Shown here one piece after another: positions 1 to 64,000 of a stretch of DNA of 64,000 bases. Made by a program: the position numbers and the translations under genes. Origin of the DNA: Pseudomonas sp. R84. Its GTDB lineage: Bacteria > Pseudomonadota > Gammaproteobacteria > Pseudomonadales > Pseudomonadaceae. The stretch covers positions 3,461,501-3,525,500 of the forward strand of contig NZ_CP019426.1 in assembly GCF_009834515.1 (NCBI RefSeq), in the 5' to 3' direction. The stretch's first letter is position 1, and each line of letters begins with the position of its first letter. The notes under the pieces were generated by a model. It saw only the letters and a program-made list of their open reading frames with translations. It searched no databases and had not been told where the DNA came from.

Positions 1-2
1 TC

Positions 3-1301
3 GGTGCCGGTGGCGTTTCAGGTATCGACACCCTGCTTTCCGGCGACTATATCGGTGCCGACATCGGACAGGCCAACAACCGCGCCAAACAATTCAAGGG
101 CCTGGAAAACCCGCCGCCGATTACCTACGGCGAACCCGGCAAGCGTTTCATGCTGCACACCCAGGATCTCGGTTCGCTGGACATCGGTTCGCCGGTGTAT
201 TACCGCAAGATCCCTGTCGGCCAGGTCGTCACCTACGAGCTGGCGCCTGACGGTAAAGGCGTGAATATCGAAGTGTTCATTCACGCGCCCAACGATGCGT
301 TCGTCACTGAAAACACCCGATTCTGGAACGCCAGTGGCATTGACGTCAGCGTCGGCGCCAACGGTTTCCAGGTGAAAACCGAATCCCTGTCCTCCATGCT
401 GGTGGGCGGTATCGCTTTCCGTGCGCCGGATTACAGCCCCAACGACGTGGCCGCCGCCGATGACAAGGAATTCGAACTGTTCGAAGACCAGCAAACCGCC
501 CTCGCCCCACCCAACGGCAAGGCGCAGTATCTGAGTCTGCGCTTCGACCAGTCCCTGCGCGGCCTCAAGGTTGGCGCACCGGTGGAGTTCCTCGGCATGG
601 AAATCGGTCGGGTGGTGGCGATCAATCTGGATTTCGATGCGAAAAAACGCAGCTTCCCGCTTAACGTCGGCATCGTCATTTACCCGCAACGTTTGGGCAT
701 GGCTTATGGAAAAATGCTCACTGCGTTCAAGCATGATCCCAACGATGAGGCCGCCGGCATTCGCCTGATGGGCACCTTCATCGACAATGGCCTGCGCGCC
801 CAGGCCCGCAGTGGCAACCTGCTGACGGGGCAACTGTACGTGGCCCTGGACTTCTTCCCGAAAGCCGAAAAAGTCGCGTTTGACCCCACGGCGCGCCCGG
901 TGGTGATTCCAACCGTGCCGGGTAGCCTCGAACAGCTGCAGGAAAAACTCGAAGCCGTGGTCGACAAGCTCAACAAGCTGCCGGTTGATCGCATCGCCAA
1001 CAACCTCGACAGCAATCTGATCGAGCTGCGCAAAGGCCTTGCCCAATTCAATGCCAAAACTCTGCCGGGGGTACAGAGCACCCTTGCCGATGTGAGCAAG
1101 ACCTTGCAGTCCGCCAGCTCGACCCTGGCCGAAGATTCGCCGCAACGCGAGAAACTCACGGAAACCCTCGACGAGCTCGGGCGCATGTCGCGCTCCCTGC
1201 GTGAGCTGTCGGATTACCTGGGCCGGCATCCTGAATCGCTGATCCGCGGTCGCCCCGATAACGCCGCGCCTATCGATCTGAAAGGCCCGCCACGTAACTG
1301 A
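3..1301 (+). CDS. pqiB: PqiB-type MCE-domain intermembrane transport protein, 5' partial
   Basis: C-terminal 432 residues of a protein whose start lies upstream of the window; the frame is open from base 3. Two MCE-type segments are visible, each with the G-(S/A)-P-V pattern followed by a hydrophobic G-x-V strand (near 185-235 and 570-625). They are followed by a helical tail rich in Leu, Lys and Asn typical of PqiB/YebT proteins. The family forms a periplasmic tube carrying phospholipids between the inner and outer membranes. The lipoprotein gene pqiC starts 16 bp downstream, so the two are an operon; the pqiA-type membrane genes are expected upstream. Assignment to PqiB rather than another MCE protein rests on the partner gene. 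Confidence 0.88.
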   Translation, partial: GAGGVSGIDTLLSGDYIGADIGQANNRAKQFKGLENPPPITYGEPGKRFMLHTQDLGSLDIGSPVYYRKIPVGQVVTYELAPDGKGVNIEVFIHAPNDAFVTENTRFWNASGIDVSVGANGFQVKTESLSSMLVGGIAFRAPDYSPNDVAAADDKEFELFEDQQTALAPPNGKAQYLSLRFDQSLRGLKVGAPVEFLGMEIGRVVAINLDFDAKKRSFPLNVGIVIYPQRLGMAYGKMLTAFKHDPNDEAAGIRLMGTFIDNGLRAQARSGNLLTGQLYVALDFFPKAEKVAFDPTARPVVIPTVPGSLEQLQEKLEAVVDKLNKLPVDRIANNLDSNLIELRKGLAQFNAKTLPGVQSTLADVSKTLQSASSTLAEDSPQREKLTETLDELGRMSRSLRELSDYLGRHPESLIRGRPDNAAPIDLKGPPRN

Positions 1302-1317
1302 GCACAGGAGCTGAACC

Positions 1318-1872
1318 ATGGCTGTACCGCTGAAAATCACCGTGCTCGCTGCGTTCATGCTGCTTGGCGCCTGCCGCAGCGACCCGATCAGCTTTCACAC
1401 GCTGACGCCGGTGCAGATCGCCAACACCCGGACCGGCGCGCAGATTCCGATTGAAGCGCTGAGCGTGCCGCCGCAGGTCGACCGGGCGCAAATCGTTATC
1501 CGCCAGGGCAACAGCGGCCTGGCGATTCTGGAAACCGATTGGTGGGGGGCGACACTGGCGGATGAGTTGCGCGGTGCATTGGCCGACCAGTTGAGCAATA
1601 CCAGTGGCCAAGGCAACGTTTCGGTTCGCATCGAAGTGCAACGCTTCGACTCGATCCCCGGTCAGTACGGCCTGATCGACGCCAAATGGCGCTTGCGTCC
1701 CGTCGGCGCCACTGACAATGGCTCGCTGACCTGCCGTTCGACCCTGCAAACACCGTCCGGCCCGACCATCGATGATCTGGTGGGTGCCCAGCAGAACAAC
1801 GTCAAACGCTTGGCCGTGCAGATCAGTCGGGCGGCCACCGGCAACGCGCGCACCTGCCCTTCCCCGTCCTGA
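1318..1872 (+). CDS. pqiC: PqiC-like outer-membrane lipoprotein (ABC-type transport auxiliary component)
   Basis: 184 aa. The N-terminus is a lipoprotein signal with lipobox LGAC (Cys at about residue 19), followed by a region beginning DPISFHTLTP, as in the ABC-type transport auxiliary lipoprotein family (PqiC/YmbA). A clear AGGAG ribosome site precedes the ATG. PqiC binds the end of the PqiB tube at the outer membrane. It follows pqiB by 16 bp and ends the operon; the next gene is convergent and only 6 bp away. Confidence 0.88.
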   Translation: MAVPLKITVLAAFMLLGACRSDPISFHTLTPVQIANTRTGAQIPIEALSVPPQVDRAQIVIRQGNSGLAILETDWWGATLADELRGALADQLSNTSGQGNVSVRIEVQRFDSIPGQYGLIDAKWRLRPVGATDNGSLTCRSTLQTPSGPTIDDLVGAQQNNVKRLAVQISRAATGNARTCPSPS

Positions 1873-1878
1873 CGGGGC

Positions 1879-2817
1879 CTACAGATCGAAGCGATCGACC
1901 GCACGCCGCCGCTCGTTGTCATCACGCACATCGTAGTTGGCGGTGGTCTGGATGTTGCTGTGGTGCGCCAGTTTCTGCGCAATCGACAAATCATGCTCCT
2001 CGATCACCCGCGTGATAAACGAGCGGCGGAAATCGTGGGGCATGATCTTCACCCCGACCTGAGTACCCCGCTGACGGGCAATGTAATAAATCGCGTGTTT
2101 GGTGATGCGCTCACGGGTGATATGGCTGCCGCGACGGATGCGGTTGAACAGAAAGGCATCGTCACTCTCGCCCTCCTTGAGTTCTGAACGCCGCAGTTCC
2201 AGCCACGCATCAAGTTTGGCGAACGCCCACGCCGGTGCGTACTTGATCAGTTGCTTGTTGCCCTTGCCGGTGACGGTCAGGCTGCGTTCGGTGAAGTCGA
2301 CCTGATTCAGGTCCAGATCCACCGACTCCGATTTACGCATGCCGGTGCCGTACAACAGCGCAATCACCGCTGCGTCGCGCAGCCCTTGCGGACGCGGATC
2401 GGCGGCGCAGACTTCCATCAATTCGTGGATCAAGGTGCGCTTCAAGTTGCGCCCCTGGGACAAGCGCGTGCCGGCAATACCTTTGACCGAGCGCATCTTC
2501 AAAAGATGATCCTGGCTGATCAGGCTCATGCGCCAGGCTTCATTCATCACACCGCGCACGGCATTCACGTACAGCGACGAGGTATTCGGCGCATAACCGT
2601 CGGCGCGCAATGCGGCGACCAGCGCCACGACGTCTTCCGGTTGCAGCCCGTGCCAGGGGATTTCTTCGATATCCACGTCTTCGAAACCGAGGCGGTCTGC
2701 AGCATCCTGCAAGACATAGCGCATGGTCAGTTGGCTGGACGGCGCCAGTCGCGCCAGATAAAGCGTCAGCGGATTAGTGGTGGACGGTGTGGATTCAGTA
2801 CTCGACAAGTCAATCAA
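1879..2817 (-). CDS. Tyrosine-type site-specific recombinase (XerC/XerD-like integrase)
   Basis: 312 aa with an N-terminal SAM-like core-binding domain (about 10-110) and a C-terminal catalytic domain. The full catalytic set is visible: R161 in GTGMRKSE, a hairpin lysine near 185 (TGKGNK), H261-x-x-R264 in HDFRRS, H286 and nucleophile Y295. The protein therefore looks active. The called start is a TTG without a good ribosome site, so the true N-terminus is uncertain. No phage, ICE or tRNA genes accompany it; it sits alone between pqi and arn. It is not XerC or XerD by context, and its target site is unknown (see the nested inverted repeat at 2889-2939). Confidence 0.85.
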   Translation of the reverse strand: MIDLSSTESTPSTTNPLTLYLARLAPSSQLTMRYVLQDAADRLGFEDVDIEEIPWHGLQPEDVVALVAALRADGYAPNTSSLYVNAVRGVMNEAWRMSLISQDHLLKMRSVKGIAGTRLSQGRNLKRTLIHELMEVCAADPRPQGLRDAAVIALLYGTGMRKSESVDLDLNQVDFTERSLTVTGKGNKQLIKYAPAWAFAKLDAWLELRRSELKEGESDDAFLFNRIRRGSHITRERITKHAIYYIARQRGTQVGVKIMPHDFRRSFITRVIEEHDLSIAQKLAHHSNIQTTANYDVRDDNERRRAVDRFDL

Positions 2818-3171
2818 ACGAAACGGCCTTGAATAGAAAACAGTTCAACAAAACAACTTAAAAGTGCAAACAAACTTATATAAAGAGCGACTCTTCCGTA
2901 GGACTTTTCTATTAAAAGAGCCGATGAACGGAAGAAGTCTGAACGGTGGCTGTATGGCTTAGAGATAGACGAATCGCCGACCGTTTTTTCATGTTCCTTT
3001 GACAAAAACGCGCATAACCTTAGTTACAACAGGTTGCCCCGAAAGGCCTGCAACCCTGCCGTCCGTGGACTTAAAAGTCAATCAGGCATTCCCCGGCCGG
3101 TATCTCAACCCTTTGAAATTCCGTGTTTTTCAGACAATCGGCTGAAGGATGGCTGTCGCCCCGAGGTTCTT
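2818..3171. promoter_or_regulatory. Intergenic region between the recombinase gene and arnB; presumed arn promoter region
   Basis: 354 bp, AT-rich at its left end. It contains a nested inverted repeat (2889-2939) and a palindrome GACTT-AA-AAGTC (3068-3079) about 95 bp upstream of arnB. arn operons are normally controlled by PmrAB, PhoPQ or ColRS-type two-component systems. I could not identify a convincing PmrA or PhoP box, so the palindrome is only a candidate operator. A 63-codon open frame (2814-3005, minus) lacks coding character. Confidence 0.4.
2889..2939. repeat. Nested inverted repeat upstream of the recombinase gene
   Basis: Outer arms GACTCTTCCGT (2889-2899) and ACGGAAGAAGTC (2928-2939) are complementary apart from a one-base bulge. 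Inside them lies a second hairpin, CTTTT-ctatt-AAAAG (2904-2918). It could be a cruciform recombination site for the adjacent recombinase, an operator, or a transcript hairpin. The function is not known. Confidence 0.5.
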
Positions 3172-4320
3172 ATGAGTCAAGCGTTTCTGCCGTTTTCCCG
3201 TCCGAGTATCGGCGATGAAGAAATAGCCGCCGTTGAACAAGTATTGCGTTCGGGGTGGATTACCACCGGGCCTAAAAGCCAGGCACTGGAAGAACACTTC
3301 GCCAACTATGTCGGCTGCAAGCACGCCGTGGCAATTTCCTCGGCCACCGGCGGCATGCACATCACCTTGTTGGCTTTGGGCATTGGTCCGGGCGACGAAG
3401 TCATCACCCCGTCGCAGACCTGGGTGTCGACGGCCAACATGATCTCGCTGCTCGGCGCCACACCGGTGTTCGTCGACGTCGACCGTGACACGCTGATGAC
3501 CGACGCCGCGCGTATCGAAGCGGCGATCACTCCGCGCACCAAAGCAATCATCCCGGTGCATTACGCCGGCGCCGCGTTTGATCTTGATCCGCTGTACGCG
3601 CTGGCCGACAAGCACGGTATCGCCGTCATCGAAGACGCCGCCCACGCCGCTGGCAGCCGTTACAAGGGCCGCCAAGTCGGCGCGCAGGGCACGGCGATTT
3701 TCTCCTTCCACGCGATCAAGAACATGACCTGTGCCGAAGGCGCAATGTTCGTCACCGACGACGAAGCCCTGGCCAGCCGCGTGCGCATGCTCAAATTCCA
3801 TGGTTTGGGCGTTGACGCCTACGACCGGCTGACCGGTGGCCGCAAGCCGCAGGCGCAAGTGATGGAGCCGGGGTTCAAATACAACCTCGCCGACATCAAC
3901 GCTGCAATTGCCTTGGTGCAGCTTGAGCGTCTGGACGCAATCAACGCCCGCCGCAGCGAACTGGCTGCCGCCTACCGGCAAAAACTCGAAGGCTTGCCGG
4001 TGCTACCGCTGGCCCTGCCCGCTTACGCACAAACCCACGCCTGGCACCTGTTCATCCTGCGCATCGACAGCGAGCGCTGCGGCATGGACCGCGAAGCCTT
4101 CATGAAAGGCTTGCAGGACCAGGGCATCGGCACCGGTATCCATTTCATCGCCACTCACCTGCACACCTGGTATCGCCAGCGTGCCCCCGACCTGTATCTG
4201 CCCGACACCGAATGGAACTCGGCGCGGCTGTGCTCGATTCCGTTGTTCCCCGACATGAGCGATCAAGACCTCGATCGCGTGGTCGGCGCCATCGCCACCC
4301 TTATGGACAAACGCCTGTGA
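3172..4320 (+). CDS. arnB: ArnB: UDP-4-amino-4-deoxy-L-arabinose--oxoglutarate aminotransferase
   Basis: 382 aa, PLP-dependent DegT/DnrJ/EryC1 family. It transfers an amino group from glutamate to UDP-4-keto-arabinose in the cytoplasm, making UDP-L-Ara4N. The PLP lysine lies in the motif [13 protein letters not shown], and the GGMH and EDAAHAAG segments are typical. The ATG at 3172 was chosen because it gives the usual N-terminus ([17 protein letters not shown]); an upstream in-frame start at 3034 would add an unrelated tail. First gene of the arn operon; its stop overlaps arnC in GTGA. Confidence 0.96.
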
Positions 4321-5333
4321 AAACCTATCCGATCCGCTGTGTGTCGATCGTCATCCCGGTCTACAACGAACAGGACAGCCTGCCGGAACTGCTGCGGCGC
4401 ACCGAAGCGGCCTGCCGCATGCTGCGTCACGACTATGAAATCGTCCTCGTCGACGACGGCAGCCGTGATGAGTCGGCCAACCTTCTGGAAGAAGCCGCGA
4501 CACGTGAAGACAGCCCGTTTGTGGCCGTCATTCTCAACCGCAACTACGGCCAGCACGCGGCAATCATGGCCGGTTTCGAACAGTGCAAAGGTGATGTCGT
4601 GATCACCCTCGACGCCGACCTGCAGAACCCGCCGGAAGAAATCCCGCGCCTGGTCGCCGAAGCGGAAAAGGGTTACGACGTGGTCGGCACCGTGCGCGGC
4701 AACCGCCAGGACTCGGCCCTGCGTCGCTATCCGTCGAAGCTGATCAACCTCGCCGTGCAACGCTCCACCGGCGTCGCCATGAGCGACTACGGCTGCATGC
4801 TCCGCGCTTACCGGCGGACGATCATCGACGCGATGCTCGCCTGCCGTGAACGCAGCACGTTCATCCCGATTCTGGCCAACAGCTTCGCCCGCCACACCAC
4901 TGAAATCGTCGTCGCCCACGCCGAGCGTGAACACGGCGATTCAAAGTACAGCCCGATGCGTTTGCTCAACCTGATGTTCGACCTGATCACCTGCATGACC
5001 ACCACGCCGTTGCGCCTGCTGAGCATCGTCGGTTTTGCCATGGCTGGCCTCGGCGTGTTGTTTGCCGCCGCACTGATCGTGCTGCGCCTGGTGTTCGGTG
5101 CCGGCTGGGCCGGTGACGGCATGTTCGTGCTGTTCGCTGTGCTGTTCGTGTTCACCGGTGGCCAGTTCATCGGCATGGGCCTGCTCGGCGAATACCTCGG
5201 GCGCATGTACAGCGACGTGCGCGCCCGCCCGCGTTTCTTCGTTGAAAAAGTCTTGCGCGGCCAACCCGCCATGCCGCCGCGCGCCATCACCGTCGACGGT
5301 CTCTCCTCCTCCAATGATCAGGTTCTCTCATGA
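4317..5333 (+). CDS. arnC: ArnC: undecaprenyl-phosphate 4-deoxy-4-formamido-L-arabinose transferase
   Basis: 338 aa GT2-family glycosyltransferase. It moves the formylated aminoarabinose from UDP to undecaprenyl phosphate at the inner membrane. [11 protein letters not shown] at the N-terminus, a DxD-type motif in [12 protein letters not shown], and two C-terminal membrane segments (about 240-265 and 275-300) fit ArnC/DPM1-like enzymes. The GTG at 4317 overlaps the arnB stop; the longer upstream frame reads through arnB and is not used. The stop overlaps arnA by ATGA. Confidence 0.96.
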
Positions 5334-7321
5334 GCGCAAAAACTGTTGTCTTCGCTTATCACGATATCGGCTGCGCCGGCATTCAAGCCCTGCTCGACAG
5401 CGGCTATGACATTGCGGCGGTATTCACCCATGCCGACGACCCGAAAGAGAACGCCTTCTACGCCTCGGTCGCACAACTGTGCGCACGCAAAGGCATTCCG
5501 GTGCACGCCCCCGAAGACGTCAATCACCCACTGTGGATCGAGCGGATCGCCAAACTGAATCCGGACTACCTGTTCTCCTTCTACTATCGCCACCTGCTGA
5601 GCGAGTCGTTGCTGGCCACCGCGAAAAAAGGCGCGTTCAATCTGCACGGCTCGTTGCTGCCAAGCTACCGTGGCCGCGCCCCAGCCAACTGGGTGCTGGT
5701 CAACGGCGAGACCGCAACCGGCGTGACTCTGCACCGCATGGTCAAACGTGCCGATGCCGGCGCCATCGTTGCCCAACAGCGTGTGGCCATTGAACGCAGC
5801 GACACCGCGCTGAGCCTGCACGGCAAGCTGCGCATCGCCGCGACGGATCTGCTGCGCGACACTTTGCCAGCCATGCTGCAAGGCAAGATCAGTGAAACCG
5901 CGCAGGACGAATCGAAAGCCACAGTATTCGGGCGTCGCACGGCGGCGGACGGCAAACTGCTTTGGGCGAAACCGGCCGAGCAGTTGTTCAACCTTGTGCG
6001 CGCCGTCACCCAACCTTACCCGGGCGCGTTCTGCGCTGTGGGCGAGCACAAACTGATCGTCTGGAGCGCTGAAGTTGCCAAGGGCAACGACAGCCAGGCG
6101 CCGGGCCGGGTGATCAGCGTCGATCCGCTGCGCATTGCCTGCGGCGAAGACTCGCTGGTAATCCTCTCCGGTCAGCGCAACGACAACGGCCTGTTCCTCA
6201 GTGGCCCGCAACTGGCCAGTGAACTGGGTCTGGTCGACGGCTCGCTGTTGCGCGGTGCCGAATCCGGCCGTGCGCCACGTCGCACTCGCGTGCTGATCCT
6301 TGGCGTTAACGGTTTTATCGGCAATCACTTGTCCGAACGCCTCCTGCGCGATGACCGCTACGAAGTCTATGGACTGGACATCGGTTCCGACGCCATCGAC
6401 CGTCTGCGCAGCCATCCGCACTTCCACTACGTCGAAGGCGACATCAGCATTCACTCCGAGTGGATCGAGTACCACATCAAGAAGTGCGACGTGGTCCTGC
6501 CGCTGGTGGCCATCGCCACGCCGATCGAATACACCCGCAACCCGTTGCGCGTGTTCGAACTCGACTTCGAAGAAAACCTCAAGCTGGTGCGCTACTGCGT
6601 CAAGTACAACAAGCGCGTGATCTTCCCGTCGACCTCGGAAGTCTATGGCATGTGCCAGGACAAGCATTTCGACGAAGACACCTCCAACCTGGTGGTCGGC
6701 CCGATCAACAAGCAGCGCTGGATCTACTCGGTGTCCAAGCAATTGCTGGACCGCGTGATCTGGGCGTACGGCGCCAAAGGTCTGAATTTCACCCTGTTCC
6801 GCCCGTTCAACTGGATGGGCCCGCGCCTTGATCGTCTGGATTCGGCCCGCATCGGCAGCTCCCGCGCCATCACTCAGTTGATTTTGAATCTGGTGGAAGG
6901 CACGCCGATTCGCCTGTTCGACGGTGGCGAGCAAAAACGCTGCTTCACCGACATCGCCGACGGCGTCGAGGCCCTGGCGCGGATCATCGATAACGACAAC
7001 GATGTCTGCAACGGTCAAATCATCAACATCGGCAACCCGGACAACGAAGCGAGCATCCGTCAGCTGGGTGAAGAACTGCTGCGTCAGTTCGAAGCGCATC
7101 CGCTGCGCGATAACTTCCCGCCGTTCGCCGGTTTTCGCGACGTCGAGAGCAAGGCGTTCTATGGCGCTGGCTATCAGGATGTTGAGCACCGCAAACCCAG
7201 CATCGCCAACGCCAAGCGTCTGCTCGACTGGACGCCAACCGTGGAAATGCGCGAGACCATTGGCAATACGCTCGACTTCTTCCTGCGTGAAGCGATGCTC
7301 GAAATCGCGGACAAGCGCTAA
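5330..7321 (+). CDS. arnA: ArnA: bifunctional UDP-glucuronate decarboxylase / UDP-Ara4N formyltransferase
   Basis: 663 aa, the normal length of the two-domain enzyme. Residues about 1-300 are a formyltransferase domain with the N-x-H motif ([12 protein letters not shown]) and the conserved Asp in KRADAGAIV. Residues about 315-660 are an extended SDR dehydrogenase/decarboxylase with GVNGFIG near the NAD site and the catalytic YSVSK. It oxidises and decarboxylates UDP-GlcA to UDP-4-keto-arabinose, then formylates the amino product of ArnB. It overlaps arnC (ATGA) and arnD (TAATG). Confidence 0.97.
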
Positions 7322-8205
7322 TGCAGGCCGGTCTACGCATCGACGTCGACACCTTTCGCGGCACCCGTGAAGGTGTGCCGCGCTTGCTGGAAATGCTCGA
7401 CGAGGCGCAGATCAAGGCAACGTTTTTCTTCAGTGTCGGCCCCGACAACATGGGCCGGCATCTGTGGCGCCTGATCCGCCCGCAGTTTCTCTGGAAGATG
7501 CTCCGCTCCAATGCGGCCGGCCTGTATGGCTGGGACATTCTGCTGGCCGGCACCGCGTGGCCGGGCAAACCGATTGGCCGTGATCTCGGGCACCTGATGC
7601 GTCAGGCCCGCGATGCCGGTCATGAGGTTGGCCTGCATGCGTGGGATCACCACGGCTGGCAGGCCAACGCCGGGACCTGGAGCGACAAGCAACTGATCGA
7701 GCAGATTCGTCAGGGCGTCGACTCGTTGAGCGACATCCTCGGCGCGAAAGTCGACTGTTCCGCCGCCGCTGGTTGGCGTGCGGACGAGCGCGTGATCGAG
7801 GCCAAGCAAGCCTTCGGCTTTCGCTACAACAGCGATTGCCGAGGCGACCGCCTGTTTCGTCCGCTGCTGGCCGACGGCACGCCGGGCACGCCGCAGATTC
7901 CGGTGGATCTGCCGACCTTCGATGAAGTCGTCGGCCCGATCGTCGCAGCGCGGGACTTCAACGGGTTTATCCTTGACCACTTTCGTCCGCAACAGCTCAA
8001 CGTCTACACCATTCACGCCGAAGTAGAAGGGATTCTGATGGCTGAGGATTTTCGTCAACTGCTGGTCGATGCACGCCAGCGCAACATCGCTTTCAAACCG
8101 CTGGGCGACTTGTTGCCCGAGTTCTTCAACACCTTGCCCATGGGTCGCGTACAACGTGGCGCCCTCGACGGCCGTGAAGGCTGGCTGGGAGTGCAAGACG
8201 CATGA
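7321..8205 (+). CDS. arnD: ArnD: undecaprenyl-phosphate 4-deoxy-4-formamido-L-arabinose deformylase
   Basis: 294 aa NodB-type polysaccharide deacetylase. The early [10 protein letters not shown] segment holds the metal-binding Asp, [10 protein letters not shown] carries metal-ligand histidines, and ILDHFRPQQ fits the family. It removes the formyl group from the undecaprenyl-linked sugar after ArnC, making the donor lipid used by ArnT. The start overlaps the arnA stop (TAATG) and the stop overlaps arnT (ATGA), so translation is probably coupled. Confidence 0.95.
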
Positions 8206-9854
8206 CTAAACGCTGGACGCTGCCACTGCTGTTGCTGGTCATTTGCTTGCTGGCCTATCTGCTGCCGCTGGGCACGCACGGCTTGTGGATTCCCGACGAA
8301 ACCCGTTACGCACAGATCAGTCAGAACATGCTGCTGAGCGGTAACTGGGTGTCGCCGCACTTCATGAGCCTGCGCTACTTCGAGAAGCCGATTGCCGGTT
8401 ACTGGATGATCGCGCTGGGTCAGGAGTTGTTCGGGCAGAACCTGTTCGGCGTGCGCTTCGCTTCGGCGCTGAGCACTGGCTTGAGCGTGCTGCTGTGCTA
8501 TCTGGTTGCCCGGCGCTTGTGGAGCGAGCCGCGCAAAAGTTTCGTCTGCGCCCTGCTCTACATGAGTTTCACCATCGTTGCCGGTCAGGCGGGCTACGCC
8601 AACCTCGATCCGCAATTCACCTTCTGGGTCAATCTGAGTCTGGTGGCGCTGTGGTTTGCCCTCGACAGTCAAACCGGCGGCAAGCGCATGGCCGCTTGGG
8701 CCGTGCTGGGGCTGGCCTGCGGCATGGGTTTCATGACCAAGGGTTTTCTCGCCTGGCTGCTGCCGGTGCTGATCGCCGTACCGTGGATGCTCTGGCAAAA
8801 ACGCTGGCGAGAACTGCTGATGTTCGGCCAGGTGGCGATTGCCATCGCGATCCTCATCAGCTTGCCTTGGGTGCTCTCGGTGCATGCGCAGGAGCCCGAT
8901 TACTGGCGATTCTTCTTCTGGCACGAGCACATTCGTCGCTTTGCCGGGGACGATGCGCAACACGACGCGCCGTGGTGGTTTTACCTGCCGCTGCTGGTGG
9001 CGTTCAGTCTGCCGTGGGCCGGCCTGTTGCCGACGGCGTTCAGGCAAGCCTGGCAAACCCGCGCTCAGCCGAAAATCGTGTTCCTGCTGCTGTGGCTGCT
9101 GATGCCGCTACTGTTTTTCAGCCTGAGCAACGGCAAATTGCCGACTTACATACTGCCGTGCCTGCTGCCGCTGGCGTTGTTGCTGGGCGATGCGTTGGCC
9201 GATCGTTTGCGTCTGGAGCAAGGTCGGGCACTGAGCATCAATGGGTTGCTCAATCTGCTGCTGGGCGTCGTCACGCTGATCGCGCTGGTGTACCTGCAAC
9301 TGAGCAAACCGGTGTACGACCACGAACTACACAGCATGGTGCTGGTGTTTATCGCGCTGATCGGCTGGATCATCGCCAATCTGCTGCAAGCCTTGCTTCC
9401 GCTGCAATGCTGGGCGGCTCCGGCGCTGGGCAGCCTGTTGCTGATCGCGGTGTTGCCAGCGGCGCTGCCGAAATCGGTGGTCGCCAACAAGATGCCCGAT
9501 CAGTTCATCAAGCATCACGTCACGGAACTGGCGCAAACCACACACCTGTTGAGCAACGATCTGGGTGCTGCTTCGGCACTGGCCTGGCGCCTGAAAACCC
9601 CGCAAGTGGCGTTGTACAACACGATAGGCGAATTGAAATATGGCCTTGCCTATCCTGACGGCATTCAACAGCGGGTCGATCCCGAACACGTACAACAGTG
9701 GATGCGCGAGGCACGCCGCAGCGGTGCGGTCGGCGTGGTGATGCGCGTCAAGGGGCAGGACGAACTGGACGAAATCGACAAGTTGCCAAAGGACGGCGTC
9801 CGTTACGAGCAGGGCAACCTGGTGATCATGATCCTGCCCAAGGAGGCGTCATGA
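8202..9854 (+). CDS. arnT: ArnT: lipid A L-Ara4N transferase (GT83 family membrane protein)
   Basis: 550 aa with about a dozen membrane segments and a periplasmic C-terminal domain. It transfers L-Ara4N from undecaprenyl phosphate to lipid A phosphates on the periplasmic face, reducing the negative charge that polymyxin-type peptides bind. [17 protein letters not shown] near residue 30 matches the first periplasmic loop with its conserved acidic residues. It lies in the standard arnD-T-E order and overlaps both neighbours by 4 bp. Confidence 0.96.
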
Positions 9855-10195
9855 GCCTGTTGCTGCTGTTGGCCGCGTGCCTGCTGACCTGTCTGGGCCA
9901 AGTGGGGCAGAAATACGCGGTGGAGAGCTGGCGCGGCGTCGAGTCGACCTGGGCCGACAAACTGCGCTCGCCGTGGTTGTGGCTGGCCCTGCTCGCCCTC
10001 GGTTCCGGTCTGTTGGTCTGGTTGCTGGTGCTGCAGCGGCTGGAAGTCGGCGTCGCTTATCCGATGCTCAGCCTCAACTTTGTCCTGATCACCCTGATCG
10101 CGCGCTTCGTCTTCCGTGAACCCATCGACCGCCAGCATTGGCTTGGCGTGGCGTTGGTGATCGGCGGCGTGGTTCTGCTGGGGCAACAGACATGA
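9851..10195 (+). CDS. arnE: ArnE: SMR-like flippase subunit for undecaprenyl-phosphate-aminoarabinose
   Basis: 114 aa, four predicted membrane helices, EamA/SMR-like. Together with ArnF it is thought to flip undecaprenyl-P-Ara4N across the inner membrane. The ATG at 9851 overlaps the arnT stop (ATGA), gives the standard length and has GGAGG just upstream. A longer upstream frame (from 9698) is arnT sequence in another frame. The stop overlaps arnF. Confidence 0.93.
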
Positions 10196-10596
10196 ATCAA
10201 CGTCGTGGCATCACCTTCGCGTTGGGCAGCGTGTTTCTCGTCAGCGCGGCGCAACTGGGCATGCGCTGGAGCATGACCCGCCTGCCCGTGCCGGAACAAT
10301 GGCTGCACATCGACAGCCTCGACCTGCGTGCATTGGCCGTGGTCGTTGCGGCGATTTTTGCCTACGCGCTGTCGATGCTCTGCTGGCTCGCCGCCCTGCG
10401 CGATCTGCCGCTGGGCCGGGCGTACTCGCTGCTGAGCATCAGCTATGCGCTGGTGTATCTGCTGGCGGCCAGTCTGCCGCTGTTCAACGAATCCTTCAGT
10501 TTCACCAAATCACTGGGCGTGGCGCTGGTCATGCTCGGGGTCATCACCATCAACACTCGTCCGGCTCGTGCGCCCGAATTCAGGAGTGCTCCATGA
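10192..10596 (+). CDS. arnF: ArnF: SMR-like flippase subunit, partner of ArnE
   Basis: 134 aa with four hydrophobic helices and the [18 protein letters not shown] segment typical of small EamA-like proteins. It is the second half of the predicted ArnEF flippase. The ATG at 10192 overlaps the arnE stop; the stop overlaps ugd (ATGA). Identity is given by position and membrane pattern, since sequence conservation in this family is modest. Confidence 0.9.
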
Positions 10597-11972
10597 AAAT
10601 CACAGTATTTGGCAGCGGTTACGTCGGTCTGGTGCAAGCGGCTGTGTTGGCCGAAGTCGGCCACGATGTCGTGTGCATGGACGTCGACCAGAAGAAGGTC
10701 GACCTGTTGCGCCAGGGTCATGTCAGCATCTTCGAACCGGGGCTGGCCAGCCTGGTACGCGAAGGTCTGGATTCGAAACGCCTGCAATTCACCACCGATG
10801 AAAAGCTCGCCGTGCAGCACGCTCGGGTGGCGTTTATTGCCGTGGGTACGCCGTCGCGTGAGGACGGTTCGGCGGATCTGCGTTATGTGCTTTCGGTCGG
10901 CGATGCCATTGCCCGCCATCGTGAGCAGCCATTGATTCTCGTGGAAAAATCCACGGTGCCGGTGGGCACGGGCGACACCCTGCGCACGCACATTGAAAAA
11001 GCCTTGATCAAGGTCGGCCGCCTGCTGCAATTCGATATCGTTTCCAACCCGGAGTTTCTCAAGGAAGGCTCCGCCGTTGCCGACTGCCGTCGGCCGGACC
11101 GTATCGTTATCGGTTGCGAAGGCGATGACGTGCGCGACGTGATGCGCGATCTGTATTCGCCGTTCAACCGCAACCACGACCGCATCATGTTCATGGACCT
11201 GCGCAGCGCTGAGCTGACCAAGTACGCCGCCAACTGCATGCTGGCGACCAAGATCAGCTTCATCAACCAGATCGCCGAACTCGCCGAACACTTGGGTGCC
11301 GACATCGAGTCGGTACGCCAGGGCATCGGTGCCGACACGCGCATCGGTTATCACTTCATCTACCCAGGCTGCGGTTATGGCGGTTCGTGCTTCCCGAAAG
11401 ACATGCGCGCGTTGATCCACAGCGCCGAAGAAGCGCATTGCTCCAGCGACTTGCTGCAAGCGGTCGAGGCGATCAACCAGCGCCAGAAACACAAATTGTT
11501 CGAGCGCATCAACGCGTTCTACAAGGGCGACCTGCGCGGCAAGACCTTCGCCCTGTGGGGCCTGGCGTTCAAACCCAACACTGATGACATGCGCGACGCG
11601 CCGAGCCGCGTGTTGCTGGAAGAACTGTGGGCCGCCGGTGCCAGCGTGCGCGCCTTCGACCCGGAAGCCATGCAGGAAACCCAGAACCTTTACCCGAACG
11701 AATCGAAACTGATGCTGATGGGCACACCGGAATCGGTCTTGCCCGGCGCCGATGCGTTGATCATCTGCACCGAGTGGCAGCAGTTCAAAGCACCGGATTT
11801 CGACCTGATCAAACAGCGCCTCAACAGCCCGGTGATTTTCGACGGGCGCAACCTTTACGACGCCGAGCGTCTGGCGCGCAATGGCTTCCAATACTTCCCG
11901 ATGGGCCGTGGCGAATCGCGCAAACTGCCGATCCCGCTGCAACAGTGGCCGAATGCGTCCGACGTTGCTTGA
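10593..11972 (+). CDS. ugd: UDP-glucose 6-dehydrogenase
   Basis: 459 aa. N-terminal Rossmann domain with [20 protein letters not shown], the [11 protein letters not shown] segment, and the catalytic cysteine in [11 protein letters not shown]. It oxidises UDP-glucose to UDP-glucuronate, the substrate of ArnA, so the operon carries its own precursor supply. The ATG at 10593 overlaps the arnF stop (ATGA), with GGAG upstream; the longer frame from 10299 reads through arnF. The stop overlaps the next gene's probable TTG start. Confidence 0.96.
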
Positions 11973-13564
11973 TCGCGTTATCGCCTGAGATTCGCCGGCA
12001 GTCCCTGATCGCAGGGCTGCTGGCGTTTTTATTGTTCATGGCCGGGGTCCACGGGCAGGCCCCGATCGGTTTCGACTCGCGATTTGTGTTGTTCGCGCAA
12101 GAGATGCTACGCCATGAGCCGACGGTGTTTCCGACCACCTATGGTCAGCCTTACGCGGATTACTCAGCGGTTTCGACGCTGTTCATCTGGCTGTTGTCGT
12201 TGCCGTTTGGCGCGGTGAATGCGTTGACCGCGTGGGCGCCGAGCGCAATCGCGGGCGCGTTGATCGTGACGTTGATGTATCGCCTGCTGGCACCGTACTC
12301 ACGGCCCTGGGCGTTGATCAGTATTGCCTTGCTAATGCTCACCAGTGGCTTTGTCACTGAAGTGCGCGCGGTGTCGCAGGACTTGATGCTCGCGGGTGCG
12401 GCGTTCGCAGTGTTTTATCTGGGCTATGCCCATGATCATTTTGGCGGCGGGCGTCGTTGGCCGTTGATCTTCGTATTGCTGCTGCTCGGTTTCGGCATAC
12501 GCGGGCCGATTGGTCTGGTGGTGCCGACCGGAATGCTCTGCAGTTATTACCTGCTCAACCGTGAATGGTCGCGGTTGCTGGTGTTCGGTGTGTTGGCTTC
12601 GCTGTTGCTGGTCGCCTGTGTCGGGTTGTTGTTATGGCTGGCACAGGTCAGCGGTGGCCCGGTGTTCCTGCAGGACGTGATCCGCATGCAGTTCATGGGG
12701 CGCATGGACGGCAGCGAAGGCGTCAGCGGTTCGCTGTATTACTTCACCAGCTCCTTCGGTAACTATGCGCTGGCCTATCCGTTGGCATTGCTGGTGCTGG
12801 CAGCGGCCTGGCTGAGCAAGCCGCAACAGCGTGGCCCGGCGCTGCGTCTGGTGCAGTACTGCGCGGCGGCGGCCCTGATTGTGATGGTCGGGTTGTCGAT
12901 TCCCCAGGCGAAGAAGGCACGGTATCTGCTGCCGATGCTGCCCATGGCGGCGGTCATTGCGGCGTATCCGTTTCAGGTGGCGCATGGGCGGGTGTTTCGC
13001 TGCTTGCGCGGGTTGATCATGGGCTTGTGGCTGGTCACGCCGGGCTTGTTGCTGGTGGTTTTACTGGTCGCGCAACGGCGCTTTCCCGAGCAATTGAGTG
13101 AAGTTTCCATTGTTTTGCTCGCGCTGGGCGTTCTTCAACTGCTGGCTCTGTCGAGATTGTTGATCACGCGTTGGCGCGCCGAACTGTTGGCGTTGTGTGC
13201 CGTGCTGGCGCTGTGGATGGTGTATGCGGCGGTCTTCGAACCGGTGGAACGGCGTTTGTACGACACCCAGTCATTCAGCCACGCGGTGTTCGCCCAGGTT
13301 CAGCAAAACCCGGCGCCGCTGGTGTTGCATGGCATGGGCAAGGACGCGAAAGCGATCAAGTTCATGGTCAATCTCTCGCAGGACCTGCAACCGCAGTTCA
13401 GCGACTCGATCCAGCAAGTGGAGGCGATCAAAGGTCCGGCGTGGCTGATGATGGATCGCAGTGATCTACCCTCCCTCAAGGGCACGCCGCTGGAAAGCGC
13501 GCAACCGGTGTTGAACGGGCGTTTCGACAAAAACGACTATGTATTGCTGTGGCTGAAACCGTAA
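11969..13564 (+). CDS. Membrane glycosyltransferase, GT39/ArnT-like, at the end of the arn operon
   Basis: 531 aa from a TTG at 11969 that overlaps the ugd stop (TTGA). An ATG further in, at about 12038, is an alternative start. The protein has about ten membrane helices, an early conserved-type acidic loop (GFDSRFVLFAQEML) and a short soluble C-terminus, like dolichyl-phosphate-mannose mannosyltransferase (PMT/GT39) and ArnT relatives. Its position suggests it transfers a sugar from an undecaprenyl carrier to an envelope acceptor, perhaps lipid A or LPS core. Donor and acceptor are unknown. Confidence 0.75.
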   Translation: MIALSPEIRRQSLIAGLLAFLLFMAGVHGQAPIGFDSRFVLFAQEMLRHEPTVFPTTYGQPYADYSAVSTLFIWLLSLPFGAVNALTAWAPSAIAGALIVTLMYRLLAPYSRPWALISIALLMLTSGFVTEVRAVSQDLMLAGAAFAVFYLGYAHDHFGGGRRWPLIFVLLLLGFGIRGPIGLVVPTGMLCSYYLLNREWSRLLVFGVLASLLLVACVGLLLWLAQVSGGPVFLQDVIRMQFMGRMDGSEGVSGSLYYFTSSFGNYALAYPLALLVLAAAWLSKPQQRGPALRLVQYCAAAALIVMVGLSIPQAKKARYLLPMLPMAAVIAAYPFQVAHGRVFRCLRGLIMGLWLVTPGLLLVVLLVAQRRFPEQLSEVSIVLLALGVLQLLALSRLLITRWRAELLALCAVLALWMVYAAVFEPVERRLYDTQSFSHAVFAQVQQNPAPLVLHGMGKDAKAIKFMVNLSQDLQPQFSDSIQQVEAIKGPAWLMMDRSDLPSLKGTPLESAQPVLNGRFDKNDYVLLWLKP

Positions 13565-13600
13565 CCTGTCCAGCTCTTGACCGACAGGATGCGCCTCAAC

Positions 13601-14119
13601 ATGACCTTCGACGTACGCCGCGCCAGCCTTGCTGACGCGGTTGCCCTCCCCGCGATCGAGCGTTCGGCAGCGCAATTGTTTCGTCTTGATCCGCCGTTGG
13701 CGTGGCTGGCTGATGCCGAGGTGCCCGATGCTGCCCGACATCGGCAGGCCATCGAACAGGCGTACGTCTGGGTTGCTGAAAATAGCGATGGGCAACTGAC
13801 TGGATTTGTTCGTGCTGTAGACATCGATCAGCACCTGCACATTGAGGAGCTCTCCGTCAGTCAGGCTTTTCAAGGACAAGGCATGGGTCGTGCACTGGTT
13901 GCGGCCGTCATTGAACAAGCGCGCGCGATGCAGTTGAACTCAGTGACGCTGACCACTTTTCGCGATCTGCCGTGGAATGCGCCGTTTTATCAGAGGTTGG
14001 GGTTTGTCGAGTTGACGCATGCACACACCGATCGCCATTTGCGCGATGCGCTGCAAGCCGAGGTCCTCTTCGGCTTTCCCGCAGAGCGCCGCTGCGCGAT
14101 GCGCCTGCCCCTTTCCTGA
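13601..14119 (+). CDS. GNAT-family N-acetyltransferase
   Basis: 172 aa from the ATG at 13601; ATG 13589 and TTG 13577 are in-frame alternatives and the ribosome site does not decide between them. The acetyl-CoA loop is visible as QGQGMGRALVAAVIEQA, preceded by the strand IEELSVSQAF. The later FYQRLGFVEL is the usual GNAT end motif. The substrate is unknown. It stands 36 bp after the glycosyltransferase but shows no functional link, and a REP pair follows it. Confidence 0.8.
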   Translation: MTFDVRRASLADAVALPAIERSAAQLFRLDPPLAWLADAEVPDAARHRQAIEQAYVWVAENSDGQLTGFVRAVDIDQHLHIEELSVSQAFQGQGMGRALVAAVIEQARAMQLNSVTLTTFRDLPWNAPFYQRLGFVELTHAHTDRHLRDALQAEVLFGFPAERRCAMRLPLS

Positions 14120-14135
14120 AGACAACACAAATCCC

Positions 14136-14225
14136 CTGTAGGAGTGAGCCTGCTCGCGATAGCGTCTGCACATTCAACACTTCATTGGCAGATCTACCGC
14201 TATCGCGAGCAGGCTCACTCCAACA
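14136..14225. repeat. REP doublet (GAGCCTGCTCGCGA family)
   Basis: Two facing copies of the REP unit GTAGGAGTGAGCCTGCTCGCGATAGCG separated by about 35 bp, between the GNAT gene and the MFS gene. Typical intergenic Pseudomonas REP pair able to form a long hairpin. Confidence 0.9.
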
Positions 14226-14319
14226 GAGGAAATGCGGTGTGGCAGCTTGACCGGTGATGGCCGCCCGGTAAGGATGGCGTACCCCCGCCAGGCATTTGAA
14301 ATAAGGACATTGACCCTTC

Positions 14320-15498
14320 GTGGCCACCTACTCGCGCCTCATCCGCCGGTTGATGATCAGCTCGCTGACCGTCGTCATCAGCCGCGCCCTGATCAGCCCA
14401 CTGCTGACGCTGTTCCTCAGCAACAAGCTCGGCCTCAACCCGCAAGATGTCGGTCTGCTGCTGGGCATTGCGGTGTTCAGCGCCACGTTGTTGTCGCTGT
14501 ACGGCGGTTACATCATTGATCGGCTCGACAAACGCCAGTTGCTGATCCTGACCATGCTTTCCAGCGGTATCGGTCTGATCCTGCTGACCTTCGCGCAGAA
14601 TCTGTATCTGGTCACCCTGGTGCTGATCATCAGCGAAACGGCGTCGGCGCTGTTCCTCATCTGCTCTAAAGCCATCCTCAGTGAAAACCTGCCGGTGGGC
14701 CAGCGGGTCAAGGCGTTTTCCCTGAACTACACGCTGACCAACATCGGTTACGCCGTCGGCCCGATGATTGGCGTGGTGATTGCCGGCGTTCAGCCGTCAG
14801 CGCCGTTTATCGTCGCGGGCGCGATTGCCATCGGCAGCATTTTTCTGCTGTTCGGTGCCGCGCGCGAAGTGAACCCGGTCGCCGCGGTCGCTCAGCCACA
14901 AAGTTTTCTGAAAACCCTGATCATCCTGAAAAACGACCGCACGATGATTCTGTTCACTCTGGGTTGCCTGCTCAGCACGCTGGTGCACGGGCGTTTCACC
15001 CTGTACCTGTCGCAATACCTGCTGGTGACCCACACCCAGCAACAAACGCTGGACACCATGGCCGCCCTGCTCGCCTGCAACGCGGTCACGGTGATTCTGT
15101 TGCAGTACCAAGTCGGCCGATTACTCACCCGGGAGCACCTGCGCCACTGGATCGCCGGCGGTACCGCGTTGTTCATCATCGGCCTGATCGGCTTCAGTCT
15201 GGCCGACAGTCTGGTCGGTTGGTGCGTGGCGATGTTCATCTTCACCTTGGGCGAGATGATCATTTACCCGGCCGACTTTCTGTTTGTCGACACCCTCGCC
15301 CCGGAAGAACTGCGCGGCAGCTATTACGGCGCGCAGAACCTCGCAGCGCTGGGCGGTGCGGCGAGCCCGGTGATGTGCGGGTTTCTGCTGATGCACACAC
15401 CCGCGCCGAGCATGTTCTACGCCTTGAGCGCACTGGCGGCGGTGGGCGGCTATTTATGCTTTGTGAGTGGCCGCCGCGTCGCTTCAATACAAAATTAA
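14320..15498 (+). CDS. MFS transporter
   Basis: 392 aa with about 12 membrane helices. The loop between helices 2 and 3 reads GGYIIDRLDKRQLL, a variant of the MFS signature G-x3-D-R-x-(G/K)-R-(R/K). A GTG start at 14320 gives MATYSRLIRRLM; no strong ribosome site is visible. MdtH-like drug exporters have a similar layout, but the substrate cannot be named. Monocistronic by spacing. Confidence 0.8.
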   Translation: MATYSRLIRRLMISSLTVVISRALISPLLTLFLSNKLGLNPQDVGLLLGIAVFSATLLSLYGGYIIDRLDKRQLLILTMLSSGIGLILLTFAQNLYLVTLVLIISETASALFLICSKAILSENLPVGQRVKAFSLNYTLTNIGYAVGPMIGVVIAGVQPSAPFIVAGAIAIGSIFLLFGAAREVNPVAAVAQPQSFLKTLIILKNDRTMILFTLGCLLSTLVHGRFTLYLSQYLLVTHTQQQTLDTMAALLACNAVTVILLQYQVGRLLTREHLRHWIAGGTALFIIGLIGFSLADSLVGWCVAMFIFTLGEMIIYPADFLFVDTLAPEELRGSYYGAQNLAALGGAASPVMCGFLLMHTPAPSMFYALSALAAVGGYLCFVSGRRVASIQN

Positions 15499-15655
15499 TG
15501 CACTAAATATGCATTAATATGAATTTGTCAGCATCGAGTTTGCCCGGCACACTGTGCACGTTCCTCCCCCAATGTTGGAACGCTTCGAGGGCTTTCCGGA
15601 TATGCCGGACAAGTCCTTTTTTTTGCCTCGAATTTGCTGCAAGGATCGGATTCAC

Positions 15656-16342
15656 ATGCTCGCTCGCTGGTTGCCCGCCGCCATCAATACCCGCCCGACC
15701 GAATGGAGCCGCGCCGCCATCGGCATGGCCTTGGGCACGTTGTTCAGTGTGTGGTTGTGTGCACAAGTATTCGGCCATGAAGTCGCCTATCACCTGATCG
15801 GTCCGCTGGGCGCCTCGGCCGTGCTGCTATTTGCCGTGTCCTCCGGTGCTCTCGCTCAGCCGTGGTCGATTCTCGGCGGGTATTTATGTGCCGGCGTTGT
15901 CGCATTGCTGGTCGCTCACGTGCTCGGCCGGACCCTTGGCAGCGCGTGTCTGGCGGCGGGCATGGCGCTGATTCTGATGTGCTGGCTGCGTTGCTTGCAT
16001 CCGCCCGCTGGCGCGTTGGCCCTGACGCTGGTGCTGGCGGATCCCGCGACCATCGCCCTGGACTGGAAAGCCATGGAACCGGTGATGCTCGGCGCGGCGT
16101 GCATGCTGCTCAGTGCCCTCGCCTACAACAACCTGACACGGATTCGTTATCCGAAACGTCCGGCTGAACCGGCACCGCTGGTGGCCCCGGTCGACAGTCA
16201 GGCGATCACCGCTGAAGACCTCAAACTGGCGTTGGCCGACATGGAAGCCTTCATCGACATCACCCCTGAAGACCTCGAACAACTGATCCACGCCAGCGAA
16301 CTGCACGCCAAGCGCCGCAGCATTACCCAAACCTTCCGCTGA
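15656..16342 (+). CDS. HPP-family membrane protein
   Basis: 228 aa from the ATG at 15656 (ribosome site AAGGATCGG). Four to five membrane helices cover residues about 20-150, with the HLIGPLGASAVLLFAV and CLHPPAGALALTL segments; the latter holds the His-Pro-Pro that names the family. A short soluble tail follows. HPP proteins have been linked to nitrite transport in plants and cyanobacteria; the bacterial role is unsettled. The upstream in-frame extension is AT-rich and not counted. Confidence 0.85.
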   Translation: MLARWLPAAINTRPTEWSRAAIGMALGTLFSVWLCAQVFGHEVAYHLIGPLGASAVLLFAVSSGALAQPWSILGGYLCAGVVALLVAHVLGRTLGSACLAAGMALILMCWLRCLHPPAGALALTLVLADPATIALDWKAMEPVMLGAACMLLSALAYNNLTRIRYPKRPAEPAPLVAPVDSQAITAEDLKLALADMEAFIDITPEDLEQLIHASELHAKRRSITQTFR

Positions 16343-16348
16343 CTCCGT

Positions 16349-16426
16349 GTAGGAGCTGCCGCAGGCTGCGATCTTTTGATCTTTAAAATCAAAGTCAAAA
16401 GATCGCAGCCTGCGGCAGCTCCTACA
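16349..16426. repeat. Inverted repeat of the GGAGCTGCC...CTGCGATC family
   Basis: Facing copies of GTAGGAGCTGCCGCAGGCTGCGATC joined by an A/T-rich centre (TTTTGATC...GATCAAAA type). It is the same family as the repeats at 35305, 37823 and 45643, the family hit by the IS110 element. Confidence 0.88.
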
Positions 16427-16572
16427 TGAGCGCGCACATTTTCGACCAAGGTAAAAACGCAAACTCCCCCTGCGAATATCCCGGTTGTACAGGGCAAATT
16501 TGCACTGTTACGATCGGCTAACGCTCGCGCGCGAGCTTCTCGAATAAAGACAATAAAAGCAGGGAGTTACTG

Positions 16573-17679
16573 ATGACAGCTCAGGCTTCATCCCCGCGGA
16601 CCCCGTCCATGGATGCCACGCAAAACGAAGTGCTGGCCGAGGTTCGCAACCACATCGGTCACCTGACCCTCAACCGCCCCGCCGGTCTTAATGCCATCAC
16701 CCTCGACATGGTGCGTTTGCTGCAGCAGCAGCTCGACGCCTGGGCGACTGACGCCGATGTTCACGCGGTAGTCCTGCGCGGTGCCGGTGAAAAAGCCTTC
16801 TGCGCCGGTGGCGACATTCGCTCGCTGTACGACAGTTTCAAAAGCGGCGATACGCTGCACGAAGATTTCTTCGTCGAGGAGTACGCCCTCGACCTGACGA
16901 TTCATCACTACCGCAAACCGGTATTGGCGCTGATGGACGGTTTCGTCCTCGGCGGCGGCATGGGCCTGGTGCAAGGCGCCGATCTGCGCGTGGTCACCGA
17001 GAAGAGCCGACTGGCGATGCCGGAAGTGGCCATCGGTTATTTCCCCGATGTCGGTGGCAGTTATTTCCTGCCGCGCATTCCCGGTGAGCTGGGGATTTAT
17101 CTGGGCGTCAGCGGCGTGCAGATCCGTGCCGCCGATGCGCTTTATTGCGGGCTCGCCGACTGGTACCTGGACAGCAGCAAACTGGCGCTGCTCGACGAAA
17201 AATTCGATCAGATGGAATGGCAGGAGACACCGCTGAAGGCGCTGCAAAACCTGCTGGCCAAACACGCCGTGCAAACCCTGCCCGATGCTCCGCTCGAAGC
17301 CTTACGCCCGGCCATCGATCATTTTTTCGCCCTGCCGGACGTGCCGAGCATGGTCGAGCAATTGCGCGCGGTGACCGTCGCCGACAGCCACGAATGGGCG
17401 ACCACCACGGCAGACTTGCTGGAAACCCGCTCGCCGTTGGCCATGGCCGTTACCCTGCAGATGCTCCGTCGTGGCCGACACTTGAGTCTGGAGCACTGCT
17501 TCGCGCTGGAGCTGCATCTGGATCGTCAGTGGTTCGCCCGTGGCGACCTGATCGAAGGCGTACGCGCCCTGCTGATCGACAAAGACAAGACACCTCGCTG
17601 GAACCCGCCGACCCTCGCTGCGCTGGACGCAGCGCATGTCGCGAGTTTCTTCCACGGTTTTCCTGAGAGCGGGAGCTGA
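16573..17679 (+). CDS. 3-hydroxyisobutyryl-CoA hydrolase-type crotonase
   Basis: 368 aa, longer than a normal enoyl-CoA hydratase and the size of HIBYL-CoA hydrolases. FCAGGDIRSLYD forms the oxyanion region, and MPEVAIGYFPDVGGSYFLPR is the characteristic HIBCH active-site segment with Glu and Asp. The reaction frees 3-hydroxyisobutyrate from its CoA ester in valine breakdown. GGGAG precedes the ATG. An acyl-CoA dehydrogenase begins 3 bp after its stop, so the pair is co-transcribed. Confidence 0.88.
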   Translation: MTAQASSPRTPSMDATQNEVLAEVRNHIGHLTLNRPAGLNAITLDMVRLLQQQLDAWATDADVHAVVLRGAGEKAFCAGGDIRSLYDSFKSGDTLHEDFFVEEYALDLTIHHYRKPVLALMDGFVLGGGMGLVQGADLRVVTEKSRLAMPEVAIGYFPDVGGSYFLPRIPGELGIYLGVSGVQIRAADALYCGLADWYLDSSKLALLDEKFDQMEWQETPLKALQNLLAKHAVQTLPDAPLEALRPAIDHFFALPDVPSMVEQLRAVTVADSHEWATTTADLLETRSPLAMAVTLQMLRRGRHLSLEHCFALELHLDRQWFARGDLIEGVRALLIDKDKTPRWNPPTLAALDAAHVASFFHGFPESGS

Positions 17680-17682
17680 GCA

Positions 17683-18834
17683 ATGCACGATCTCGAACTG
17701 ACTGAAGAACAAGTGATGATCCGCGACATGGCCCGGGACTTTGCCCGTGGCGAAATCGCACCGCACGCGCAGGCTTGGGAAAAGGCTGGCTGGATCGACG
17801 ATGCGCTCGTCGCGAAAATGGGCGAACTCGGTTTGCTCGGCATGGTGGTGCCTGAGGAATGGGGCGGCACCTACGTCGATTACGTCGCCTACGCCTTGGC
17901 CGTGGAAGAGATTTCCGCCGGTGACGGCGCGACCGGCGCGTTCATGAGCATCCACAACTCGGTCGGCTGCGGCCCGGTGCTCAACTACGGCAGCGAAGCA
18001 CAGAAACAGACCTGGCTGGCGGATCTGGCCAGCGGGAAAACCATCGGCTGCTTCTGCCTGACCGAACCACAGGCCGGTTCCGAAGCGCACAACCTGCGCA
18101 CCCGCGCCGAACTGCGTGACGGCCAGTGGGTGATCAACGGCGCCAAGCAATTTGTCAGCAATGGCAAACGCGCGAAGCTGGCGATCGTGTTTGCGGTGAC
18201 CGATCCGGATCTGGGCAAGAAAGGTATTTCGGCGTTTCTGGTGCCGACCGATACCGCCGGTTTTATCGTCGATCGCACCGAACACAAGATGGGCATCCGC
18301 GCTTCTGATACCTGCGCGGTGACGCTGAATAACTGCAGCATCCCCGAGGCCAATCTGCTGGGTGAGCGCGGTAAAGGTCTGGCGATTGCCCTGTCCAACC
18401 TCGAAGGCGGACGTATCGGTATCGCGGCTCAGGCGCTGGGTATTGCTCGTGCGGCATTTGAAGCGGCGTTGGTGTATTCGCGTGATCGCATCCAGTTCGG
18501 CAAACCGATCAATGAGCACCAGAGCATCGCCAACCTGCTGGCCGATATGCACATGCAAATCAACGCCGCGCGGCTGATGATCCTGCATGCAGCGCGTCTG
18601 CGCACGGCGGGCAAACCTTGCTTGTCCGAGGCTTCGCAGGCCAAGCTGTTTGCTTCGGAAATGGCCGAGAAGGTCTGCTCGTCAGCGATTCAGATTCATG
18701 GCGGGTATGGGTATCTGGAGGATTATCCGGTCGAGAAGTACTACCGCGATGCGCGGATTACCCAGATCTATGAAGGCTCGAGCGAGATTCAGCGGATGGT
18801 GATTGCGCGGGAGCTGAAGAACTACCAGTTGTAA
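17683..18834 (+). CDS. Acyl-CoA dehydrogenase, probable isobutyryl-CoA dehydrogenase
   Basis: 383 aa. [20 protein letters not shown] binds FAD/substrate, QIHGGYGY and the C-terminal [16 protein letters not shown] are the usual ACAD motifs. The Glu just before GSS in the C-terminal motif sits at the position used as catalytic base in many family members. Coupling to HIBYL-CoA hydrolase (3 bp gap) suggests isobutyryl-CoA to methacrylyl-CoA in valine catabolism. Family membership is certain; the substrate is inferred from the neighbour. Confidence 0.88.
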
Positions 18835-19060
18835 TGGTGTTGGCCCCTTTCCCTCTCCCCAGCCCTCCCGAAACGTCGGACCGCCCAGAGGGAGAGGGAG
18901 CCGACCGAGGTGTCTGGCGTTATACATCGACCTGGAAGATTGTGTCGATTATGGATTCATTAAAGCACTTTCAGGTCGGCGTATATCTAAAGCATCCCCC
19001 AATCAGTCCCCTCTCCCTCTGGGAGAGGGCTAGGGTGAGGGGCTTTTCGCTTTTGACGCA
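18835..19060. terminator. Convergent intergenic region with C/T-rich hairpin repeats
   Basis: 226 bp between converging operons. Two related stretches contain CCCTCTCCC and GGGAGAGGG arms (about 18847-18900 and 19007-19046). The second, CCCTCTCCC-tct-GGGAGAGGG followed by TAGGGTGAGGGGCTTTT, forms a stable stem with T-rich sequence after it and could terminate transcription from either side. This GAGAGGGCTAGGGTGAGG type of element is common in Pseudomonas genomes. Confidence 0.6.
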
Positions 19061-19834
19061 TTACTTGCCTTGGAATGCCGCCTCACGCTTGGCAATAAAC
19101 GCCGCCATCCCCTCCTTCTGATCCTGCGTGGCAAACGCCGCATGGAACACCCGACGCTCGAAGCGAACGCCCTCAGTCAGGTTCACTTCAAAGGCACGAT
19201 TCACGCTCTCTTTGACCATCATCGCAATCGGCAGCGACTTGCTGGCAATCACCGCCGCCACTTTCAGCGCTTCGTCCAACAACTCATCACTCGGTACAAT
19301 TCGCGCAACGATGCCGCAACGCTCGGCTTCCACCGCATCGATCATGCGCCCGCTCAGGCACATCTCCATGGCTTTCGCTTTACCCACGGCGCGGGTCAGA
19401 CGCTGGGTGCCGCCCATGCCCGGCAGCACGCCGAGGTTGATTTCCGGCTGGCCGAATCTGGCGTTGTCGCCAGCCAGAATGAAGTCGCACATCAACGCCA
19501 GCTCACAGCCACCACCGAGGGCGAAACCGTTAACGGCGGCGATGATCGGCTTACGGCGATTGGCCACGCGATCGCTGTCACTGAACAAGTCGTCCATGTA
19601 GATCTGCGGGTAAGTCAGTTCGGCCATTTCCTTGATGTCGGCGCCGGCGGCGAAGGCCTTTTTCGAACCCGTGAGGACGATGCAACCGATGTTCGCATCG
19701 GCTTCAAGTGCATCAAGAGCCTGGTTCACTTCGCTGACCAGTTGCGCATTCAGCGCGTTCAACGCCTGCGGACGGTTGAGGGTAATCAAGCCAACGCGGC
19801 CATGGATTTCCAGCAGAATGGTTTCGTACGTCAT
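19061..19834 (-). CDS. Enoyl-CoA hydratase
   Basis: 257 aa, the usual length. The crotonase signature runs through [19 protein letters not shown]; the catalytic pair of glutamates lies in [10 protein letters not shown] and [26 protein letters not shown] precedes the ATG at 19834; the longer frame is antisense read-through of the acyl-CoA dehydrogenase and is discarded. Last gene of the minus-strand operon, likely hydrating tiglyl-CoA or a similar short 2-enoyl-CoA. The substrate is inferred from context. Confidence 0.93.
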
Positions 19835-19850
19835 GAATAAAAATTCCTTC

Positions 19851-20978
19851 TTAAAGATTGCGCGAAATGACCATGCGCTGAATATCGCTGGTGCCTTCGT
19901 AGATCTGGCAGACGCGCACGTCGCGGTAGATGCGCTCCAGCGGGAAGTCGTTGAGGTAACCGTAACCACCGAGCGTTTGCAACGCCATTGAACAGACCTT
20001 TTCGGCCATTTCCGAAGCGAACAGTTTCGCCATGGAGGCCTCGACCAGCGCCGGTTGGCCGCTGTCACGCAGGGCCGCCGCGTAATGCACCATCTGCCGG
20101 GCGACGGCAATTTGCGTGGCCATGTCGGCCAAACGGAATGCCACGGCCTGATGCTCGATGATCGGTTTGCCGAAGGTGTCGCGCTCACGGGCGTAATCAC
20201 GCGCCGCTTCAAACGCCGCGCGGGCCATGCCCACCGATTGCGAAGCGATGCCGACACGGCCGCCTTCAAGGTTGGCCAAGGCGATTCTGTAGCCCTCGCC
20301 CTCTTCACCCAGGCGGTTGGCCACCGGCACTTGCACATCTTCGAAAAGAATCTGACAGGTGTCGGAAGCGTGCTGGCCGAGTTTGTCTTCGACGCGAGCG
20401 ACTTTGTAGCCCGGCGAATCGGTCGGCACGATAAACGCGCTGATGCCGCGTTTGCCGGCACTCGGATCGGTCACCGCAAACACAATCACGATCCCGGCGT
20501 TTTGCCCGGAGGTGATGAACTGTTTGCAGCCGTTGAGCACGTAGTGATCGCCTTCCAGCCGTGCACGGGTTTTCAGGCTGCTGGCATCGGAACCGGCTTG
20601 CGGTTCGGTCAGCGCAAATGCGCCGAGCATGGCGCCGCTGGCCAAGGGTTTGAGGAAGCGTTCGCGCTGATCGTCGTTGCCGAACTTGAGGATCGGCACG
20701 CAGCCGACCGAGTTGTGCACGCTCATGATCGTCGAGCAGGCGCCGTCGCCGGCGGCGATTTCTTCCAGGGCCATCGCGTACGCCAGGTAACCGGTGTCGC
20801 AGCCGCCCCACTGTTCCGGCACGAGCATGCCGAAGAAGCCCAGCTCAGCCATATGACCAATGGCTTCCTTGGGGAAACAGTGCTCGCGATCCCATTCGGC
20901 GGCGAACGGTTTGAGTCGTTCCTCGGCGAACTGCCGGGCCATGTCACGGATCTGGGTTTGGTCTTCGTTGGGAATCAT
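19851..20978 (-). CDS. Acyl-CoA dehydrogenase, probably short/branched-chain
   Basis: 375 aa. [30 protein letters not shown] and [16 protein letters not shown] identify the ACAD family, and all main segments are intact. The ribosome site AAGGATT precedes the ATG. Sixteen bases separate it from the enoyl-CoA hydratase, and a REP pair lies between it and the upstream thiolase gene. With the SDR and thiolase of the operon it forms a full beta-oxidation-like spiral, probably for 2-methylbutyryl-CoA from isoleucine. It differs clearly from the other acyl-CoA dehydrogenase at 17683. Confidence 0.92.
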
Positions 20979-21011
20979 GGTGAATCCTTAAATATCAGTC
21001 GCACCGCTTTC

Positions 21012-21106
21012 CCTGTAGGAGTGAGCCTGCTCGCGATAGCGGTGGATCAGACAGATCATTATTGACTGAAAAGACGCTATCGCGAGCAGGCTCACTCCTA
21101 CAAGGG
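21012..21106. repeat. REP doublet inside the acyl-CoA operon
   Basis: Facing GTAGGAGTGAGCCTGCTCGCGATAGCG units between the thiolase and acyl-CoA dehydrogenase genes, which are otherwise tightly packed on the minus strand. A hairpin in this place could terminate part of the transcripts or protect the upstream mRNA. Confidence 0.9.
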
Positions 21107-21120
21107 GATTGGTGTTGGGC

Positions 21121-22314
21121 TCAGTAAAGGCATTCCACGGCCATGGCCGTGGCTTCGCCGCCGCCGATACAGATCGCTGCGATGCCGCGTTTGTGCTTTC
21201 TCTGGCGCAGGGCCGACAGTAGCGTCACCAGAATCCGCGCCCCCGATGCACCGATCGGGTGACCCAAGGCACAGGCGCCACCATGCACATTCAACTTGTC
21301 ATGGGGGATTTCCAGATGCGTCATCGCCGCCATGCCGACCACGGCAAACGCTTCGTTGACCTCGAACAGATCGACGTCACCCAGCGACCAACCGGTTTTC
21401 TTGATCAGTTTCTTGATCGCACCAATCGGCGCCACCGGGAACAAGCCCGGAGTATCAGCGAACGCGGCGTGGCCATGGATCACCGCCAGCGGTTTCAGTC
21501 CGAGTTTCTGCGCCTGCGACTGACGCATCAGCACCAGCGCCGCCGCACCGTCAGAAATCGAACTGGAGTTCGCCGCCGTCACCGTGCCGCCTTCACGGAA
21601 TGCCGGTTTCAGCGAGGCGATTTTGTCGAGTTTGGCTTTCGGTGGCTGCTCGTCGTGGCTGATCAGTACCTGCTCTTTGCCGACGGTCACGGTCAGCGGG
21701 ACGATTTCGTCCTTGAAGCTGCCGTCCTTGATCGCCTGCTGCGCGCGGGTGGTCGAGGCGATGGCAAAGGCATCCTGCGCTTCACGACTGAAGTGGTTGG
21801 TCTCGGCGCAGTCTTCGGCGAAGGTGCCCATCAGGCGGCCCTTGTCGTAAGCGTCTTCAAGGCCGTCGAGGAACATCGAGTCAAGCACGCGACCATGGCC
21901 CATGCGGTAACCGGCGCGCGCGCGATCCAGCAGATACGGCGAATTGGACATGCTTTCCATGCCACCGGTGATCACCACATCGGCACTGCCAGCCAACAGC
22001 ATGTCGTGAGCGAGAATGGTGGTTTCCATGCCCGAGCCGCACATCTTGTTGACGGTGGTGCAACGGGTCGATTTATCCAGCCCGGCGCCCAGCGCAGCCT
22101 GACGTGCAGGTGCCTGGCCGAGCCCGGCAGGCAGCACACAACCGAACAGCACTTCATCGACCGAGTCGCTGGCGACACCGGCACGTTCCACTGCGGCTTT
22201 GATCGCCGCAGCGCCGAGTTGCGGTGCAGTGAGGCTTTTCAGCTCGCCCTGAAAACCGCCCATGGGCGTGCGCACGGCGCTAACGATAACAATCGGATCG
22301 TTGGAAATGGTCAT
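21121..22314 (-). CDS. Acetyl-CoA C-acyltransferase (thiolase)
   Basis: 397 aa, full length. The nucleophile Cys is in VNKMCGSGMETT, the catalytic His in CALGHPIGASGARI and the second Cys in CIGGGEA, as in biosynthetic/degradative thiolases. It cleaves a 3-ketoacyl-CoA, here probably 2-methylacetoacetyl-CoA to acetyl-CoA and propionyl-CoA. AAGGAGGA is a very strong ribosome site. It begins 12 bp after the SDR gene. Confidence 0.94.
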   Translation of the reverse strand: MTISNDPIVIVSAVRTPMGGFQGELKSLTAPQLGAAAIKAAVERAGVASDSVDEVLFGCVLPAGLGQAPARQAALGAGLDKSTRCTTVNKMCGSGMETTILAHDMLLAGSADVVITGGMESMSNSPYLLDRARAGYRMGHGRVLDSMFLDGLEDAYDKGRLMGTFAEDCAETNHFSREAQDAFAIASTTRAQQAIKDGSFKDEIVPLTVTVGKEQVLISHDEQPPKAKLDKIASLKPAFREGGTVTAANSSSISDGAAALVLMRQSQAQKLGLKPLAVIHGHAAFADTPGLFPVAPIGAIKKLIKKTGWSLGDVDLFEVNEAFAVVGMAAMTHLEIPHDKLNVHGGACALGHPIGASGARILVTLLSALRQRKHKRGIAAICIGGGEATAMAVECLY

Positions 22315-22326
22315 GACAAATCCTCC

Positions 22327-23088
22327 TTACTTGGCGGCCATGCGCAAGGCGCCGTCGAGACGGATCACCTCGCCGTTGAGCATGCTGTTTTCGATGATAT
22401 GCCGAACCAGCGCGGCGTACTCGGCAGGCTTGCCCAGACGTGGCGGGAACGGTACGCCGGCGGCCAGCGACTCGCGGACTTCCGGGGTCATGCCGGCCAT
22501 CATCGGCGTTTCAAAAATGCCTGGGGCGATGGTCATCACGCGGATGCCGAAACGCGCCAGTTCACGGGCAGCCGGCAGGGTCAGGCTGGCGATCGCGCCT
22601 TTCGAAGCAGAGTACGCCGCTTGGCCGATCTGGCCGTCGAACGCCGCGACAGATGCAGTGTTGATGATCACACCGCGTTCGCCATCAGCGTTTGCCTCGG
22701 ATTCAGCGATGGCCGCAGCGGCCAGACGCAGCATATTGAAGCTGCCGATCAGGTTGACGTTGATCACTTGCGCGAAGCTGCTCAGCGCATGTGGGCCGCT
22801 CTTGCCGAGGATCTTCTCGCCACGGACGATACCGGCGCAGTTGACCAGACCGTTGAGGCTGCCAAAGGCTTTGACGGTAGCCTGCACGGCAGCTTCAGCG
22901 GCGGCTTCGTTGCTGATGTCGGCGACCACGCTTTGCGCGCCAAGACGCTGAGCCTGAGCGGCGACGGCTTCGGCATTCATGTCCACCAGCATCACTTTGG
23001 CGCCGGCACTGACCAGCAATTCAGCGGTAGCGGCACCCAGGCCGGACGCGCCACCGGTGACGATAAAAACCTTGTTCTCGATCTGCAT
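22327..23088 (-). CDS. Short-chain dehydrogenase, 3-hydroxy(-2-methyl)acyl-CoA dehydrogenase type
   Basis: 253 aa SDR. NAD site [10 protein letters not shown] near residue 11, catalytic YSASK with upstream Ser in NTASVAAF. The C-terminal [17 protein letters not shown] resembles type II 3-hydroxyacyl-CoA dehydrogenases (HSD17B10-like) that oxidise 3-hydroxy-2-methylbutyryl-CoA. ATG 23088 follows AAGGAAA; an in-frame 46-residue upstream extension lies in the end of the synthetase gene and is rejected. Its place between synthetase and thiolase fits the pathway step. Confidence 0.92.
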
Positions 23089-23104
23089 GACTGTTTCCTT
23101 CGGT

Positions 23105-24769
23105 TCAAGCTGAAACGTTGTGCGCCGCGGCCTCTTGAGCCTTGGCGATTTCCTGGTTGCGCAAGATAAAGCGCTGCAATTTGCCACTCGGGGTCTTGGG
23201 CAATTCGCTGACAAATTCGATTTCACGCGGGTATGAATGCGCGGCCAGACGTTTGCGCACGTGTTGGCGCAATTCTTCGGCCAACTCCGGCGCGGCGCGG
23301 TATTGGGCGCTCAGCACCACGAAGGCTTTGACCAGTTCGGTGCGCTCCGGATCGGGTTTGCCGACCACCGCCGCTTCGACCACTGCCGGGTGCTCAATCA
23401 ATGCACTTTCAACATCAAACGGACCGACGCGGTAGCCCGACGTGGTAATCACGTCGTCGCTGCGGCCGACGAAGCTGATGCTGCCGTCCGGGTTCCATTC
23501 CACGGTATCGCCACTGAGGTAGTAATCGCCGACGAACGCCTTGGTGGGCGCGCCTTCGTAACCGCCAAACCAGCACATCGGCGATTGCGGGCGGTCGATG
23601 GCGAGAATGCCGGGCTGGCCGACGCCAAGTTCTTTGTATTGCTCATCGAGCACAACAATGCGGTGGCCAGGCGAGGCGAAACCGGCCGCACCGAGATGAA
23701 CCGCGTGGTCGAGGCCGTGGTGGTTGCACAGCACCATGCCCAGTTCGGTCTGGCCGTAATGGTCATGAATGACCACGTCGAGGTTGTCGGCGAACCAGCG
23801 GATCACTTCCGGGTTCAGCGGTTCGCCGGCACTGCTGACGATGCGCAATTTGCCTTTGATCGAGTTGGCGAACTCGTCGCCGCCGGCAATCAGCAAGCGG
23901 TAAGCGGTTGGCGAACCGGTGAGGTTGGTGATGCCGTATTTGTTGATCACCCGGCAGGTGCTTTCGAGGGTGAACGGGCCATCGTAAAAAGTGATCGGGT
24001 GCCCCATCGACAACGGGCCGGTGACGCCGAAATAAATGCCGTAGGCCCAACCCGGATCGGCGACGTTCCAGAACGAATCTTCCGGGCGCAGATCGACGGC
24101 ATCACGGGTGTAGCTCTGGAACGCGACGATGGCTTTGAGCGGTACCGACAGCGCTTTCGACGGGCCGGTGGTGCCTGAGGTGAACATCAGCAAAAACGGG
24201 TCTTCACCGCTCAGTGATACCGGTTCGCAGACGCTGGAATGGTTGGCCAGTTCGGCCCAGAAACTGAAGTCGCCACGGACAATGCCCTGGCCTTTCGCGC
24301 CGCCAACGGTGACGAGTGTCGGACAATCGGCGACTTCAGCGAGTTTCGGCCGGTTGACCGCGTCAGTGACCACCACTTTGGCGCCTGAGCTGTTCAGGCG
24401 ATGTTCAAGGGCTTTTGGGCCGAACGCGGTAAACAGCGGCTGATACACCGCGCCGATGCGCCAGGTGGCGAGCACAGTGATGAGCAATTCGATGTTGCGT
24501 GGCAGCAGACCGGCGACCTTGTCGCCCTTCTGCACGCCCTGGGCGAGAAGGAAATTGGCGAAACGCGCGGCTTTGTCCTGCAGCTCGCAGAAAGTGTACG
24601 TCGCACTGGCGCCATCGCGGCCTTCCCAGAACAGCGCAATGCGCCCCGGCAAGGCATGGCGGTCGCAGCATTCGACGCAGGCGTTGAGCGCCGCAAGCGT
24701 ACCGCTGAGCGCGGCATCCACGGTGTGCTGATAGTTGAACTGTGCGGTGGCAGACAAGTAATCGCGCAT
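23105..24769 (-). CDS. AMP-forming acyl-CoA synthetase
   Basis: 554 aa of the ANL superfamily. The phosphate loop is [13 protein letters not shown], followed by [23 protein letters not shown] and the C-terminal [11 protein letters not shown], whose Lys is the adenylation residue. It activates a short or branched carboxylic acid to its CoA thioester through an acyl-AMP. ATG 24769 has GAGGG upstream; a 27-codon longer frame is not needed. First gene of a five-gene operon (synthetase, SDR, thiolase, ACAD, hydratase). The acid substrate is not known. Confidence 0.92.
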
Positions 24770-25013
24770 TGCCAGAATCCCTCTGTTTTTTATTAGGCTG
24801 GGAACCGTAAACAACACAGGGATAGTCGCGCCGTGCGGGGACTGGGGCAATGGTCAAAGCTATCAATGTGGCTGACTGGTTTGGCCAACCCTGACTGGCG
24901 TACAACCGTTTACTTACAAGTTGATAATTATATGCAGTGGTAGAAAGTTGGATGCCTTGGTAGTTTGCGATGACGAACACCCAACTTCTATCTTGATCCA
25001 AAAGGAACGCACA

Positions 25014-28000
25014 GTGTCGCCCCAAGAAAACTCATTTGATGACAAAAGCTTTATTTTCGAACAATCGATACGCGCTCAATTCAAAAATCACCCGACGTTA
25101 CGCAGTGTTGCCAGATCGCAACTGGAAAACTATCTGGAACACTGTCTTGAATCGGGCTCACTAACGCTTGATTCGATATTTTATCGTGATACCCGTTTTG
25201 TTCTGGACGCCGAACCAGTACCTTTTCTGGATGCATTCATTCAGGCCTTCACTGAAGGGCGCAGTGTTGTTGTGGCCGACGAAAACCTGATCATTCCGGT
25301 AAATGCCGAGAGCCACTCTGCAATCGATCTCGCCGAATTCCACCTGGCTCAGGAAGAACTGTGCCAAGCACTGGTTCCTGCGTTGCAGCAACAGTTGCTG
25401 GATTATTGGCAGCAACCAGCCGATAACGGCATGACGCGTTGGCAGTGGCTGGCTGAGGTTGTAAAAGATGCCTGCGCATCGAACATCAATGAATTACTTC
25501 ACCAGTCAGATCAAGACTTTTATTTTGCTTTGACTGGCTTGGTCATCAAATCAGAAAAACACCATCGAGAAATTTTTAACGAGCATTTACGGGCGCCGGC
25601 TTATCTGTTGAAAATCACCTTGAATAACGAGACTGATAATCTCTCGCTAATCTATCCTGCTCTGTTGATTACGGACAAATCAGGAACAGTGTTGATTCAA
25701 TCTTCGGGTGCCTGGGAGCGATTTGAATCCGAGTCTGACTGCATACAGAATATTGCCCGATACTTGCAGCGAAGCTGGGAGTTCACCACCCTGAGCGTTG
25801 ATCGTTATGAGCCTGATGCGGATATTTTTGATGAGCTGGTGCGGGTCCTGATCGATCAGCAACTGTTGGAACTTGAGTGCATCCAGATTCCGGTCAACGA
25901 AATATTCGAGGGCGCTGAGCAACTGTTCGACCAGATCACCGATCCACTTCGCCTGCTGGCCGGCAAACAGCCGCATGTTTACCAAACGGCAAATGTCGAC
26001 CAGCATTTGCCGCAATGGCTAAAGAATGCAGACTCTTGTGATCGCCGTACTTATCGGCGCTATGTATCGGCCATGGCGGCAACTCATCTGGAGTACGACG
26101 GTGCGACGTTTTTCACCGATCTGGATTCCATTCGCGACTTTGCCAGTCAAGCACTCGTCGATCAGATGAGCCATGACGGGCATGAACCGGTAAACCCTGA
26201 TGACATGGAACTCAACGTCAAGGTGGCGCGAGGTGTACCCGGTGGATGGGGAAGCGTGGAAACCATCAGGCTGGGCATCATCGATTTTGCGCTGGAGAAT
26301 CTTGCCGGCCTGCCATGGGGCACGATGACCGTCAAAGGCTTGCACCAGCGTAATGTACCAGCGTGGATGACCCCTGATTACGTCAAGAGTCTCATCCAGT
26401 CGGTGGACATTGGCCGTACCTACCCGGCGTATCTGAAACAGCATTTGCTTGATAATCGTACCGAGGCGTCGTCCCGACAAAATCTGTTCACGGTTCACCT
26501 GCGCAATCAATTGCCGCTCCAGGCACTAGAGGCAAAACTGACGGGCGCCCATGGTTTTGACGATGACGGTGTACGTCTGATCATCGCGCTGGCTGATGGC
26601 GACGCCGCTCGACAGATCGTCGTCAGCCCCTTGCACCTGCGGCTCGGACCGGTTCTGAATATGTTCGTCATTGCTGCCGGCGACCAGAGCGATGCTCCGG
26701 TTATCCTCTATCGCCCCTTCTATTCCCCTTCGTTGATTCAATACCCTTCGCGCAGGCATCTGGAGCAGGCAATTCAGTCCGACGCCCCGCTGCAGAAGAG
26801 CATCCATGACTGGTACCAAGCCGTGGTCAGGCACACCGGGCTGTTGGGCGCTAACGAAATACGCCTGCGTTGGGAACTGAAAAACGTGTCCCCACTGCAG
26901 GGCGATGTATTTCAGCACTTGTATGAGGCGAACAGCCGGGCGCTTGTCGAGTTGGCAGACCGCCAATCAGTGTCCAATGCAGAAAGTCGCTGGGCCCACT
27001 TCAAGACACTGAGCTGGTTGATATTCGAGTCGTTGTTGCCGCTGGTGACCGGGCCGGCAGCCACCGCCGGATGGTTAGTGCAATTGGCGGTGAGTCTCAA
27101 GGCCGATCTTGAGGCACTGTCGCAATCGGATGGTCAGGACAAGTCGTTCGCCGTGGCTGACCTGTTGCTTAACCTGGCGGCCGTACTCATGCACGCCGGG
27201 CGCGTCACGACGAGGTCCCAAAACGCCGAGAGTGTGCCGCACCTGTCGATCGAACCGGAAGTGTTCGACTATTCCGTCGAAAGTCCCGCCCCCGCTACGC
27301 CCGACGTGCCGGTCCTTGAAAACCGTAGTTTACCGAGTGAGCAACATCCACAGGTGGACCTGTCGATTACCGAAAACGCGTTGGCGACACCGCGCTCATC
27401 CTTTTCCCGGGCGCAGCAAGCGATACTCGACAGTTTCGCGATGGAAAAGCCGGTAGACCTCGGAGAACCCGAGGCGCAAGGACGCAACAAAGGCCTTTAT
27501 CGGTACAACAACAAATGGCATGCATTGGTGGAAGGTCAGTTTTTTCGGGTTTCGATTGAAGAAGGGCCGGTGCTGATCATTGACCCGGTGGATTACCAGC
27601 GGCCCGGCCCCTTCCTGATCTCCGACGGTCAGGGGCGATGGACAGTGGATAACCGGATGCACCTGAAAGGGGGCGCGCCAAGCAAGCGCGGCCATGATGA
27701 TTCCAACACTGAGGCACCGGGGCCTTCACGGCGGGCAATCGCTGACAGTAGCGGGTTTCCGTCGGTTATCGAAACCGAAATCAAACCCTTGCCCAAGCGA
27801 CTGTATCACTACGTGAACCGGGATAAATTAGCGACGATCAAAGCCACAAGAAGCGCGTTTATCGACAATTCGTCCAACGATGCGTACGGCAGACCGCAAC
27901 GCAACATCGTCGGACTGTATGTGACCGATCTCGCTCCGGATTCCATGCCTCTGCAGCAGCTTTCGGAGACGCTGTTCGGGAAAAACCGCTACAACATTTC

Positions 28001-28208
28001 ATCCCGTGCCAACAAGATCCACGCGGTACTGGAACTTGACCCCACGCTTTATCCAGAGGGCAGTGTGAAACTGTTCAAGCTCGAAAGCCCGAAGCTGACG
28101 GATCATATCTATGTCCTGCGCGGTGCGAAGAATGACTTGCAGTTGCGCATCAAGGCTTCGACGTTCGGTACCGGTACCACCTCGCTGGTCAGTGTGAAAG
28201 AACTGTAA
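25014..28208 (+). CDS. Large polymorphic-toxin-like protein: dermonecrotic-toxin-type body with a putative ADP-ribosyltransferase C-terminus
   Basis: 1064 aa from a GTG at 25014 with AAGGA 8 bases upstream; a TTG at 24921 would add 31 residues without a ribosome site. No signal peptide, PAAR, VgrG or RHS repeats are seen. The body resembles Pseudomonas proteins annotated as dermonecrotic-toxin-domain (DUF6543): SPLHLRLGPVLNMFVI, VILYRPFYSPSLIQYPSR, and a hydrophobic stretch at about 660-695 (LIFESLLPLVTGPAATAGWL). A linker of about 760-840 leads to a KWHALVEGQFFRV cap, then a module from about 926 with LYHYVNRDKL and IVGLYVTDLAPDSM. That module recalls HYD1-type ADP-ribosyltransferase toxins. 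The 5' third has more A/T-rich codons than its neighbours. No immunity gene is adjacent, so a eukaryotic target is possible. All family assignments come from pattern recall. Confidence 0.72.
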   Translation: MSPQENSFDDKSFIFEQSIRAQFKNHPTLRSVARSQLENYLEHCLESGSLTLDSIFYRDTRFVLDAEPVPFLDAFIQAFTEGRSVVVADENLIIPVNAESHSAIDLAEFHLAQEELCQALVPALQQQLLDYWQQPADNGMTRWQWLAEVVKDACASNINELLHQSDQDFYFALTGLVIKSEKHHREIFNEHLRAPAYLLKITLNNETDNLSLIYPALLITDKSGTVLIQSSGAWERFESESDCIQNIARYLQRSWEFTTLSVDRYEPDADIFDELVRVLIDQQLLELECIQIPVNEIFEGAEQLFDQITDPLRLLAGKQPHVYQTANVDQHLPQWLKNADSCDRRTYRRYVSAMAATHLEYDGATFFTDLDSIRDFASQALVDQMSHDGHEPVNPDDMELNVKVARGVPGGWGSVETIRLGIIDFALENLAGLPWGTMTVKGLHQRNVPAWMTPDYVKSLIQSVDIGRTYPAYLKQHLLDNRTEASSRQNLFTVHLRNQLPLQALEAKLTGAHGFDDDGVRLIIALADGDAARQIVVSPLHLRLGPVLNMFVIAAGDQSDAPVILYRPFYSPSLIQYPSRRHLEQAIQSDAPLQKSIHDWYQAVVRHTGLLGANEIRLRWELKNVSPLQGDVFQHLYEANSRALVELADRQSVSNAESRWAHFKTLSWLIFESLLPLVTGPAATAGWLVQLAVSLKADLEALSQSDGQDKSFAVADLLLNLAAVLMHAGRVTTRSQNAESVPHLSIEPEVFDYSVESPAPATPDVPVLENRSLPSEQHPQVDLSITENALATPRSSFSRAQQAILDSFAMEKPVDLGEPEAQGRNKGLYRYNNKWHALVEGQFFRVSIEEGPVLIIDPVDYQRPGPFLISDGQGRWTVDNRMHLKGGAPSKRGHDDSNTEAPGPSRRAIADSSGFPSVIETEIKPLPKRLYHYVNRDKLATIKATRSAFIDNSSNDAYGRPQRNIVGLYVTDLAPDSMPLQQLSETLFGKNRYNISSRANKIHAVLELDPTLYPEGSVKLFKLESPKLTDHIYVLRGAKNDLQLRIKASTFGTGTTSLVSVKEL

Positions 28209-29247
28209 CTGTTCCCTCGGTCGAGCCAGCTTCGGCTGGCTGGCTGAGGATCAGGCTGCGGTAGTGACCAGGATTGGAGCCCGCCCATTTGCGGAACGCT
28301 TTATAAAATGAGCTGACATCGGCAAATCCCAAGCGGCTGGCAATTTCGACAAAACTGATCGAAGATTCCGCCAGCCAGACAATGGCCAACTCCTTGCGCA
28401 CACTGTCCTTGAGGCCTTGATAGGTCTGCCCTTCCTCCGCCAGTCGCCGGCGCAAGGTCGAGGCCGACATGCACAACTGTTGCGCCAGTGCCTCGGTTTC
28501 CGGCCATTGTTCAGCGGGCAGTTGCCGTAGATCCTGCTTGACCCGGCTGGCAAGACTTTGCGGATCGCGGTACTTCACCAGAATATTGGCCGGGGCGTGG
28601 GCGAGAAAGCGTTTCAACTCCTCGGCACTGCGCTTGATCGGCAGATCGAGGCAATCGGCGGAGAAAATCATCCGTGTCCGTGGCCGCTCGAAACGCAGGT
28701 TTTCCGAGAACATTACCCGGTAATCATCGGTGAAGTCCGGCGCCGCACAGCGCAATTCAATCGCCAGAATCGGTATCCGTCGCCCGGCCAGCCAGCACGC
28801 GACGCCGTGGACGATCATCCAGTAGGTGAAATAGCTGAAGGCACGGCGTGGTTCGGGATCGTCTTCAAGCAGAACGATTTCCGCCAGACTTTGCTGGTGC
28901 ACCAGTTGTGCAGGCAGGCGTTCGAGCATCAGTGAGAGAAAGCTCAACCCCGTGCTCAAACCCGCTGCGAGTGTCGGTTGCGCCATCGCACTGCGACAGA
29001 GGAATTCAAGGCTGCCGGACTTGAGCTTGCGCGGGTCCATACCAAAGAACTCGTCATCGCCACGGCGCGCCAATAACCGCCAAAGCTTCGCGTACTGCGA
29101 GGCCGGTACCCGACCGTGCTCGGTTTGCAGCAACGCCGGATCAATCCCGACCTTGTTCAAGGCTTCTTCCGTGGCCACGCCCGGGGCACAACTTTGCAGC
29201 AGTGCTTCACGCACCAGTTGAACAGCGATGGTGTCTTTTTCCGACAT
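28189..29247 (-). CDS. AraC-family transcriptional regulator with N-terminal arabinose-binding-type domain
   Basis: 352 aa. An N-terminal ligand domain (about 20-210) of the type found in OruR/ArgR-like AraC regulators is followed by two C-terminal helix-turn-helices; LCMSASTLRRRLAEEGQTY and ASRLGFADVSSFYKAFRKWAGSNPG carry the AraC signature. Its 3' end overlaps the toxin gene by 20 bp in convergent orientation. In related pseudomonads such regulators sit next to acyl-CoA catabolic operons, so it may control the synthetase operon, with the toxin gene placed between them. This is inference. Confidence 0.87.
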   Translation of the reverse strand: MSEKDTIAVQLVREALLQSCAPGVATEEALNKVGIDPALLQTEHGRVPASQYAKLWRLLARRGDDEFFGMDPRKLKSGSLEFLCRSAMAQPTLAAGLSTGLSFLSLMLERLPAQLVHQQSLAEIVLLEDDPEPRRAFSYFTYWMIVHGVACWLAGRRIPILAIELRCAAPDFTDDYRVMFSENLRFERPRTRMIFSADCLDLPIKRSAEELKRFLAHAPANILVKYRDPQSLASRVKQDLRQLPAEQWPETEALAQQLCMSASTLRRRLAEEGQTYQGLKDSVRKELAIVWLAESSISFVEIASRLGFADVSSFYKAFRKWAGSNPGHYRSLILSQPAEAGSTEGTVTVLSH

Positions 29248-29316
29248 GGAGCGCGGTGAACCTTGTTGTTTTGAGTGGCAGGCATCTTACCGCAGGTGGC
29301 GAATTCAACACGAACC

Positions 29317-29412
29317 CCCTGTAGGAGTGAGCCTGCTCGCGATAGCGGTGGGTCTGAAAAATCAGCGCTGACTGACACGACGCCATCGCGAGCAGGCTCG
29401 CTCCCACAGGGT
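29317..29412. repeat. REP doublet, mixed-type arms
   Basis: Left unit GTAGGAGTGAGCCTGCTCGCGATAGCG and right unit CCATCGCGAGCAGGCTCGCTCCCACAGG. The right arm belongs to the GGGAGCGAGC subtype, so the pair is a mixture of the two REP subtypes in the window. Confidence 0.88.
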
Positions 29413-29477
29413 TCTGTGCTGGGGCAAAAAACAGGTTGTTCAGCTTGTGTTCAGGTTTATGTCAATCAATGTCATGT

Positions 29478-29496
29478 GAGAATGGTTGTCATTATG
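29478..29496. promoter_or_regulatory. Probable Fur box upstream of efeU
   Basis: GAGAATGGTTGTCATTATG matches 14 of 19 positions of the Fur consensus GATAATGATAATCATTATC. It lies about 45 bp before the efeU ATG and fits iron repression of the efe operon. It touches a perfect palindrome GTTACAA-C-TTGTAAC (29496-29510), whose role is unknown. Confidence 0.65.
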
Positions 29497-29537
29497 TTAC
29501 AACTTGTAACCTCTTCGAATGACTTGTTGGATACCGA

Positions 29538-30377
29538 ATGCTCGTTCCCTTTCTGATCATGCTGCGCGAAGGCATTGAAGCCGCGCTGATCGTTGGCATT
29601 ATCGCCAGTTACCTCCAGCAAACCGGCCGTGGTCAATGGATGCCCGCCGTGTGGATCGGCGTGTTTCTCGCCGCCGCCCTCGCCCTGCTGGTAGGTGGTG
29701 GCCTGGAACTGGTCAGTGCCGAATTCCCGCAAAAACAGCAAGAACTGTTCGAAGGCATCGTCGGCCTGATGGCCGTTGGCATTCTCAGTTCCATGGTGTT
29801 CTGGATGCGTAAAGTCGCGCGTTCGATCAAGCATTCGCTGCAATCTTCGCTGGATCACGCGCTGACTTCTTCGAAGCATCAGGTCATTGCGCTGATCGCC
29901 ATGGTGTTTTTCGCTGTCGCCCGGGAAGGTCTGGAAACGGTGTTCTTCCTGCTCGCGGTGTTCCAGCAGAGCGAAGGCCCGGGCGCGCCGATCGGTGCCC
30001 TGCTCGGGTTGATTCTGGCGATCATCGTCGGCTTCCTGATCTACAGCGGCAGCATGCGTCTCAATCTTTCGGCGTTCTTCAAGTGGACCGGCCTGTTCAT
30101 TCTGGTGGTCGCCGCCGGGATTCTCGCCAATTCCGTGCAAGCCCTGCATGAAGCCGGGATGTGGAATCACCTGCAAACCGTGCTGTTCGACTTCAGCGCG
30201 ACGCTGCCGATGGACGGCCCCTTGGGCTCGGTGCTGGCCGGCATGTTCGGTTACCAGGATGCGCCGACCGTCAGCACCCTCGGCGCGTATCTGATCTATC
30301 TGCTCGTCGCGCTGGTGATGTTCTTTCTGCCGGCGCCCAAGCCGTCCGCTCAATCGTCTTCTGTTTCCAGCCAATAA
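29538..30377 (+). CDS. efeU: EfeU/FTR1-family iron permease
   Basis: 279 aa, seven predicted membrane helices. Two R-E-x-x-E motifs mark the iron path: LREGIEAALI near residue 10 and AREGLETVFFL near residue 135. The family moves oxidised iron through the inner membrane. It heads an operon with efeO (8 bp gap), efeB and an efeM-like gene. A Fur-like box precedes it. Complete length, no frameshift. Confidence 0.94.
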   Translation: MLVPFLIMLREGIEAALIVGIIASYLQQTGRGQWMPAVWIGVFLAAALALLVGGGLELVSAEFPQKQQELFEGIVGLMAVGILSSMVFWMRKVARSIKHSLQSSLDHALTSSKHQVIALIAMVFFAVAREGLETVFFLLAVFQQSEGPGAPIGALLGLILAIIVGFLIYSGSMRLNLSAFFKWTGLFILVVAAGILANSVQALHEAGMWNHLQTVLFDFSATLPMDGPLGSVLAGMFGYQDAPTVSTLGAYLIYLLVALVMFFLPAPKPSAQSSSVSSQ

Positions 30378-30385
30378 GGGCATTC

Positions 30386-31585
30386 ATGTCAAAGCCTAAT
30401 ACTCCTCAGGCCTCCCCTCCCCGCGCCTTGCGCTGGGCGGTGGCCGGTTCGGTGGTGGTGATGATCGCCGCAGGTGGTCTGTTTTATTACGCCTCGAAAA
30501 TGGCTGCGGCCAAGCGTCAGCACAATCACGATGAAGTGGTGGTGAACATTCATCCGGGCAAATGCGAGCCGAACGCGCTGACAGTGCCGGCCGGTCGCGC
30601 CAGTTTCCGCATCGTCAACCGCTCCGACCGGGCGGTGGAATGGGAAATTCTCGACGGCGTGCTCGTCGTTGAGGAGCGCGAAAACATTGCGCCGGGCCTG
30701 AGTCAGGTGATCAATGCCAACCTGCAACCGGGCGATTACGCGATCACCTGCGGCCTGCTGAGCAATCCGCGTGGCACCCTGCATGTGACGCCGACTGCCG
30801 CTTCTGATGCTGCCGCGAAGGCCAAACCGTCGATGGTCACCTTCGTCGGGCCGTTGTCGGAGTTCCGTGTGTACCTGGCCAGCCAGAGCAGCGCGCTGAT
30901 CAAAGCCGTGACCGCGCTCGATCAAGCGATTGAAAGCGGCAACTTGAGCCAGGCGCAGGCGCTGTACCTGCCGGCACGTGCGGCTTATCAACGTCTGGCC
31001 CCGGCCGCGCAGCGCCTCGCCGAACTGGACAACAGCATCAACGCCCGCGCCGACTACTTCGAAAAGCGCGAAGAGGATCCGGCGTTCGTCGGTTTCCACC
31101 GCGTCGAATACGCCCTGTTCCAGCAACGCAAACTCGACGAACTGACACCGGTCGCCAAGCGCCTGCTCAGCGATGTCACCACACTCAAACAGCAATTGCT
31201 CGCGCAGAGCCTGCCACCCGAGCAATTGGTCAGCATCATCGTGCGCAACCTCAACACCCTGGCCGACGTCCGCGCCGCCAGCGGTGAAGAAGAACGCTAC
31301 AGCCACAGCGACCTCAACGGTTTTGCAGCCAACGCGCAAACCGCACACAAAGTCGTCGATCTGCTGCTGCCAATGTTGAGCAAGTCCGCCGCTGACCTGC
31401 TGCCGAAAATCGACAAGGCACTGACGGATTTCGACAGCGAACTCGACGCCTACAAGATCAAGGACGGCTACGCCAGCTACGACTCCGTCAGCGGCGCGCA
31501 ACGCAAGCAGATTGCCGACAAGGCCCAGGCCCTGGCCGACGCATTGGATGGCATCGATCCCGCCCTCGGCCTCTCCGGCCTGTAA
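30386..31585 (+). CDS. efeO: EfeO: periplasmic iron-uptake protein with cupredoxin and M75 domains
   Basis: 399 aa from the ATG at 30386. A single N-terminal membrane segment (about 14-35, AVAGSVVVMIAAGGLFYYAS) acts as anchor or uncleaved signal. Next comes a cupredoxin-like domain (about 50-130, PGKCEPNALTVPAG), then an M75 peptidase-like domain with the HxxE motif in FHRVEYALF. EfeO is thought to bind iron and pass it to EfeU. The longer frame from 30161 is out-of-frame efeU sequence. It sits 18 bp before efeB. Confidence 0.92.
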   Translation: MSKPNTPQASPPRALRWAVAGSVVVMIAAGGLFYYASKMAAAKRQHNHDEVVVNIHPGKCEPNALTVPAGRASFRIVNRSDRAVEWEILDGVLVVEERENIAPGLSQVINANLQPGDYAITCGLLSNPRGTLHVTPTAASDAAAKAKPSMVTFVGPLSEFRVYLASQSSALIKAVTALDQAIESGNLSQAQALYLPARAAYQRLAPAAQRLAELDNSINARADYFEKREEDPAFVGFHRVEYALFQQRKLDELTPVAKRLLSDVTTLKQQLLAQSLPPEQLVSIIVRNLNTLADVRAASGEEERYSHSDLNGFAANAQTAHKVVDLLLPMLSKSAADLLPKIDKALTDFDSELDAYKIKDGYASYDSVSGAQRKQIADKAQALADALDGIDPALGLSGL

Positions 31586-31603
31586 GCAGAAGACGAATTC
31601 CCG

Positions 31604-32902
31604 ATGAAAGATATCGAACCACTTAACCTGCAACGTCGCCGTGTCTTGATGGGCATGGGCGCCGCGGGTGTTGCCCTCGCCGGTTCAGCCTTGAGCTGCC
31701 CGGCCATGGCCGCAGCGCCGGCGCAAGTCACCGAAGCACCGAGCAGCGACAAGACCGAAGACCGCCACGATTTCCACGGCGTGCACCAGACCGGCATCGT
31801 CACCCCGCGTCCGGCCTCGGGCATGCTGGTTTCGTTCGACGTATTGGCCAGTGATCGTGAAGATCTGGAGCGGTTGTTCCGCACGCTCAACGAACGCATC
31901 GCGTTTCTGATGAAGGGTGGCCCGGTCGCACAGATCGATCCGAAACTGCCGCCGCCGGATTCCGGCATCCTCGGCCCGAACGTGACGCCGGACAACCTGA
32001 CCATCACCGTTTCTGTCGGCGAGTCACTGTTCGACGAGCGCTTCGGTCTGGCCGATGCTAAACCCAAACGACTGATGCGCATGGTCGGTTTCCCCAACGA
32101 CGCGCTGGACGCCGATTGCTGCCATGGCGACCTGAGCCTGCAGTTCTGTTCGAACACTGCTGACACCAATATTCACGCCCTGCGCGACATCGTCAAAAAC
32201 CTGCCCGACCTGCTGCTGGTGCGCTGGAAGCAGGAAGGCAGCGTGCCGCCGCAAGCCCCGGCGAAACCCGGTGTGCCGGCACAGTCGGCGCGCAATTTTC
32301 TCGGTTTCCGTGATGGCTCGGCCAACCCCGACTCTAACGACAGCAAGGCCATGGATCGCCTGGTGTGGGTGCAACCGGGCAGTGACGAACCGGCCTGGGC
32401 CGCGCACGGCAGCTATCAAGCGGTGCGGATCATCCGCAACTTCGTTGAGCGTTGGGATCGCACGCCGTTGCAGGAACAGGAAAGCATCCTTGGCCGGGTC
32501 AAAACTACCGGGGCACCGATGGGTGGCCAGCATGAAAGCGAAGTCCCGGATTACAGCAAAGACCCGGCCGGCAAGCTGACCAAACTCGACGCGCACATTC
32601 GTCTGGCCAACCCGCGCACTGCCGCGACGCAGGCCAACCTGATCCTGCGCCGGCCGTTCAACTACTCCAACGGCGTGAACAAGAACGGCCAGCTCGACAT
32701 GGGCCTGCTGTTCATCTGTTACCAGGCCGACCTGGAAAAAGGCTTCATCACCGTGCAGACCCGCCTCAACGGCGAGCCGCTTGAGGAATACCTCAAACCG
32801 GTCGGCGGCGGCTACTTCTTCACCCTGCCGGGTGTCACCGGCGACAAAGACTTCATCGGTCGCTCGCTGCTCAACGCCACACAACCGAAAACCGCTGCCT
32901 GA
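31604..32902 (+). CDS. efeB: EfeB: Tat-exported deferrochelatase/DyP-type peroxidase
   Basis: 432 aa. N-terminal twin-arginine signal ([17 protein letters not shown]). [10 protein letters not shown] carries the DyP catalytic Asp and Arg signature GxxDG, and conserved histidines occur downstream in the heme region. EfeB is a periplasmic heme peroxidase reported to oxidise ferrous iron or remove iron from heme. The gene lies between efeO and the efeM-like gene with short gaps. Confidence 0.93.
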
Positions 32903-32931
32903 AACAACATCCCAACACTGGAGCCGCCCCC

Positions 32932-33756
32932 ATGAAAAAGACGCCACTCGCCTTATTGCTGACCCTAGGTTTGCTCAACACCCCGCTGTCGGCGTTCGCC
33001 GCCACGGCACCGCTGGATCTGGTCGGGCCGGTGTCGGACTACAAGATCTACGTCACCGAACAATTGGATGAACTGGGCAGCCACACCCAGCAATTCACCG
33101 ATGCGGTGAAGAAAGGCGACCTGGCCACCGCGCAAAAACTCTACGCACCGACCCGCGTTTATTACGAGTCGATCGAGCCGATTGCCGAGCTGTTCAGTGA
33201 CCTCGATGCATCCATCGACTCCCGCGTCGACGACCACGAGAAAGGCGTGAAAGCGGATGACTTCACCGGTTTCCACCGCATCGAATACTCGCTGTTCTCG
33301 GAGAAAAGCACCGCAGGCCTGAACGAGTTGGCGGACAAGCTCAACAGCGACGTCAAAGACCTGCAGACTCGCGTGGCCGGCCTGACTTTCCCGCCGGAGA
33401 AAGTCGTCGGCGGTGCTGCTGCGCTGCTGGAAGAAGTGGCCGCCACCAAGATCTCCGGCGAAGAAGATCGCTACAGCCACACCGACCTGTATGACTTCCA
33501 GGGCAACATTGACGGCGCGAAGAAAATCGTTGATCTGTTCCGTCCGCAGATCGAGAAGCAGGACAAGGCTTTCGTCGCGAAGGTCGACAAGAACTTTGCC
33601 ACGGTCGACAAGATTCTGGCCAAGTACAAAACCAAGGATGGTGGTTTCGAGACTTATGACAAGGTGAAGGATAACGACCGTAAAGCGCTGGTTGGGCCGG
33701 TGAATACTTTGGCTGAGGACCTGTCCACGTTGCGTGGCAAGTTGGGTCTCAACTGA
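32932..33756 (+). CDS. EfeM-like periplasmic M75 protein (short EfeO homolog)
   Basis: 274 aa with a cleavable signal peptide (up to about ...SAFAA, residue 23) and only the M75 domain, lacking the cupredoxin part of EfeO. The HxxE motif is in FHRIEYSLF and [16 protein letters not shown] matches the EfeO counterpart EERYSHSDLNGF. It probably binds iron for the same permease. Having both EfeO and EfeM-type proteins in one operon is common in Pseudomonas. Last gene; a REP pair follows. Confidence 0.88.
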
Positions 33757-33780
33757 TTTTTTTGTAGCGCCTGTTGAAGC

Positions 33781-33855
33781 CCTATCGCGAGCAGGCTCAC
33801 TCCTACATTAGGAATGCGTTCCCCTGTAGGAGTGAGCCTGCTCGCGATAGCGGTT
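33781..33855. repeat. REP doublet in inverted (tail-to-tail) order
   Basis: CTATCGCGAGCAGGCTCACTCCTACA is followed by TGTAGGAGTGAGCCTGCTCGCGATAG, the reverse arrangement of most other pairs in the window. It lies between convergent efeM and pssA. Confidence 0.88.
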
Positions 33856-33880
33856 GTATGACCGCCACAAATGTTAAGCC

Positions 33881-35224
33881 TTACAGGATCCGGTAGAGCA
33901 ACCGCTCAATCCGCACCCGACTCACGCGCTTGAGAAACCTGGCCACCCCGGCCGGGTATTCCGGCAGCGTCTCCAGAGTCTGAAAGCCGTCGATCCGCGT
34001 GGTATGCCGGAAAATCTCTTCCAGCTCCTTCGCCCGCGGCTCCAGCCATTCGCCCTTCGGGTCATCGATCAACAACGCATTCTCCAGATCCAGGCGAAAT
34101 GCCCGTGGATTCAGGTTGTTGCCGGTCAGCAACGTATAGCGCTGATCGATCCACATGCCCTTGAGGTGATAGGTATTGTCGCCATCACGCCACAAGTGCA
34201 GGTTCAACTGACCACTGTCGATATTGCGCTGGTGCCGTTTGGCAAAGCGGCGCAGGCTGATCTCGTACAGATACGGTAGCGCCGCGATCACCTTGAACGG
34301 CTCGCTCGGCGGGATATAGAAGTCGTTGGCGGTCTTGTCGCCGACGACGATATCGATCTTCACGCCACGGGCCAGCGCGCGGTTGATCTCACGGATCACG
34401 CCCAGCGGCAGATTGAAGTATGGCGTGCAGATGGTCAGTTGCTTTTGCGCGCTGGCGATCAACTCAAGAATCGCCCGGTTCAACGGGTTGTTCTTGCCGA
34501 CGCCGAGCAACGGAGTGACTGACAGGCCTTCTCTGGCCGTGCTGCCGGTGGCGGTATCGTACGTCGCGTATTTGAGACGGCTGCGCAGATCGCCGATGTC
34601 GTTGCGCAGGCTACGCGTAGTCGGCAGGTTTGGCAGATCGAGGCGATGCACCGCTTTCGATTCGATCAGGCCGTGCTTGACCAAGTGATGCATCGAATCG
34701 GCCAGTTCGCGACTTTGCAGGACGTGATAACGGTCGAAACGGTACTTGTCGAACTTGTGCAGGTAAACGTTGTTCAGGCTCGCGCCGCTGTAGACCACGC
34801 AGTCGTCGATCACGAAGCCTTTCAAATGCAGCACACCAAACAACTCGCGGGTCTGCACCGGCACGCCGTACACCGGCACTTCGCTCTGGTGCGTGCGGGT
34901 CATTTCCTGATACCACGCCGAGTTGCCCGGCTGCTTTCCGGCGCCGATCAGCCCGCGCTGGGCACGCAACCAATCGACGACCACGGCGATTTCCAGCTCG
35001 GGGCGCTTAAGCTTGGCCGCGTGGAGAGCATCGAGGATTTCCTGACCGGCTTCGTCTTGCTGCAGATACAGCGCGACGATGTAGATGCGCTGGGTCGCCG
35101 TGGCGATTTTTTCCAGCAGGCAACGACGGAACTCGGCGGCGCCGGACAGAATGGTCACGGCCTCGGCGGTCAGCGGAAAGCTGCGCAGTTTAGGCAGCAG
35201 GGAACGTTTGAAAAGCAACGGCAT
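33881..35224 (-). CDS. pssA: CDP-diacylglycerol--serine O-phosphatidyltransferase, PLD superfamily (PssA)
   Basis: 447 aa, the length of enterobacterial PssA. Two HKD motifs are visible: HLKGFVIDD and HLKGMWIDQ followed by TGNNLNPRAFRLDLENALLI, the latter typical of PssA. It makes phosphatidylserine, the precursor of phosphatidylethanolamine, at the inner membrane surface. The start at 35224 (MPLLFKRSLL) was chosen because upstream codons run into the repeat at 35305 and the TetR gene in antisense. The ribosome site is weak. A cardiolipin-synthase-like role is less likely. Confidence 0.88.
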   Translation of the reverse strand: MPLLFKRSLLPKLRSFPLTAEAVTILSGAAEFRRCLLEKIATATQRIYIVALYLQQDEAGQEILDALHAAKLKRPELEIAVVVDWLRAQRGLIGAGKQPGNSAWYQEMTRTHQSEVPVYGVPVQTRELFGVLHLKGFVIDDCVVYSGASLNNVYLHKFDKYRFDRYHVLQSRELADSMHHLVKHGLIESKAVHRLDLPNLPTTRSLRNDIGDLRSRLKYATYDTATGSTAREGLSVTPLLGVGKNNPLNRAILELIASAQKQLTICTPYFNLPLGVIREINRALARGVKIDIVVGDKTANDFYIPPSEPFKVIAALPYLYEISLRRFAKRHQRNIDSGQLNLHLWRDGDNTYHLKGMWIDQRYTLLTGNNLNPRAFRLDLENALLIDDPKGEWLEPRAKELEEIFRHTTRIDGFQTLETLPEYPAGVARFLKRVSRVRIERLLYRIL

Positions 35225-35304
35225 AGGGCTCGCAATGGGTCGAATCCGAAGAACCCGAGAGCTTACACCATCGCATCCTTCGGGTCTTGTTAGTGCCCGT
35301 AAAG

Positions 35305-35381
35305 AGATCAAAAGATCGCAGCCTTCGGCAGCTCCTACACGGGCCAATGTAGGAGCTGCCGAAGGCTGCGATCTTTTGATC
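35305..35381. repeat. Inverted repeat of the GGAGCTGCC...CTGCGATC family
   Basis: Facing units GATCGCAGCCTTCGGCAGCTCCTACA and TGTAGGAGCTGCCGAAGGCTGCGATC with a short spacer, between divergent pssA and the TetR gene. Each unit carries an intact copy of the site used by the IS110 element at 36541. Confidence 0.9.
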
Positions 35382-35402
35382 CTAAAAAACCATTGCCAAA
35401 GG

Positions 35403-35416
35403 AGAACAATCGTTCT
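35403..35416. promoter_or_regulatory. Candidate operator for the adjacent TetR regulator
   Basis: AGAACAATCGTTCT has perfect 5-bp arms (AGAAC/GTTCT) around a 4-bp centre, 12 bp upstream of the TetR ATG. The spacing and symmetry fit autoregulation by a TetR dimer. No experiment supports it. Confidence 0.5.
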
Positions 35417-35428
35417 ACTGTTCGCCAC

Positions 35429-35992
35429 ATGAACGAAATCACTAGCAACGACACACGAGACATCATTCTGGATGTCACCGAAAAGCTGATCTACAAAAGT
35501 GGCATCGCTGCCACCAGCATGGATCTTCTGGTGAAAACCGCCGGCGTCTCCAGAAAAAGTATCTACCGTTACTTTGCCGACAAGGACGCGCTGACCGTCG
35601 CCGCCCTGCAACGCCGTGACGTGCGCTGGATGCATTGGTACAGGAGCGCCGTCGATCAGGCCGAAACCCCGGCCGATCGCCTGCTCAACCTGTTCACCGT
35701 GCTCAAGAGCTGGTTCGCCTCCGAAGGCTTTCGTGGCTGCGCATTCATCAACACCAGCGGCGAAACCGGCGATCCACAGGACCCGGTGCGCCTGGTCGCC
35801 AAAGAACACAAACAGAAGCTGCTCGACTACGTGTGCGAGCTGTGTACCGAACATGGCGCCGAAGATCCGCAACTGCTGGCCAGACAGCTGCTGATCCTGA
35901 TTGACGGTGCCATTACCGTAGCGCTTGTGATGGGTGATCACAGTGCCGCCGATAATGCGCAATGCATGGCGCGAAAGTTATTGGACCTGTAA
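35429..35992 (+). CDS. TetR/AcrR-family transcriptional regulator
   Basis: 187 aa. The N-terminal helix-turn-helix is MDLLVKTAGVSRKSIYRYFADKDAL, the TetR signature; the rest is a helical ligand/dimer domain containing GCAFINTSGET. ATG 35429 is the usual N-terminus; a TTG at 35393 is an in-frame alternative. The DUF1348 gene follows after 55 bp on the same strand and is the likely regulated partner. Confidence 0.88.
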   Translation: MNEITSNDTRDIILDVTEKLIYKSGIAATSMDLLVKTAGVSRKSIYRYFADKDALTVAALQRRDVRWMHWYRSAVDQAETPADRLLNLFTVLKSWFASEGFRGCAFINTSGETGDPQDPVRLVAKEHKQKLLDYVCELCTEHGAEDPQLLARQLLILIDGAITVALVMGDHSAADNAQCMARKLLDL

Positions 35993-36047
35993 CGCCTTAA
36001 TAAGCCGGACTTGTTGTTCAATTATTAATTAGATCGGGAGACTGAAC

Positions 36048-36527
36048 ATGTCTACTGCAGCCCAGGTACGTCCGCCATTGCCGCCCTTCAACCGTGAATC
36101 GGCGATCGAAAAAGTTCGTTTGGCCGAGGATGGCTGGAACTCCCGCGACCCGGAACGGGTATCGCTGGCCTACACCCTCGACACCAAGTGGCGTAACCGC
36201 GCCGAGTTCGCCAACAATCGCGAAGAAGCCAAGGCCTTCCTCACCCGTAAATGGGCGAAAGAACTGGACTACCGCTTGATCAAGGAGCTCTGGGCCTACT
36301 CGGATACCCGCATCGCCGTGCGCTACGCCTATGAATGGCACGATGATTCGGGTAACTGGTTCCGCTCTTACGGCAATGAAAACTGGGAATTCGACGAGCA
36401 AGGCCTGATGTTCCAGCGCTATGCGTGCATCAACGACATGCCGATCAAAGAGAGCGAACGCAAGTTCCACTGGCCACTGGGCCGGCGCCCGGATGATCAT
36501 CCAAGCCTGTCCGACCTCGGTCTGTAA
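36048..36527 (+). CDS. DUF1348 protein, SnoaL/NTF2-like fold
   Basis: 159 aa soluble protein. [19 protein letters not shown] near residue 27 and YACINDMPI and [14 protein letters not shown] near the end are the conserved blocks of the DUF1348/nuclear-transport-factor-2-like family. No enzymatic activity is assigned for this family. The TetR gene upstream suggests an inducible role, perhaps in stress or detoxification. The IS110 element begins only 13 bp after the stop but leaves the gene intact. Confidence 0.88.
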
Positions 36528-36534
36528 CAATCGA

Positions 36535-36542
36535 CCCTGTAG
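36535..36542. repeat. Left remnant of the repeat interrupted by the IS110 element
   Basis: CCCTGTAG at 36535-36542 joins the repeat remainder GAGCTGCCGAAGG at 37825 once the insertion is removed. This restores the standard unit CCCTGTAGGAGCTGCCGAAGG seen elsewhere in the window. Confidence 0.85.
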
Positions 36543-36557
36543 ATACTCTGTTCACGG

Positions 36558-37553
36558 TCAAGCTTTTGCGAGATCTTTTGCGCAAAAAAGCTTGGCCGTA
36601 TTGAAATCTTCGCCGGCTCGCATGCAGGCCCACAAGCCGGTCAGGTATTTGCGCATGACGGCGACGATAGCCTGCATCTTTCTCTTCCCTCGCCCGATCA
36701 ACGCTTCGTAAAAGGCTTTCACGTTGCTGTCGCAACGTATGGCAGTCAGCGCTGGCATGTACATCGCTGAACGTAGGTAGGTGTTTCCGCCCTTACTTAT
36801 CCGCCCAGGTTTATCGATGCTGGTACCTGATTGCGTAAGCCGCACATCGAGTCCTGCATGTCGGCTGACCTGCGCGGACTTAAGTGTCACTGGCAAGGTC
36901 GTCAATTCAGCCAGTGCCGCAAATACTGAAATTTCGCCCATGCCCGGCGCTGCGATCATGTGCCCAAACTGGGCGCTTAGCGTCGGGCAGTTGTCGATCA
37001 GCGCCCGACCTGCGAGCCTGAAACGCTCGATTCGCTTGTCAAAAGCTTCAATGGCTTCTTCTTCGTCTTCAATCAGCATTTTCACGGTTGTTTGAGTAGC
37101 TTTCAGCGCATGCAGCTCGTTCTTGGCTCGGGTGCGATGACACGTCAAACGATTGATATGCCTTCCGATAGCCCGCAGTTCCAACTGTATGGTCGTGGGC
37201 GGCGTCCACAATTTTGGGCTCATGCGTTCGCCGTATTCGGCTAGCAACTGGGCATCGATCGCATCGGTTTTGCTGTTTTTCAGCATCAGCTTGGCAAAGT
37301 TATGAAAGCTCTTCGGGTTGATAACCGAAACGGGCAAACCCGCCGCGGTGAGCTCCATGGCCAAATCCAGGTAATAGATGCCGGTGGCCTCCATCACTAC
37401 GGATAAAGGCTTGAGCTCGAGCAACCTGTTGACCGCTGCTTTGCGCCCGGCGGGTGTTTGGTCGATGTTGCAGGCCCCTGCAAAACGGCCGTCGTTGCGC
37501 CAGCCCATGGCGGTCGTGCGAGACCCCACATCCAAACCGACATGCATGCTCAT
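36558..37553 (-). CDS. IS110-family DEDD transposase
   Basis: 331 aa. The RuvC-like DEDD residues are D8 (GLDVGS), E55 (MEATGIYY), D97 and D100 (KTDAIDAQLL). The C-terminal transposase-20 domain has the conserved serine S253 in ISKGGNTYLRSAMY, the proposed nucleophile in IS110 recombinases. HAGLD and the APGMGEISV segment are also typical. No frameshift or stop interrupts it, so the element may be mobile. A coiled region occurs around 150-190. Confidence 0.95.
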   Translation of the reverse strand: MSMHVGLDVGSRTTAMGWRNDGRFAGACNIDQTPAGRKAAVNRLLELKPLSVVMEATGIYYLDLAMELTAAGLPVSVINPKSFHNFAKLMLKNSKTDAIDAQLLAEYGERMSPKLWTPPTTIQLELRAIGRHINRLTCHRTRAKNELHALKATQTTVKMLIEDEEEAIEAFDKRIERFRLAGRALIDNCPTLSAQFGHMIAAPGMGEISVFAALAELTTLPVTLKSAQVSRHAGLDVRLTQSGTSIDKPGRISKGGNTYLRSAMYMPALTAIRCDSNVKAFYEALIGRGKRKMQAIVAVMRKYLTGLWACMRAGEDFNTAKLFCAKDLAKA

Positions 37554-37599
37554 GCTTTCAACTCCGAGTGAACTGGGTTAGAAATGCATCCTGGTTCCC

Positions 37600-37790
37600 C
37601 TGACCTCGAACTTCATGCCACTGCAACCTTGTAATGCGAAGTCCGACTTGTCGGCTTCTCGATACTCTTCGTGGTGGGCAATGAGGCGGGGGGACCTCTC
37701 TACAGACAAGGTCAGGAGCAAGTCCTGCCTTTAGGAGCGATCGGTCTCCCCCAGAAACACATCTTCGTATGTCCGCACCAGCGAGCTTAG
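37600..37790 (-). ncRNA. Candidate IS110 bridge RNA
   Basis: Read on the minus strand, the noncoding end folds into two guide-bearing loops; outer limits are approximate. Target loop 37684-37730: stem GGACTT/AGGTCC encloses GCTCCT (37714-37719) and CTGTAG (37700-37705). These correspond to the left target AGCTC-CT and to the complement of the right target CT-ACAG at the insertion site. Donor loop around 37625-37672: AGAGTATC (37661-37668) equals the element's right end, and TACAAG (37628-37633) is the complement of CT-TGTA at its left end. Both loops therefore match the actual junctions, as expected for a bridge RNA. Confidence 0.82.
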
Positions 37791-37822
37791 ATCTCAATTG
37801 ACTGGTGTGAGGGCAACATACA

Positions 37823-37908
37823 AGGAGCTGCCGAAGGCTGCGATCTTTTGATCTTGATCCTAAAAAACAAAATCAAAAGATCGCAGCCTTCGGCAGCTCC
37901 TACAGGGG
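37823..37908. repeat. Inverted repeat of the GGAGCTGCC family, right part of the IS110 target
   Basis: AGGAGCTGCCGAAGGCTGCGATC and its facing copy GATCGCAGCCTTCGGCAGCTCCTACAGGGG. The left unit lacks its CCTGT beginning, which is found on the far side of the IS element. The facing right-hand copy is intact. Confidence 0.9.
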
Positions 37909-37919
37909 ATTTGTGGGGT

Positions 37920-39002
37920 TCAGGCGACAGCGGCGGTCTTCTCGGCCTCCAGTTCGCGCACCAGCGGCAACACCCGCCGCCCGAAATATTCCACCTCTTC
38001 CTGAAAGTGCAGAAACCCAGCCAGCACCAGATCCACCCCCACCGCCTTCAACGCGACAATCCGCTCGGCAATCTGCAGCGGCGTACCAATCAGATTGGTC
38101 TTGAAGCCATCGTTGTACTGCACCAGATCCTCGAACGTCGATTTCGCCCAGTTGCCCTCACCCTCCGGCGATGCCCGGCCCGCTTGTTTCGCCGCATCGC
38201 CAAAGGCGTTTACCGCTTCCGGATCCGCCTGATCGATGATCTGCGCAAGTACCGCCCGCGCCTCTTCTTCGGTATCACGGGCGATGACAAAAGCGTTGAC
38301 GCCAACTTTCACCGAATGATTATTCGTCGCCGCTTTCTGACGAATATCGTCAACCTGCGCCTTGATCCCCTCGACGCTGTTGCCATTGGTGAAATACCAG
38401 TCCGAAACCCGCGCCGCCATGTCTCGCGCCGCACGGGAACTGCCGCCCTGAAAGATCTCCGGACGGCCCAGCGGCTTCGGTTTCAGACTGTAATTGTCGA
38501 AGCGGTAGAAGTCGCCGCGAAAGGTGAAGTTGTCCTCACTCCACACGCCTCGCAGTGAGCGGATGAACTCTTCGGAACGACGATAACGCTCGTCGTGCTC
38601 CAGCCAATGCTCGCCGATGGCCTGGAATTCGCCCTTGAACCAGCCACTGACGATGTTCACCGCGATGCGGCCGTTGGTGAGTTGATCGATCGTCGCCAGT
38701 TGTTTGGCCGCCAGCGCTGGTTGCCAAGGACCGGGCAGGATCGCCGCGATCACTTTGAGTTTGCTGGTGGCCGCGAGCAAGGCGTGGCTGAATGCGACGG
38801 ACTCGTGCTGGAACTCCGCACCATAACCGGCGGTGAAGCGGATCTGCGTCAGCGCGTATTCGAACCCGGCCGCTTCAGCGATCTGCGCCAGTTTGCGGTT
38901 GTAGTCGATGCCCCAGTCGGTGCGTTGTTCAATCTTGCTGACCACCAGCCCACCGCTGACGTTCGGCACCCAGTAGGCAAATTTCACGGCTTGCTGACTC
39001 AT
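37920..39002 (-). CDS. sfnG: FMNH2-dependent dimethylsulfone monooxygenase (SfnG), LLM flavin family
   Basis: 360 aa luciferase-like monooxygenase. NGRIAVNIVSGWFKGEF, GRPEIFQGGSSRAARDMAAR and a FAYWVPNVSGGLVVSKIEQRT start match SfnG and its alkanesulfonate relatives. SfnG converts dimethylsulfone to methanesulfinate under sulfur starvation. Start 39002 gives MSQQAVKFAYW; the longer frame is discarded. A sigma-54 promoter lies about 40-55 bp upstream, in line with control of sfn genes by the sigma-54 activator SfnR in other pseudomonads. A sulfite exporter gene is divergent. Confidence 0.88.
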   Translation of the reverse strand: MSQQAVKFAYWVPNVSGGLVVSKIEQRTDWGIDYNRKLAQIAEAAGFEYALTQIRFTAGYGAEFQHESVAFSHALLAATSKLKVIAAILPGPWQPALAAKQLATIDQLTNGRIAVNIVSGWFKGEFQAIGEHWLEHDERYRRSEEFIRSLRGVWSEDNFTFRGDFYRFDNYSLKPKPLGRPEIFQGGSSRAARDMAARVSDWYFTNGNSVEGIKAQVDDIRQKAATNNHSVKVGVNAFVIARDTEEEARAVLAQIIDQADPEAVNAFGDAAKQAGRASPEGEGNWAKSTFEDLVQYNDGFKTNLIGTPLQIAERIVALKAVGVDLVLAGFLHFQEEVEYFGRRVLPLVRELEAEKTAAVA

Positions 39003-39040
39003 TGGCGTGTCCTCGGGACATTTGCGGAGATGGGAGTGGT

Positions 39041-39060
39041 AGAGCAGCAAGCGTGCCAGG
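39041..39060 (-). promoter_or_regulatory. Sigma-54 promoter of sfnG
   Basis: Minus strand TGGCACGCTTGCTGCT: GG at 39057-39056 and GC at 39045-39044 are separated by 10 bp, matching TGGCACG-N4-TTGCW except for one base at -12. It lies 40-55 bp before the sfnG start, giving a leader of about 30 nt. Confidence 0.75.
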
Positions 39061-39172
39061 GTTGAAATGCCTGGTTTTATTGGTGTTCGGCGTTGAATAG
39101 ATGTTTTGTAGAGGAGAGATTTGTTGGCTGGATGTTGAGTGGGCAACAGTAGATTTTGCAGTGGCTGGAAAG

Positions 39173-39246
39173 CCGCCTTCGCGAGCAGGCTCCCACAGGG
39201 TGGAATGCATTTCAAAATGTGGGAGCGAGCCTGCTCGCGAAGGCGT
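39173..39246. repeat. REP doublet, GGGAGCGAGC subtype
   Basis: CCTTCGCGAGCAGGCTCCCACAGG faces TGTGGGAGCGAGCCTGCTCGCGAAGG. The left arm lacks the GCT of the full GCTCGCTCC motif. Located between the sfnG promoter and the TauE/SafE gene. Confidence 0.88.
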
Positions 39247-39333
39247 CAGACGGGTCGCCGCAACAGTTGGATACAGGTAACATGACCGCCCTCCCCGCAG
39301 CCAAATCTGCGCCCTGCCGAATAAGCCGATTCC

Positions 39334-40113
39334 ATGCCTTTCGAACTCAGCGTTGACCTCACCACCCTGGCCATTCTGGCCCTTGTCGCTTTCATTGCCG
39401 GTTTCATCGACGCCATCGCCGGCGGTGGCGGTCTGTTGACCACCCCTGCGCTGTTGACCGCTGGCCTGCCACCGCATCTGGTGTTGGGCACCAACAAGTT
39501 GAGTTCGACCTTCGGTTCGGCCACCGCCAGTTTCACCTTCTACCGCCGCAAGCTGTTCCACCCAAGGCAGTGGACGCATGCGATTGTCGGCACTTTGATC
39601 GGCGCACTGACTGGCGCTGTCGTCGCTCATTACCTGCCAGCAGAATGGCTGAACAAGATGCTTCCGGTAATCGTCTTCGCTTGCGGTCTGTACCTGTTGT
39701 TCGGCGGTACGCCAAAAGCGCCGCTGGACAGCGACGCTCCGATCAAGAAGAAATGGCAATCGACCCAAGGCTTCAGCCTCGGTTTCTATGACGGCGTGGC
39801 CGGTCCCGGCACGGGCGCATTCTGGACGGTGAGCAGCCTGCTGCTCTACCCGATCGACTTGGTCAAGGCCAGCGGTGTGGCGCGCAGCATGAACTTCGTC
39901 AGCAACATTGCGGCGCTGTCGGTGTTCGTGTTTTCCGGGCAGGTGGACTGGATCATCGGCCTGAGCATGGGCCTGTCGGTGATGGTCGGCGCGTTCTTTG
40001 GCGCGCGCACCGCGATCAGCGGTGGCGCCAAATTCATTCGCCCGGTGTTCATCACCGTGGTACTGGGTTTGACCGTGCGCCTAGCCTGGCAGCACTGGTT
40101 CAGCGTGGCCTAA
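39334..40113 (+). CDS. TauE/SafE-family sulfite exporter-like permease
   Basis: 259 aa with seven or eight membrane helices. The conserved [19 protein letters not shown] near residue 22 and [15 protein letters not shown] near 150 are the two family repeats. Members export sulfite, sulfoacetate or other organic anions. Divergent from sfnG, it may remove sulfite or sulfinate formed by sulfur scavenging; this is a contextual guess. Its end overlaps nudC by 33 bp convergently. Confidence 0.88.
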
Positions 40114-40911
40114 GCGCCGCGCCACGTAGACATCGATCAAGTAACGGGCAATCGACTTGGACGCCGGCAACGGCGGCAGATCGTGCACGTTGAACCACTG
40201 GGCGTCTTCGATCTCGTCTTCCTGACAGACAATCTCGCCACCGGCGTATTCGGCATGGAAGCCGAGCATCATCGAGTGCGGGAACGGCCAGCACTGGCTG
40301 CCCAGATACTGAATGTTCTTCACCTCGATCTGCACTTCTTCACGCACTTCCCGAATCAGGCAATCCTCGGCCGACTCACCCGGCTCGGCGAATCCGGCCA
40401 GCGTGCTGTAGACCCCGGTGACGAATCGCGGCGAGCGCGCCAACAGAATCTCGTCGCCCCGAGTGATCAGCACGATCATGCTCGGTGAAATCCGCGGATA
40501 ACTGCGCAGGTCGCACGGCTGGCAATACATCGCCCGCTCGCGCGGCACCTGCGTCATCGCCTGCCCGCAGTTGCCGCAGAAGCGGTGTTCGCGAGCCCAA
40601 GTGCCGATCTGCGCGGCGTAACCGAGCACTTTGTAGATCGTGTGCTCGCCATCGAGCATGAACGCCCGCAGGCCTTTCCAGTTGCAACCCGGCACCTCAC
40701 CGGCACTGCGCAACTCCAACAGGTACACCGGCTCGCCATCGAGATGGCCAATGCCGTGCTCGGCGAGAACTGACAGGTCCTGACGCTTGAGCCATTCCCG
40801 AGGGAACAGCGCGCCGTTGTCATCGAACAAAAAGCCTTCCGGGCTGCGCGCCACGGCCCAGCCGCCGGGTTGATCGGTGTCCAGTACTGCAGTGGTCCAG
40901 CGAGATGTCAT
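40081..40911 (-). CDS. nudC: NAD+ diphosphatase / NAD-capped RNA decapping hydrolase NudC
   Basis: 276 aa. A zinc ribbon (CGNCGQAM ... [15 protein letters not shown]) precedes the Nudix box [20 protein letters not shown], which follows G-x5-E-x7-R-E-x2-E-E. The SQPWPFP-type motif appears as [14 protein letters not shown], the NudC-specific signature. It hydrolyses NADH/NAD+ and removes NAD caps from RNA. It overlaps the exporter gene convergently by 33 bp, and a crotonase gene precedes it by 6 bp, suggesting co-transcription. Confidence 0.94.
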
Positions 40912-40917
40912 GGTTTC

Positions 40918-41730
40918 TCAGTCCAGAAATTCGGGTTTCTGTTTGCTCATATGGGCGGCCATGGCCACGCGCAAGTCAGTGGATTGCAACATGGCGGCGT
41001 TCCAGGTGGCAACGTATTCGAGACCGTCGTCGATGCGATGGTCGCGCATGTAGCTGATCATTTCCTTGGTGCCGGTAACCGCGATCGGCGATTTCGAAGC
41101 GATCTCGCGAGCGATGTCCAACACGCCTTCGAGCAGCGCGTCCTTGTCGCTGTAGACGCGGTTGACCAGGCCAATGCTGCGCGCCTCATCAGCGCCGAAA
41201 GTGCGACCGGTGTAAGCCAGTTCACGCAGCATGCCGTCACCGATGATCCGTGGCAACCGTTGCAAAGTGCCAACATCGGCGGCCATGCCGATATCGATTT
41301 CCTTGATCGAGAATTGCGCGTCTTCAGCGGCGTAGCGCATATCGCACGCGGCGATCAGATCGATGGCGCCACCCAGGCAATAACCTTGAATGGCCGCGAT
41401 GACCGGTTTGCGGCAGTTGTCGACGGCGTTGAACGAGGCTTGCAGGGTGAGGATCTTGCGCCGCAGCAGGCGCGCATTGCGGCCAACGTCCTTGCCCAAT
41501 TCATTGGCCACGCCGGCGAGCATCATCAGGTCGATGCCCGAGGAAAAGTGCTTACCGTTGCCACTGAGCACAACCACGCGCACTTCGTCGGTGTCGTCGA
41601 TCCACTGGAAGATCTCGACGATCTCGCTCCAGAACGCCGCGTTCATCGAATTGATCTTTTCCGGGCGATTGATCTGCACATGGGCGATGTTGTCGGCCAG
41701 TTCGACGCTGAAGGCGGAGTATTGAGTCAT
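40918..41730 (-). CDS. Crotonase-family protein resembling delta3,5-delta2,4-dienoyl-CoA isomerase
   Basis: 270 aa. FSSGIDLMML replaces the usual hydratase oxyanion segment, and FSIKEIDIGMAADVGTLQRLPRIIG matches dienoyl-CoA isomerases (ECH1), which use acidic residues in this block. Such enzymes shift double bonds of polyunsaturated acyl-CoAs. The gene is 6 bp upstream of nudC on the same strand. A simple enoyl-CoA hydratase assignment is possible but the ADVGTLQRLP block favours isomerase. Confidence 0.86.
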   Translation of the reverse strand: MTQYSAFSVELADNIAHVQINRPEKINSMNAAFWSEIVEIFQWIDDTDEVRVVVLSGNGKHFSSGIDLMMLAGVANELGKDVGRNARLLRRKILTLQASFNAVDNCRKPVIAAIQGYCLGGAIDLIAACDMRYAAEDAQFSIKEIDIGMAADVGTLQRLPRIIGDGMLRELAYTGRTFGADEARSIGLVNRVYSDKDALLEGVLDIAREIASKSPIAVTGTKEMISYMRDHRIDDGLEYVATWNAAMLQSTDLRVAMAAHMSKQKPEFLD

Positions 41731-41841
41731 GGCAGTGATCCTTTACCGGGCTGAAAATGAGGCCCGAACTATAACAAGGCATCACAGTGGCGGTTCGGCC
41801 AAATGCGGGACTGTCCTGAGTTTTACTTTGCCTGTACTGAC

Positions 41842-41917
41842 CTCTTCGCGAGCAGGCTCGCTCCCACAGGGGGGAATGCATTTCAAAATGTGGGAGCGAG
41901 CCTGCTCGCGAAAGCGT
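41842..41917. repeat. REP doublet, GGGAGCGAGC subtype
   Basis: TTCGCGAGCAGGCTCGCTCCCACAGG faces TGTGGGAGCGAGCCTGCTCGCGAAAG across GAATGCATTTCAAAA, between the crotonase and the CorA-like gene. Confidence 0.9.
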
Positions 41918-41935
41918 CCGATCAGGCACTACAAA

Positions 41936-42859
41936 TCATCTGGCCAAACGCCGCAGCCCAAACAACATCCCCCCCGCCCCCAACAACATCGCCGCCAGAA
42001 ACAGCGGATAGGAAACCCACCACGGCGTCCCCGCCGTCATCATGCTGAACTCCGACATCCCGCCAATACTGGCAATCAGGTTCAACGGCAGAAACACCAC
42101 GTTGATCAACGTCAGCTTGCGCAGGAGGTTGTTCATGCTGTTGTTCATCAGATTGCCACGCGCATCGATCAGCCCGGAAAATACTGTGGAGTAGATTTCC
42201 GCCTGCTTATAGCACTGGTTGTTTTCGATGATCAGGTCGTCGATCAGGCCGATCGCCTCACTGCCGAAATGCTGCTTCTCGGCATGATTACGCAAGCGTG
42301 TAAGGACCGCGCCGTTGCTGTGCAGCGCGTTGATGTAATAGATCAGGCTTTCGCTGAGGTTGAACATCTGCACCAAGTGCTGGTTCTGCATCGATGCATT
42401 GAATTTCTGCTGCAGCTCGCGGGCGACCAGTTTGATCACCTTCAGGTGCCCGAGGTAGTGGTGGATGTTGTTGAACAGCAGGTCGAGCAAGACATCCAGC
42501 GGCGTATTCAGCGGCTGGCGGGTGCCGAGGCCGTGCAGCGGCGTGTCGTCGGTGGCGATCACCAGTAGTTGTCCCGGGGCGAACAGCAATCCGCACGACG
42601 ACACTTCAAACGCCAGACTGCCACCGCCGGAATAGTTTTCCGGGCGCTTCCAGATCAGGAACAGATGGTCCGGATGGAACTCGATGCGTGACACCTCGTC
42701 CGGGTCCAGCGCTGACGCCAGTGCATGCTCGTCGACCTTGAAATGACTGTGCAGCAAGTCGCGCTCGGCGGCATCCGGGTTGCTGAACAGCATGACCTCG
42801 GCGTCCAGTCGCTCGACCCGCTGCAAGGCGCCGTGGCTCAGTGCGAAGCTGTTGATCAT
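41936..42859 (-). CDS. CorA-like divalent cation transporter family protein with a GMS in place of GMN
   Basis: 307 aa. A cytoplasmic N-terminal domain and long helix are followed by two C-terminal membrane helices (about 243-265 and 278-300). At the end of the first helix, where CorA carries Gly-Met-Asn, the sequence is ASIGGMSEFSMM, so Asn is replaced by Ser. ZntB-type proteins have GIN here. Substrate selectivity may differ from Mg2+. The start 42859 is 7 bp after the RimK-like gene's stop, so the two are probably one unit. Confidence 0.8.
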   Translation of the reverse strand: MINSFALSHGALQRVERLDAEVMLFSNPDAAERDLLHSHFKVDEHALASALDPDEVSRIEFHPDHLFLIWKRPENYSGGGSLAFEVSSCGLLFAPGQLLVIATDDTPLHGLGTRQPLNTPLDVLLDLLFNNIHHYLGHLKVIKLVARELQQKFNASMQNQHLVQMFNLSESLIYYINALHSNGAVLTRLRNHAEKQHFGSEAIGLIDDLIIENNQCYKQAEIYSTVFSGLIDARGNLMNNSMNNLLRKLTLINVVFLPLNLIASIGGMSEFSMMTAGTPWWVSYPLFLAAMLLGAGGMLFGLRRLAR

Positions 42860-42866
42860 CGGCGCC

Positions 42867-44441
42867 TCACCAGGCCTGACCGCGACGCTTGAGTTCCAGA
42901 CGACGCACGAATTCTTCCAGCACCAGTGAATACAGATCGTCGTGCAAATAAGCGTCTTCAATACCGGCGTCGAGGTTGGGGTTGTCGTTGACTTCGATTA
43001 CCACCACCTTGTCGCCGGCCTGCTTCAGATCGACACCGTAGAGGCCGTCGCCGATCAGATTGGCGGTCTTCACCGCTAACTCCACCACCGCACGCGGCGC
43101 CTCGTGGATCGCCATGGTCCGGCATTCGCCGTTGACATCCTGACCTTTGGCCTTGTGGTTATAGATTTGCCAGTGGCCCTTGGACATGAAGTATTGGCAG
43201 GCGAAGATCGGTTTGCGGTTGAGTACGCCGATGCGCCAGTCGTATTCGGTGTAGAAAAACTCCTGAGCCAGCAGCAACACCGAGTGTTCGAACAGTTCGG
43301 CGGTGGCTACGAGCAAAGCCTGCTGGCTTTCGACCTTGATCACGCCACGGGAAAAACAACCGTCGGGGATTTTCAATACCAGCGGAAAGCCGAGGCGCTC
43401 GCCCACGCGCTCGAAGTCTTCGGGTCGCTCCTTGTAGAGAATTTCGGTGGCGGGCATGCCCAGTTGATGACTGTTGAGCAGATCGGTCAGGTAGACCTTG
43501 TTGGTGCAGCGCAGAATCGATGTCGGGTCGTCCATTACCACCAGACCTTCGCTCTCGGCCTTCTTGGCGAAGCGATAAGTGTGGTTGTCGACGCTGGTGG
43601 TCTCGCGGATCAGCAAGCCGTCGTACTCGGCCAGGCGCGCATAATCCTTTCGTTCAATCAGTTCAACATCGATACCCATGCCCTTGCCGACCCGGACAAA
43701 ATTCGCCAGTGCCTTGGCGTTGGATGGCGGTAACGCCTCCTGCGGATCGTGCAGTATCGCCAAGTCGTAGCGCGCCACTTGCGGCGAGCGCGGCACTCGC
43801 CAGACTTTGCGACTGAAACCGTCCAGCGCATTGGCGAACTGATCTTCCTGATCATCGCGCAACTTGTGCAAGGCGCCGGACTTTATACCTTCGATGTGCC
43901 AGCCGTTAGTTCGGCGAAACTCAACTAACAGGATCGGACAGGGAAATACTTCAAACAACTGCCGGGCCAGATCCTGTAATGGCTCGATATGTGTTCGGCC
44001 AAAATACAGGGTCAGAGTAAAGCCTTCGGTATCACTGTAGAGATGATGACTGAGGGCTTTCTCCAGGGTTTTATCGAGATCGTCCAGCGCCAGGCCGTAA
44101 AGTGATTTTTTCGTCAGCTCGCTAATGGTACGCACCGAAGGAATCACCTTATGCCCGCGGGCTTCGGCCAGCAGCGAGCAGTAATAGCCATGGCCAAGGT
44201 ACTTGTAGCTGCGGCACAGATTGATCACCTGCACGCGCTTGCCCGGCTCGCTGTCGCAGCTGTGCTCGAGATATTCCTGCGCCGTCAGGATGTCTTCACT
44301 GGGAAAATAGGAGGCCCAGTCTTCCTTGCGCTCGACAATTATCAACACTTGACTGGATGCCTTAACCGCCGAACTTAAATAAGTTGCCGCCGGCAAACTT
44401 TGCTCGGATACTTCGCGCCAATGACCCTGTACCGCTGACAT
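42867..44441 (-). CDS. RimK-like ATP-grasp ligase with RLAN N-terminal domain
   Basis: 524 aa. N-terminal region (about 30-190) resembles the RimK-like ATP-grasp N-terminal (RLAN) domain. The C-terminal ATP-grasp fold (about 290-510) shows FPLVLKIPDGCFSRGVIKV, LAQEFFYTEYDWRIGVL and VIEVNDNPNLDAGIEDAYL, the last carrying metal-binding Glu/Asn. ATP-grasp enzymes of this kind join carboxylates to amines, often adding amino acids to peptides. Start 44441 (MSAVQGHW) is preferred over a longer frame. It is divergent from the GNAT-C39 gene, with 92 bp between them. Confidence 0.85.
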   Translation of the reverse strand: MSAVQGHWREVSEQSLPAATYLSSAVKASSQVLIIVERKEDWASYFPSEDILTAQEYLEHSCDSEPGKRVQVINLCRSYKYLGHGYYCSLLAEARGHKVIPSVRTISELTKKSLYGLALDDLDKTLEKALSHHLYSDTEGFTLTLYFGRTHIEPLQDLARQLFEVFPCPILLVEFRRTNGWHIEGIKSGALHKLRDDQEDQFANALDGFSRKVWRVPRSPQVARYDLAILHDPQEALPPSNAKALANFVRVGKGMGIDVELIERKDYARLAEYDGLLIRETTSVDNHTYRFAKKAESEGLVVMDDPTSILRCTNKVYLTDLLNSHQLGMPATEILYKERPEDFERVGERLGFPLVLKIPDGCFSRGVIKVESQQALLVATAELFEHSVLLLAQEFFYTEYDWRIGVLNRKPIFACQYFMSKGHWQIYNHKAKGQDVNGECRTMAIHEAPRAVVELAVKTANLIGDGLYGVDLKQAGDKVVVIEVNDNPNLDAGIEDAYLHDDLYSLVLEEFVRRLELKRRGQAW

Positions 44442-44533
44442 AGAGATTGATCCGTTGGAGAACAAGACCTTTTCTATTAAGCACGAAGTTTTTCGAAAGT
44501 CTCGTTTCGTTACGCAACTTTTACGGTGGTCAT

Positions 44534-45634
44534 ATGAAGGCTGTTTTTCGTTTGGCGATAGTTGAAGACTTGCCGGCGCTGCTGGCACTGGAAAAGCAAT
44601 GTTTCACCACGGACCGGCTCACCAGTCGCAGTTTTCAATGGATGATCACTCGTGCTCACGGGCAGTTGCTGGTGGCCGAGTGCGACGGCCAACTGCTGGG
44701 TTATGCGTTGGTGTTGTTTCATCGCGGTACTTCGCTCGCGCGGCTGTATTCCATCGCGATCGCGGTTGAGGCGCGAGGCACGGGCCTGAGCAAGCAACTG
44801 CTGCAACGCATTGAAGCGATGGCGCTGGAGCACGACTGTGCGTACCTGCGTCTGGAGGTACGCACCGACAATCCTGCGGCCATCGCGCTGTACGAACGTA
44901 GTGGCTACCGGCGTTTTGCGCTGATTCACGATTACTACGAAGACCACGCCGATGCGCTGCGCCTGGAGAAACGCATCGTCCAGCATCGTGATTCGCGCAG
45001 CATCAAAGTGCCCTACTACCGACAAACCACTGATTTCACCTGTGGCCCGGCGTGCCTGCTGATGGCCATGGGTGCTCTGCAATCGGAACGTTTACTGGAG
45101 CGTGGAGAAGAACTGCAGATCTGGCGGGAAGCGACCACGGTGTTCATGACCTCCGGCCATGGCGGGTGCAGCCCGCAGGGATTGGCGTTGGCGGCGTGGC
45201 GTCGAGGCTACAAGGTGGGTTTGCAACTAAGCCTGGCCGGGCCATTGTTTCTCGACGGTGTGCGGGATGCGCATAAAAAAGACGTCATGCGCCTGGTACA
45301 CGAAGAGTTCACGGGGCAATTGCAGGAGACCGATGTTGAGTGTTTGATCGGTGCGTCTCTGGACCTGCCGCGACTGCTGGATGCCGGTGGACAGCCGCTG
45401 TTGTTGATCAGCAGCTATCGACTGACGCGATCCAAGTCGCCGCACTGGGTAATCGTGACCGACTGCGACGAAGATTTCGTTTACCTGCACGACCCGGATG
45501 TCGACCATAGCCAGCATCGACAGCCAATGGATTGCCAGCATGTGCCGGTCAGCCATGGCGAATTCGAGAAAATGTGCCGGTTTGGCCGGGGCAAACTGCG
45601 TGCGGCGGTGGTGCTGTATTCCCGCGAAACGTAA
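44534..45634 (+). CDS. GNAT acetyltransferase fused to a C39-like cysteine peptidase
   Basis: 366 aa. Residues about 1-150 form a GNAT domain resembling RimI (VEARGTGLSKQLLQRIE is the acetyl-CoA loop; LYERSGYRRF the end motif). Residues about 158-365 form a papain-like C39-type domain: C170 in DFTCGPACLLM, H304 in SPHWVIVTD and D320 in LHDPD make the likely triad. A fused acetyltransferase/peptidase divergent from a RimK-like ligase suggests a peptide-modification or small-molecule amide pathway. Alternatively it regulates the ligase product by cleavage. The substrate is unknown. Confidence 0.87.
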   Translation: MKAVFRLAIVEDLPALLALEKQCFTTDRLTSRSFQWMITRAHGQLLVAECDGQLLGYALVLFHRGTSLARLYSIAIAVEARGTGLSKQLLQRIEAMALEHDCAYLRLEVRTDNPAAIALYERSGYRRFALIHDYYEDHADALRLEKRIVQHRDSRSIKVPYYRQTTDFTCGPACLLMAMGALQSERLLERGEELQIWREATTVFMTSGHGGCSPQGLALAAWRRGYKVGLQLSLAGPLFLDGVRDAHKKDVMRLVHEEFTGQLQETDVECLIGASLDLPRLLDAGGQPLLLISSYRLTRSKSPHWVIVTDCDEDFVYLHDPDVDHSQHRQPMDCQHVPVSHGEFEKMCRFGRGKLRAAVVLYSRET

Positions 45635-45642
45635 GCGTCCAC

Positions 45643-45740
45643 ATGCAGGAGCTGCCAAAGGCTGCGATCTTTTGATCTTGATTCTGAGAATCAAGATCAA
45701 AAGATCGCAGCCTCGTTGCACTCGACAGCTCCTACAGGGG
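45643..45740. repeat. Inverted repeat of the GGAGCTGCC family with a 12-bp insertion
   Basis: GCAGGAGCTGCCAAAGGCTGCGATC faces GATCGCAGCCTCGTTGCACTCGACAGCTCCTACAGG. The right arm contains about 12 extra bases between GCAGCCT and CAGCTCC, making it divergent from other copies. Confidence 0.85.
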
Positions 45741-45748
45741 AATACCCG

Positions 45749-46903
45749 TCAAGGTGTGGACTTCAGGCCGACTTTGTACAACGAACCCTTCTCCTCATCC
45801 GTCAGCACATACAAATAACCATCCGGACCTTGTCGCACATCGCGAATCCGCTGCTTGAGTTCGCCCAGCAAGCGCTCCTCGTGCACAACCTTGTCGCCAT
45901 CGAACTGCATACGAATCAGTTCCTGAGTCACCAGCGCGCCGATAAACGCGTTGTGTTGCCACGGTTTAAAGCGATCGGCATCGTAAAACGCCATTCCGGT
46001 GACGCCCGGCGATTTCTCCCAGACATGGTGCGGTGCAACGGTGCCTTCGGCCGTTTTACCCTGGGCTTCCGGGATCGGCTGCATCGAGTAATTGATGCCG
46101 TGGGTCGCCAGCGGCCAGCCGTAGTTCTTGCCGCGTTCGATGATGTTGACCTCATCGCCACCGCGCGGGCCGTGTTCGTTTTCCCACAACGTGCCTGTCC
46201 AAGGATTGAGTGCCGCGCCCTGCGGGTTACGCAGGCCGTAGGCCCAGATCTCCGGCCGTACGCCAGACTGACCGACAAAGGGGTTGTCATCCGGCACCTT
46301 GCCGTCCGGGTAGATACGCGCAACCTTGCCTTGCAGCTTGTCGAGATCCTGTGCGGTCGGCCGGTCGTTGTTTTCGCCCAGAGTAATGAACAAATAACCG
46401 TCGCGATCAAACACCAGCCGCGAGCCGAAATGGTTGCCAACCGAAAGCTTCGGTTCCTGACGGAAGATCACTTTGAAATCCTTCAGTGTCTTCAAGTCAT
46501 CCGAGAGCCGCCCACGCCCGACGGCGGTGCCCGCCTTGTCGCCGACCCCACCCCCTTCGGCATAGGACAGATAGACCAGCCGATCCTGTTTGAAATCCGG
46601 CGACAACGCGACATCCAGCAAACCGCCCTGCCCCTTGGCCCAGACCTGCGGCACACCGGAAATCGGCGCCGATAGTTTGCCGTCGGCCGCGACCACGCGC
46701 AGATTGCCCGGACGTTCGGTGACCAGCATGCCTTGGCGATCCGGCAGAAACGCCAGCGCCCACGGATGCTCAAGGCCAGCGGTGATGGTCGTGACTTCGA
46801 GGGTGCCCTGTTCGCTTTGCAGCTCTTTGGGGGCGGCGGCAAAGGCCGGTGCACTGAGCAGCGCACCGGCACACAGTGTGGCTAGAAGGGTTTTACGCAA
46901 CAT
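45749..46903 (-). CDS. PQQ-dependent sugar dehydrogenase, YliI/soluble aldose dehydrogenase type
   Basis: 384 aa with a signal peptide (cleavage near ...APAFAA, residue 23). The beta-propeller motifs GLEHPWALAFLPD, GENNDRPTAQDL, FVGQSGVRPEIWAYGLRNPQG and ENEHGPRGGDEVN are those of Asd/YliI enzymes. They oxidise aldoses in the periplasm using PQQ. A good ribosome site (AAAGGAA) precedes the ATG. The small secreted protein gene lies 52 bp upstream in the same direction and may be co-transcribed. Confidence 0.9.
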   Translation of the reverse strand: MLRKTLLATLCAGALLSAPAFAAAPKELQSEQGTLEVTTITAGLEHPWALAFLPDRQGMLVTERPGNLRVVAADGKLSAPISGVPQVWAKGQGGLLDVALSPDFKQDRLVYLSYAEGGGVGDKAGTAVGRGRLSDDLKTLKDFKVIFRQEPKLSVGNHFGSRLVFDRDGYLFITLGENNDRPTAQDLDKLQGKVARIYPDGKVPDDNPFVGQSGVRPEIWAYGLRNPQGAALNPWTGTLWENEHGPRGGDEVNIIERGKNYGWPLATHGINYSMQPIPEAQGKTAEGTVAPHHVWEKSPGVTGMAFYDADRFKPWQHNAFIGALVTQELIRMQFDGDKVVHEERLLGELKQRIRDVRQGPDGYLYVLTDEEKGSLYKVGLKSTP

Positions 46904-46955
46904 GCACGATTCCTTTTGTTCGCTTGAAGGGTCGACAGAAGCTCAGTCCTGCCGC

Positions 46956-47276
46956 TCAACGGTTGCTGCCTCCGCTGCGCGAAGGTGGATTGGGGATAAA
47001 TGTGGGCGGCGAGCTCGGCACCGAGCGGATCGGCTGGCCGTTGCCGATGCCTCGGTTCTCGACCGTAGGCTGACGTGGCGTCGGCACAGTGTTCGGCCCC
47101 CGAATGGGTGGAGCGCTGGGCTGGGTGCCCTGCATGCTGTTGGGGTTAGCCCGGCGTATCGGGCTGTTGTAGGGGTTGTTGCTGTTGCCGGTAGGGCTTT
47201 GCGCCAACAGGACGTCGGCATGAACCAGACCGCCACTGAGGGTCAGGACGACGATGCCAAGCAGAATTCGGTTCAT
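46956..47276 (-). CDS. Small secreted proline/asparagine-rich hypothetical protein
   Basis: 106 aa. A signal peptide (about 1-20, LLGIVVLTLSGGLVHA) is followed by a low-complexity tail rich in Pro, Asn, Ser and Arg (NPYNSPIRRANPN, PPTFIPNPPSRSGG) with no Cys. It looks like an unfolded periplasmic or surface protein. Coding is supported by the signal peptide and its collinearity with the dehydrogenase downstream. I do not recognise the family. Confidence 0.7.
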   Translation of the reverse strand: MNRILLGIVVLTLSGGLVHADVLLAQSPTGNSNNPYNSPIRRANPNSMQGTQPSAPPIRGPNTVPTPRQPTVENRGIGNGQPIRSVPSSPPTFIPNPPSRSGGSNR

Positions 47277-47465
47277 GACGCTGCCTCTCGATGGGCCAAG
47301 GATAGAGCCTTCGAGTCCACGCTACGCTCAGGGTTCGGATTTGTTAACCCGCATGCCTTAAACAACATGTAACACGGCTTGACCGAGTCCCTGGAAACCC
47401 GCGCATTCCGGGGAAACTTTCAGTCACAGCCGCAGGTCATCCGATCATCACTCGGAGAACTCACC

Positions 47466-48332
47466 ATGGCTCGGGCAATCTGGAAAGGCGCGATCAGTTT
47501 CGGACTGGTTCACATCCCTGTCGCACTGGTCTCGGCGACCTCGTCGCAGGGTGTGGATTTCGATTGGCTCGACAGCCGCAGCATGGACCCAGTGGGTTAT
47601 AAACGGGTCAACAAGGTTACCGGCAAGGAAGTCACCAAGGAGAATATCGTCAAAGGTGTTGCTTATGAAAAAGGCCGCTATGTGGTGCTCAGCGAAGAGG
47701 AAATCCGCTCGGCGCACCCTGTTTCAACGCAGACCATCGACATCTTTTCCTTTGTCGACGCCGAACAGATTCCCCTGCAAAACATCGACACGCCCTACTA
47801 CCTGGCACCCGACAAACGCGGTGGCAAGGTCTACGCGCTACTGCGCGAAACCCTGAGCAAAACCAATAAAGTCGCCCTCGCCCGCGTAGTGCTGCATACG
47901 CGCCAATACCTGGCTGCGTTGATGCCACTGGAGTCGGCGCTGGTGCTGGTGAAACTGCGTTGGCCGCAGGAGGTACGTGGCCTCGACGAGCTGGAACTGG
48001 GCAGCGAAGTGACCAAGCCGCAGTTGGCCAAGGGTGAACTGGACATGGCCAAACGGCTGGTGCAGGACATGAGCGCGGACTGGAAACCCGAAGACTACAA
48101 GGATGAGTTCGAAGACAAGATCATGGCCCTGGTCGAGAAAAAGGCCCATGAAGGCAAAATCGAGGATGTTGAAACGGTGGGTGGCGAGGAAGAGCGCAAA
48201 ACTGCTGATGTGATCGACTTGACCGAGCTGCTTAAACGCAGTCTGGGCGGGAAAGCGGCGGCTAAACCGAAAGCGAAAGCCGCGACCAAGGCAGCGCCAG
48301 CCAAGAGGACCAAGAAGGCCTCCGGAGAATGA
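47466..48332 (+). CDS. ku: Bacterial Ku protein for non-homologous end joining
   Basis: 288 aa. MARAIWKGAISFGLVHIPV at the start is the Ku signature, followed by YEKGRYVVLSEEEI and the core ring residues to about 250. The basic, Ala/Lys-rich tail (AAKPKAKAATKAAPAKR) resembles DNA-binding extensions of bacterial Ku. The ring dimer binds broken DNA ends and recruits LigD, which is not in this window. ATG 47466 follows GGAG. The longer frame from 47379 is not needed. Confidence 0.95.
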   Translation: MARAIWKGAISFGLVHIPVALVSATSSQGVDFDWLDSRSMDPVGYKRVNKVTGKEVTKENIVKGVAYEKGRYVVLSEEEIRSAHPVSTQTIDIFSFVDAEQIPLQNIDTPYYLAPDKRGGKVYALLRETLSKTNKVALARVVLHTRQYLAALMPLESALVLVKLRWPQEVRGLDELELGSEVTKPQLAKGELDMAKRLVQDMSADWKPEDYKDEFEDKIMALVEKKAHEGKIEDVETVGGEEERKTADVIDLTELLKRSLGGKAAAKPKAKAATKAAPAKRTKKASGE

Positions 48333-48376
48333 CAATCCAAGGATCGTCAGGCAACTGACAGGTTGTATTTGAGAGA

Positions 48377-48476
48377 GTCTTCGCGAGCAAGCTCGCTCCC
48401 ACAGGGTTCTGAGTCGAGTGCTAAATGCGCATTCACCCAATTCCATTGTGGGAGCGAGCTTGCTCGCGAAGGCGTA
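48377..48476. repeat. REP doublet, GAGCAAGCTCGC variant
   Basis: TCTTCGCGAGCAAGCTCGCTCCCACAGG faces TGTGGGAGCGAGCTTGCTCGCGAAGG. Both arms carry compensating A/T changes (GCAAGC, GCTTGC) relative to GCAGGC/GCCTGC in the other pairs, so the hairpin is conserved. Lies between ku and lpxO. Confidence 0.9.
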
Positions 48477-48495
48477 AGTTAATTCACCACATTGA

Positions 48496-49407
48496 TCAGA
48501 TCAGAATGAAGATCGCCAGCAAACCACCGAAGATCGCCCACTTTTCCATGTAATAGCGCTTACGGTTACGCTTTTTCAGCTCTTTACCACGCAGACGAAT
48601 CTTGTAGATCCGGGTAAACAAGCGGTTGATGCCACCGGTCCGATCACCAGCATCATTCGGCGCTCCTGCCGCCGACATGACGGTACGGCTGAACCAGCTG
48701 TTGAACGCCGCCGCCCAGCGGTACTTCATCGGTCGTTCAATGTCGCAGAACAGGATGATGCGGTTCTTGTCGGTGGTGTTTTCGGCGTAATGGATAAAGG
48801 TCTCGTCGAACATCACCGCTTCGCCGTCACGCCAGTGGTAGCTCTCACCGTCGACGTTGATATAACAGCCGGCATCGTTCGGCGTGTCCAGGCCCAGGTG
48901 ATAGCGATAGGAACCGGCATACGGGTCGCGGTGACGCACCAGCTTCGAACCCGGTGGCAGCTCGGCAAACATCGCGGCCTTGATCGAACCGATGCTCTGC
49001 ACCAACTCGGTGGTGCGCGGACACAGCTTCATCGCCGACGGATGGCTCTCGCCGTACCACTTCAGATAAAAACGCTTCCAGCCGCTTTTGAAGAACGAGT
49101 TGAAACCGACATCGTCGTACTGGTTGGAACGCTTGATCTCGCCGGCACGCAGCAAATTCTGCCCTTCTTCGCGGATTTCTTCCCAGTGCGCCTGCAACGG
49201 GCTCAAGTCAGGAAACTCGCTAGGATCCAGGTATGGTTTGTTCGGCTTTTTCGAGAACAGATAAAGGAAGCAGTTGATCGGCGCGAGAAACGTCGAATGG
49301 TCACTCAGTTGTCGACCAAGCTTGTGGCGCACTCGCCCACGCAAATGAACGTATGCAATGGAAATGACATAAATAGCAGCAATGATGAGTTTCACGGAAA
49401 TCGTCAC
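48496..49407 (-). CDS. lpxO: LpxO: Fe2+/2-oxoglutarate-dependent lipid A hydroxylase
   Basis: 303 aa of the aspartyl/asparaginyl beta-hydroxylase family. One N-terminal (about 5-22) and one C-terminal membrane segment flank a catalytic domain with VRHRDPYAGSYRYHLGL and MFDETFIHYAENTTDKNRIIL, providing the iron histidines and the Arg for 2-oxoglutarate. It adds a 2-hydroxyl to a secondary lipid A acyl chain. Start is a GTG at 49407; another GTG at 49395 would also work, and neither has a clear ribosome site. The arn operon elsewhere in the window modifies the same molecule. Confidence 0.92.
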   Translation of the reverse strand: MTISVKLIIAAIYVISIAYVHLRGRVRHKLGRQLSDHSTFLAPINCFLYLFSKKPNKPYLDPSEFPDLSPLQAHWEEIREEGQNLLRAGEIKRSNQYDDVGFNSFFKSGWKRFYLKWYGESHPSAMKLCPRTTELVQSIGSIKAAMFAELPPGSKLVRHRDPYAGSYRYHLGLDTPNDAGCYINVDGESYHWRDGEAVMFDETFIHYAENTTDKNRIILFCDIERPMKYRWAAAFNSWFSRTVMSAAGAPNDAGDRTGGINRLFTRIYKIRLRGKELKKRNRKRYYMEKWAIFGGLLAIFILI

Positions 49408-49774
49408 ATGTCAGAAGTGAACAAACTGCGCGCCGTGCGGCCTGAGGCTCAACGTCTTATGCAGTGGTCTGAATACAAATGGCACGTCCTTGGCCCGCGC
49501 CGTAACCGGACGCTCGGTGAAAGGTGGCATTTTAGCCACAGTTTGTAACCGATAGTGAATCTTCAACTGTGAAAAACTGTCCCGCGATCATGCCAATCGG
49601 CGATCGTGGCGTGATCGCCCTATCGTTTAAAGAGCCAGACCAGTACAATCGCCGCCAAACTTTACGCGCCCCCCTTGGTTGATGACGGGACTCTCCCGCT
49701 TCAGCGCACTTTGACTCGGGCCAAGCGCTGCAGCCGCACCCTCGCTTTTTAAGAATGCTTCGCAGGAATAACTC
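49408..49774. other. Intergenic region between lpxO and ybiT
   Basis: 367 bp divergent region holding the promoters of lpxO and ybiT. I see no confident operator, RNA or open frame here. A partial inverted pattern GGCGATCGTGGCGTGATCGCC lies around 49598-49618. The ybiT ribosome site GCAGGAATAA is clear. Confidence 0.5.
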
Positions 49775-51361
49775 TTGATTTCTACAGCTAACATCACGAT
49801 GCAGTTCGGCGCCAAGCCGCTCTTCGAAAACGTTTCGGTCAAATTCGGCGCGGGCAACCGCTACGGCCTGATCGGCGCCAACGGTTGCGGCAAGTCGACC
49901 TTCATGAAAATCCTCGGCGGTGACCTCGATCCGTCCGGCGGTCAGGTCATGCTCGAGCCGAACGTGCGTCTGGGTAAATTGCGCCAGGACCAGTTCGCTT
50001 ACGAAGAATTCACCGTGATCGATACGGTGATCATGGGTCATGAAGAGCTGTGGAAGGTCAAGGCCGAGCGCGATCGCATCTACTCGCTGCCGGAAATGAG
50101 CGAAGAAGACGGCATGGCCGTGGCCGAGCTGGAAACCGAATTCGCCGAGATGGACGGCTACACCGCCGAATCCCGCGCCGGTGAGCTGTTGCTGGGTCTG
50201 GGTATCGGCATCGAGCAGCACTTCGGCCCGATGAGCGAAGTTTCCCCGGGCTGGAAACTGCGCGTATTGCTGGCGCAGGCGCTGTTCTCCGATCCGGAAG
50301 TGCTGTTGCTCGACGAACCGACCAACCACCTGGACATCAACACCATCCGCTGGCTGGAAAACGTGCTGACCCAGCGCAACAGCCTGATGATCATCATCTC
50401 TCACGACCGTCACTTCCTGAACAGCGTGTGCACGCACATGGCTGACCTGGATTACGGCGAGCTGCGTCTGTTCCCGGGCAACTACGACGAGTACATGACC
50501 GTGGCGACCCAGTCCCGCGAGCAACTGCTGTCGGACAACGCCAAGAAGAAAGCGCAGATTTCCGAGCTGCAATCGTTCGTCAGCCGCTTCTCGGCCAACG
50601 CCTCGAAAGCCAAGCAGGCCACCTCCCGCGCCAAGGCGATCGACAAGATCCAGCTGGCCGAGGTCAAGCCTTCGAGCCGCGTGAGCCCGTTCATCCGCTT
50701 TGACCAGAACAAAAAGCTGCACCGCCAGGCGGTCATCGTCGAAAAAATGGCCAAAGGCTTCGACGGCAAACCACTGTTCAAAGACTTCAGCTTTCAGGTC
50801 GAAGCCGGCGAGCGCGTGGCGATCATCGGCCCGAACGGTATCGGCAAAACCACCCTGCTGCGCACCCTGGTCAACGAACTGACCCCGGACGCCGGCAGCA
50901 TCAAGTGGACCGACGCCGCGGAACTGGGCTACTACGCCCAGGACCACGCGCACGACTTCGAAGACGACGTCACCCTGTTCGACTGGATGGGTCAGTGGAC
51001 TCAGGGCGAGCAGATGATTCGCGGCACGTTGGGCCGCATGCTGTTCTCCAACGACGAGATCCTCAAGTCGGTCAAAGTGATTTCCGGTGGTGAGCAAGGT
51101 CGCATGCTGTTCGGCAAGCTGATCCTGCAAAAGCCGAACGTGCTGATCATGGACGAACCGACCAACCACTTGGACATGGAATCGATCGAGGCACTAAACC
51201 TGGCGCTGGAAAACTACCCGGGCACGCTGATCTTCGTCAGCCACGACCGTGAGTTCGTATCGTCCCTGGCCACGCGCATCATCGAGCTGAGCCCGGATGG
51301 CGTGACTGACTTCAGCGGCACTTACGATGACTACCTGCGTAGTCAGGGTGTAGTGTTCTAA
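49775..51361 (+). CDS. ybiT: ABC-F family ATPase, YbiT-like
   Basis: 528 aa with two ABC domains and the ABC-F linker (about 240-310, rich in Lys/Ala). Walker [10 protein letters not shown] and GPNGIGKTT, Walker B DEPTNHLD twice, signature motifs SPGWK and SGGEQGRM. The first signature is degenerate (VSPGWKLR). No membrane segments. ABC-F proteins act on ribosomes, and YbiT is a housekeeping member. The TTG start with AGGAATAA upstream gives [20 protein letters not shown]. An intrinsic terminator follows. Confidence 0.93.
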
Positions 51362-51397
51362 AAGCAGCTTCAAGTGTTGAGCTGTTAGCTTCAAGCT

Positions 51398-51428
51398 AAA
51401 GCCCTGTCCATGTGACGGGGCTTTTTGC
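51398..51428 (+). terminator. Intrinsic terminator after ybiT
   Basis: AAGCCCTGTC-catgt-GACGGGGCTTTTT: a 10-bp stem including one G-T pair, then T5, about 40 bp after the ybiT stop. Confidence 0.8.
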
Positions 51429-51460
51429 ATTCCAAGGTGAGGGATTTGCGGGTGCGGCTA

Positions 51461-51532
51461 CCTTCGCGAGCAGGCTCGCTCCCACAAGGGAATGCATTCC
51501 AAAGGTGGGAGCGAGCCTGCTCGCGAAGGGGC
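51461..51532. repeat. REP doublet, GGGAGCGAGC subtype
   Basis: CCTTCGCGAGCAGGCTCGCTCCCACAAGG faces GGTGGGAGCGAGCCTGCTCGCGAAGG around GAATGCATTCC, between ybiT and the MFS gene. Confidence 0.9.
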
Positions 51533-51640
51533 CATCAGCCGCTACATCAATCCTCGGGGAAAGTAGTTAGCCTGCTTTCTTTTATCTGACACCCAAGCCA
51601 TGATGCGAACTCTCCCACCGCCGCCCGCGAACGAGTCCTC

Positions 51641-52828
51641 ATGTCTGCGCAGCAACTGCCACCGCAAAGCTCCATGGCGATCACCCTGCAGATCGTTTCC
51701 ATCGTGTTCTACACCTTTATTGCCTTCCTCTGCATCGGTCTGCCGATCGCGGTGTTGCCCGGTTATGTGCATGAACAACTGGGTTTCAGCGCGGTGGTTG
51801 CCGGGCTGGTGATCGGCTCGCAGTACCTGGCCACCCTGCTCAGCCGGCCAATGGCCGGGCGTATGTCGGATACGATCGGGACTAAGCGGGCGATCATTTA
51901 TGGTTTGTGGGGGATTGTCCTCAGCGGCTTGCTGACGCTGGTATCTACGCTGCTACAGGACTTTGCGCTGACCAGCCTGATCATTCTGATTATCGGCCGC
52001 TTGCTGCTCGGCATCGCACAAGGGCTGATCGGCGTCGGCACCATCAGTTGGTGCATGGGCCAGGTCGGCGTCGAACACACCGCAAAATCGATTGGCTGGA
52101 ACGGCATCGCTTCCTATGGCGCGATTGCCATTGGTGCGCCATTAGGGGTGGTGATGGTCGCCGAATACGGCTTCACCAGCCTCGGCATCGCGTTGGCCGT
52201 GCTGGCGGCCGGTGCACTGCTGCTGATTCGCAACAAGCCGTCGGTGCCGGTGATCCGTGGCGAACGCCTGCCGTTCTGGGCGGTGTTCGGGCGAATCGCC
52301 CCGTATGGCGCCAGCCTGACCCTGGCCTCGATCGGCTACGGCACGCTGACCACGTTCATCACCTTGTATTACCTGAACCGTGGCTGGACCGGCGCGGCGT
52401 ACTGCCTGACCGTGTTCGGCGTGTGCTTCATCCTGTCACGGCTGATGTTTATCTCGGCGATCAGTCGCTTTGGCGGCTTCAAATCGGCGATCGCCTGCAT
52501 GACCATCGAAACCGTGGGCCTGGTGATGTTGTGGCTGGCCCCCTCCACCGCATTCGCTTTGATCGGCGCAGGGCTGGCGGGGTTTGGCCTGTCGCTGGTC
52601 TATCCGGCGCTGGGTGTCGAGGCGATCAAACAGGTGCCCAGCTCCAGCCGAGGATCTGGTTTGGGCGCTTATGCGGTGTTCTTCGATCTGGCGCTGGCGA
52701 TTGCCGGGCCGCTGATGGGCGCGGTGGCGCTGAATCTGGGCTATTCGTGGATATTCTTCAGTGCGGCGCTGTTGTCGGTGATCGGGCTGGGGCTGACGTT
52801 GCTGCTCCAGCGCCGGGCGATTTCCTGA
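51641..52828 (+). CDS. MFS transporter, YhhS/YfcJ-like
   Basis: 395 aa, about 12 membrane helices. The loop 2-3 signature is GRMSDTIGTKRA (position about 74-85), and RLLLGIAQGLIGVGTISW lies near the fourth helix. The family resembles the UPF0226 YhhS/YfcJ group, whose members were linked to arabinose or drug export; the substrate here is unknown. No strong ribosome site precedes ATG 51641. Monocistronic, with REP pairs on both sides. Confidence 0.83.
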   Translation: MSAQQLPPQSSMAITLQIVSIVFYTFIAFLCIGLPIAVLPGYVHEQLGFSAVVAGLVIGSQYLATLLSRPMAGRMSDTIGTKRAIIYGLWGIVLSGLLTLVSTLLQDFALTSLIILIIGRLLLGIAQGLIGVGTISWCMGQVGVEHTAKSIGWNGIASYGAIAIGAPLGVVMVAEYGFTSLGIALAVLAAGALLLIRNKPSVPVIRGERLPFWAVFGRIAPYGASLTLASIGYGTLTTFITLYYLNRGWTGAAYCLTVFGVCFILSRLMFISAISRFGGFKSAIACMTIETVGLVMLWLAPSTAFALIGAGLAGFGLSLVYPALGVEAIKQVPSSSRGSGLGAYAVFFDLALAIAGPLMGAVALNLGYSWIFFSAALLSVIGLGLTLLLQRRAIS

Positions 52829-52841
52829 AGTTCGCCGCGAT

Positions 52842-52939
52842 CCCCTGTAGGAGTGAGCCTGCTCGCGATAGCGGTGTATCAGAAAAGGAAATGTCGACTG
52901 ACACACCGCTATCGCGAGCAGGCTCACTCCTACAGGGGA
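52842..52939. repeat. REP doublet with extended arms
   Basis: CCCCTGTAGGAGTGAGCCTGCTCGCGATAGCGGTGT and its facing copy pair over about 36 bp including the flanking GGTGT/ACACC, longer than most pairs here. Located between the MFS gene and the convergent hydrolase gene. Confidence 0.9.
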
Positions 52940-52948
52940 TTTGCGGGG

Positions 52949-53986
52949 TTATTGATCCGCGGTTTGCATGCCCGCCCGGGTCGGTTTGCCCAAGGCATGG
53001 GAGAAAAACCGTCCGGCTTCGGAGATCAGATTGCGGTGAATATCCTCGCGATCCACGCCATCCGCATCGGTACACAACGCCGGCATGGCGCGAATCTGCT
53101 CTTCATTACACGGTGCCATAAAGACGAAGTGCCCTGCCCCGGCCAGTAATTTGAAATCCGGCGCGGTCGGCAGTTTGCGCGCCAGCGCTGCCGCGTTTTT
53201 GTCGAAGGCCACCAGTTTGTCGCCATCACCGCTGTAGAGCAGCACCGGCACATGCACGTCAGCCAGGGTGTGACGACCGAACTTGAGGCTCAGCGGCGCC
53301 ATCAACAGCAAAGCGTGAACACGCGGATCGGCCACCGGTTGCAGGTCATCGCGATCAACGATCAGCTCACCTTGCGTATTGCAGGCATCACGATCATCCG
53401 GACGCTCCTGACAATAACGACGCAGACGATCGAGATCCGGTTGCGCGCCCGACAGGATCAACGCCGTCTCGCCGCCCGCTGAATAACCGATCACCCCGAC
53501 CTGATCCGCGTTGACATACGGCGCGAGCATACGGTCGCCCAGGGTTGCGGTGATGGCTTCGGAAATCTGGATCGGCCGCCCGTAGAGATTGCTCAGGGTG
53601 CCGAGTCGGCTGTGGTCTTTGGAGTTGTCGCCGGGATGAATCACCGCCACCACCACAAAGCCTTTGCGTGCCAGCGAGGTCGCGAGATCGTGCAGCGCCA
53701 GCGGCGTGCCGGTGTTGCCGTGGGAAAGCATCAGCATCGGAAAGCGGCCGATGGCAACTTTGGTGTCTTCGCCAGCCTCGACGGAGTAACCCTCGAGCAG
53801 ACTCATGTGTTCGCGGTCGCTGGAAGGATAGAAGGCGATGGCGCGCATCGGTTGCAGGTCCAGCGGATCGAGGAAGTTCATCTCGTGGTAGCCGACGCTC
53901 CACACCGGGTGTCGCCCAGGCGCAGCGTGCACTGTGTTAAAGCTGCCAAGCAGGCAAATCAGTAACGTTGCACAAAGACGCATCAT
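52949..53986 (-). CDS. Secreted alpha/beta hydrolase (dienelactone-hydrolase/PAF-acetylhydrolase-like)
   Basis: 345 aa from the ATG at 53986 (GGAG 8 bp before); signal peptide up to about residue 22 (FNTVHAA). Nucleophile elbow GYSAGG in VGVIGYSAGGETAL, HGNTGTPLALHDLA forming the oxyanion region, and VLLYSGDGDKLVAF plus GAGHFVF providing the Asp and His. It is a predicted periplasmic or secreted esterase/lipase; the substrate is unknown. A 31-residue longer frame exists but lacks a signal at its start. Confidence 0.82.
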   Translation of the reverse strand: MMRLCATLLICLLGSFNTVHAAPGRHPVWSVGYHEMNFLDPLDLQPMRAIAFYPSSDREHMSLLEGYSVEAGEDTKVAIGRFPMLMLSHGNTGTPLALHDLATSLARKGFVVVAVIHPGDNSKDHSRLGTLSNLYGRPIQISEAITATLGDRMLAPYVNADQVGVIGYSAGGETALILSGAQPDLDRLRRYCQERPDDRDACNTQGELIVDRDDLQPVADPRVHALLLMAPLSLKFGRHTLADVHVPVLLYSGDGDKLVAFDKNAAALARKLPTAPDFKLLAGAGHFVFMAPCNEEQIRAMPALCTDADGVDREDIHRNLISEAGRFFSHALGKPTRAGMQTADQ

Positions 53987-54136
53987 GGGATGCTCCACCC
54001 TGTTGTGACTCAATCGAAAGTTCCGTTGCGTTGCGGGCCTGAAACGCCGGGGATTCGGTATTTCGGTACGACAATGCACTCAGACGCTGATTGTGTGACT
54101 GCATAACCCGGGCCAGATTATGTAACAGCCAGAAAC

Positions 54137-54185
54137 AAAAAACTCCGTATTCGCCCCTTGCGGAACCAGAATACAGAGTTTTTTG
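54137..54185. terminator. Terminator hairpin downstream of azoR
   Basis: AAAAAACTCcGTATTC and GAATACaGAGTTTTTT form a long stem with A- and T-tracts at its two ends, so it could act on both strands. On the minus strand it follows azoR by about 40 bp. Confidence 0.8.
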
Positions 54186-54222
54186 AGTATTACCTGAACA
54201 ACAGCTGTTCTTTACGCAAGCC

Positions 54223-54834
54223 TTACGCAGCGGCGAACAGTTGCTCGCTGATCTTCGCTTGAGCAGCAGTCATGGCGTTGTTGCGCACTTCGTCGCCATA
54301 CGCCAGGCCTTCGGCACGGACGATTTCGATGTCGGTGATGCCGAGGAAGCCCAGCACCAGCTTCAGATACTCTTCGTGAGCGATGCCGCTGGCCTGGCCA
54401 GCGTGGATGCCACCCGAGGTGGAAACGATCACCACTTTCTTGCCACCGCACAGGCCTTCAGGGCCGGCTTCGGTGTAACGGAAGGTCTGACCGGCAACTG
54501 CAACGCGATCGATCCACGCTTTCAGTTGGGTCGGCACAGTGAAGTTGTACATCGGTGCGGCGATGACGACGGCGTCGGCAGCGATGAATTCGGCCAAAGT
54601 TGAAGCGCTCAGTTCGGCTTCGTGCTGTTGTGCGGCATTGCGCAGTTCAGCGGTGGTACCGGCGGCGACCAGCGTGGTCGACGAGAAGTGGCTGATGGCA
54701 TCGGCGGCCAGGTCACGGTAGGTCACCACGGCGCTTGGATCGGCGGCCTGCCAGGCTTTGACGACTTCGCCGCTCAACTGACGGGAGGCCGAGTTGTCGC
54801 CCAGAATGCTCGAATCGATATGCAGCAGTTTCAT
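54223..54834 (-). CDS. azoR: FMN-dependent NADH-azoreductase
   Basis: 203 aa flavodoxin-like fold. [19 protein letters not shown] binds FMN phosphate, [19 protein letters not shown] and STSGGIHAG are the family hallmarks. It reduces quinones and azo compounds with NADH in the cytoplasm, usually for quinone or thiol stress. AGGAGA precedes the ATG. A LysR regulator gene is divergent 127 bp away and is the likely regulator. Confidence 0.94.
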
Positions 54835-54961
54835 GTGGAATCTCCTGGAATGAATCGCCGGTGGCGACGGAATGGAGACAATCCTACGCAAGAAACCAAT
54901 GGATGATTAGCCGCCTGAAATGCGATAGTTTGTCCCACTGATAGAACAGTTGGATTTCCCT

Positions 54962-55870
54962 ATGCAAGACCTCAACGATCTCTACTACTTCGCCAAAGTT
55001 GTCGAGGCCGGCGGTTTTGCCGCGGCCGGGCGTTTGTTGGGCATTCCCAAGTCACGGCTGTCGCGGCGTATTGCCGAACTGGAAGAGCGCCTTGGCGCGC
55101 GTTTGCTGCAACGCACCACCCGGCAACTCAACCTCACGGCGGTGGGTGAGCGCTATCTGCGTCATTGTCAGGCGATGTTGCTTGAGGCGGAGATGGCCGA
55201 TGAAGCGGTGGCGAGCATGTCCAGCGAGCCGCGTGGCCGCCTGCGGGTCTCCTGCCCTACCGGGCTGGCACGGGAAATGTTGCCGTGGGTCATCAGCGAG
55301 TTCCTCGGCAAATTTCCTCAGGTGCAACTGGAAGTCGTCTTGCTCAATCGCCGGGTCGATCTGGTTGGCGAAGGCTTTGATGTCGCATTGCGTGTGCGCG
55401 AGCACGGTGACGAAGATCCGTTGCTGGTGACCCGCCGCTTGCGTCAGGCGCAAATGGTCGTGGTTGCCAGTCCGGATTTTGTACAGGACCAATCGATCAA
55501 CCATCCGCAAGACCTGAAAAATCTGCCGGTGCTCGGCGCTCTGGAGGCCGATCGCATGGTGCATGTGCGCTTGCTTGATCAACAGGGTGAAAGCTTCGAG
55601 TTGAACATGGAAGCGCGCCTGGGCATCGATGACTTTATTGTGCGCAAAGCCTGCGTACTGGCGGGTCAGGGTTTCACTTTGCTGCCGATGATGTACTGCG
55701 AAGAGGAACTGAGAAACGGCACCCTGGTGCAGTTGCTGCCAGAGTGGTCGCTACCCGGCGGCTGGTTGCAAGCGGTGTATCCGCATCGACGCGGGGTCAT
55801 GCCGGCGGTGCGCGCGTGGATTGATCATCTGGTCGAGTCGTTCAATGCCTGTGGGGAGCGGTTGTTATGA
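54962..55870 (+). CDS. LysR-family transcriptional regulator
   Basis: 302 aa. The N-terminal winged helix includes YYFAKVVEAGGFAAAGRLLGIPKSRLSRRIAELEERLGARLLQ (residues about 8-50, given here as spanning segments), followed by a substrate-binding domain starting near GRLRVSCPTG. Start ATG 54962; the longer frame adds four codons. Divergent from azoR, the classical LysR arrangement, so regulation of azoR is inferred. The MmcQ-like gene overlaps its stop by ATGA. Confidence 0.9.
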   Translation: MQDLNDLYYFAKVVEAGGFAAAGRLLGIPKSRLSRRIAELEERLGARLLQRTTRQLNLTAVGERYLRHCQAMLLEAEMADEAVASMSSEPRGRLRVSCPTGLAREMLPWVISEFLGKFPQVQLEVVLLNRRVDLVGEGFDVALRVREHGDEDPLLVTRRLRQAQMVVVASPDFVQDQSINHPQDLKNLPVLGALEADRMVHVRLLDQQGESFELNMEARLGIDDFIVRKACVLAGQGFTLLPMMYCEEELRNGTLVQLLPEWSLPGGWLQAVYPHRRGVMPAVRAWIDHLVESFNACGERLL

Positions 55871-56226
55871 GCAAGGGAAAAATGAGTGAAACCGACGTCG
55901 CGGCGTTCTGCCTGGAACTGCCGGGCGCTCGGGAAGATTACAAGTGGGGTGGTGTGCGGGTGTTTTCGATTGCCGGCAACAAGATGTTTGCCTTGCAGGG
56001 GCTCCGTGGGGATTCGTTGGCATTCAAGGTCGACAAGGATCTGTTTCTCGGCCATTGCGACCGCCCCGGCATTCACCCGGCGCCATATCTGGCGCGGGCG
56101 CAGTGGATCATCATGCACCCGCCCTACCCGCTGGGTGCCGAGGAATTGCGCGGGTTGTTGCAGCGTTCGCATCAGTTGGTGGTGGGCAAGTTGCCAAAGA
56201 AAACCCAGGTGGGATTATTGCTCTAA
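55867..56226 (+). CDS. MmcQ/YjbR-family protein
   Basis: 119 aa. YKWGGVRVFSIAGNKMFAL, FKVDKDLFLGHCDRPGIHPAPYLARAQWI and HQLVVGKLPKKTQ match the small double-wing MmcQ/YjbR (CyaY-like fold) family, whose molecular role is unknown. Start overlaps the LysR stop (ATGA); an internal ATG at 55882 has a good AAGGGA and may be the true start. Translationally coupled to the regulator. Confidence 0.85.
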   Translation: MSKGKMSETDVAAFCLELPGAREDYKWGGVRVFSIAGNKMFALQGLRGDSLAFKVDKDLFLGHCDRPGIHPAPYLARAQWIIMHPPYPLGAEELRGLLQRSHQLVVGKLPKKTQVGLLL

Positions 56227-56232
56227 CCCCAA

Positions 56233-56330
56233 TCCCTGTAGGAGTGAGCCTGCTCGCGATAGCGGAGTGTCAGTCAAAGAAATTCCAACTGACACTCCGC
56301 TATCGCGAGCAGGCTCACTCCTACATAGGG
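56233..56330. repeat. REP doublet with extended arms
   Basis: CCCTGTAGGAGTGAGCCTGCTCGCGATAGCGGAGTGTCAG pairs with its reverse complement including CTGACACTCCGC, an arm of about 39 bp. Between the MmcQ-like gene and the convergent DUF1294 gene. Confidence 0.9.
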
Positions 56331-56343
56331 AATTGCGGTGTAT

Positions 56344-56775
56344 TCAGAACAGTGTCAGCAGATTCGAGCCGAGAAACAGCTGGTCGATCCAGAACACTTG
56401 GTGCAACACGACAATCACCCAGAACAGGATCTGAAACGAGACCTTGCGCGTCTTGTGCCGGAACACCTGCTGGGCAATCAACGCGCCCGGCCAGCCGCCG
56501 GCCAGTTCCACGGCATGCAGGATGTTCTCCGGGGTGCGCCAGGCATCGGTGCGCGCCTTGCGCTTGTCGGCCCAATACATGAAGAACGCCAGCACGCTGA
56601 CAACCCCATAGGCTGCCAACGGCACCAGCGAAATCCCGCGCAGCCACATCGATACAGAGCCGAACAGCGGCAGCGCGCAGACGATCAGCAGAACCAGCAG
56701 TTTCAGCTTCAGATGCTGGATATTGTTGCCGCCCGAAGGTCGACCATCCGGCCGGCGTGCGCGGGAATCACTCAT
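56344..56775 (-). CDS. DUF1294 membrane protein
   Basis: 143 aa with about four membrane segments. [19 protein letters not shown] and [23 protein letters not shown] are the conserved DUF1294 blocks; some longer family members carry a cold-shock domain, which is missing here. The ATG at 56775 overlaps the uppP stop by 4 bp (ATGA), so it is coupled to undecaprenyl-diphosphatase. Function unknown. Confidence 0.88.
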
Positions 56776-57602
56776 GGTTTGGCCGCTGCCCAATCGATCC
56801 AGCCAAACTGCCACGTCGCCAGAATCACCAGGCCAAACACGATCCGATACCAGGCGAACGCCGCATAGCTGTGGCTGGCGATGAACTTGAGCAAACCGCG
56901 CACGGCGATCATGGCGAAGATGAACGCCGTGACAAAACCGATGGCAAACACTGGGAAGTCCGCCGGCACAAACAGGTCGCGGTATTTGTAGCCCGAGTAA
57001 ACCGCCGCACCCACCATGGTCGGCATCGCGAGGAAGAACGAGAACTCGGTGGCGGTCTTGCGCGACAGACCGAACAGCAACCCGCCAATAATCGTCGAGC
57101 CGGACCGCGAGGTGCCGGGGATCATCGCCAGACACTGGGCGAAGCCGACCTTCAAGGCATCTTTCCAGGTGATCTCGTCGACCGTTTCGGCGTGCACTTC
57201 ATGCTGACGCTTTTCCGCCCACAACATGATGATGCCGCCCACCACCAGTGCTGTCGCAACGGTGATCGGGTTGAACAGGTATTCGTGGATCAGGTCGGCA
57301 AAGATCACACCCAACACCACCGCGGGCAGAAACGCGATCAGCAGGTTGGCGGTAAAACGCCGTGCGCTCGGCTGCGTCGGCAAACCGATGACCACATCAA
57401 GAATCTTGCGTCGAAACTCCCAGACCACCGCGAGGATCGCGCCGAGCTGGATGATGATATTGAACGCCATGGCCCGTTCGCCGCCGAAATCGAGCAAGTC
57501 GGCAACGATGATCTGGTGTCCGGTACTGGAAATGGGCAAAAACTCCGTCAGCCCTTCTACAACTCCTAGTATCAGTGCCTGCAAGGCCGTCCAAAGATCC
57601 AT
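56772..57602 (-). CDS. uppP: Undecaprenyl-diphosphatase (UppP/BacA)
   Basis: 276 aa, about eight membrane helices. [17 protein letters not shown] (residues about 14-30) holds the catalytic E-x3-E and PISSTGH motifs, and [10 protein letters not shown] is the second signature. It dephosphorylates undecaprenyl diphosphate, recycling the carrier used for peptidoglycan, O-antigen and the arn pathway. ATG 57602 with GGGGGA is preferred to the TTG one codon upstream. DUF1294 is coupled downstream. Confidence 0.95.
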
Positions 57603-57907
57603 CAATCCCCCAAAGAGCGATGCGCGTCGGCATGCCCCGATAGTATTTTTCTAGCGTTCACTGCGATCAGCGTAGCTGGTTATGGCTGTACCGATTCCGC
57701 GCGCACAGGATCCACACGAAACGGTCAAAATTCCGTGAAATATCAATTTGGATTCAGGTTTTCACGCGCGGGGCCGAAATCCTAACAGACAAGCCTTAAT
57801 AGCGCTGCCGCGTTATACGACTTGGGTCGCGTATGCCCGCTCACGAAATCGTGGTTGGATGCTGGCGGTCGTTTATTACAAGAAAAAGAATCCGGAGTGA
57901 CAGCGTT
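57603..57907. promoter_or_regulatory. Divergent promoter region uppP / chemoreceptor
   Basis: About 305 bp. It holds the promoters of two divergent genes; a clear FliA (sigma-28) box for the chemoreceptor was not found. No RNA or further open frame is recognised. Confidence 0.4.
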
Positions 57908-59542
57908 ATGAACAGCTTGCGCAGTGTGTCGATCAGCCGACGCTTGTGGCTCATCTTGATTGTGGCGGTGGTCATGTTGCTGACCTTGGGCGTGTTGATG
58001 CTCAAGCAGATCCACGACGATCTCTATCATGCCAAAGCCCAGAAAACCCAACACGTGGTGCAGACCGCCAGCGGCCTGCTGACCTATTACCACGACCTTG
58101 AAACCGCCGGCACGCTGACAAAAGATGCCGCGCAGAAACAGGCCCTCACCGCCATTCGTGGTCTGCGCTACGACCAGAGCGATTACTTCTGGATCAACGA
58201 TCTCACGCCCGTGATGGTCATGCACCCGACCAACCCCAAACTGGAAGGCCAGAACCTCTCGGCGATCCGCGATCCGGACGGCTTTGCGGTGTTCAACGAA
58301 ATGGTTGCCATCGCCAAGGCCAAAGGCGCCGGCATGGTCGATTACCGTTGGCCGAAACCGGGCGCCAGCGAGCCGGTGGCCAAGACCTCCTACGTCAAAC
58401 TGTTCGAGCCTTGGGGCTGGGTGCTCGGCTCCGGGGTTTACGTCGACGACGTCCAGGCCGAATTCCAGGGCCAAATGATCAAGGCTTCGGTCATCGGCTT
58501 GGCGATTGCGCTGATCATGGCACTGCTGGTGATCCTGATCGCGCGCAGCATCGTCCGCCCGTTGCAGGAAACCGTGAACGCCATGGCCAACATTGCCAGT
58601 GGCGAAAGCGACCTGACGCGCAGCCTCGATACCCATGGCAAGGATGAGGTCACTGAACTGGCGCATCACTTCAACGCCTTTACCGCCAAACTGCGCCGGG
58701 TGATCGGCGATTTGCAGGTGTCGGCCAGCGCTTTGGGCCAGTCGTCCAGTGAACTGGGCAACGATGCATCGCAGGCCCAGCAACGCAGCCAGCAGCAATC
58801 GCAACAGATGGAACTGGTGGCCACGGCGATCAACGAAGTGACCTACGGCGTGCAAGATGTGGCGAAGAACGCCGAGCACGCCGCCGCCGAAATGCGTGAC
58901 GCCGAAGCGCAAGCGCAACAGGGCCAGATCAACATCGATGGCAGCTTGCAGCAGATCGACAAGCTGTCCGGGACCATTGATCAAGCGGTCGAAGTGATTC
59001 GCACCCTGGCTGCCGAAAGCACCCAGATCGGCAGCGTACTGGAAGTGATCCGCTCGATTGCCGAGCAGACCAACCTGCTCGCGCTCAACGCCGCGATCGA
59101 AGCGGCGCGGGCCGGTGAGCAAGGTCGCGGGTTTGCCGTGGTGGCCGATGAAGTACGCCTGCTGGCGCAGCGGACGCAGAAGTCGACAGCGGAAATCCAG
59201 TCGATGATCGAGCGCCTGCAGAACCATTCCGAAGCCGCCGTAAAGGTGATCGGCGACAGCAGCAAGGCGTCGCAATTGACCATCGAGCAAGCCGGGCTGG
59301 CCGGCGCCAGTCTGAACGCCATTGGCCAGGCATTGCGCAATCTCAACGGCCTGAATGCCTCGATTGCCAGCGCTACGTTGCAACAGGCCCACGTAGTCGA
59401 GGACATCAATCAGAACGTGACGCAGGCTGCTGGCCTCTCGCACAGCACGGCGATCGCGGCCGAGCAGTCGAGTGCGGCCAGCCTGAAACTTGGCCAGTTG
59501 AGCGAACAACTCAACGCCCTGCTGCGCCAGTTCCGCGTCTAG
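57908..59542 (+). CDS. Methyl-accepting chemotaxis protein with single-Cache periplasmic domain
   Basis: 544 aa. First membrane helix about 13-35; periplasmic sCache_2-type domain about 40-190 ([15 protein letters not shown] and [13 protein letters not shown] are diagnostic). Second helix about 195-217 ([19 protein letters not shown]), then HAMP and the MCP signalling domain with the hairpin tip [32 protein letters not shown]. Cache domains of this type sense small organic acids. The ligand is unknown. ATG 57908; upstream TTG/ATG codons are poorer. Confidence 0.93.
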
Positions 59543-59549
59543 ACACCCC

Positions 59550-59640
59550 CCCCTGTAGGAGTGAGCCTGCTCGCGATAGCGGTGTGTAGCCACTATAAAT
59601 TTCGCTGACACACCGCTATCGCGAGCAGGCTCACTCCTAC
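59550..59640. repeat. REP doublet with extended arms
   Basis: CCCTGTAGGAGTGAGCCTGCTCGCGATAGCGGTGTGT faces ACACACCGCTATCGCGAGCAGGCTCACTCCTAC-type sequence (about 35 bp arms). It sits right before the pnuC promoter, whose -10-like TACAAT is at 59652-59657. Confidence 0.9.
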
Positions 59641-59692
59641 ACGTTTTTGGGTACAATCCGCCCCCTTCTTTTTATTTCCCCAAGGAACCCCC

Positions 59693-60256
59693 ATGTCCGG
59701 GCTTGAACTGTTTGCCGCCGCCCTCGGTGTGATCGCCGTCTGGCTGACGGTCAAACAGAATCCGTGGTGCTGGCCGATCGGGCTGGTCATGGTGTTGCTC
59801 TACAGCTGGATCTTCTTTGAAGTGAAGTTGTACTCGGACATGTTGCTGCAAGTGATTTACGCCGCGCTGCAAGTCTATGGCTGGTGGCAATGGACCCGCG
59901 CCGGGACGATGCATGACGGCCGCGAGGTCACTCGCCTCGATCATCGGTCACTTTTGCTCGGCCTCAGCGTTGGCGCTGTCGGCAGTGTCTTGCTCGGCGC
60001 GGCCATGGCCCATTGGACCGACGCCGCGCAACCGTGGCTGGATGCGGCGCTGACCGGTTTCAGCCTGGTCGCGCAATTGTGGATGGCGCAGAAACGCCTG
60101 CAATGCTGGGCGTTGTGGTTCGTGCTCGATGTGATTTTTGTCGGCCTGTTCATCTATAAAGGGCTGTACCTCACCGCTGCGCTGTACGCTCTGTTCACCC
60201 TGCTGGCAATTCAAGGCTTTCGCGAATGGCGCGCCGATCCGGCGTTGCGCACATGA
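59693..60256 (+). CDS. pnuC: PnuC-family nicotinamide riboside transporter
   Basis: 187 aa, about seven membrane helices. NPWCWPIGLVMVLLYSWIFF and LLQVIYAALQVYGWWQW are the conserved PnuC blocks. PnuC proteins facilitate nicotinamide riboside entry, trapped by phosphorylation. The next gene is a NadR-like kinase whose ATG overlaps its stop (ATGA), so uptake and phosphorylation are coupled. AAGGA precedes the ATG. Confidence 0.93.
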   Translation: MSGLELFAAALGVIAVWLTVKQNPWCWPIGLVMVLLYSWIFFEVKLYSDMLLQVIYAALQVYGWWQWTRAGTMHDGREVTRLDHRSLLLGLSVGAVGSVLLGAAMAHWTDAAQPWLDAALTGFSLVAQLWMAQKRLQCWALWFVLDVIFVGLFIYKGLYLTAALYALFTLLAIQGFREWRADPALRT

Positions 60257-60777
60257 AGGTCGTGGTCCTGACCGGGCCCGAATCCACCGGCAAGAGCTGG
60301 CTGGCGGCGGGCCTGCAACAACGCTTTGGCGGTGTGCGCGTGGATGAGTACGTGCGCCGCTTTATCGAACTCAATCCCCGTGACACCTGCCTGGCTGACA
60401 TCCCCGAAATCGCTCGCGGTCAGCTGCATTGGGAAGACCAGGCACGGGCGCAACAGCCGCCGCTGCTGATTCTCGACACCCATTTGCTGAGCAATATGCT
60501 GTGGAGTCAGACGCTGTTCGGCGACTGCCCGGACTGGCTGGAATCGGAATTGTTGGGGCGGCATTACGACCTGCACCTTTTACTCTCGCCAGAACAGATC
60601 GACTGGACCGATGACGGTCAGCGCTGCCAACCGGATCTGGACGAGCGTCTGGCGTTTTACCAGTCCACGCAAAACTGGCTGGAAACCCACCATCAGCGCT
60701 TTCTGATCATTCAGGGCAATTGGGCCGAACGCCAACGACAGGCTTTTGCCGCCGTCGAGCAACTGCTGGCGGAGTGA
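60253..60777 (+). CDS. NadR-like ribosylnicotinamide kinase (AAA ATPase domain)
   Basis: 174 aa. P-loop GPESTGKSWLA near residue 8, VDEYVRRFIELNPRD and LLILDTHLLSN follow the NadR kinase domain; the regulator and adenylyltransferase domains of full NadR are absent. It probably phosphorylates nicotinamide riboside arriving through PnuC to form NMN. The ATG at 60253 overlaps pnuC; the longer frame reads from within pnuC. Confidence 0.9.
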   Translation: MKVVVLTGPESTGKSWLAAGLQQRFGGVRVDEYVRRFIELNPRDTCLADIPEIARGQLHWEDQARAQQPPLLILDTHLLSNMLWSQTLFGDCPDWLESELLGRHYDLHLLLSPEQIDWTDDGQRCQPDLDERLAFYQSTQNWLETHHQRFLIIQGNWAERQRQAFAAVEQLLAE

Positions 60778-60902
60778 CCCGGCCAACGGGTCAGTTTCCC
60801 CAAAGATTCCCCCTGTTTTGGGGGCAAAGTGTCCAATCCTGAAACACTCCGTGAGGTGCAAAGTGCCCGTCTCAGCACTGTTCACTGTTTTGTCATCGCC
60901 GT

Positions 60903-60920
60903 TGTTTCACGGTTGAAACA
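60903..60920. promoter_or_regulatory. Palindromic upstream activator site, perfect copy
   Basis: TGTTTCA-CGGT-TGAAACA, perfect 7-bp arms, centred about 180 bp upstream of the predicted sigma-54 start. Confidence 0.65.
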
Positions 60921-60984
60921 CATCGTCGCAAACCCTCGTTCCAGAGCTTTGTTCAGCCAATAGACAGGTCGGCGCGCGCACGCG

Positions 60985-61002
60985 TGTATCAATCCTGAAA
61001 CA
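60985..61002. promoter_or_regulatory. Palindromic upstream activator site, one mismatch
   Basis: TGTATCA-ATCC-TGAAACA, same palindrome with one changed base in the left arm, centred about 100 bp upstream of the predicted start. Confidence 0.6.
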
Positions 61003-61065
61003 GTGTGCGTATCAGCTGCGCGGCTGATTTTTGCAAGCATCTGAAACCAAACAACATTTAAAAAG

Positions 61066-61082
61066 CGGCACAGCTTTCGCTC
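61066..61082 (+). promoter_or_regulatory. Candidate sigma-54 promoter of fapA
   Basis: CGGCACAGCTTTCGCT: GG at 61067-61068 and GC at 61079-61080, separated by exactly 10 bp, with most of the GGCAC-N5-TTGC consensus. The predicted start at about 61092 gives a leader of about 43 nt. Confidence 0.6.
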
Positions 61083-61134
61083 TCTTCTTCACAACGCTGA
61101 CTCGGGCCAGCCCACTGAAGAAGGAATTGCAGCC

Positions 61135-61587
61135 GTGGGGAATATCCAAAAAGGTTTGACCTGCCTTCTGCTGATCGGATCAGCAGCCAGCACATTGCTC
61201 AGTTTCAATGTCCACGCAGAAGGCAATGGCATCATCGTCCTCAACCGCGATGTCCAGCCGATCCCGATTGGTCGCAATGGCGGCAAAGACCCCTACCCGA
61301 CCACCGTCAATGCCAATCCGTCCGCACGCATCAACTCCACCATGAACAGCACCGAATTGAGCGACGGCGACTTCGCCGGTGTCGCCAGCGGCAGCGCGTT
61401 CCGCACCGTCAACAATGTCCAGGCCGGCAGCAATCTGCCAGGCCTCAATACCGTCACCAATCCCAATGGCATGCCCGGCATGAGCGCAGGACACGGCGGC
61501 GGTTCCGGTGGCGCGATTTCCGGCACGATCAACCGCGCCATGAGTTCCGGCCTTGCCCCCCTGACCCGCATGGCCGGAGGCCAATGA
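61135..61587 (+). CDS. fapA: FapA-like periplasmic protein of the functional amyloid operon
   Basis: 150 aa from GTG 61135 with GAAGGA upstream. Signal peptide up to about residue 29 (LLSFNVHAEG). GIIVLNRDVQPIPIGRN, TTVNANPSARINS, SDGDFAGVASGS and a Gly-rich GHGGGSGGAISGTINR block match FapA as I recall it from pseudomonads. FapA is thought to be a periplasmic factor that influences the FapB/FapC make-up of fibrils. fapB starts one base after its stop codon. Confidence 0.8.
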   Translation: MGNIQKGLTCLLLIGSAASTLLSFNVHAEGNGIIVLNRDVQPIPIGRNGGKDPYPTTVNANPSARINSTMNSTELSDGDFAGVASGSAFRTVNNVQAGSNLPGLNTVTNPNGMPGMSAGHGGGSGGAISGTINRAMSSGLAPLTRMAGGQ

Positions 61588-61588
61588 G

Positions 61589-62164
61589 ATGAATCGTTCA
61601 CTCCTTCTGCTTGCCCTGCTCGGTTGCACCACTGCCATGGCTGCTGATCCTGGTTCAGTGAACAAGGCCAACATTCAAGATTCCGGGGTTCAGTACCGCG
61701 GCAATTTCAACGTCAACCAGGCCGCTGGCGATCAAATGCAGCAGACCAACGTCAAGGCTGTGGCGATCGGCACCGAGTCCCACGCCACTACCAGCGTTAT
61801 GCAGAAAATCGATACACCTGCCTCGCGCTCGATGGACGCCAGCGCAACCATCGGCGGCACCTCTTTCAGCAATGGCAACGGGATCCTGGGCGTGAACCAG
61901 GGTGCCGGGGCCAACAACCAGATGGCCAACGTCACGCGCGTCAGCATCAGTGCTGCCCCGCAGAGCGTTGACGACAGTGCCCTTTCACAACAGAACGTGG
62001 CGCTTTTACCGAGCTCAGGAGCAACTGGTACCTCACCCGGCAGTCGCCAGGTCACGACAAGTGATCAGGCCTTCACCGGCAGCCGCGGGGTAATTCAGGT
62101 GAACCAGAGTGCCGGGGTGGGGAACCGTATGGCTAACACCCTGAGCATCCGGGTCGCTGACTGA
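61589..62164 (+). CDS. fapB: FapB-like minor amyloid subunit/nucleator
   Basis: 191 aa with a signal peptide (about 1-18, LLGCTTAMAAD). Three imperfect Gly/Asn/Gln repeats are visible: GNFNVNQAAGDQMQQTN, NGILGVNQGAGANNQMAN and RGVIQVNQSAGVGNRMAN, separated by linkers rich in Ser and Thr. FapB is a minor fibril component and probable nucleator. A good ribosome site (GGAGG) lies in the end of fapA. Confidence 0.82.
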   Translation: MNRSLLLLALLGCTTAMAADPGSVNKANIQDSGVQYRGNFNVNQAAGDQMQQTNVKAVAIGTESHATTSVMQKIDTPASRSMDASATIGGTSFSNGNGILGVNQGAGANNQMANVTRVSISAAPQSVDDSALSQQNVALLPSSGATGTSPGSRQVTTSDQAFTGSRGVIQVNQSAGVGNRMANTLSIRVAD

Positions 62165-62237
62165 CCCAAACAACAAAAGCAGTGCAATTAGAAAGTACCA
62201 ACACTTAACCAACTAATAAGCACGATGGAGAAACACC

Positions 62238-63242
62238 ATGAAACCTACAATGGCTCTCAAACCACTGGTTTTCGCACTTGCAGCAGTGATGGCAATCGCA
62301 GCACAGGCAGGCGGTCGTGATGACAACAACGGTCATGGTAACGGGCATGGCAATGGACACGGCAACGGTCACGGCCAGCCACAAGGTCCAAATCTTGAAC
62401 AACTGCTGCAGATCACCGCAGGCGCCGGCGCCGCTGTACTCGACGCGCAAAACAGTGACGGCAACGTGGTGAAAAACCAGGGCACCCTCAACAACGCCAA
62501 CGCCAGCGACTCGCTTAATGGCTCCAATGGCAACATGGGCGCCAACGTTGCAGCCGGCGACGGCAACCAACAAGACAACGCCGCCGCCCTGGCTACTGCC
62601 GACGAAAGCTTCATCTTCGGCACCGCTGTTGCTGCCTCGAGTGCAACTCAAGTCAACAACAACAACTACGTGAAAAACTCGTCCACCTTCAATAACGCCA
62701 CTCTCAACAATGCAGGCAACAATGGTTCCGGCAACATCGGCATCAACGTCTCTGCCGGCAACTTCAACCAGCAGAAAAACAACCTGGCGATCGCCGTATC
62801 CGGTGGCCGTGTAGCCACTGCCGCCGCAGCCGCCAATCAGTCCTCCACCGGCCTGGTTGTAGACAACAAAGGCGTGCAGACCTACAAAACCGACACCCTC
62901 ACCGGCACCTACGCGGCCGCTGGCGTGTTCAAAGCCAAAGGCACTGCAACCATCGAAGATGATGACCACCACGGCGGTTATGGCAATCGTGGCGGCGGCC
63001 ACGGTGGCAACGATGACCAGAAAGCCAAATTCGAAGCCGTCGGTACCTTTGGCCTCGCTGGCGTAACCACTCAGCAAGTGATGACCAAAGACGGCTGGAA
63101 AGCCCCTGTGGTCAACAATGCCAACATGACCAACTCGATGAACAACTTCTCCGGCAACGGCGGAGCCAACGTCTCGTCTGGTGTGGGCAACCAACAAAGC
63201 AACTCGCTGTCCATCGCTGCTGGCTGCAGAGCCTGCCTGTAA
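62238..63242 (+). CDS. fapC: FapC-like major functional amyloid subunit with His/Gly-rich linkers
   Basis: 334 aa; signal peptide to about residue 24. Three amyloid repeats are seen near 80-120 (NMGANVAAGDGNQQDN), 146-188 (NIGINVSAGNFNQQKN) and 292-329 (GGANVSSGVGNQQSN), ending with the CxxC motif C330-R-A-C333 known in FapC. Two linkers are unusual: residues 32-46 are GHGN tandem units and residues 243-258 are DHHGGYGNRGGGHGG, rich in His and Gly. Such proteins are also annotated as heme-utilisation proteins. Main fibril component of Pseudomonas biofilm amyloid. Confidence 0.83.
   Translation: MKPTMALKPLVFALAAVMAIAAQAGGRDDNNGHGNGHGNGHGNGHGQPQGPNLEQLLQITAGAGAAVLDAQNSDGNVVKNQGTLNNANASDSLNGSNGNMGANVAAGDGNQQDNAAALATADESFIFGTAVAASSATQVNNNNYVKNSSTFNNATLNNAGNNGSGNIGINVSAGNFNQQKNNLAIAVSGGRVATAAAAANQSSTGLVVDNKGVQTYKTDTLTGTYAAAGVFKAKGTATIEDDDHHGGYGNRGGGHGGNDDQKAKFEAVGTFGLAGVTTQQVMTKDGWKAPVVNNANMTNSMNNFSGNGGANVSSGVGNQQSNSLSIAAGCRACL
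62331..62378 (+). repeat. In-frame tandem repeat encoding GHGN units in fapC
   Basis: Roughly four 12-bp units of GGTCATGGTAAC type encode Gly-His-Gly-Asn. The units use different codons, so they are not freshly duplicated. Confidence 0.75.
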
Positions 63243-63256
63243 TCGCGATCGAAACG

Positions 63257-63280
63257 AAAGCCCCGGAAACGGGGCTTTTC
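63257..63280 (+). terminator. Intrinsic terminator/attenuator between fapC and fapD
   Basis: AAGCCCCG-gaaa-CGGGGCTTTT, an 8-bp GC-rich stem with a GAAA tetraloop and T-run, 15 bp after the fapC stop and before fapD. It should limit read-through to the export genes. Confidence 0.82.
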
Positions 63281-63305
63281 CTCAGTCCGCAAAGGCGTAT
63301 CGATC

Positions 63306-63986
63306 ATGCGTAAGACGGCCCTCCTCGCTCTGCTTTTCGTCTGTGGCCTGACTCAGGCCGGTCAGATGCCCGTCGCTGCCCTGCCGGGTGGCACGCTCGT
63401 CTACAAAAACGTGCAGAGCATCCGTGAGCGCAAGTTTGCCGACATCGTCGAACAGAAAACCGATTTCAGCTGCGGCGCCGCTGCACTGGCAACGGTATTA
63501 CGCCAAGCCTATTGGCTCGACGTCGATGAGGAGCACATCATCAAAGGCATGCTGGTCAACGCTGACCAGGACCTTGTTCGTACTCAAGGTTTTTCCATGC
63601 TGGACATGAAGCGCTACATAGAAAGCATCGGCATGCGCGCCAGGGGTTACAAGATTCCACCGGAAAAGCTCGAAGCGGTAACCATCCCGGTGGTGGTACT
63701 GATGGAAATTCGCGGCTACAAGCATTTCGTCGTGTTGCAGCGTTCGGACAAGGATTGGGTTTACATCGGAGACCCGGTGCTCGGCCATAAACGCTACAAA
63801 CATGATGACTTTGTCAAAGGTTGGAACGGCATTGTCTTCGCGATCGTCGGTCCCGGATATGACAAGGCCAACGCCTTGCGCAGCCCTCCGGTGCCCTTGA
63901 CGGCCAAGAACAAGCTGGATGGTTTCAACCCGGTCAAAGATGCTGAATTGATGGATTTCGGGTTCATTCAGAGCGACTTCTTTTAA
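63306..63986 (+). CDS. fapD: FapD-like C39-family cysteine peptidase
   Basis: 226 aa with a signal peptide (about 1-19, FVCGLTQAG). The papain-like C39 domain shows Cys56 in DFSCGAAALATVL, His140 in KHFVVLQRS and Asp156 in IGDPVLG. FapD is thought to process Fap components in the periplasm during export through the FapF pore. The signal peptide and absence of an ABC domain separate it from bacteriocin exporters. fapE and fapF should follow past the window end. Confidence 0.82.
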   Translation: MRKTALLALLFVCGLTQAGQMPVAALPGGTLVYKNVQSIRERKFADIVEQKTDFSCGAAALATVLRQAYWLDVDEEHIIKGMLVNADQDLVRTQGFSMLDMKRYIESIGMRARGYKIPPEKLEAVTIPVVVLMEIRGYKHFVVLQRSDKDWVYIGDPVLGHKRYKHDDFVKGWNGIVFAIVGPGYDKANALRSPPVPLTAKNKLDGFNPVKDAELMDFGFIQSDFF

Positions 63987-64000
63987 TCGCCGATTATAGA

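Follow-up and report, generated by a model that had tools for sequence, protein, structure and literature searches.

An IS110-group insertion sequence in REP repeats of Pseudomonas sp. R84: a predicted bridge RNA and guides that covary with targets among relatives

The element, its ends and its insertion site

The window analysed here is a stretch of 64,000 nucleotides from Pseudomonas sp. R84 (contig NZ_CP019426.1, positions 3,461,501 to 3,525,500), numbered from its first letter. On the minus strand at 36543-37822 it carries an IS110-group insertion sequence of 1280 bp, measured between two core dinucleotides CT that appear as AG on the plus strand (right end, 36541-36542; left end, 37823-37824; both minus). 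These limits are set by the flanks of six near-identical copies in the same genome, which share their ends but diverge in their outer flanks, and, for the single CT, by an uninterrupted site in three sister genomes. Four copies are identical and the remaining two each differ from those at three positions. All six start with TGTATG and finish with AGAGTAT, and each stands at GCAGCTC-CT-ACAG in a REP repeat: the left flank GCAGCTC-CT and the right flank CT-ACAG are present in 6/6, and past ACAG the right flanks diverge (ACAGGG, ACAGTG and ACAGGT among the six). The original prediction for this locus, made from the sequence by itself, had named the target CAGCTC-CT-ACAGGG, the ends TGTATG...AGAGTAT and a common CT core, all of which are present, and had called the target REP-like.

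The flank-joined sequence was searched against 38 related genomes, 20 of which gave some match. In the three matching relatives examined (L173, L174 and L176), the match spans or reaches across the junction, the sequence reads through with a single CT, and the REP pair lies there without the element. The empty-site pair is shorter in L174 and shows small differences in L173 and L176, including one C absent from the second REP arm of L173, distant from the junction. Single-core empty sites in relatives thus indicate a precise insertion that split one arm of a REP pair. The remainder of this inverted repeat, to which no strand is given, occupies 37825-37908; its first arm is split by the insertion, and its second retains a GCAGCTCCTACAGGG target at 37893-37908, in the opposite orientation and about 70 bp from the element. 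Of 84 matches listed for the element and flank in a partly scored list, 78 are on the REP pair alone. Fourteen Rfam matches up to E 1 at 37816-37907, on both strands and mostly to microRNA models, are below their gathering scores and were set aside as artefacts of the REP palindrome.

Between the ends, a transposase/recombinase of 331 aa is encoded at 36558-37553 on the minus strand. It carries the Pfam domains DEDD_Tnp_IS110 and Transposase_20 (PF01548 and PF02371, both above cut-off) and is recognized by the NCBIfam model 'IS110 family RNA-guided transposase' (NF033542, 178.8 bits against a cut-off of 140). The two hallmarks of the IS110 family, a DEDD RuvC-like domain and a C-terminal serine domain, are both present. 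Residues D8, E55, D97, D100, S242 and S245 are invariant across 16 aligned sequences, the window's included, and alignment to IS621 suggests that they form the active site. Only two solved structures were matched, the transposases of ISCro4 (PDB 9t56), the best-scoring solved-structure recombinase at E 2.1e-34, and of IS621, at 96.6 bits over residues 33-320. ISCro4 is a different element, and its likeness is one of protein sequences alone. Among 2200 plasmid protein records, every one was below 60% identity and no ISPpu name appeared among the 25 listed; a plasmid DNA search returned one partial Vibrio match, which covers left-end bases 67-230, or 13% of the query, at 73.8%. The noncoding ends are markedly unequal, with 269 nt upstream of tnp on the left and 15 nt past the tnp stop codon on the right. 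A guide RNA in a long right end, the trait of the IS1111 group, is therefore not found in this element, whose predicted RNA lies on the left.

Guides and fold of the predicted bridge RNA

The left end (37554-37822, minus, 269 nt) is predicted to encode a bridge RNA with two loops, a structure conserved in 27 aligned left ends. Along the RNA the order is AUCGCUC-CU, a hairpin, UCUGUAG, AGAGUAUC, a second hairpin and CAUUACAAG (37628-37636). The first, or target, loop is closed by a stem whose 5' arm GGGGGAGACC (37743-37752, minus) pairs with 37688-37696 (minus), where the consensus fold places the 3' arm GGTCCCCCC. Within it lie a putative left target guide (LTG), AUCGCUC-CU at 37733-37741 (minus), which equals the left target at GCTC-CT, and a putative right target guide (RTG), UCUGUAG at 37700-37706 (minus), which contains the complement of CT-ACAG, so that GUAG would pair with CT-AC and the following bases with AG. 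Between them is the hairpin capping the loop, part of which (37710-37721, minus) holds a second GCTCCT, distinct from the guide. In the second, or donor, loop, the left donor guide (LDG) AGAGUAUC at 37661-37668 (minus) exactly equals the right end of the element plus the C of the core, and the right donor guide (RDG) CAU-U-ACAAG at 37628-37636 (minus) is complementary, by inspection, to CTTGTATG at the left end, the pairing being interrupted by one unpaired U.

Since single matches are only 6-9 nt long, any one of them between the noncoding end and the flanks could be a coincidence. Their joint occurrence is another matter. In 20,000 first-order Markov sequences modelled on the left end, the target pair in order and 10-60 nt apart arose in 0.09%, the donor pair in order in 0.01%, and both pairs together in none. 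With the covariation across relatives described below, this makes chance a vanishingly small prospect as the source of the guides.

The fold was derived by alignment with MAFFT, made without structure, from which RNAalifold then chose a structure. The consensus for the 27 left ends has 37 pairs, forming the target loop first and the donor loop second. Paired cells amount to 93.9%, versus 85.3% after shuffling and at most 49.1% with partners slid, a control that favours the fold to some extent because the structure came from the same alignment. Compensatory changes are frequent: 21 of the 37 pairs changed on both sides, and 100 cells did so versus 30.9 in shuffled alignments. For further pair types, however many the alignment shows (42 versus 38.0), 44 of 500 shuffles do as well, leaving one of five structure measures not clearly above them. 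The target-loop stem, helix 2 of the fold, has 97.4% of its cells paired, with two of its seven pairs changing on both sides and five invariant. Single-sequence folding of the left end was no better than that of shuffled sequences (z -0.59 and -0.80) and is uninformative, so that the structural evidence is that of the alignment. An Rfam search gave no matching family for the left end.

Covariation of guides and targets among relatives

If the left end does encode guides, their letters should follow the targets from one relative to the next. Relatives were drawn from 298 genomes of the genus (8 matched), 369 of the class (6) and 398 of the family (7), each match count including the genome of the window itself and the best few candidates being scored per genome; 58 further loci were taken from named genomes. 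The resulting 112 loci (L021-L132) gave 78 that were readable and, once identical flanks had been collapsed, 59 distinct insertions in 19 LTG classes, with transposases at 47-100% identity. Of the 34 dropped loci, 13 were at no more than 45% identity, 6 had no transposase match, 10 were truncated at the 5' end, 4 lacked the end anchor and 1 the guide anchor; two of them, L088 and L096, agree by eye and are uncounted. Ends and guide positions were located through conserved neighbours that exclude the tested letters. As the left end was found by the anchor CTTGTATG and the guides by fixed neighbours, changes at these places are invisible, and any covariation of the RDG with the left end is hidden.

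Over the LTG classes, guide and left target agree at a mean of 5.44 of 7 positions versus 3.37 +/- 0.29 after shuffling, a value that no shuffle out of 20,000 attained. Taken singly, each position from -5 to -2 scores above all 2000 shuffles. The signal is weak at -6 (reached by 85 of 2000, with matches in 0.52) and at chance level at -7 (1841 of 2000, matches in 0.10), and position -1 is uninformative because it is constant in the guide. The guide therefore seems to read no more than the core and four or five positions on its left. In the core itself, the LTG of L078, L070 and the copies in genome G020 has CC where the target core is CT, which leaves the core T mismatched on the target-loop side.

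The target, too, is nearly constant at -1. In published work, the positions after the RTG and the RDG are those of the handshake bases (PMC11208158), which in bridge RNAs of the IS621 type go with position 7 of target and donor. The A after GUAG (37699, minus), facing the last donor base T, is found in 59/59 distinct insertions, and the G after the RDG (37627, minus), facing the last left-target base C, in 58/59, as is the target C itself. The RDG +1 base and target -1 form G-C in 57/59, with one G-T and one C-C. Handshake pairing would explain why the target hardly varies at -1 while it varies from -2 to -5.

The RTG was compared over 48 rows in 11 classes, seven of them single insertions. 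No right target was available for L022, L041, L070, L071, L079 and L080 (in L022 and L041, from genome G213, because a truncated second copy follows), and L072, L110, L113, L119 and L121 have no RTG under the pattern used; all of these stand outside the test. L028 has two right ends in tandem, and its right target was taken from the first. When the two bases beside GUAG had to pair exactly, 2 of 5000 shuffles equalled the observed count; for four other versions of the count, differing in base number or wobble, 5 to 16 of 5000 did. By these sequence counts the RTG covaries with its target, more weakly than the LTG does. Right targets are often mismatched beyond CTACA; the element of Pseudomonas fluorescens PfAR1, for instance, sits at CTACAT with a guide for CTACAG. 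On the donor side, where the right end was read in 57 of 59 rows, it is identical to the LDG over seven letters in 48, carries a single G.T-compatible change in 8 and a mismatch in 1. In three relatives with the RTG AUGUAG (L124, L027 and L058), CTTGTATG also occurs inside the target loop, where it repeats the left end and core of the element letter for letter and might serve as a donor-like site.

Neither the shuffles nor the closest-pair contrasts are tree-based, and hosts and repeats are common to related elements. A match between guide and target might thus be inherited without selection, the element simply remaining within whatever repeat class its host lineage has, and GCTC does stand at LTG -4 to -1 in most Pseudomonas-type rows. 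Two observations make this improbable to a high degree. Disjoint closest pairs with different guides, taken from 31 groups with no reuse, were concordant in 14 of 14 cases and discordant in none. Within the genome of the window, moreover, 864 kb of sampled sequence has CTACAG preceded by ACTC 43 times and by GCTC 34 times, so that the two sites are about equally common, yet the six copies, whose guide is GCTC, have without exception inserted at GCTC; by hand calculation, (34/77)^6 is about 0.7%, a figure that holds only if the six copies are independent.

One comparison is near-isogenic. The PfAR1 element (L051), whose transposase is 98% identical to that of the window, has the LTG letters ACTC and sits at ACTC, and the window's element has GCTC at GCTC; the change of a single letter in the guide is accompanied by that of a single letter in the target. 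This bears on a further account, in which the transposase protein alone reads the REP and the noncoding end acts as a regulatory RNA or is targeted by one, as proposed for Asr9/Ssr9 of ISPpu9, its likeness to guides being incidental. REP targeting was known for several IS elements before guide RNAs (PMC1525189), and two small RNAs of ISPpu9 in P. putida are reported to regulate translation of its transposase (PMC8450116). A protein-only reading nevertheless leaves unexplained how nearly the same transposase came to a target altered at the very letter altered in the guide, with the capping hairpin keeping GCTC, and how guides and targets came to agree in all 14 contrasts. We consider it very unlikely.

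The same relatives settle which GCTCCT is the guide. The original prediction had correctly recognized GCTCCT and CTGTAG in the noncoding end, in that order, but had taken as left guide the GCTCCT within the stem-loop 37684-37730. That is the second occurrence (37713-37718), in the capping hairpin, and as a candidate guide it was rejected: its letters equal the target in only 14 of 54 rows. The LTG at 37733-37741 lies just outside this stem-loop, and in 57 of 59 distinct insertions the four letters that precede its core are those of the target. In the PfAR1 relative and the G213 copies L022 and L041, the target is ACTC and the guide AUCACUC, and the hairpin is unchanged at GCTC. The donor motifs AGAGTATC and TACAAG had likewise been placed in the right order, the RDG being longer (CAU-U-ACAAG) than the TACAAG proposed. 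The idea of a bridge RNA is thus supported, with the left target guide moved by one motif; it would have been undermined by loops that stay constant when flanks change, and in the relatives the guides do change with their targets.

The four-letter match is broken in two of the 59 insertions, L031 (guide GCTC, target ACTC) and L024, which is out of register. L024, in genome G020, has the guide GGTC and the left junction ATTCACGTCGGT-CT, and lies in the apparent start of another IS110 transposase gene; it is apparently an off-target insertion.

Proposed mechanism, known systems and host repeats

Taken with the empty sites and the conserved fold, these covarying guides argue strongly that the element belongs to the IS110 group and moves by bridge-RNA-guided recombination, a reading to which we attach a probability of about 0.94. 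By analogy with IS621, from which circle excision, transcription, binding of the RNA by the protein and the chemistry are all borrowed, excision would join the ends of the element around CT. The joined ends would assemble a promoter from which the left end could be transcribed into the bridge RNA. Its target loop (LTG AUCGCUC-CU, RTG CUGUAG) would pair with both strands of GCTC-CT-ACAG within a REP and its donor loop (LDG AGAGUAUC, RDG CAU-U-ACAAG) with the joined ends of the element, and the DEDD/serine recombinase would exchange strands at the common CT.

The two halves of such a promoter are found at opposite ends of the element. A -35-like TTGACC at the right end (36556-36561, minus) overlaps the tnp stop codon, and a -10-like TATGTT lies at the left end (37815-37820, minus). 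Only with the ends joined around CT do they stand 17 bp apart; as long as the element is integrated, TCGCAG fills the -35 slot. TTGAnn occupies the -35 place in 51 of the 57 insertions read and is absent from the other six. The junction would thus create a predicted sigma-70-like promoter, TTGACC-17-TATGTT, and a promoter rebuilt at the end junction has been described for IS110 elements (Durrant et al., PMC11208160). The left end immediately precedes tnp on its strand, so a junction transcript could double as the tnp leader. It is therefore conceivable, if rather doubtful, that the RNA serves both as a bridge RNA and as a regulator of the transposase, either as leader of the tnp mRNA or as target of an antisense RNA, for which ISPpu9 offers a precedent (PMC8450116).

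IS621 of E. coli is the prototype bridge-RNA element of the IS110 group and itself targets REPs (ATCAGGC-CT-AC; PMC11208160). Its four guides come in the same order, its structurally defined RTG consists of the four bases pairing with CTAC, and its RDG pairing is interrupted (PMC11208160, PMC11208158). The element of the window thus resembles IS621 in its group, in a bridge RNA (here predicted) at the left end, in the CT core, the REP target and an RTG complementary to CTAC (PMC11208160), and further in the handshake bases, a predicted promoter across the junction and, as a candidate feature seen by inspection, an interrupted right donor pairing (PMC11208160, PMC11208158). It differs in a distant recombinase, other guides and another REP, and its RTG seems to read two more bases (CTAC-AG). 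Closer to home, ISPpu9 and ISPpu10 of P. putida KT2440 enter REPs at one position (Tobes and Pareja 2006, PMC1525189), between bases 9 and 10 of the Pseudomonas REP and with a 2-bp direct repeat, which for ISPpu9 is AG (PMC1525189, PMC8450116); these two are likened to the present element by published description. A predicted bridge RNA of ISPpu10 is among six shown by Durrant et al., who tested guide covariation on 5,511 target pairs (PMC11208160). ISPa11 of P. aeruginosa, from the IS1111 group, also targets REPs, and its seekRNA, which comes from the noncoding region and is purified together with the transposase, carries matches to the target; in contrast to the present element, this RNA lies downstream of tnp and holds the matches in reverse order (PMC11187229). 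With IS621, ISPpu9/ISPpu10 and ISPa11 as precedents, neither the mechanism nor REP targeting is new. The relatives do put the bridge-RNA rule to the test again in a group whose recombinase sequences are far from that of IS621, and they supply many naturally tuned sets of guide, target and recombinase.

What is interesting beyond the known kind is the pattern at the level of the clade. Read on the opposite strand, CTAC is GTAG, which tags one REP super-family (PMC3733652). GUAG is found in 26 of the 27 aligned left ends, the exception being L070 with AUAG, and 52 of 53 extracted right targets begin with CTAC, though the search demanded only CT. Thirteen genomes were scanned for target 10- to 13-mers, picked after the insertion sites had been seen, and each pattern read backward gave the control. 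Counts (controls in brackets) for GCTCCTACAG were 242 (51) in the genome of the window, 184 (50) in G217 and 119 (26) in the Microbulbifer genome G992, and for CGGTCCTACR 123 (43) in G020. TCACTCCTACA occurred 881 times (2) in G213 and 137 (1) in PfAR1 (G993), and also 578 (2) in the genome of the window, 94 (1) in G034 and 93 (0) in G020. CCCGACCTACAG gave 159 (2) in G544, TTCGGCCCTACAG 69 (0) in the Parahaliea genome G988, and CCCACCCTAC 310 (13) in Alcanivorax (G989), 23 (3) in Stutzerimonas (G990) and 40 (28) in G544. With several repeat classes per genome, the counts do not follow the guides one to one. The target of a host's own guide is over-represented in 10 of the 11 hosts whose guide was among the patterns; the other is G034, at 49 versus a control of 62, and the guides of G991 and G994 are outside the pattern set.

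These counts incline us, by a narrow balance, to the view that a gammaproteobacterial clade of IS110 elements has specialised on GTAG-tagged REPs, with GUAG and the handshake G kept nearly fixed to read a REP tag common to hosts of different genera, and four or five letters of the left guide re-written for whichever repeat class is abundant in the host, candidate REPs outside Pseudomonas included. Such a clade would record one natural retargeting after another, its members being parasites of repeats that are spread by another transposase (RAYT). The host-repeat counts further suggest a route for changing hosts, in which the shared REP tag is read and a few letters are re-tuned. A literature search that covered few subscription papers and no bioRxiv preprints found no account of guides tracking the REP classes of their hosts from genus to genus, which is weak evidence of novelty.

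Some relatives depart from the simple layout of a single element between two ends. In genome G213, the loci L022, L030, L036 and L041 each hold a complete element and, behind it, the 3' part of another copy (residues ~200-331), with AGAGTAT-C joined straight to an internal transposase codon, and the composite seems to have moved as one unit. In L089 and L028 (Root562 / G131), the transposase reading is interrupted and there are two tandem right ends, separated by slightly more than 100 bp.
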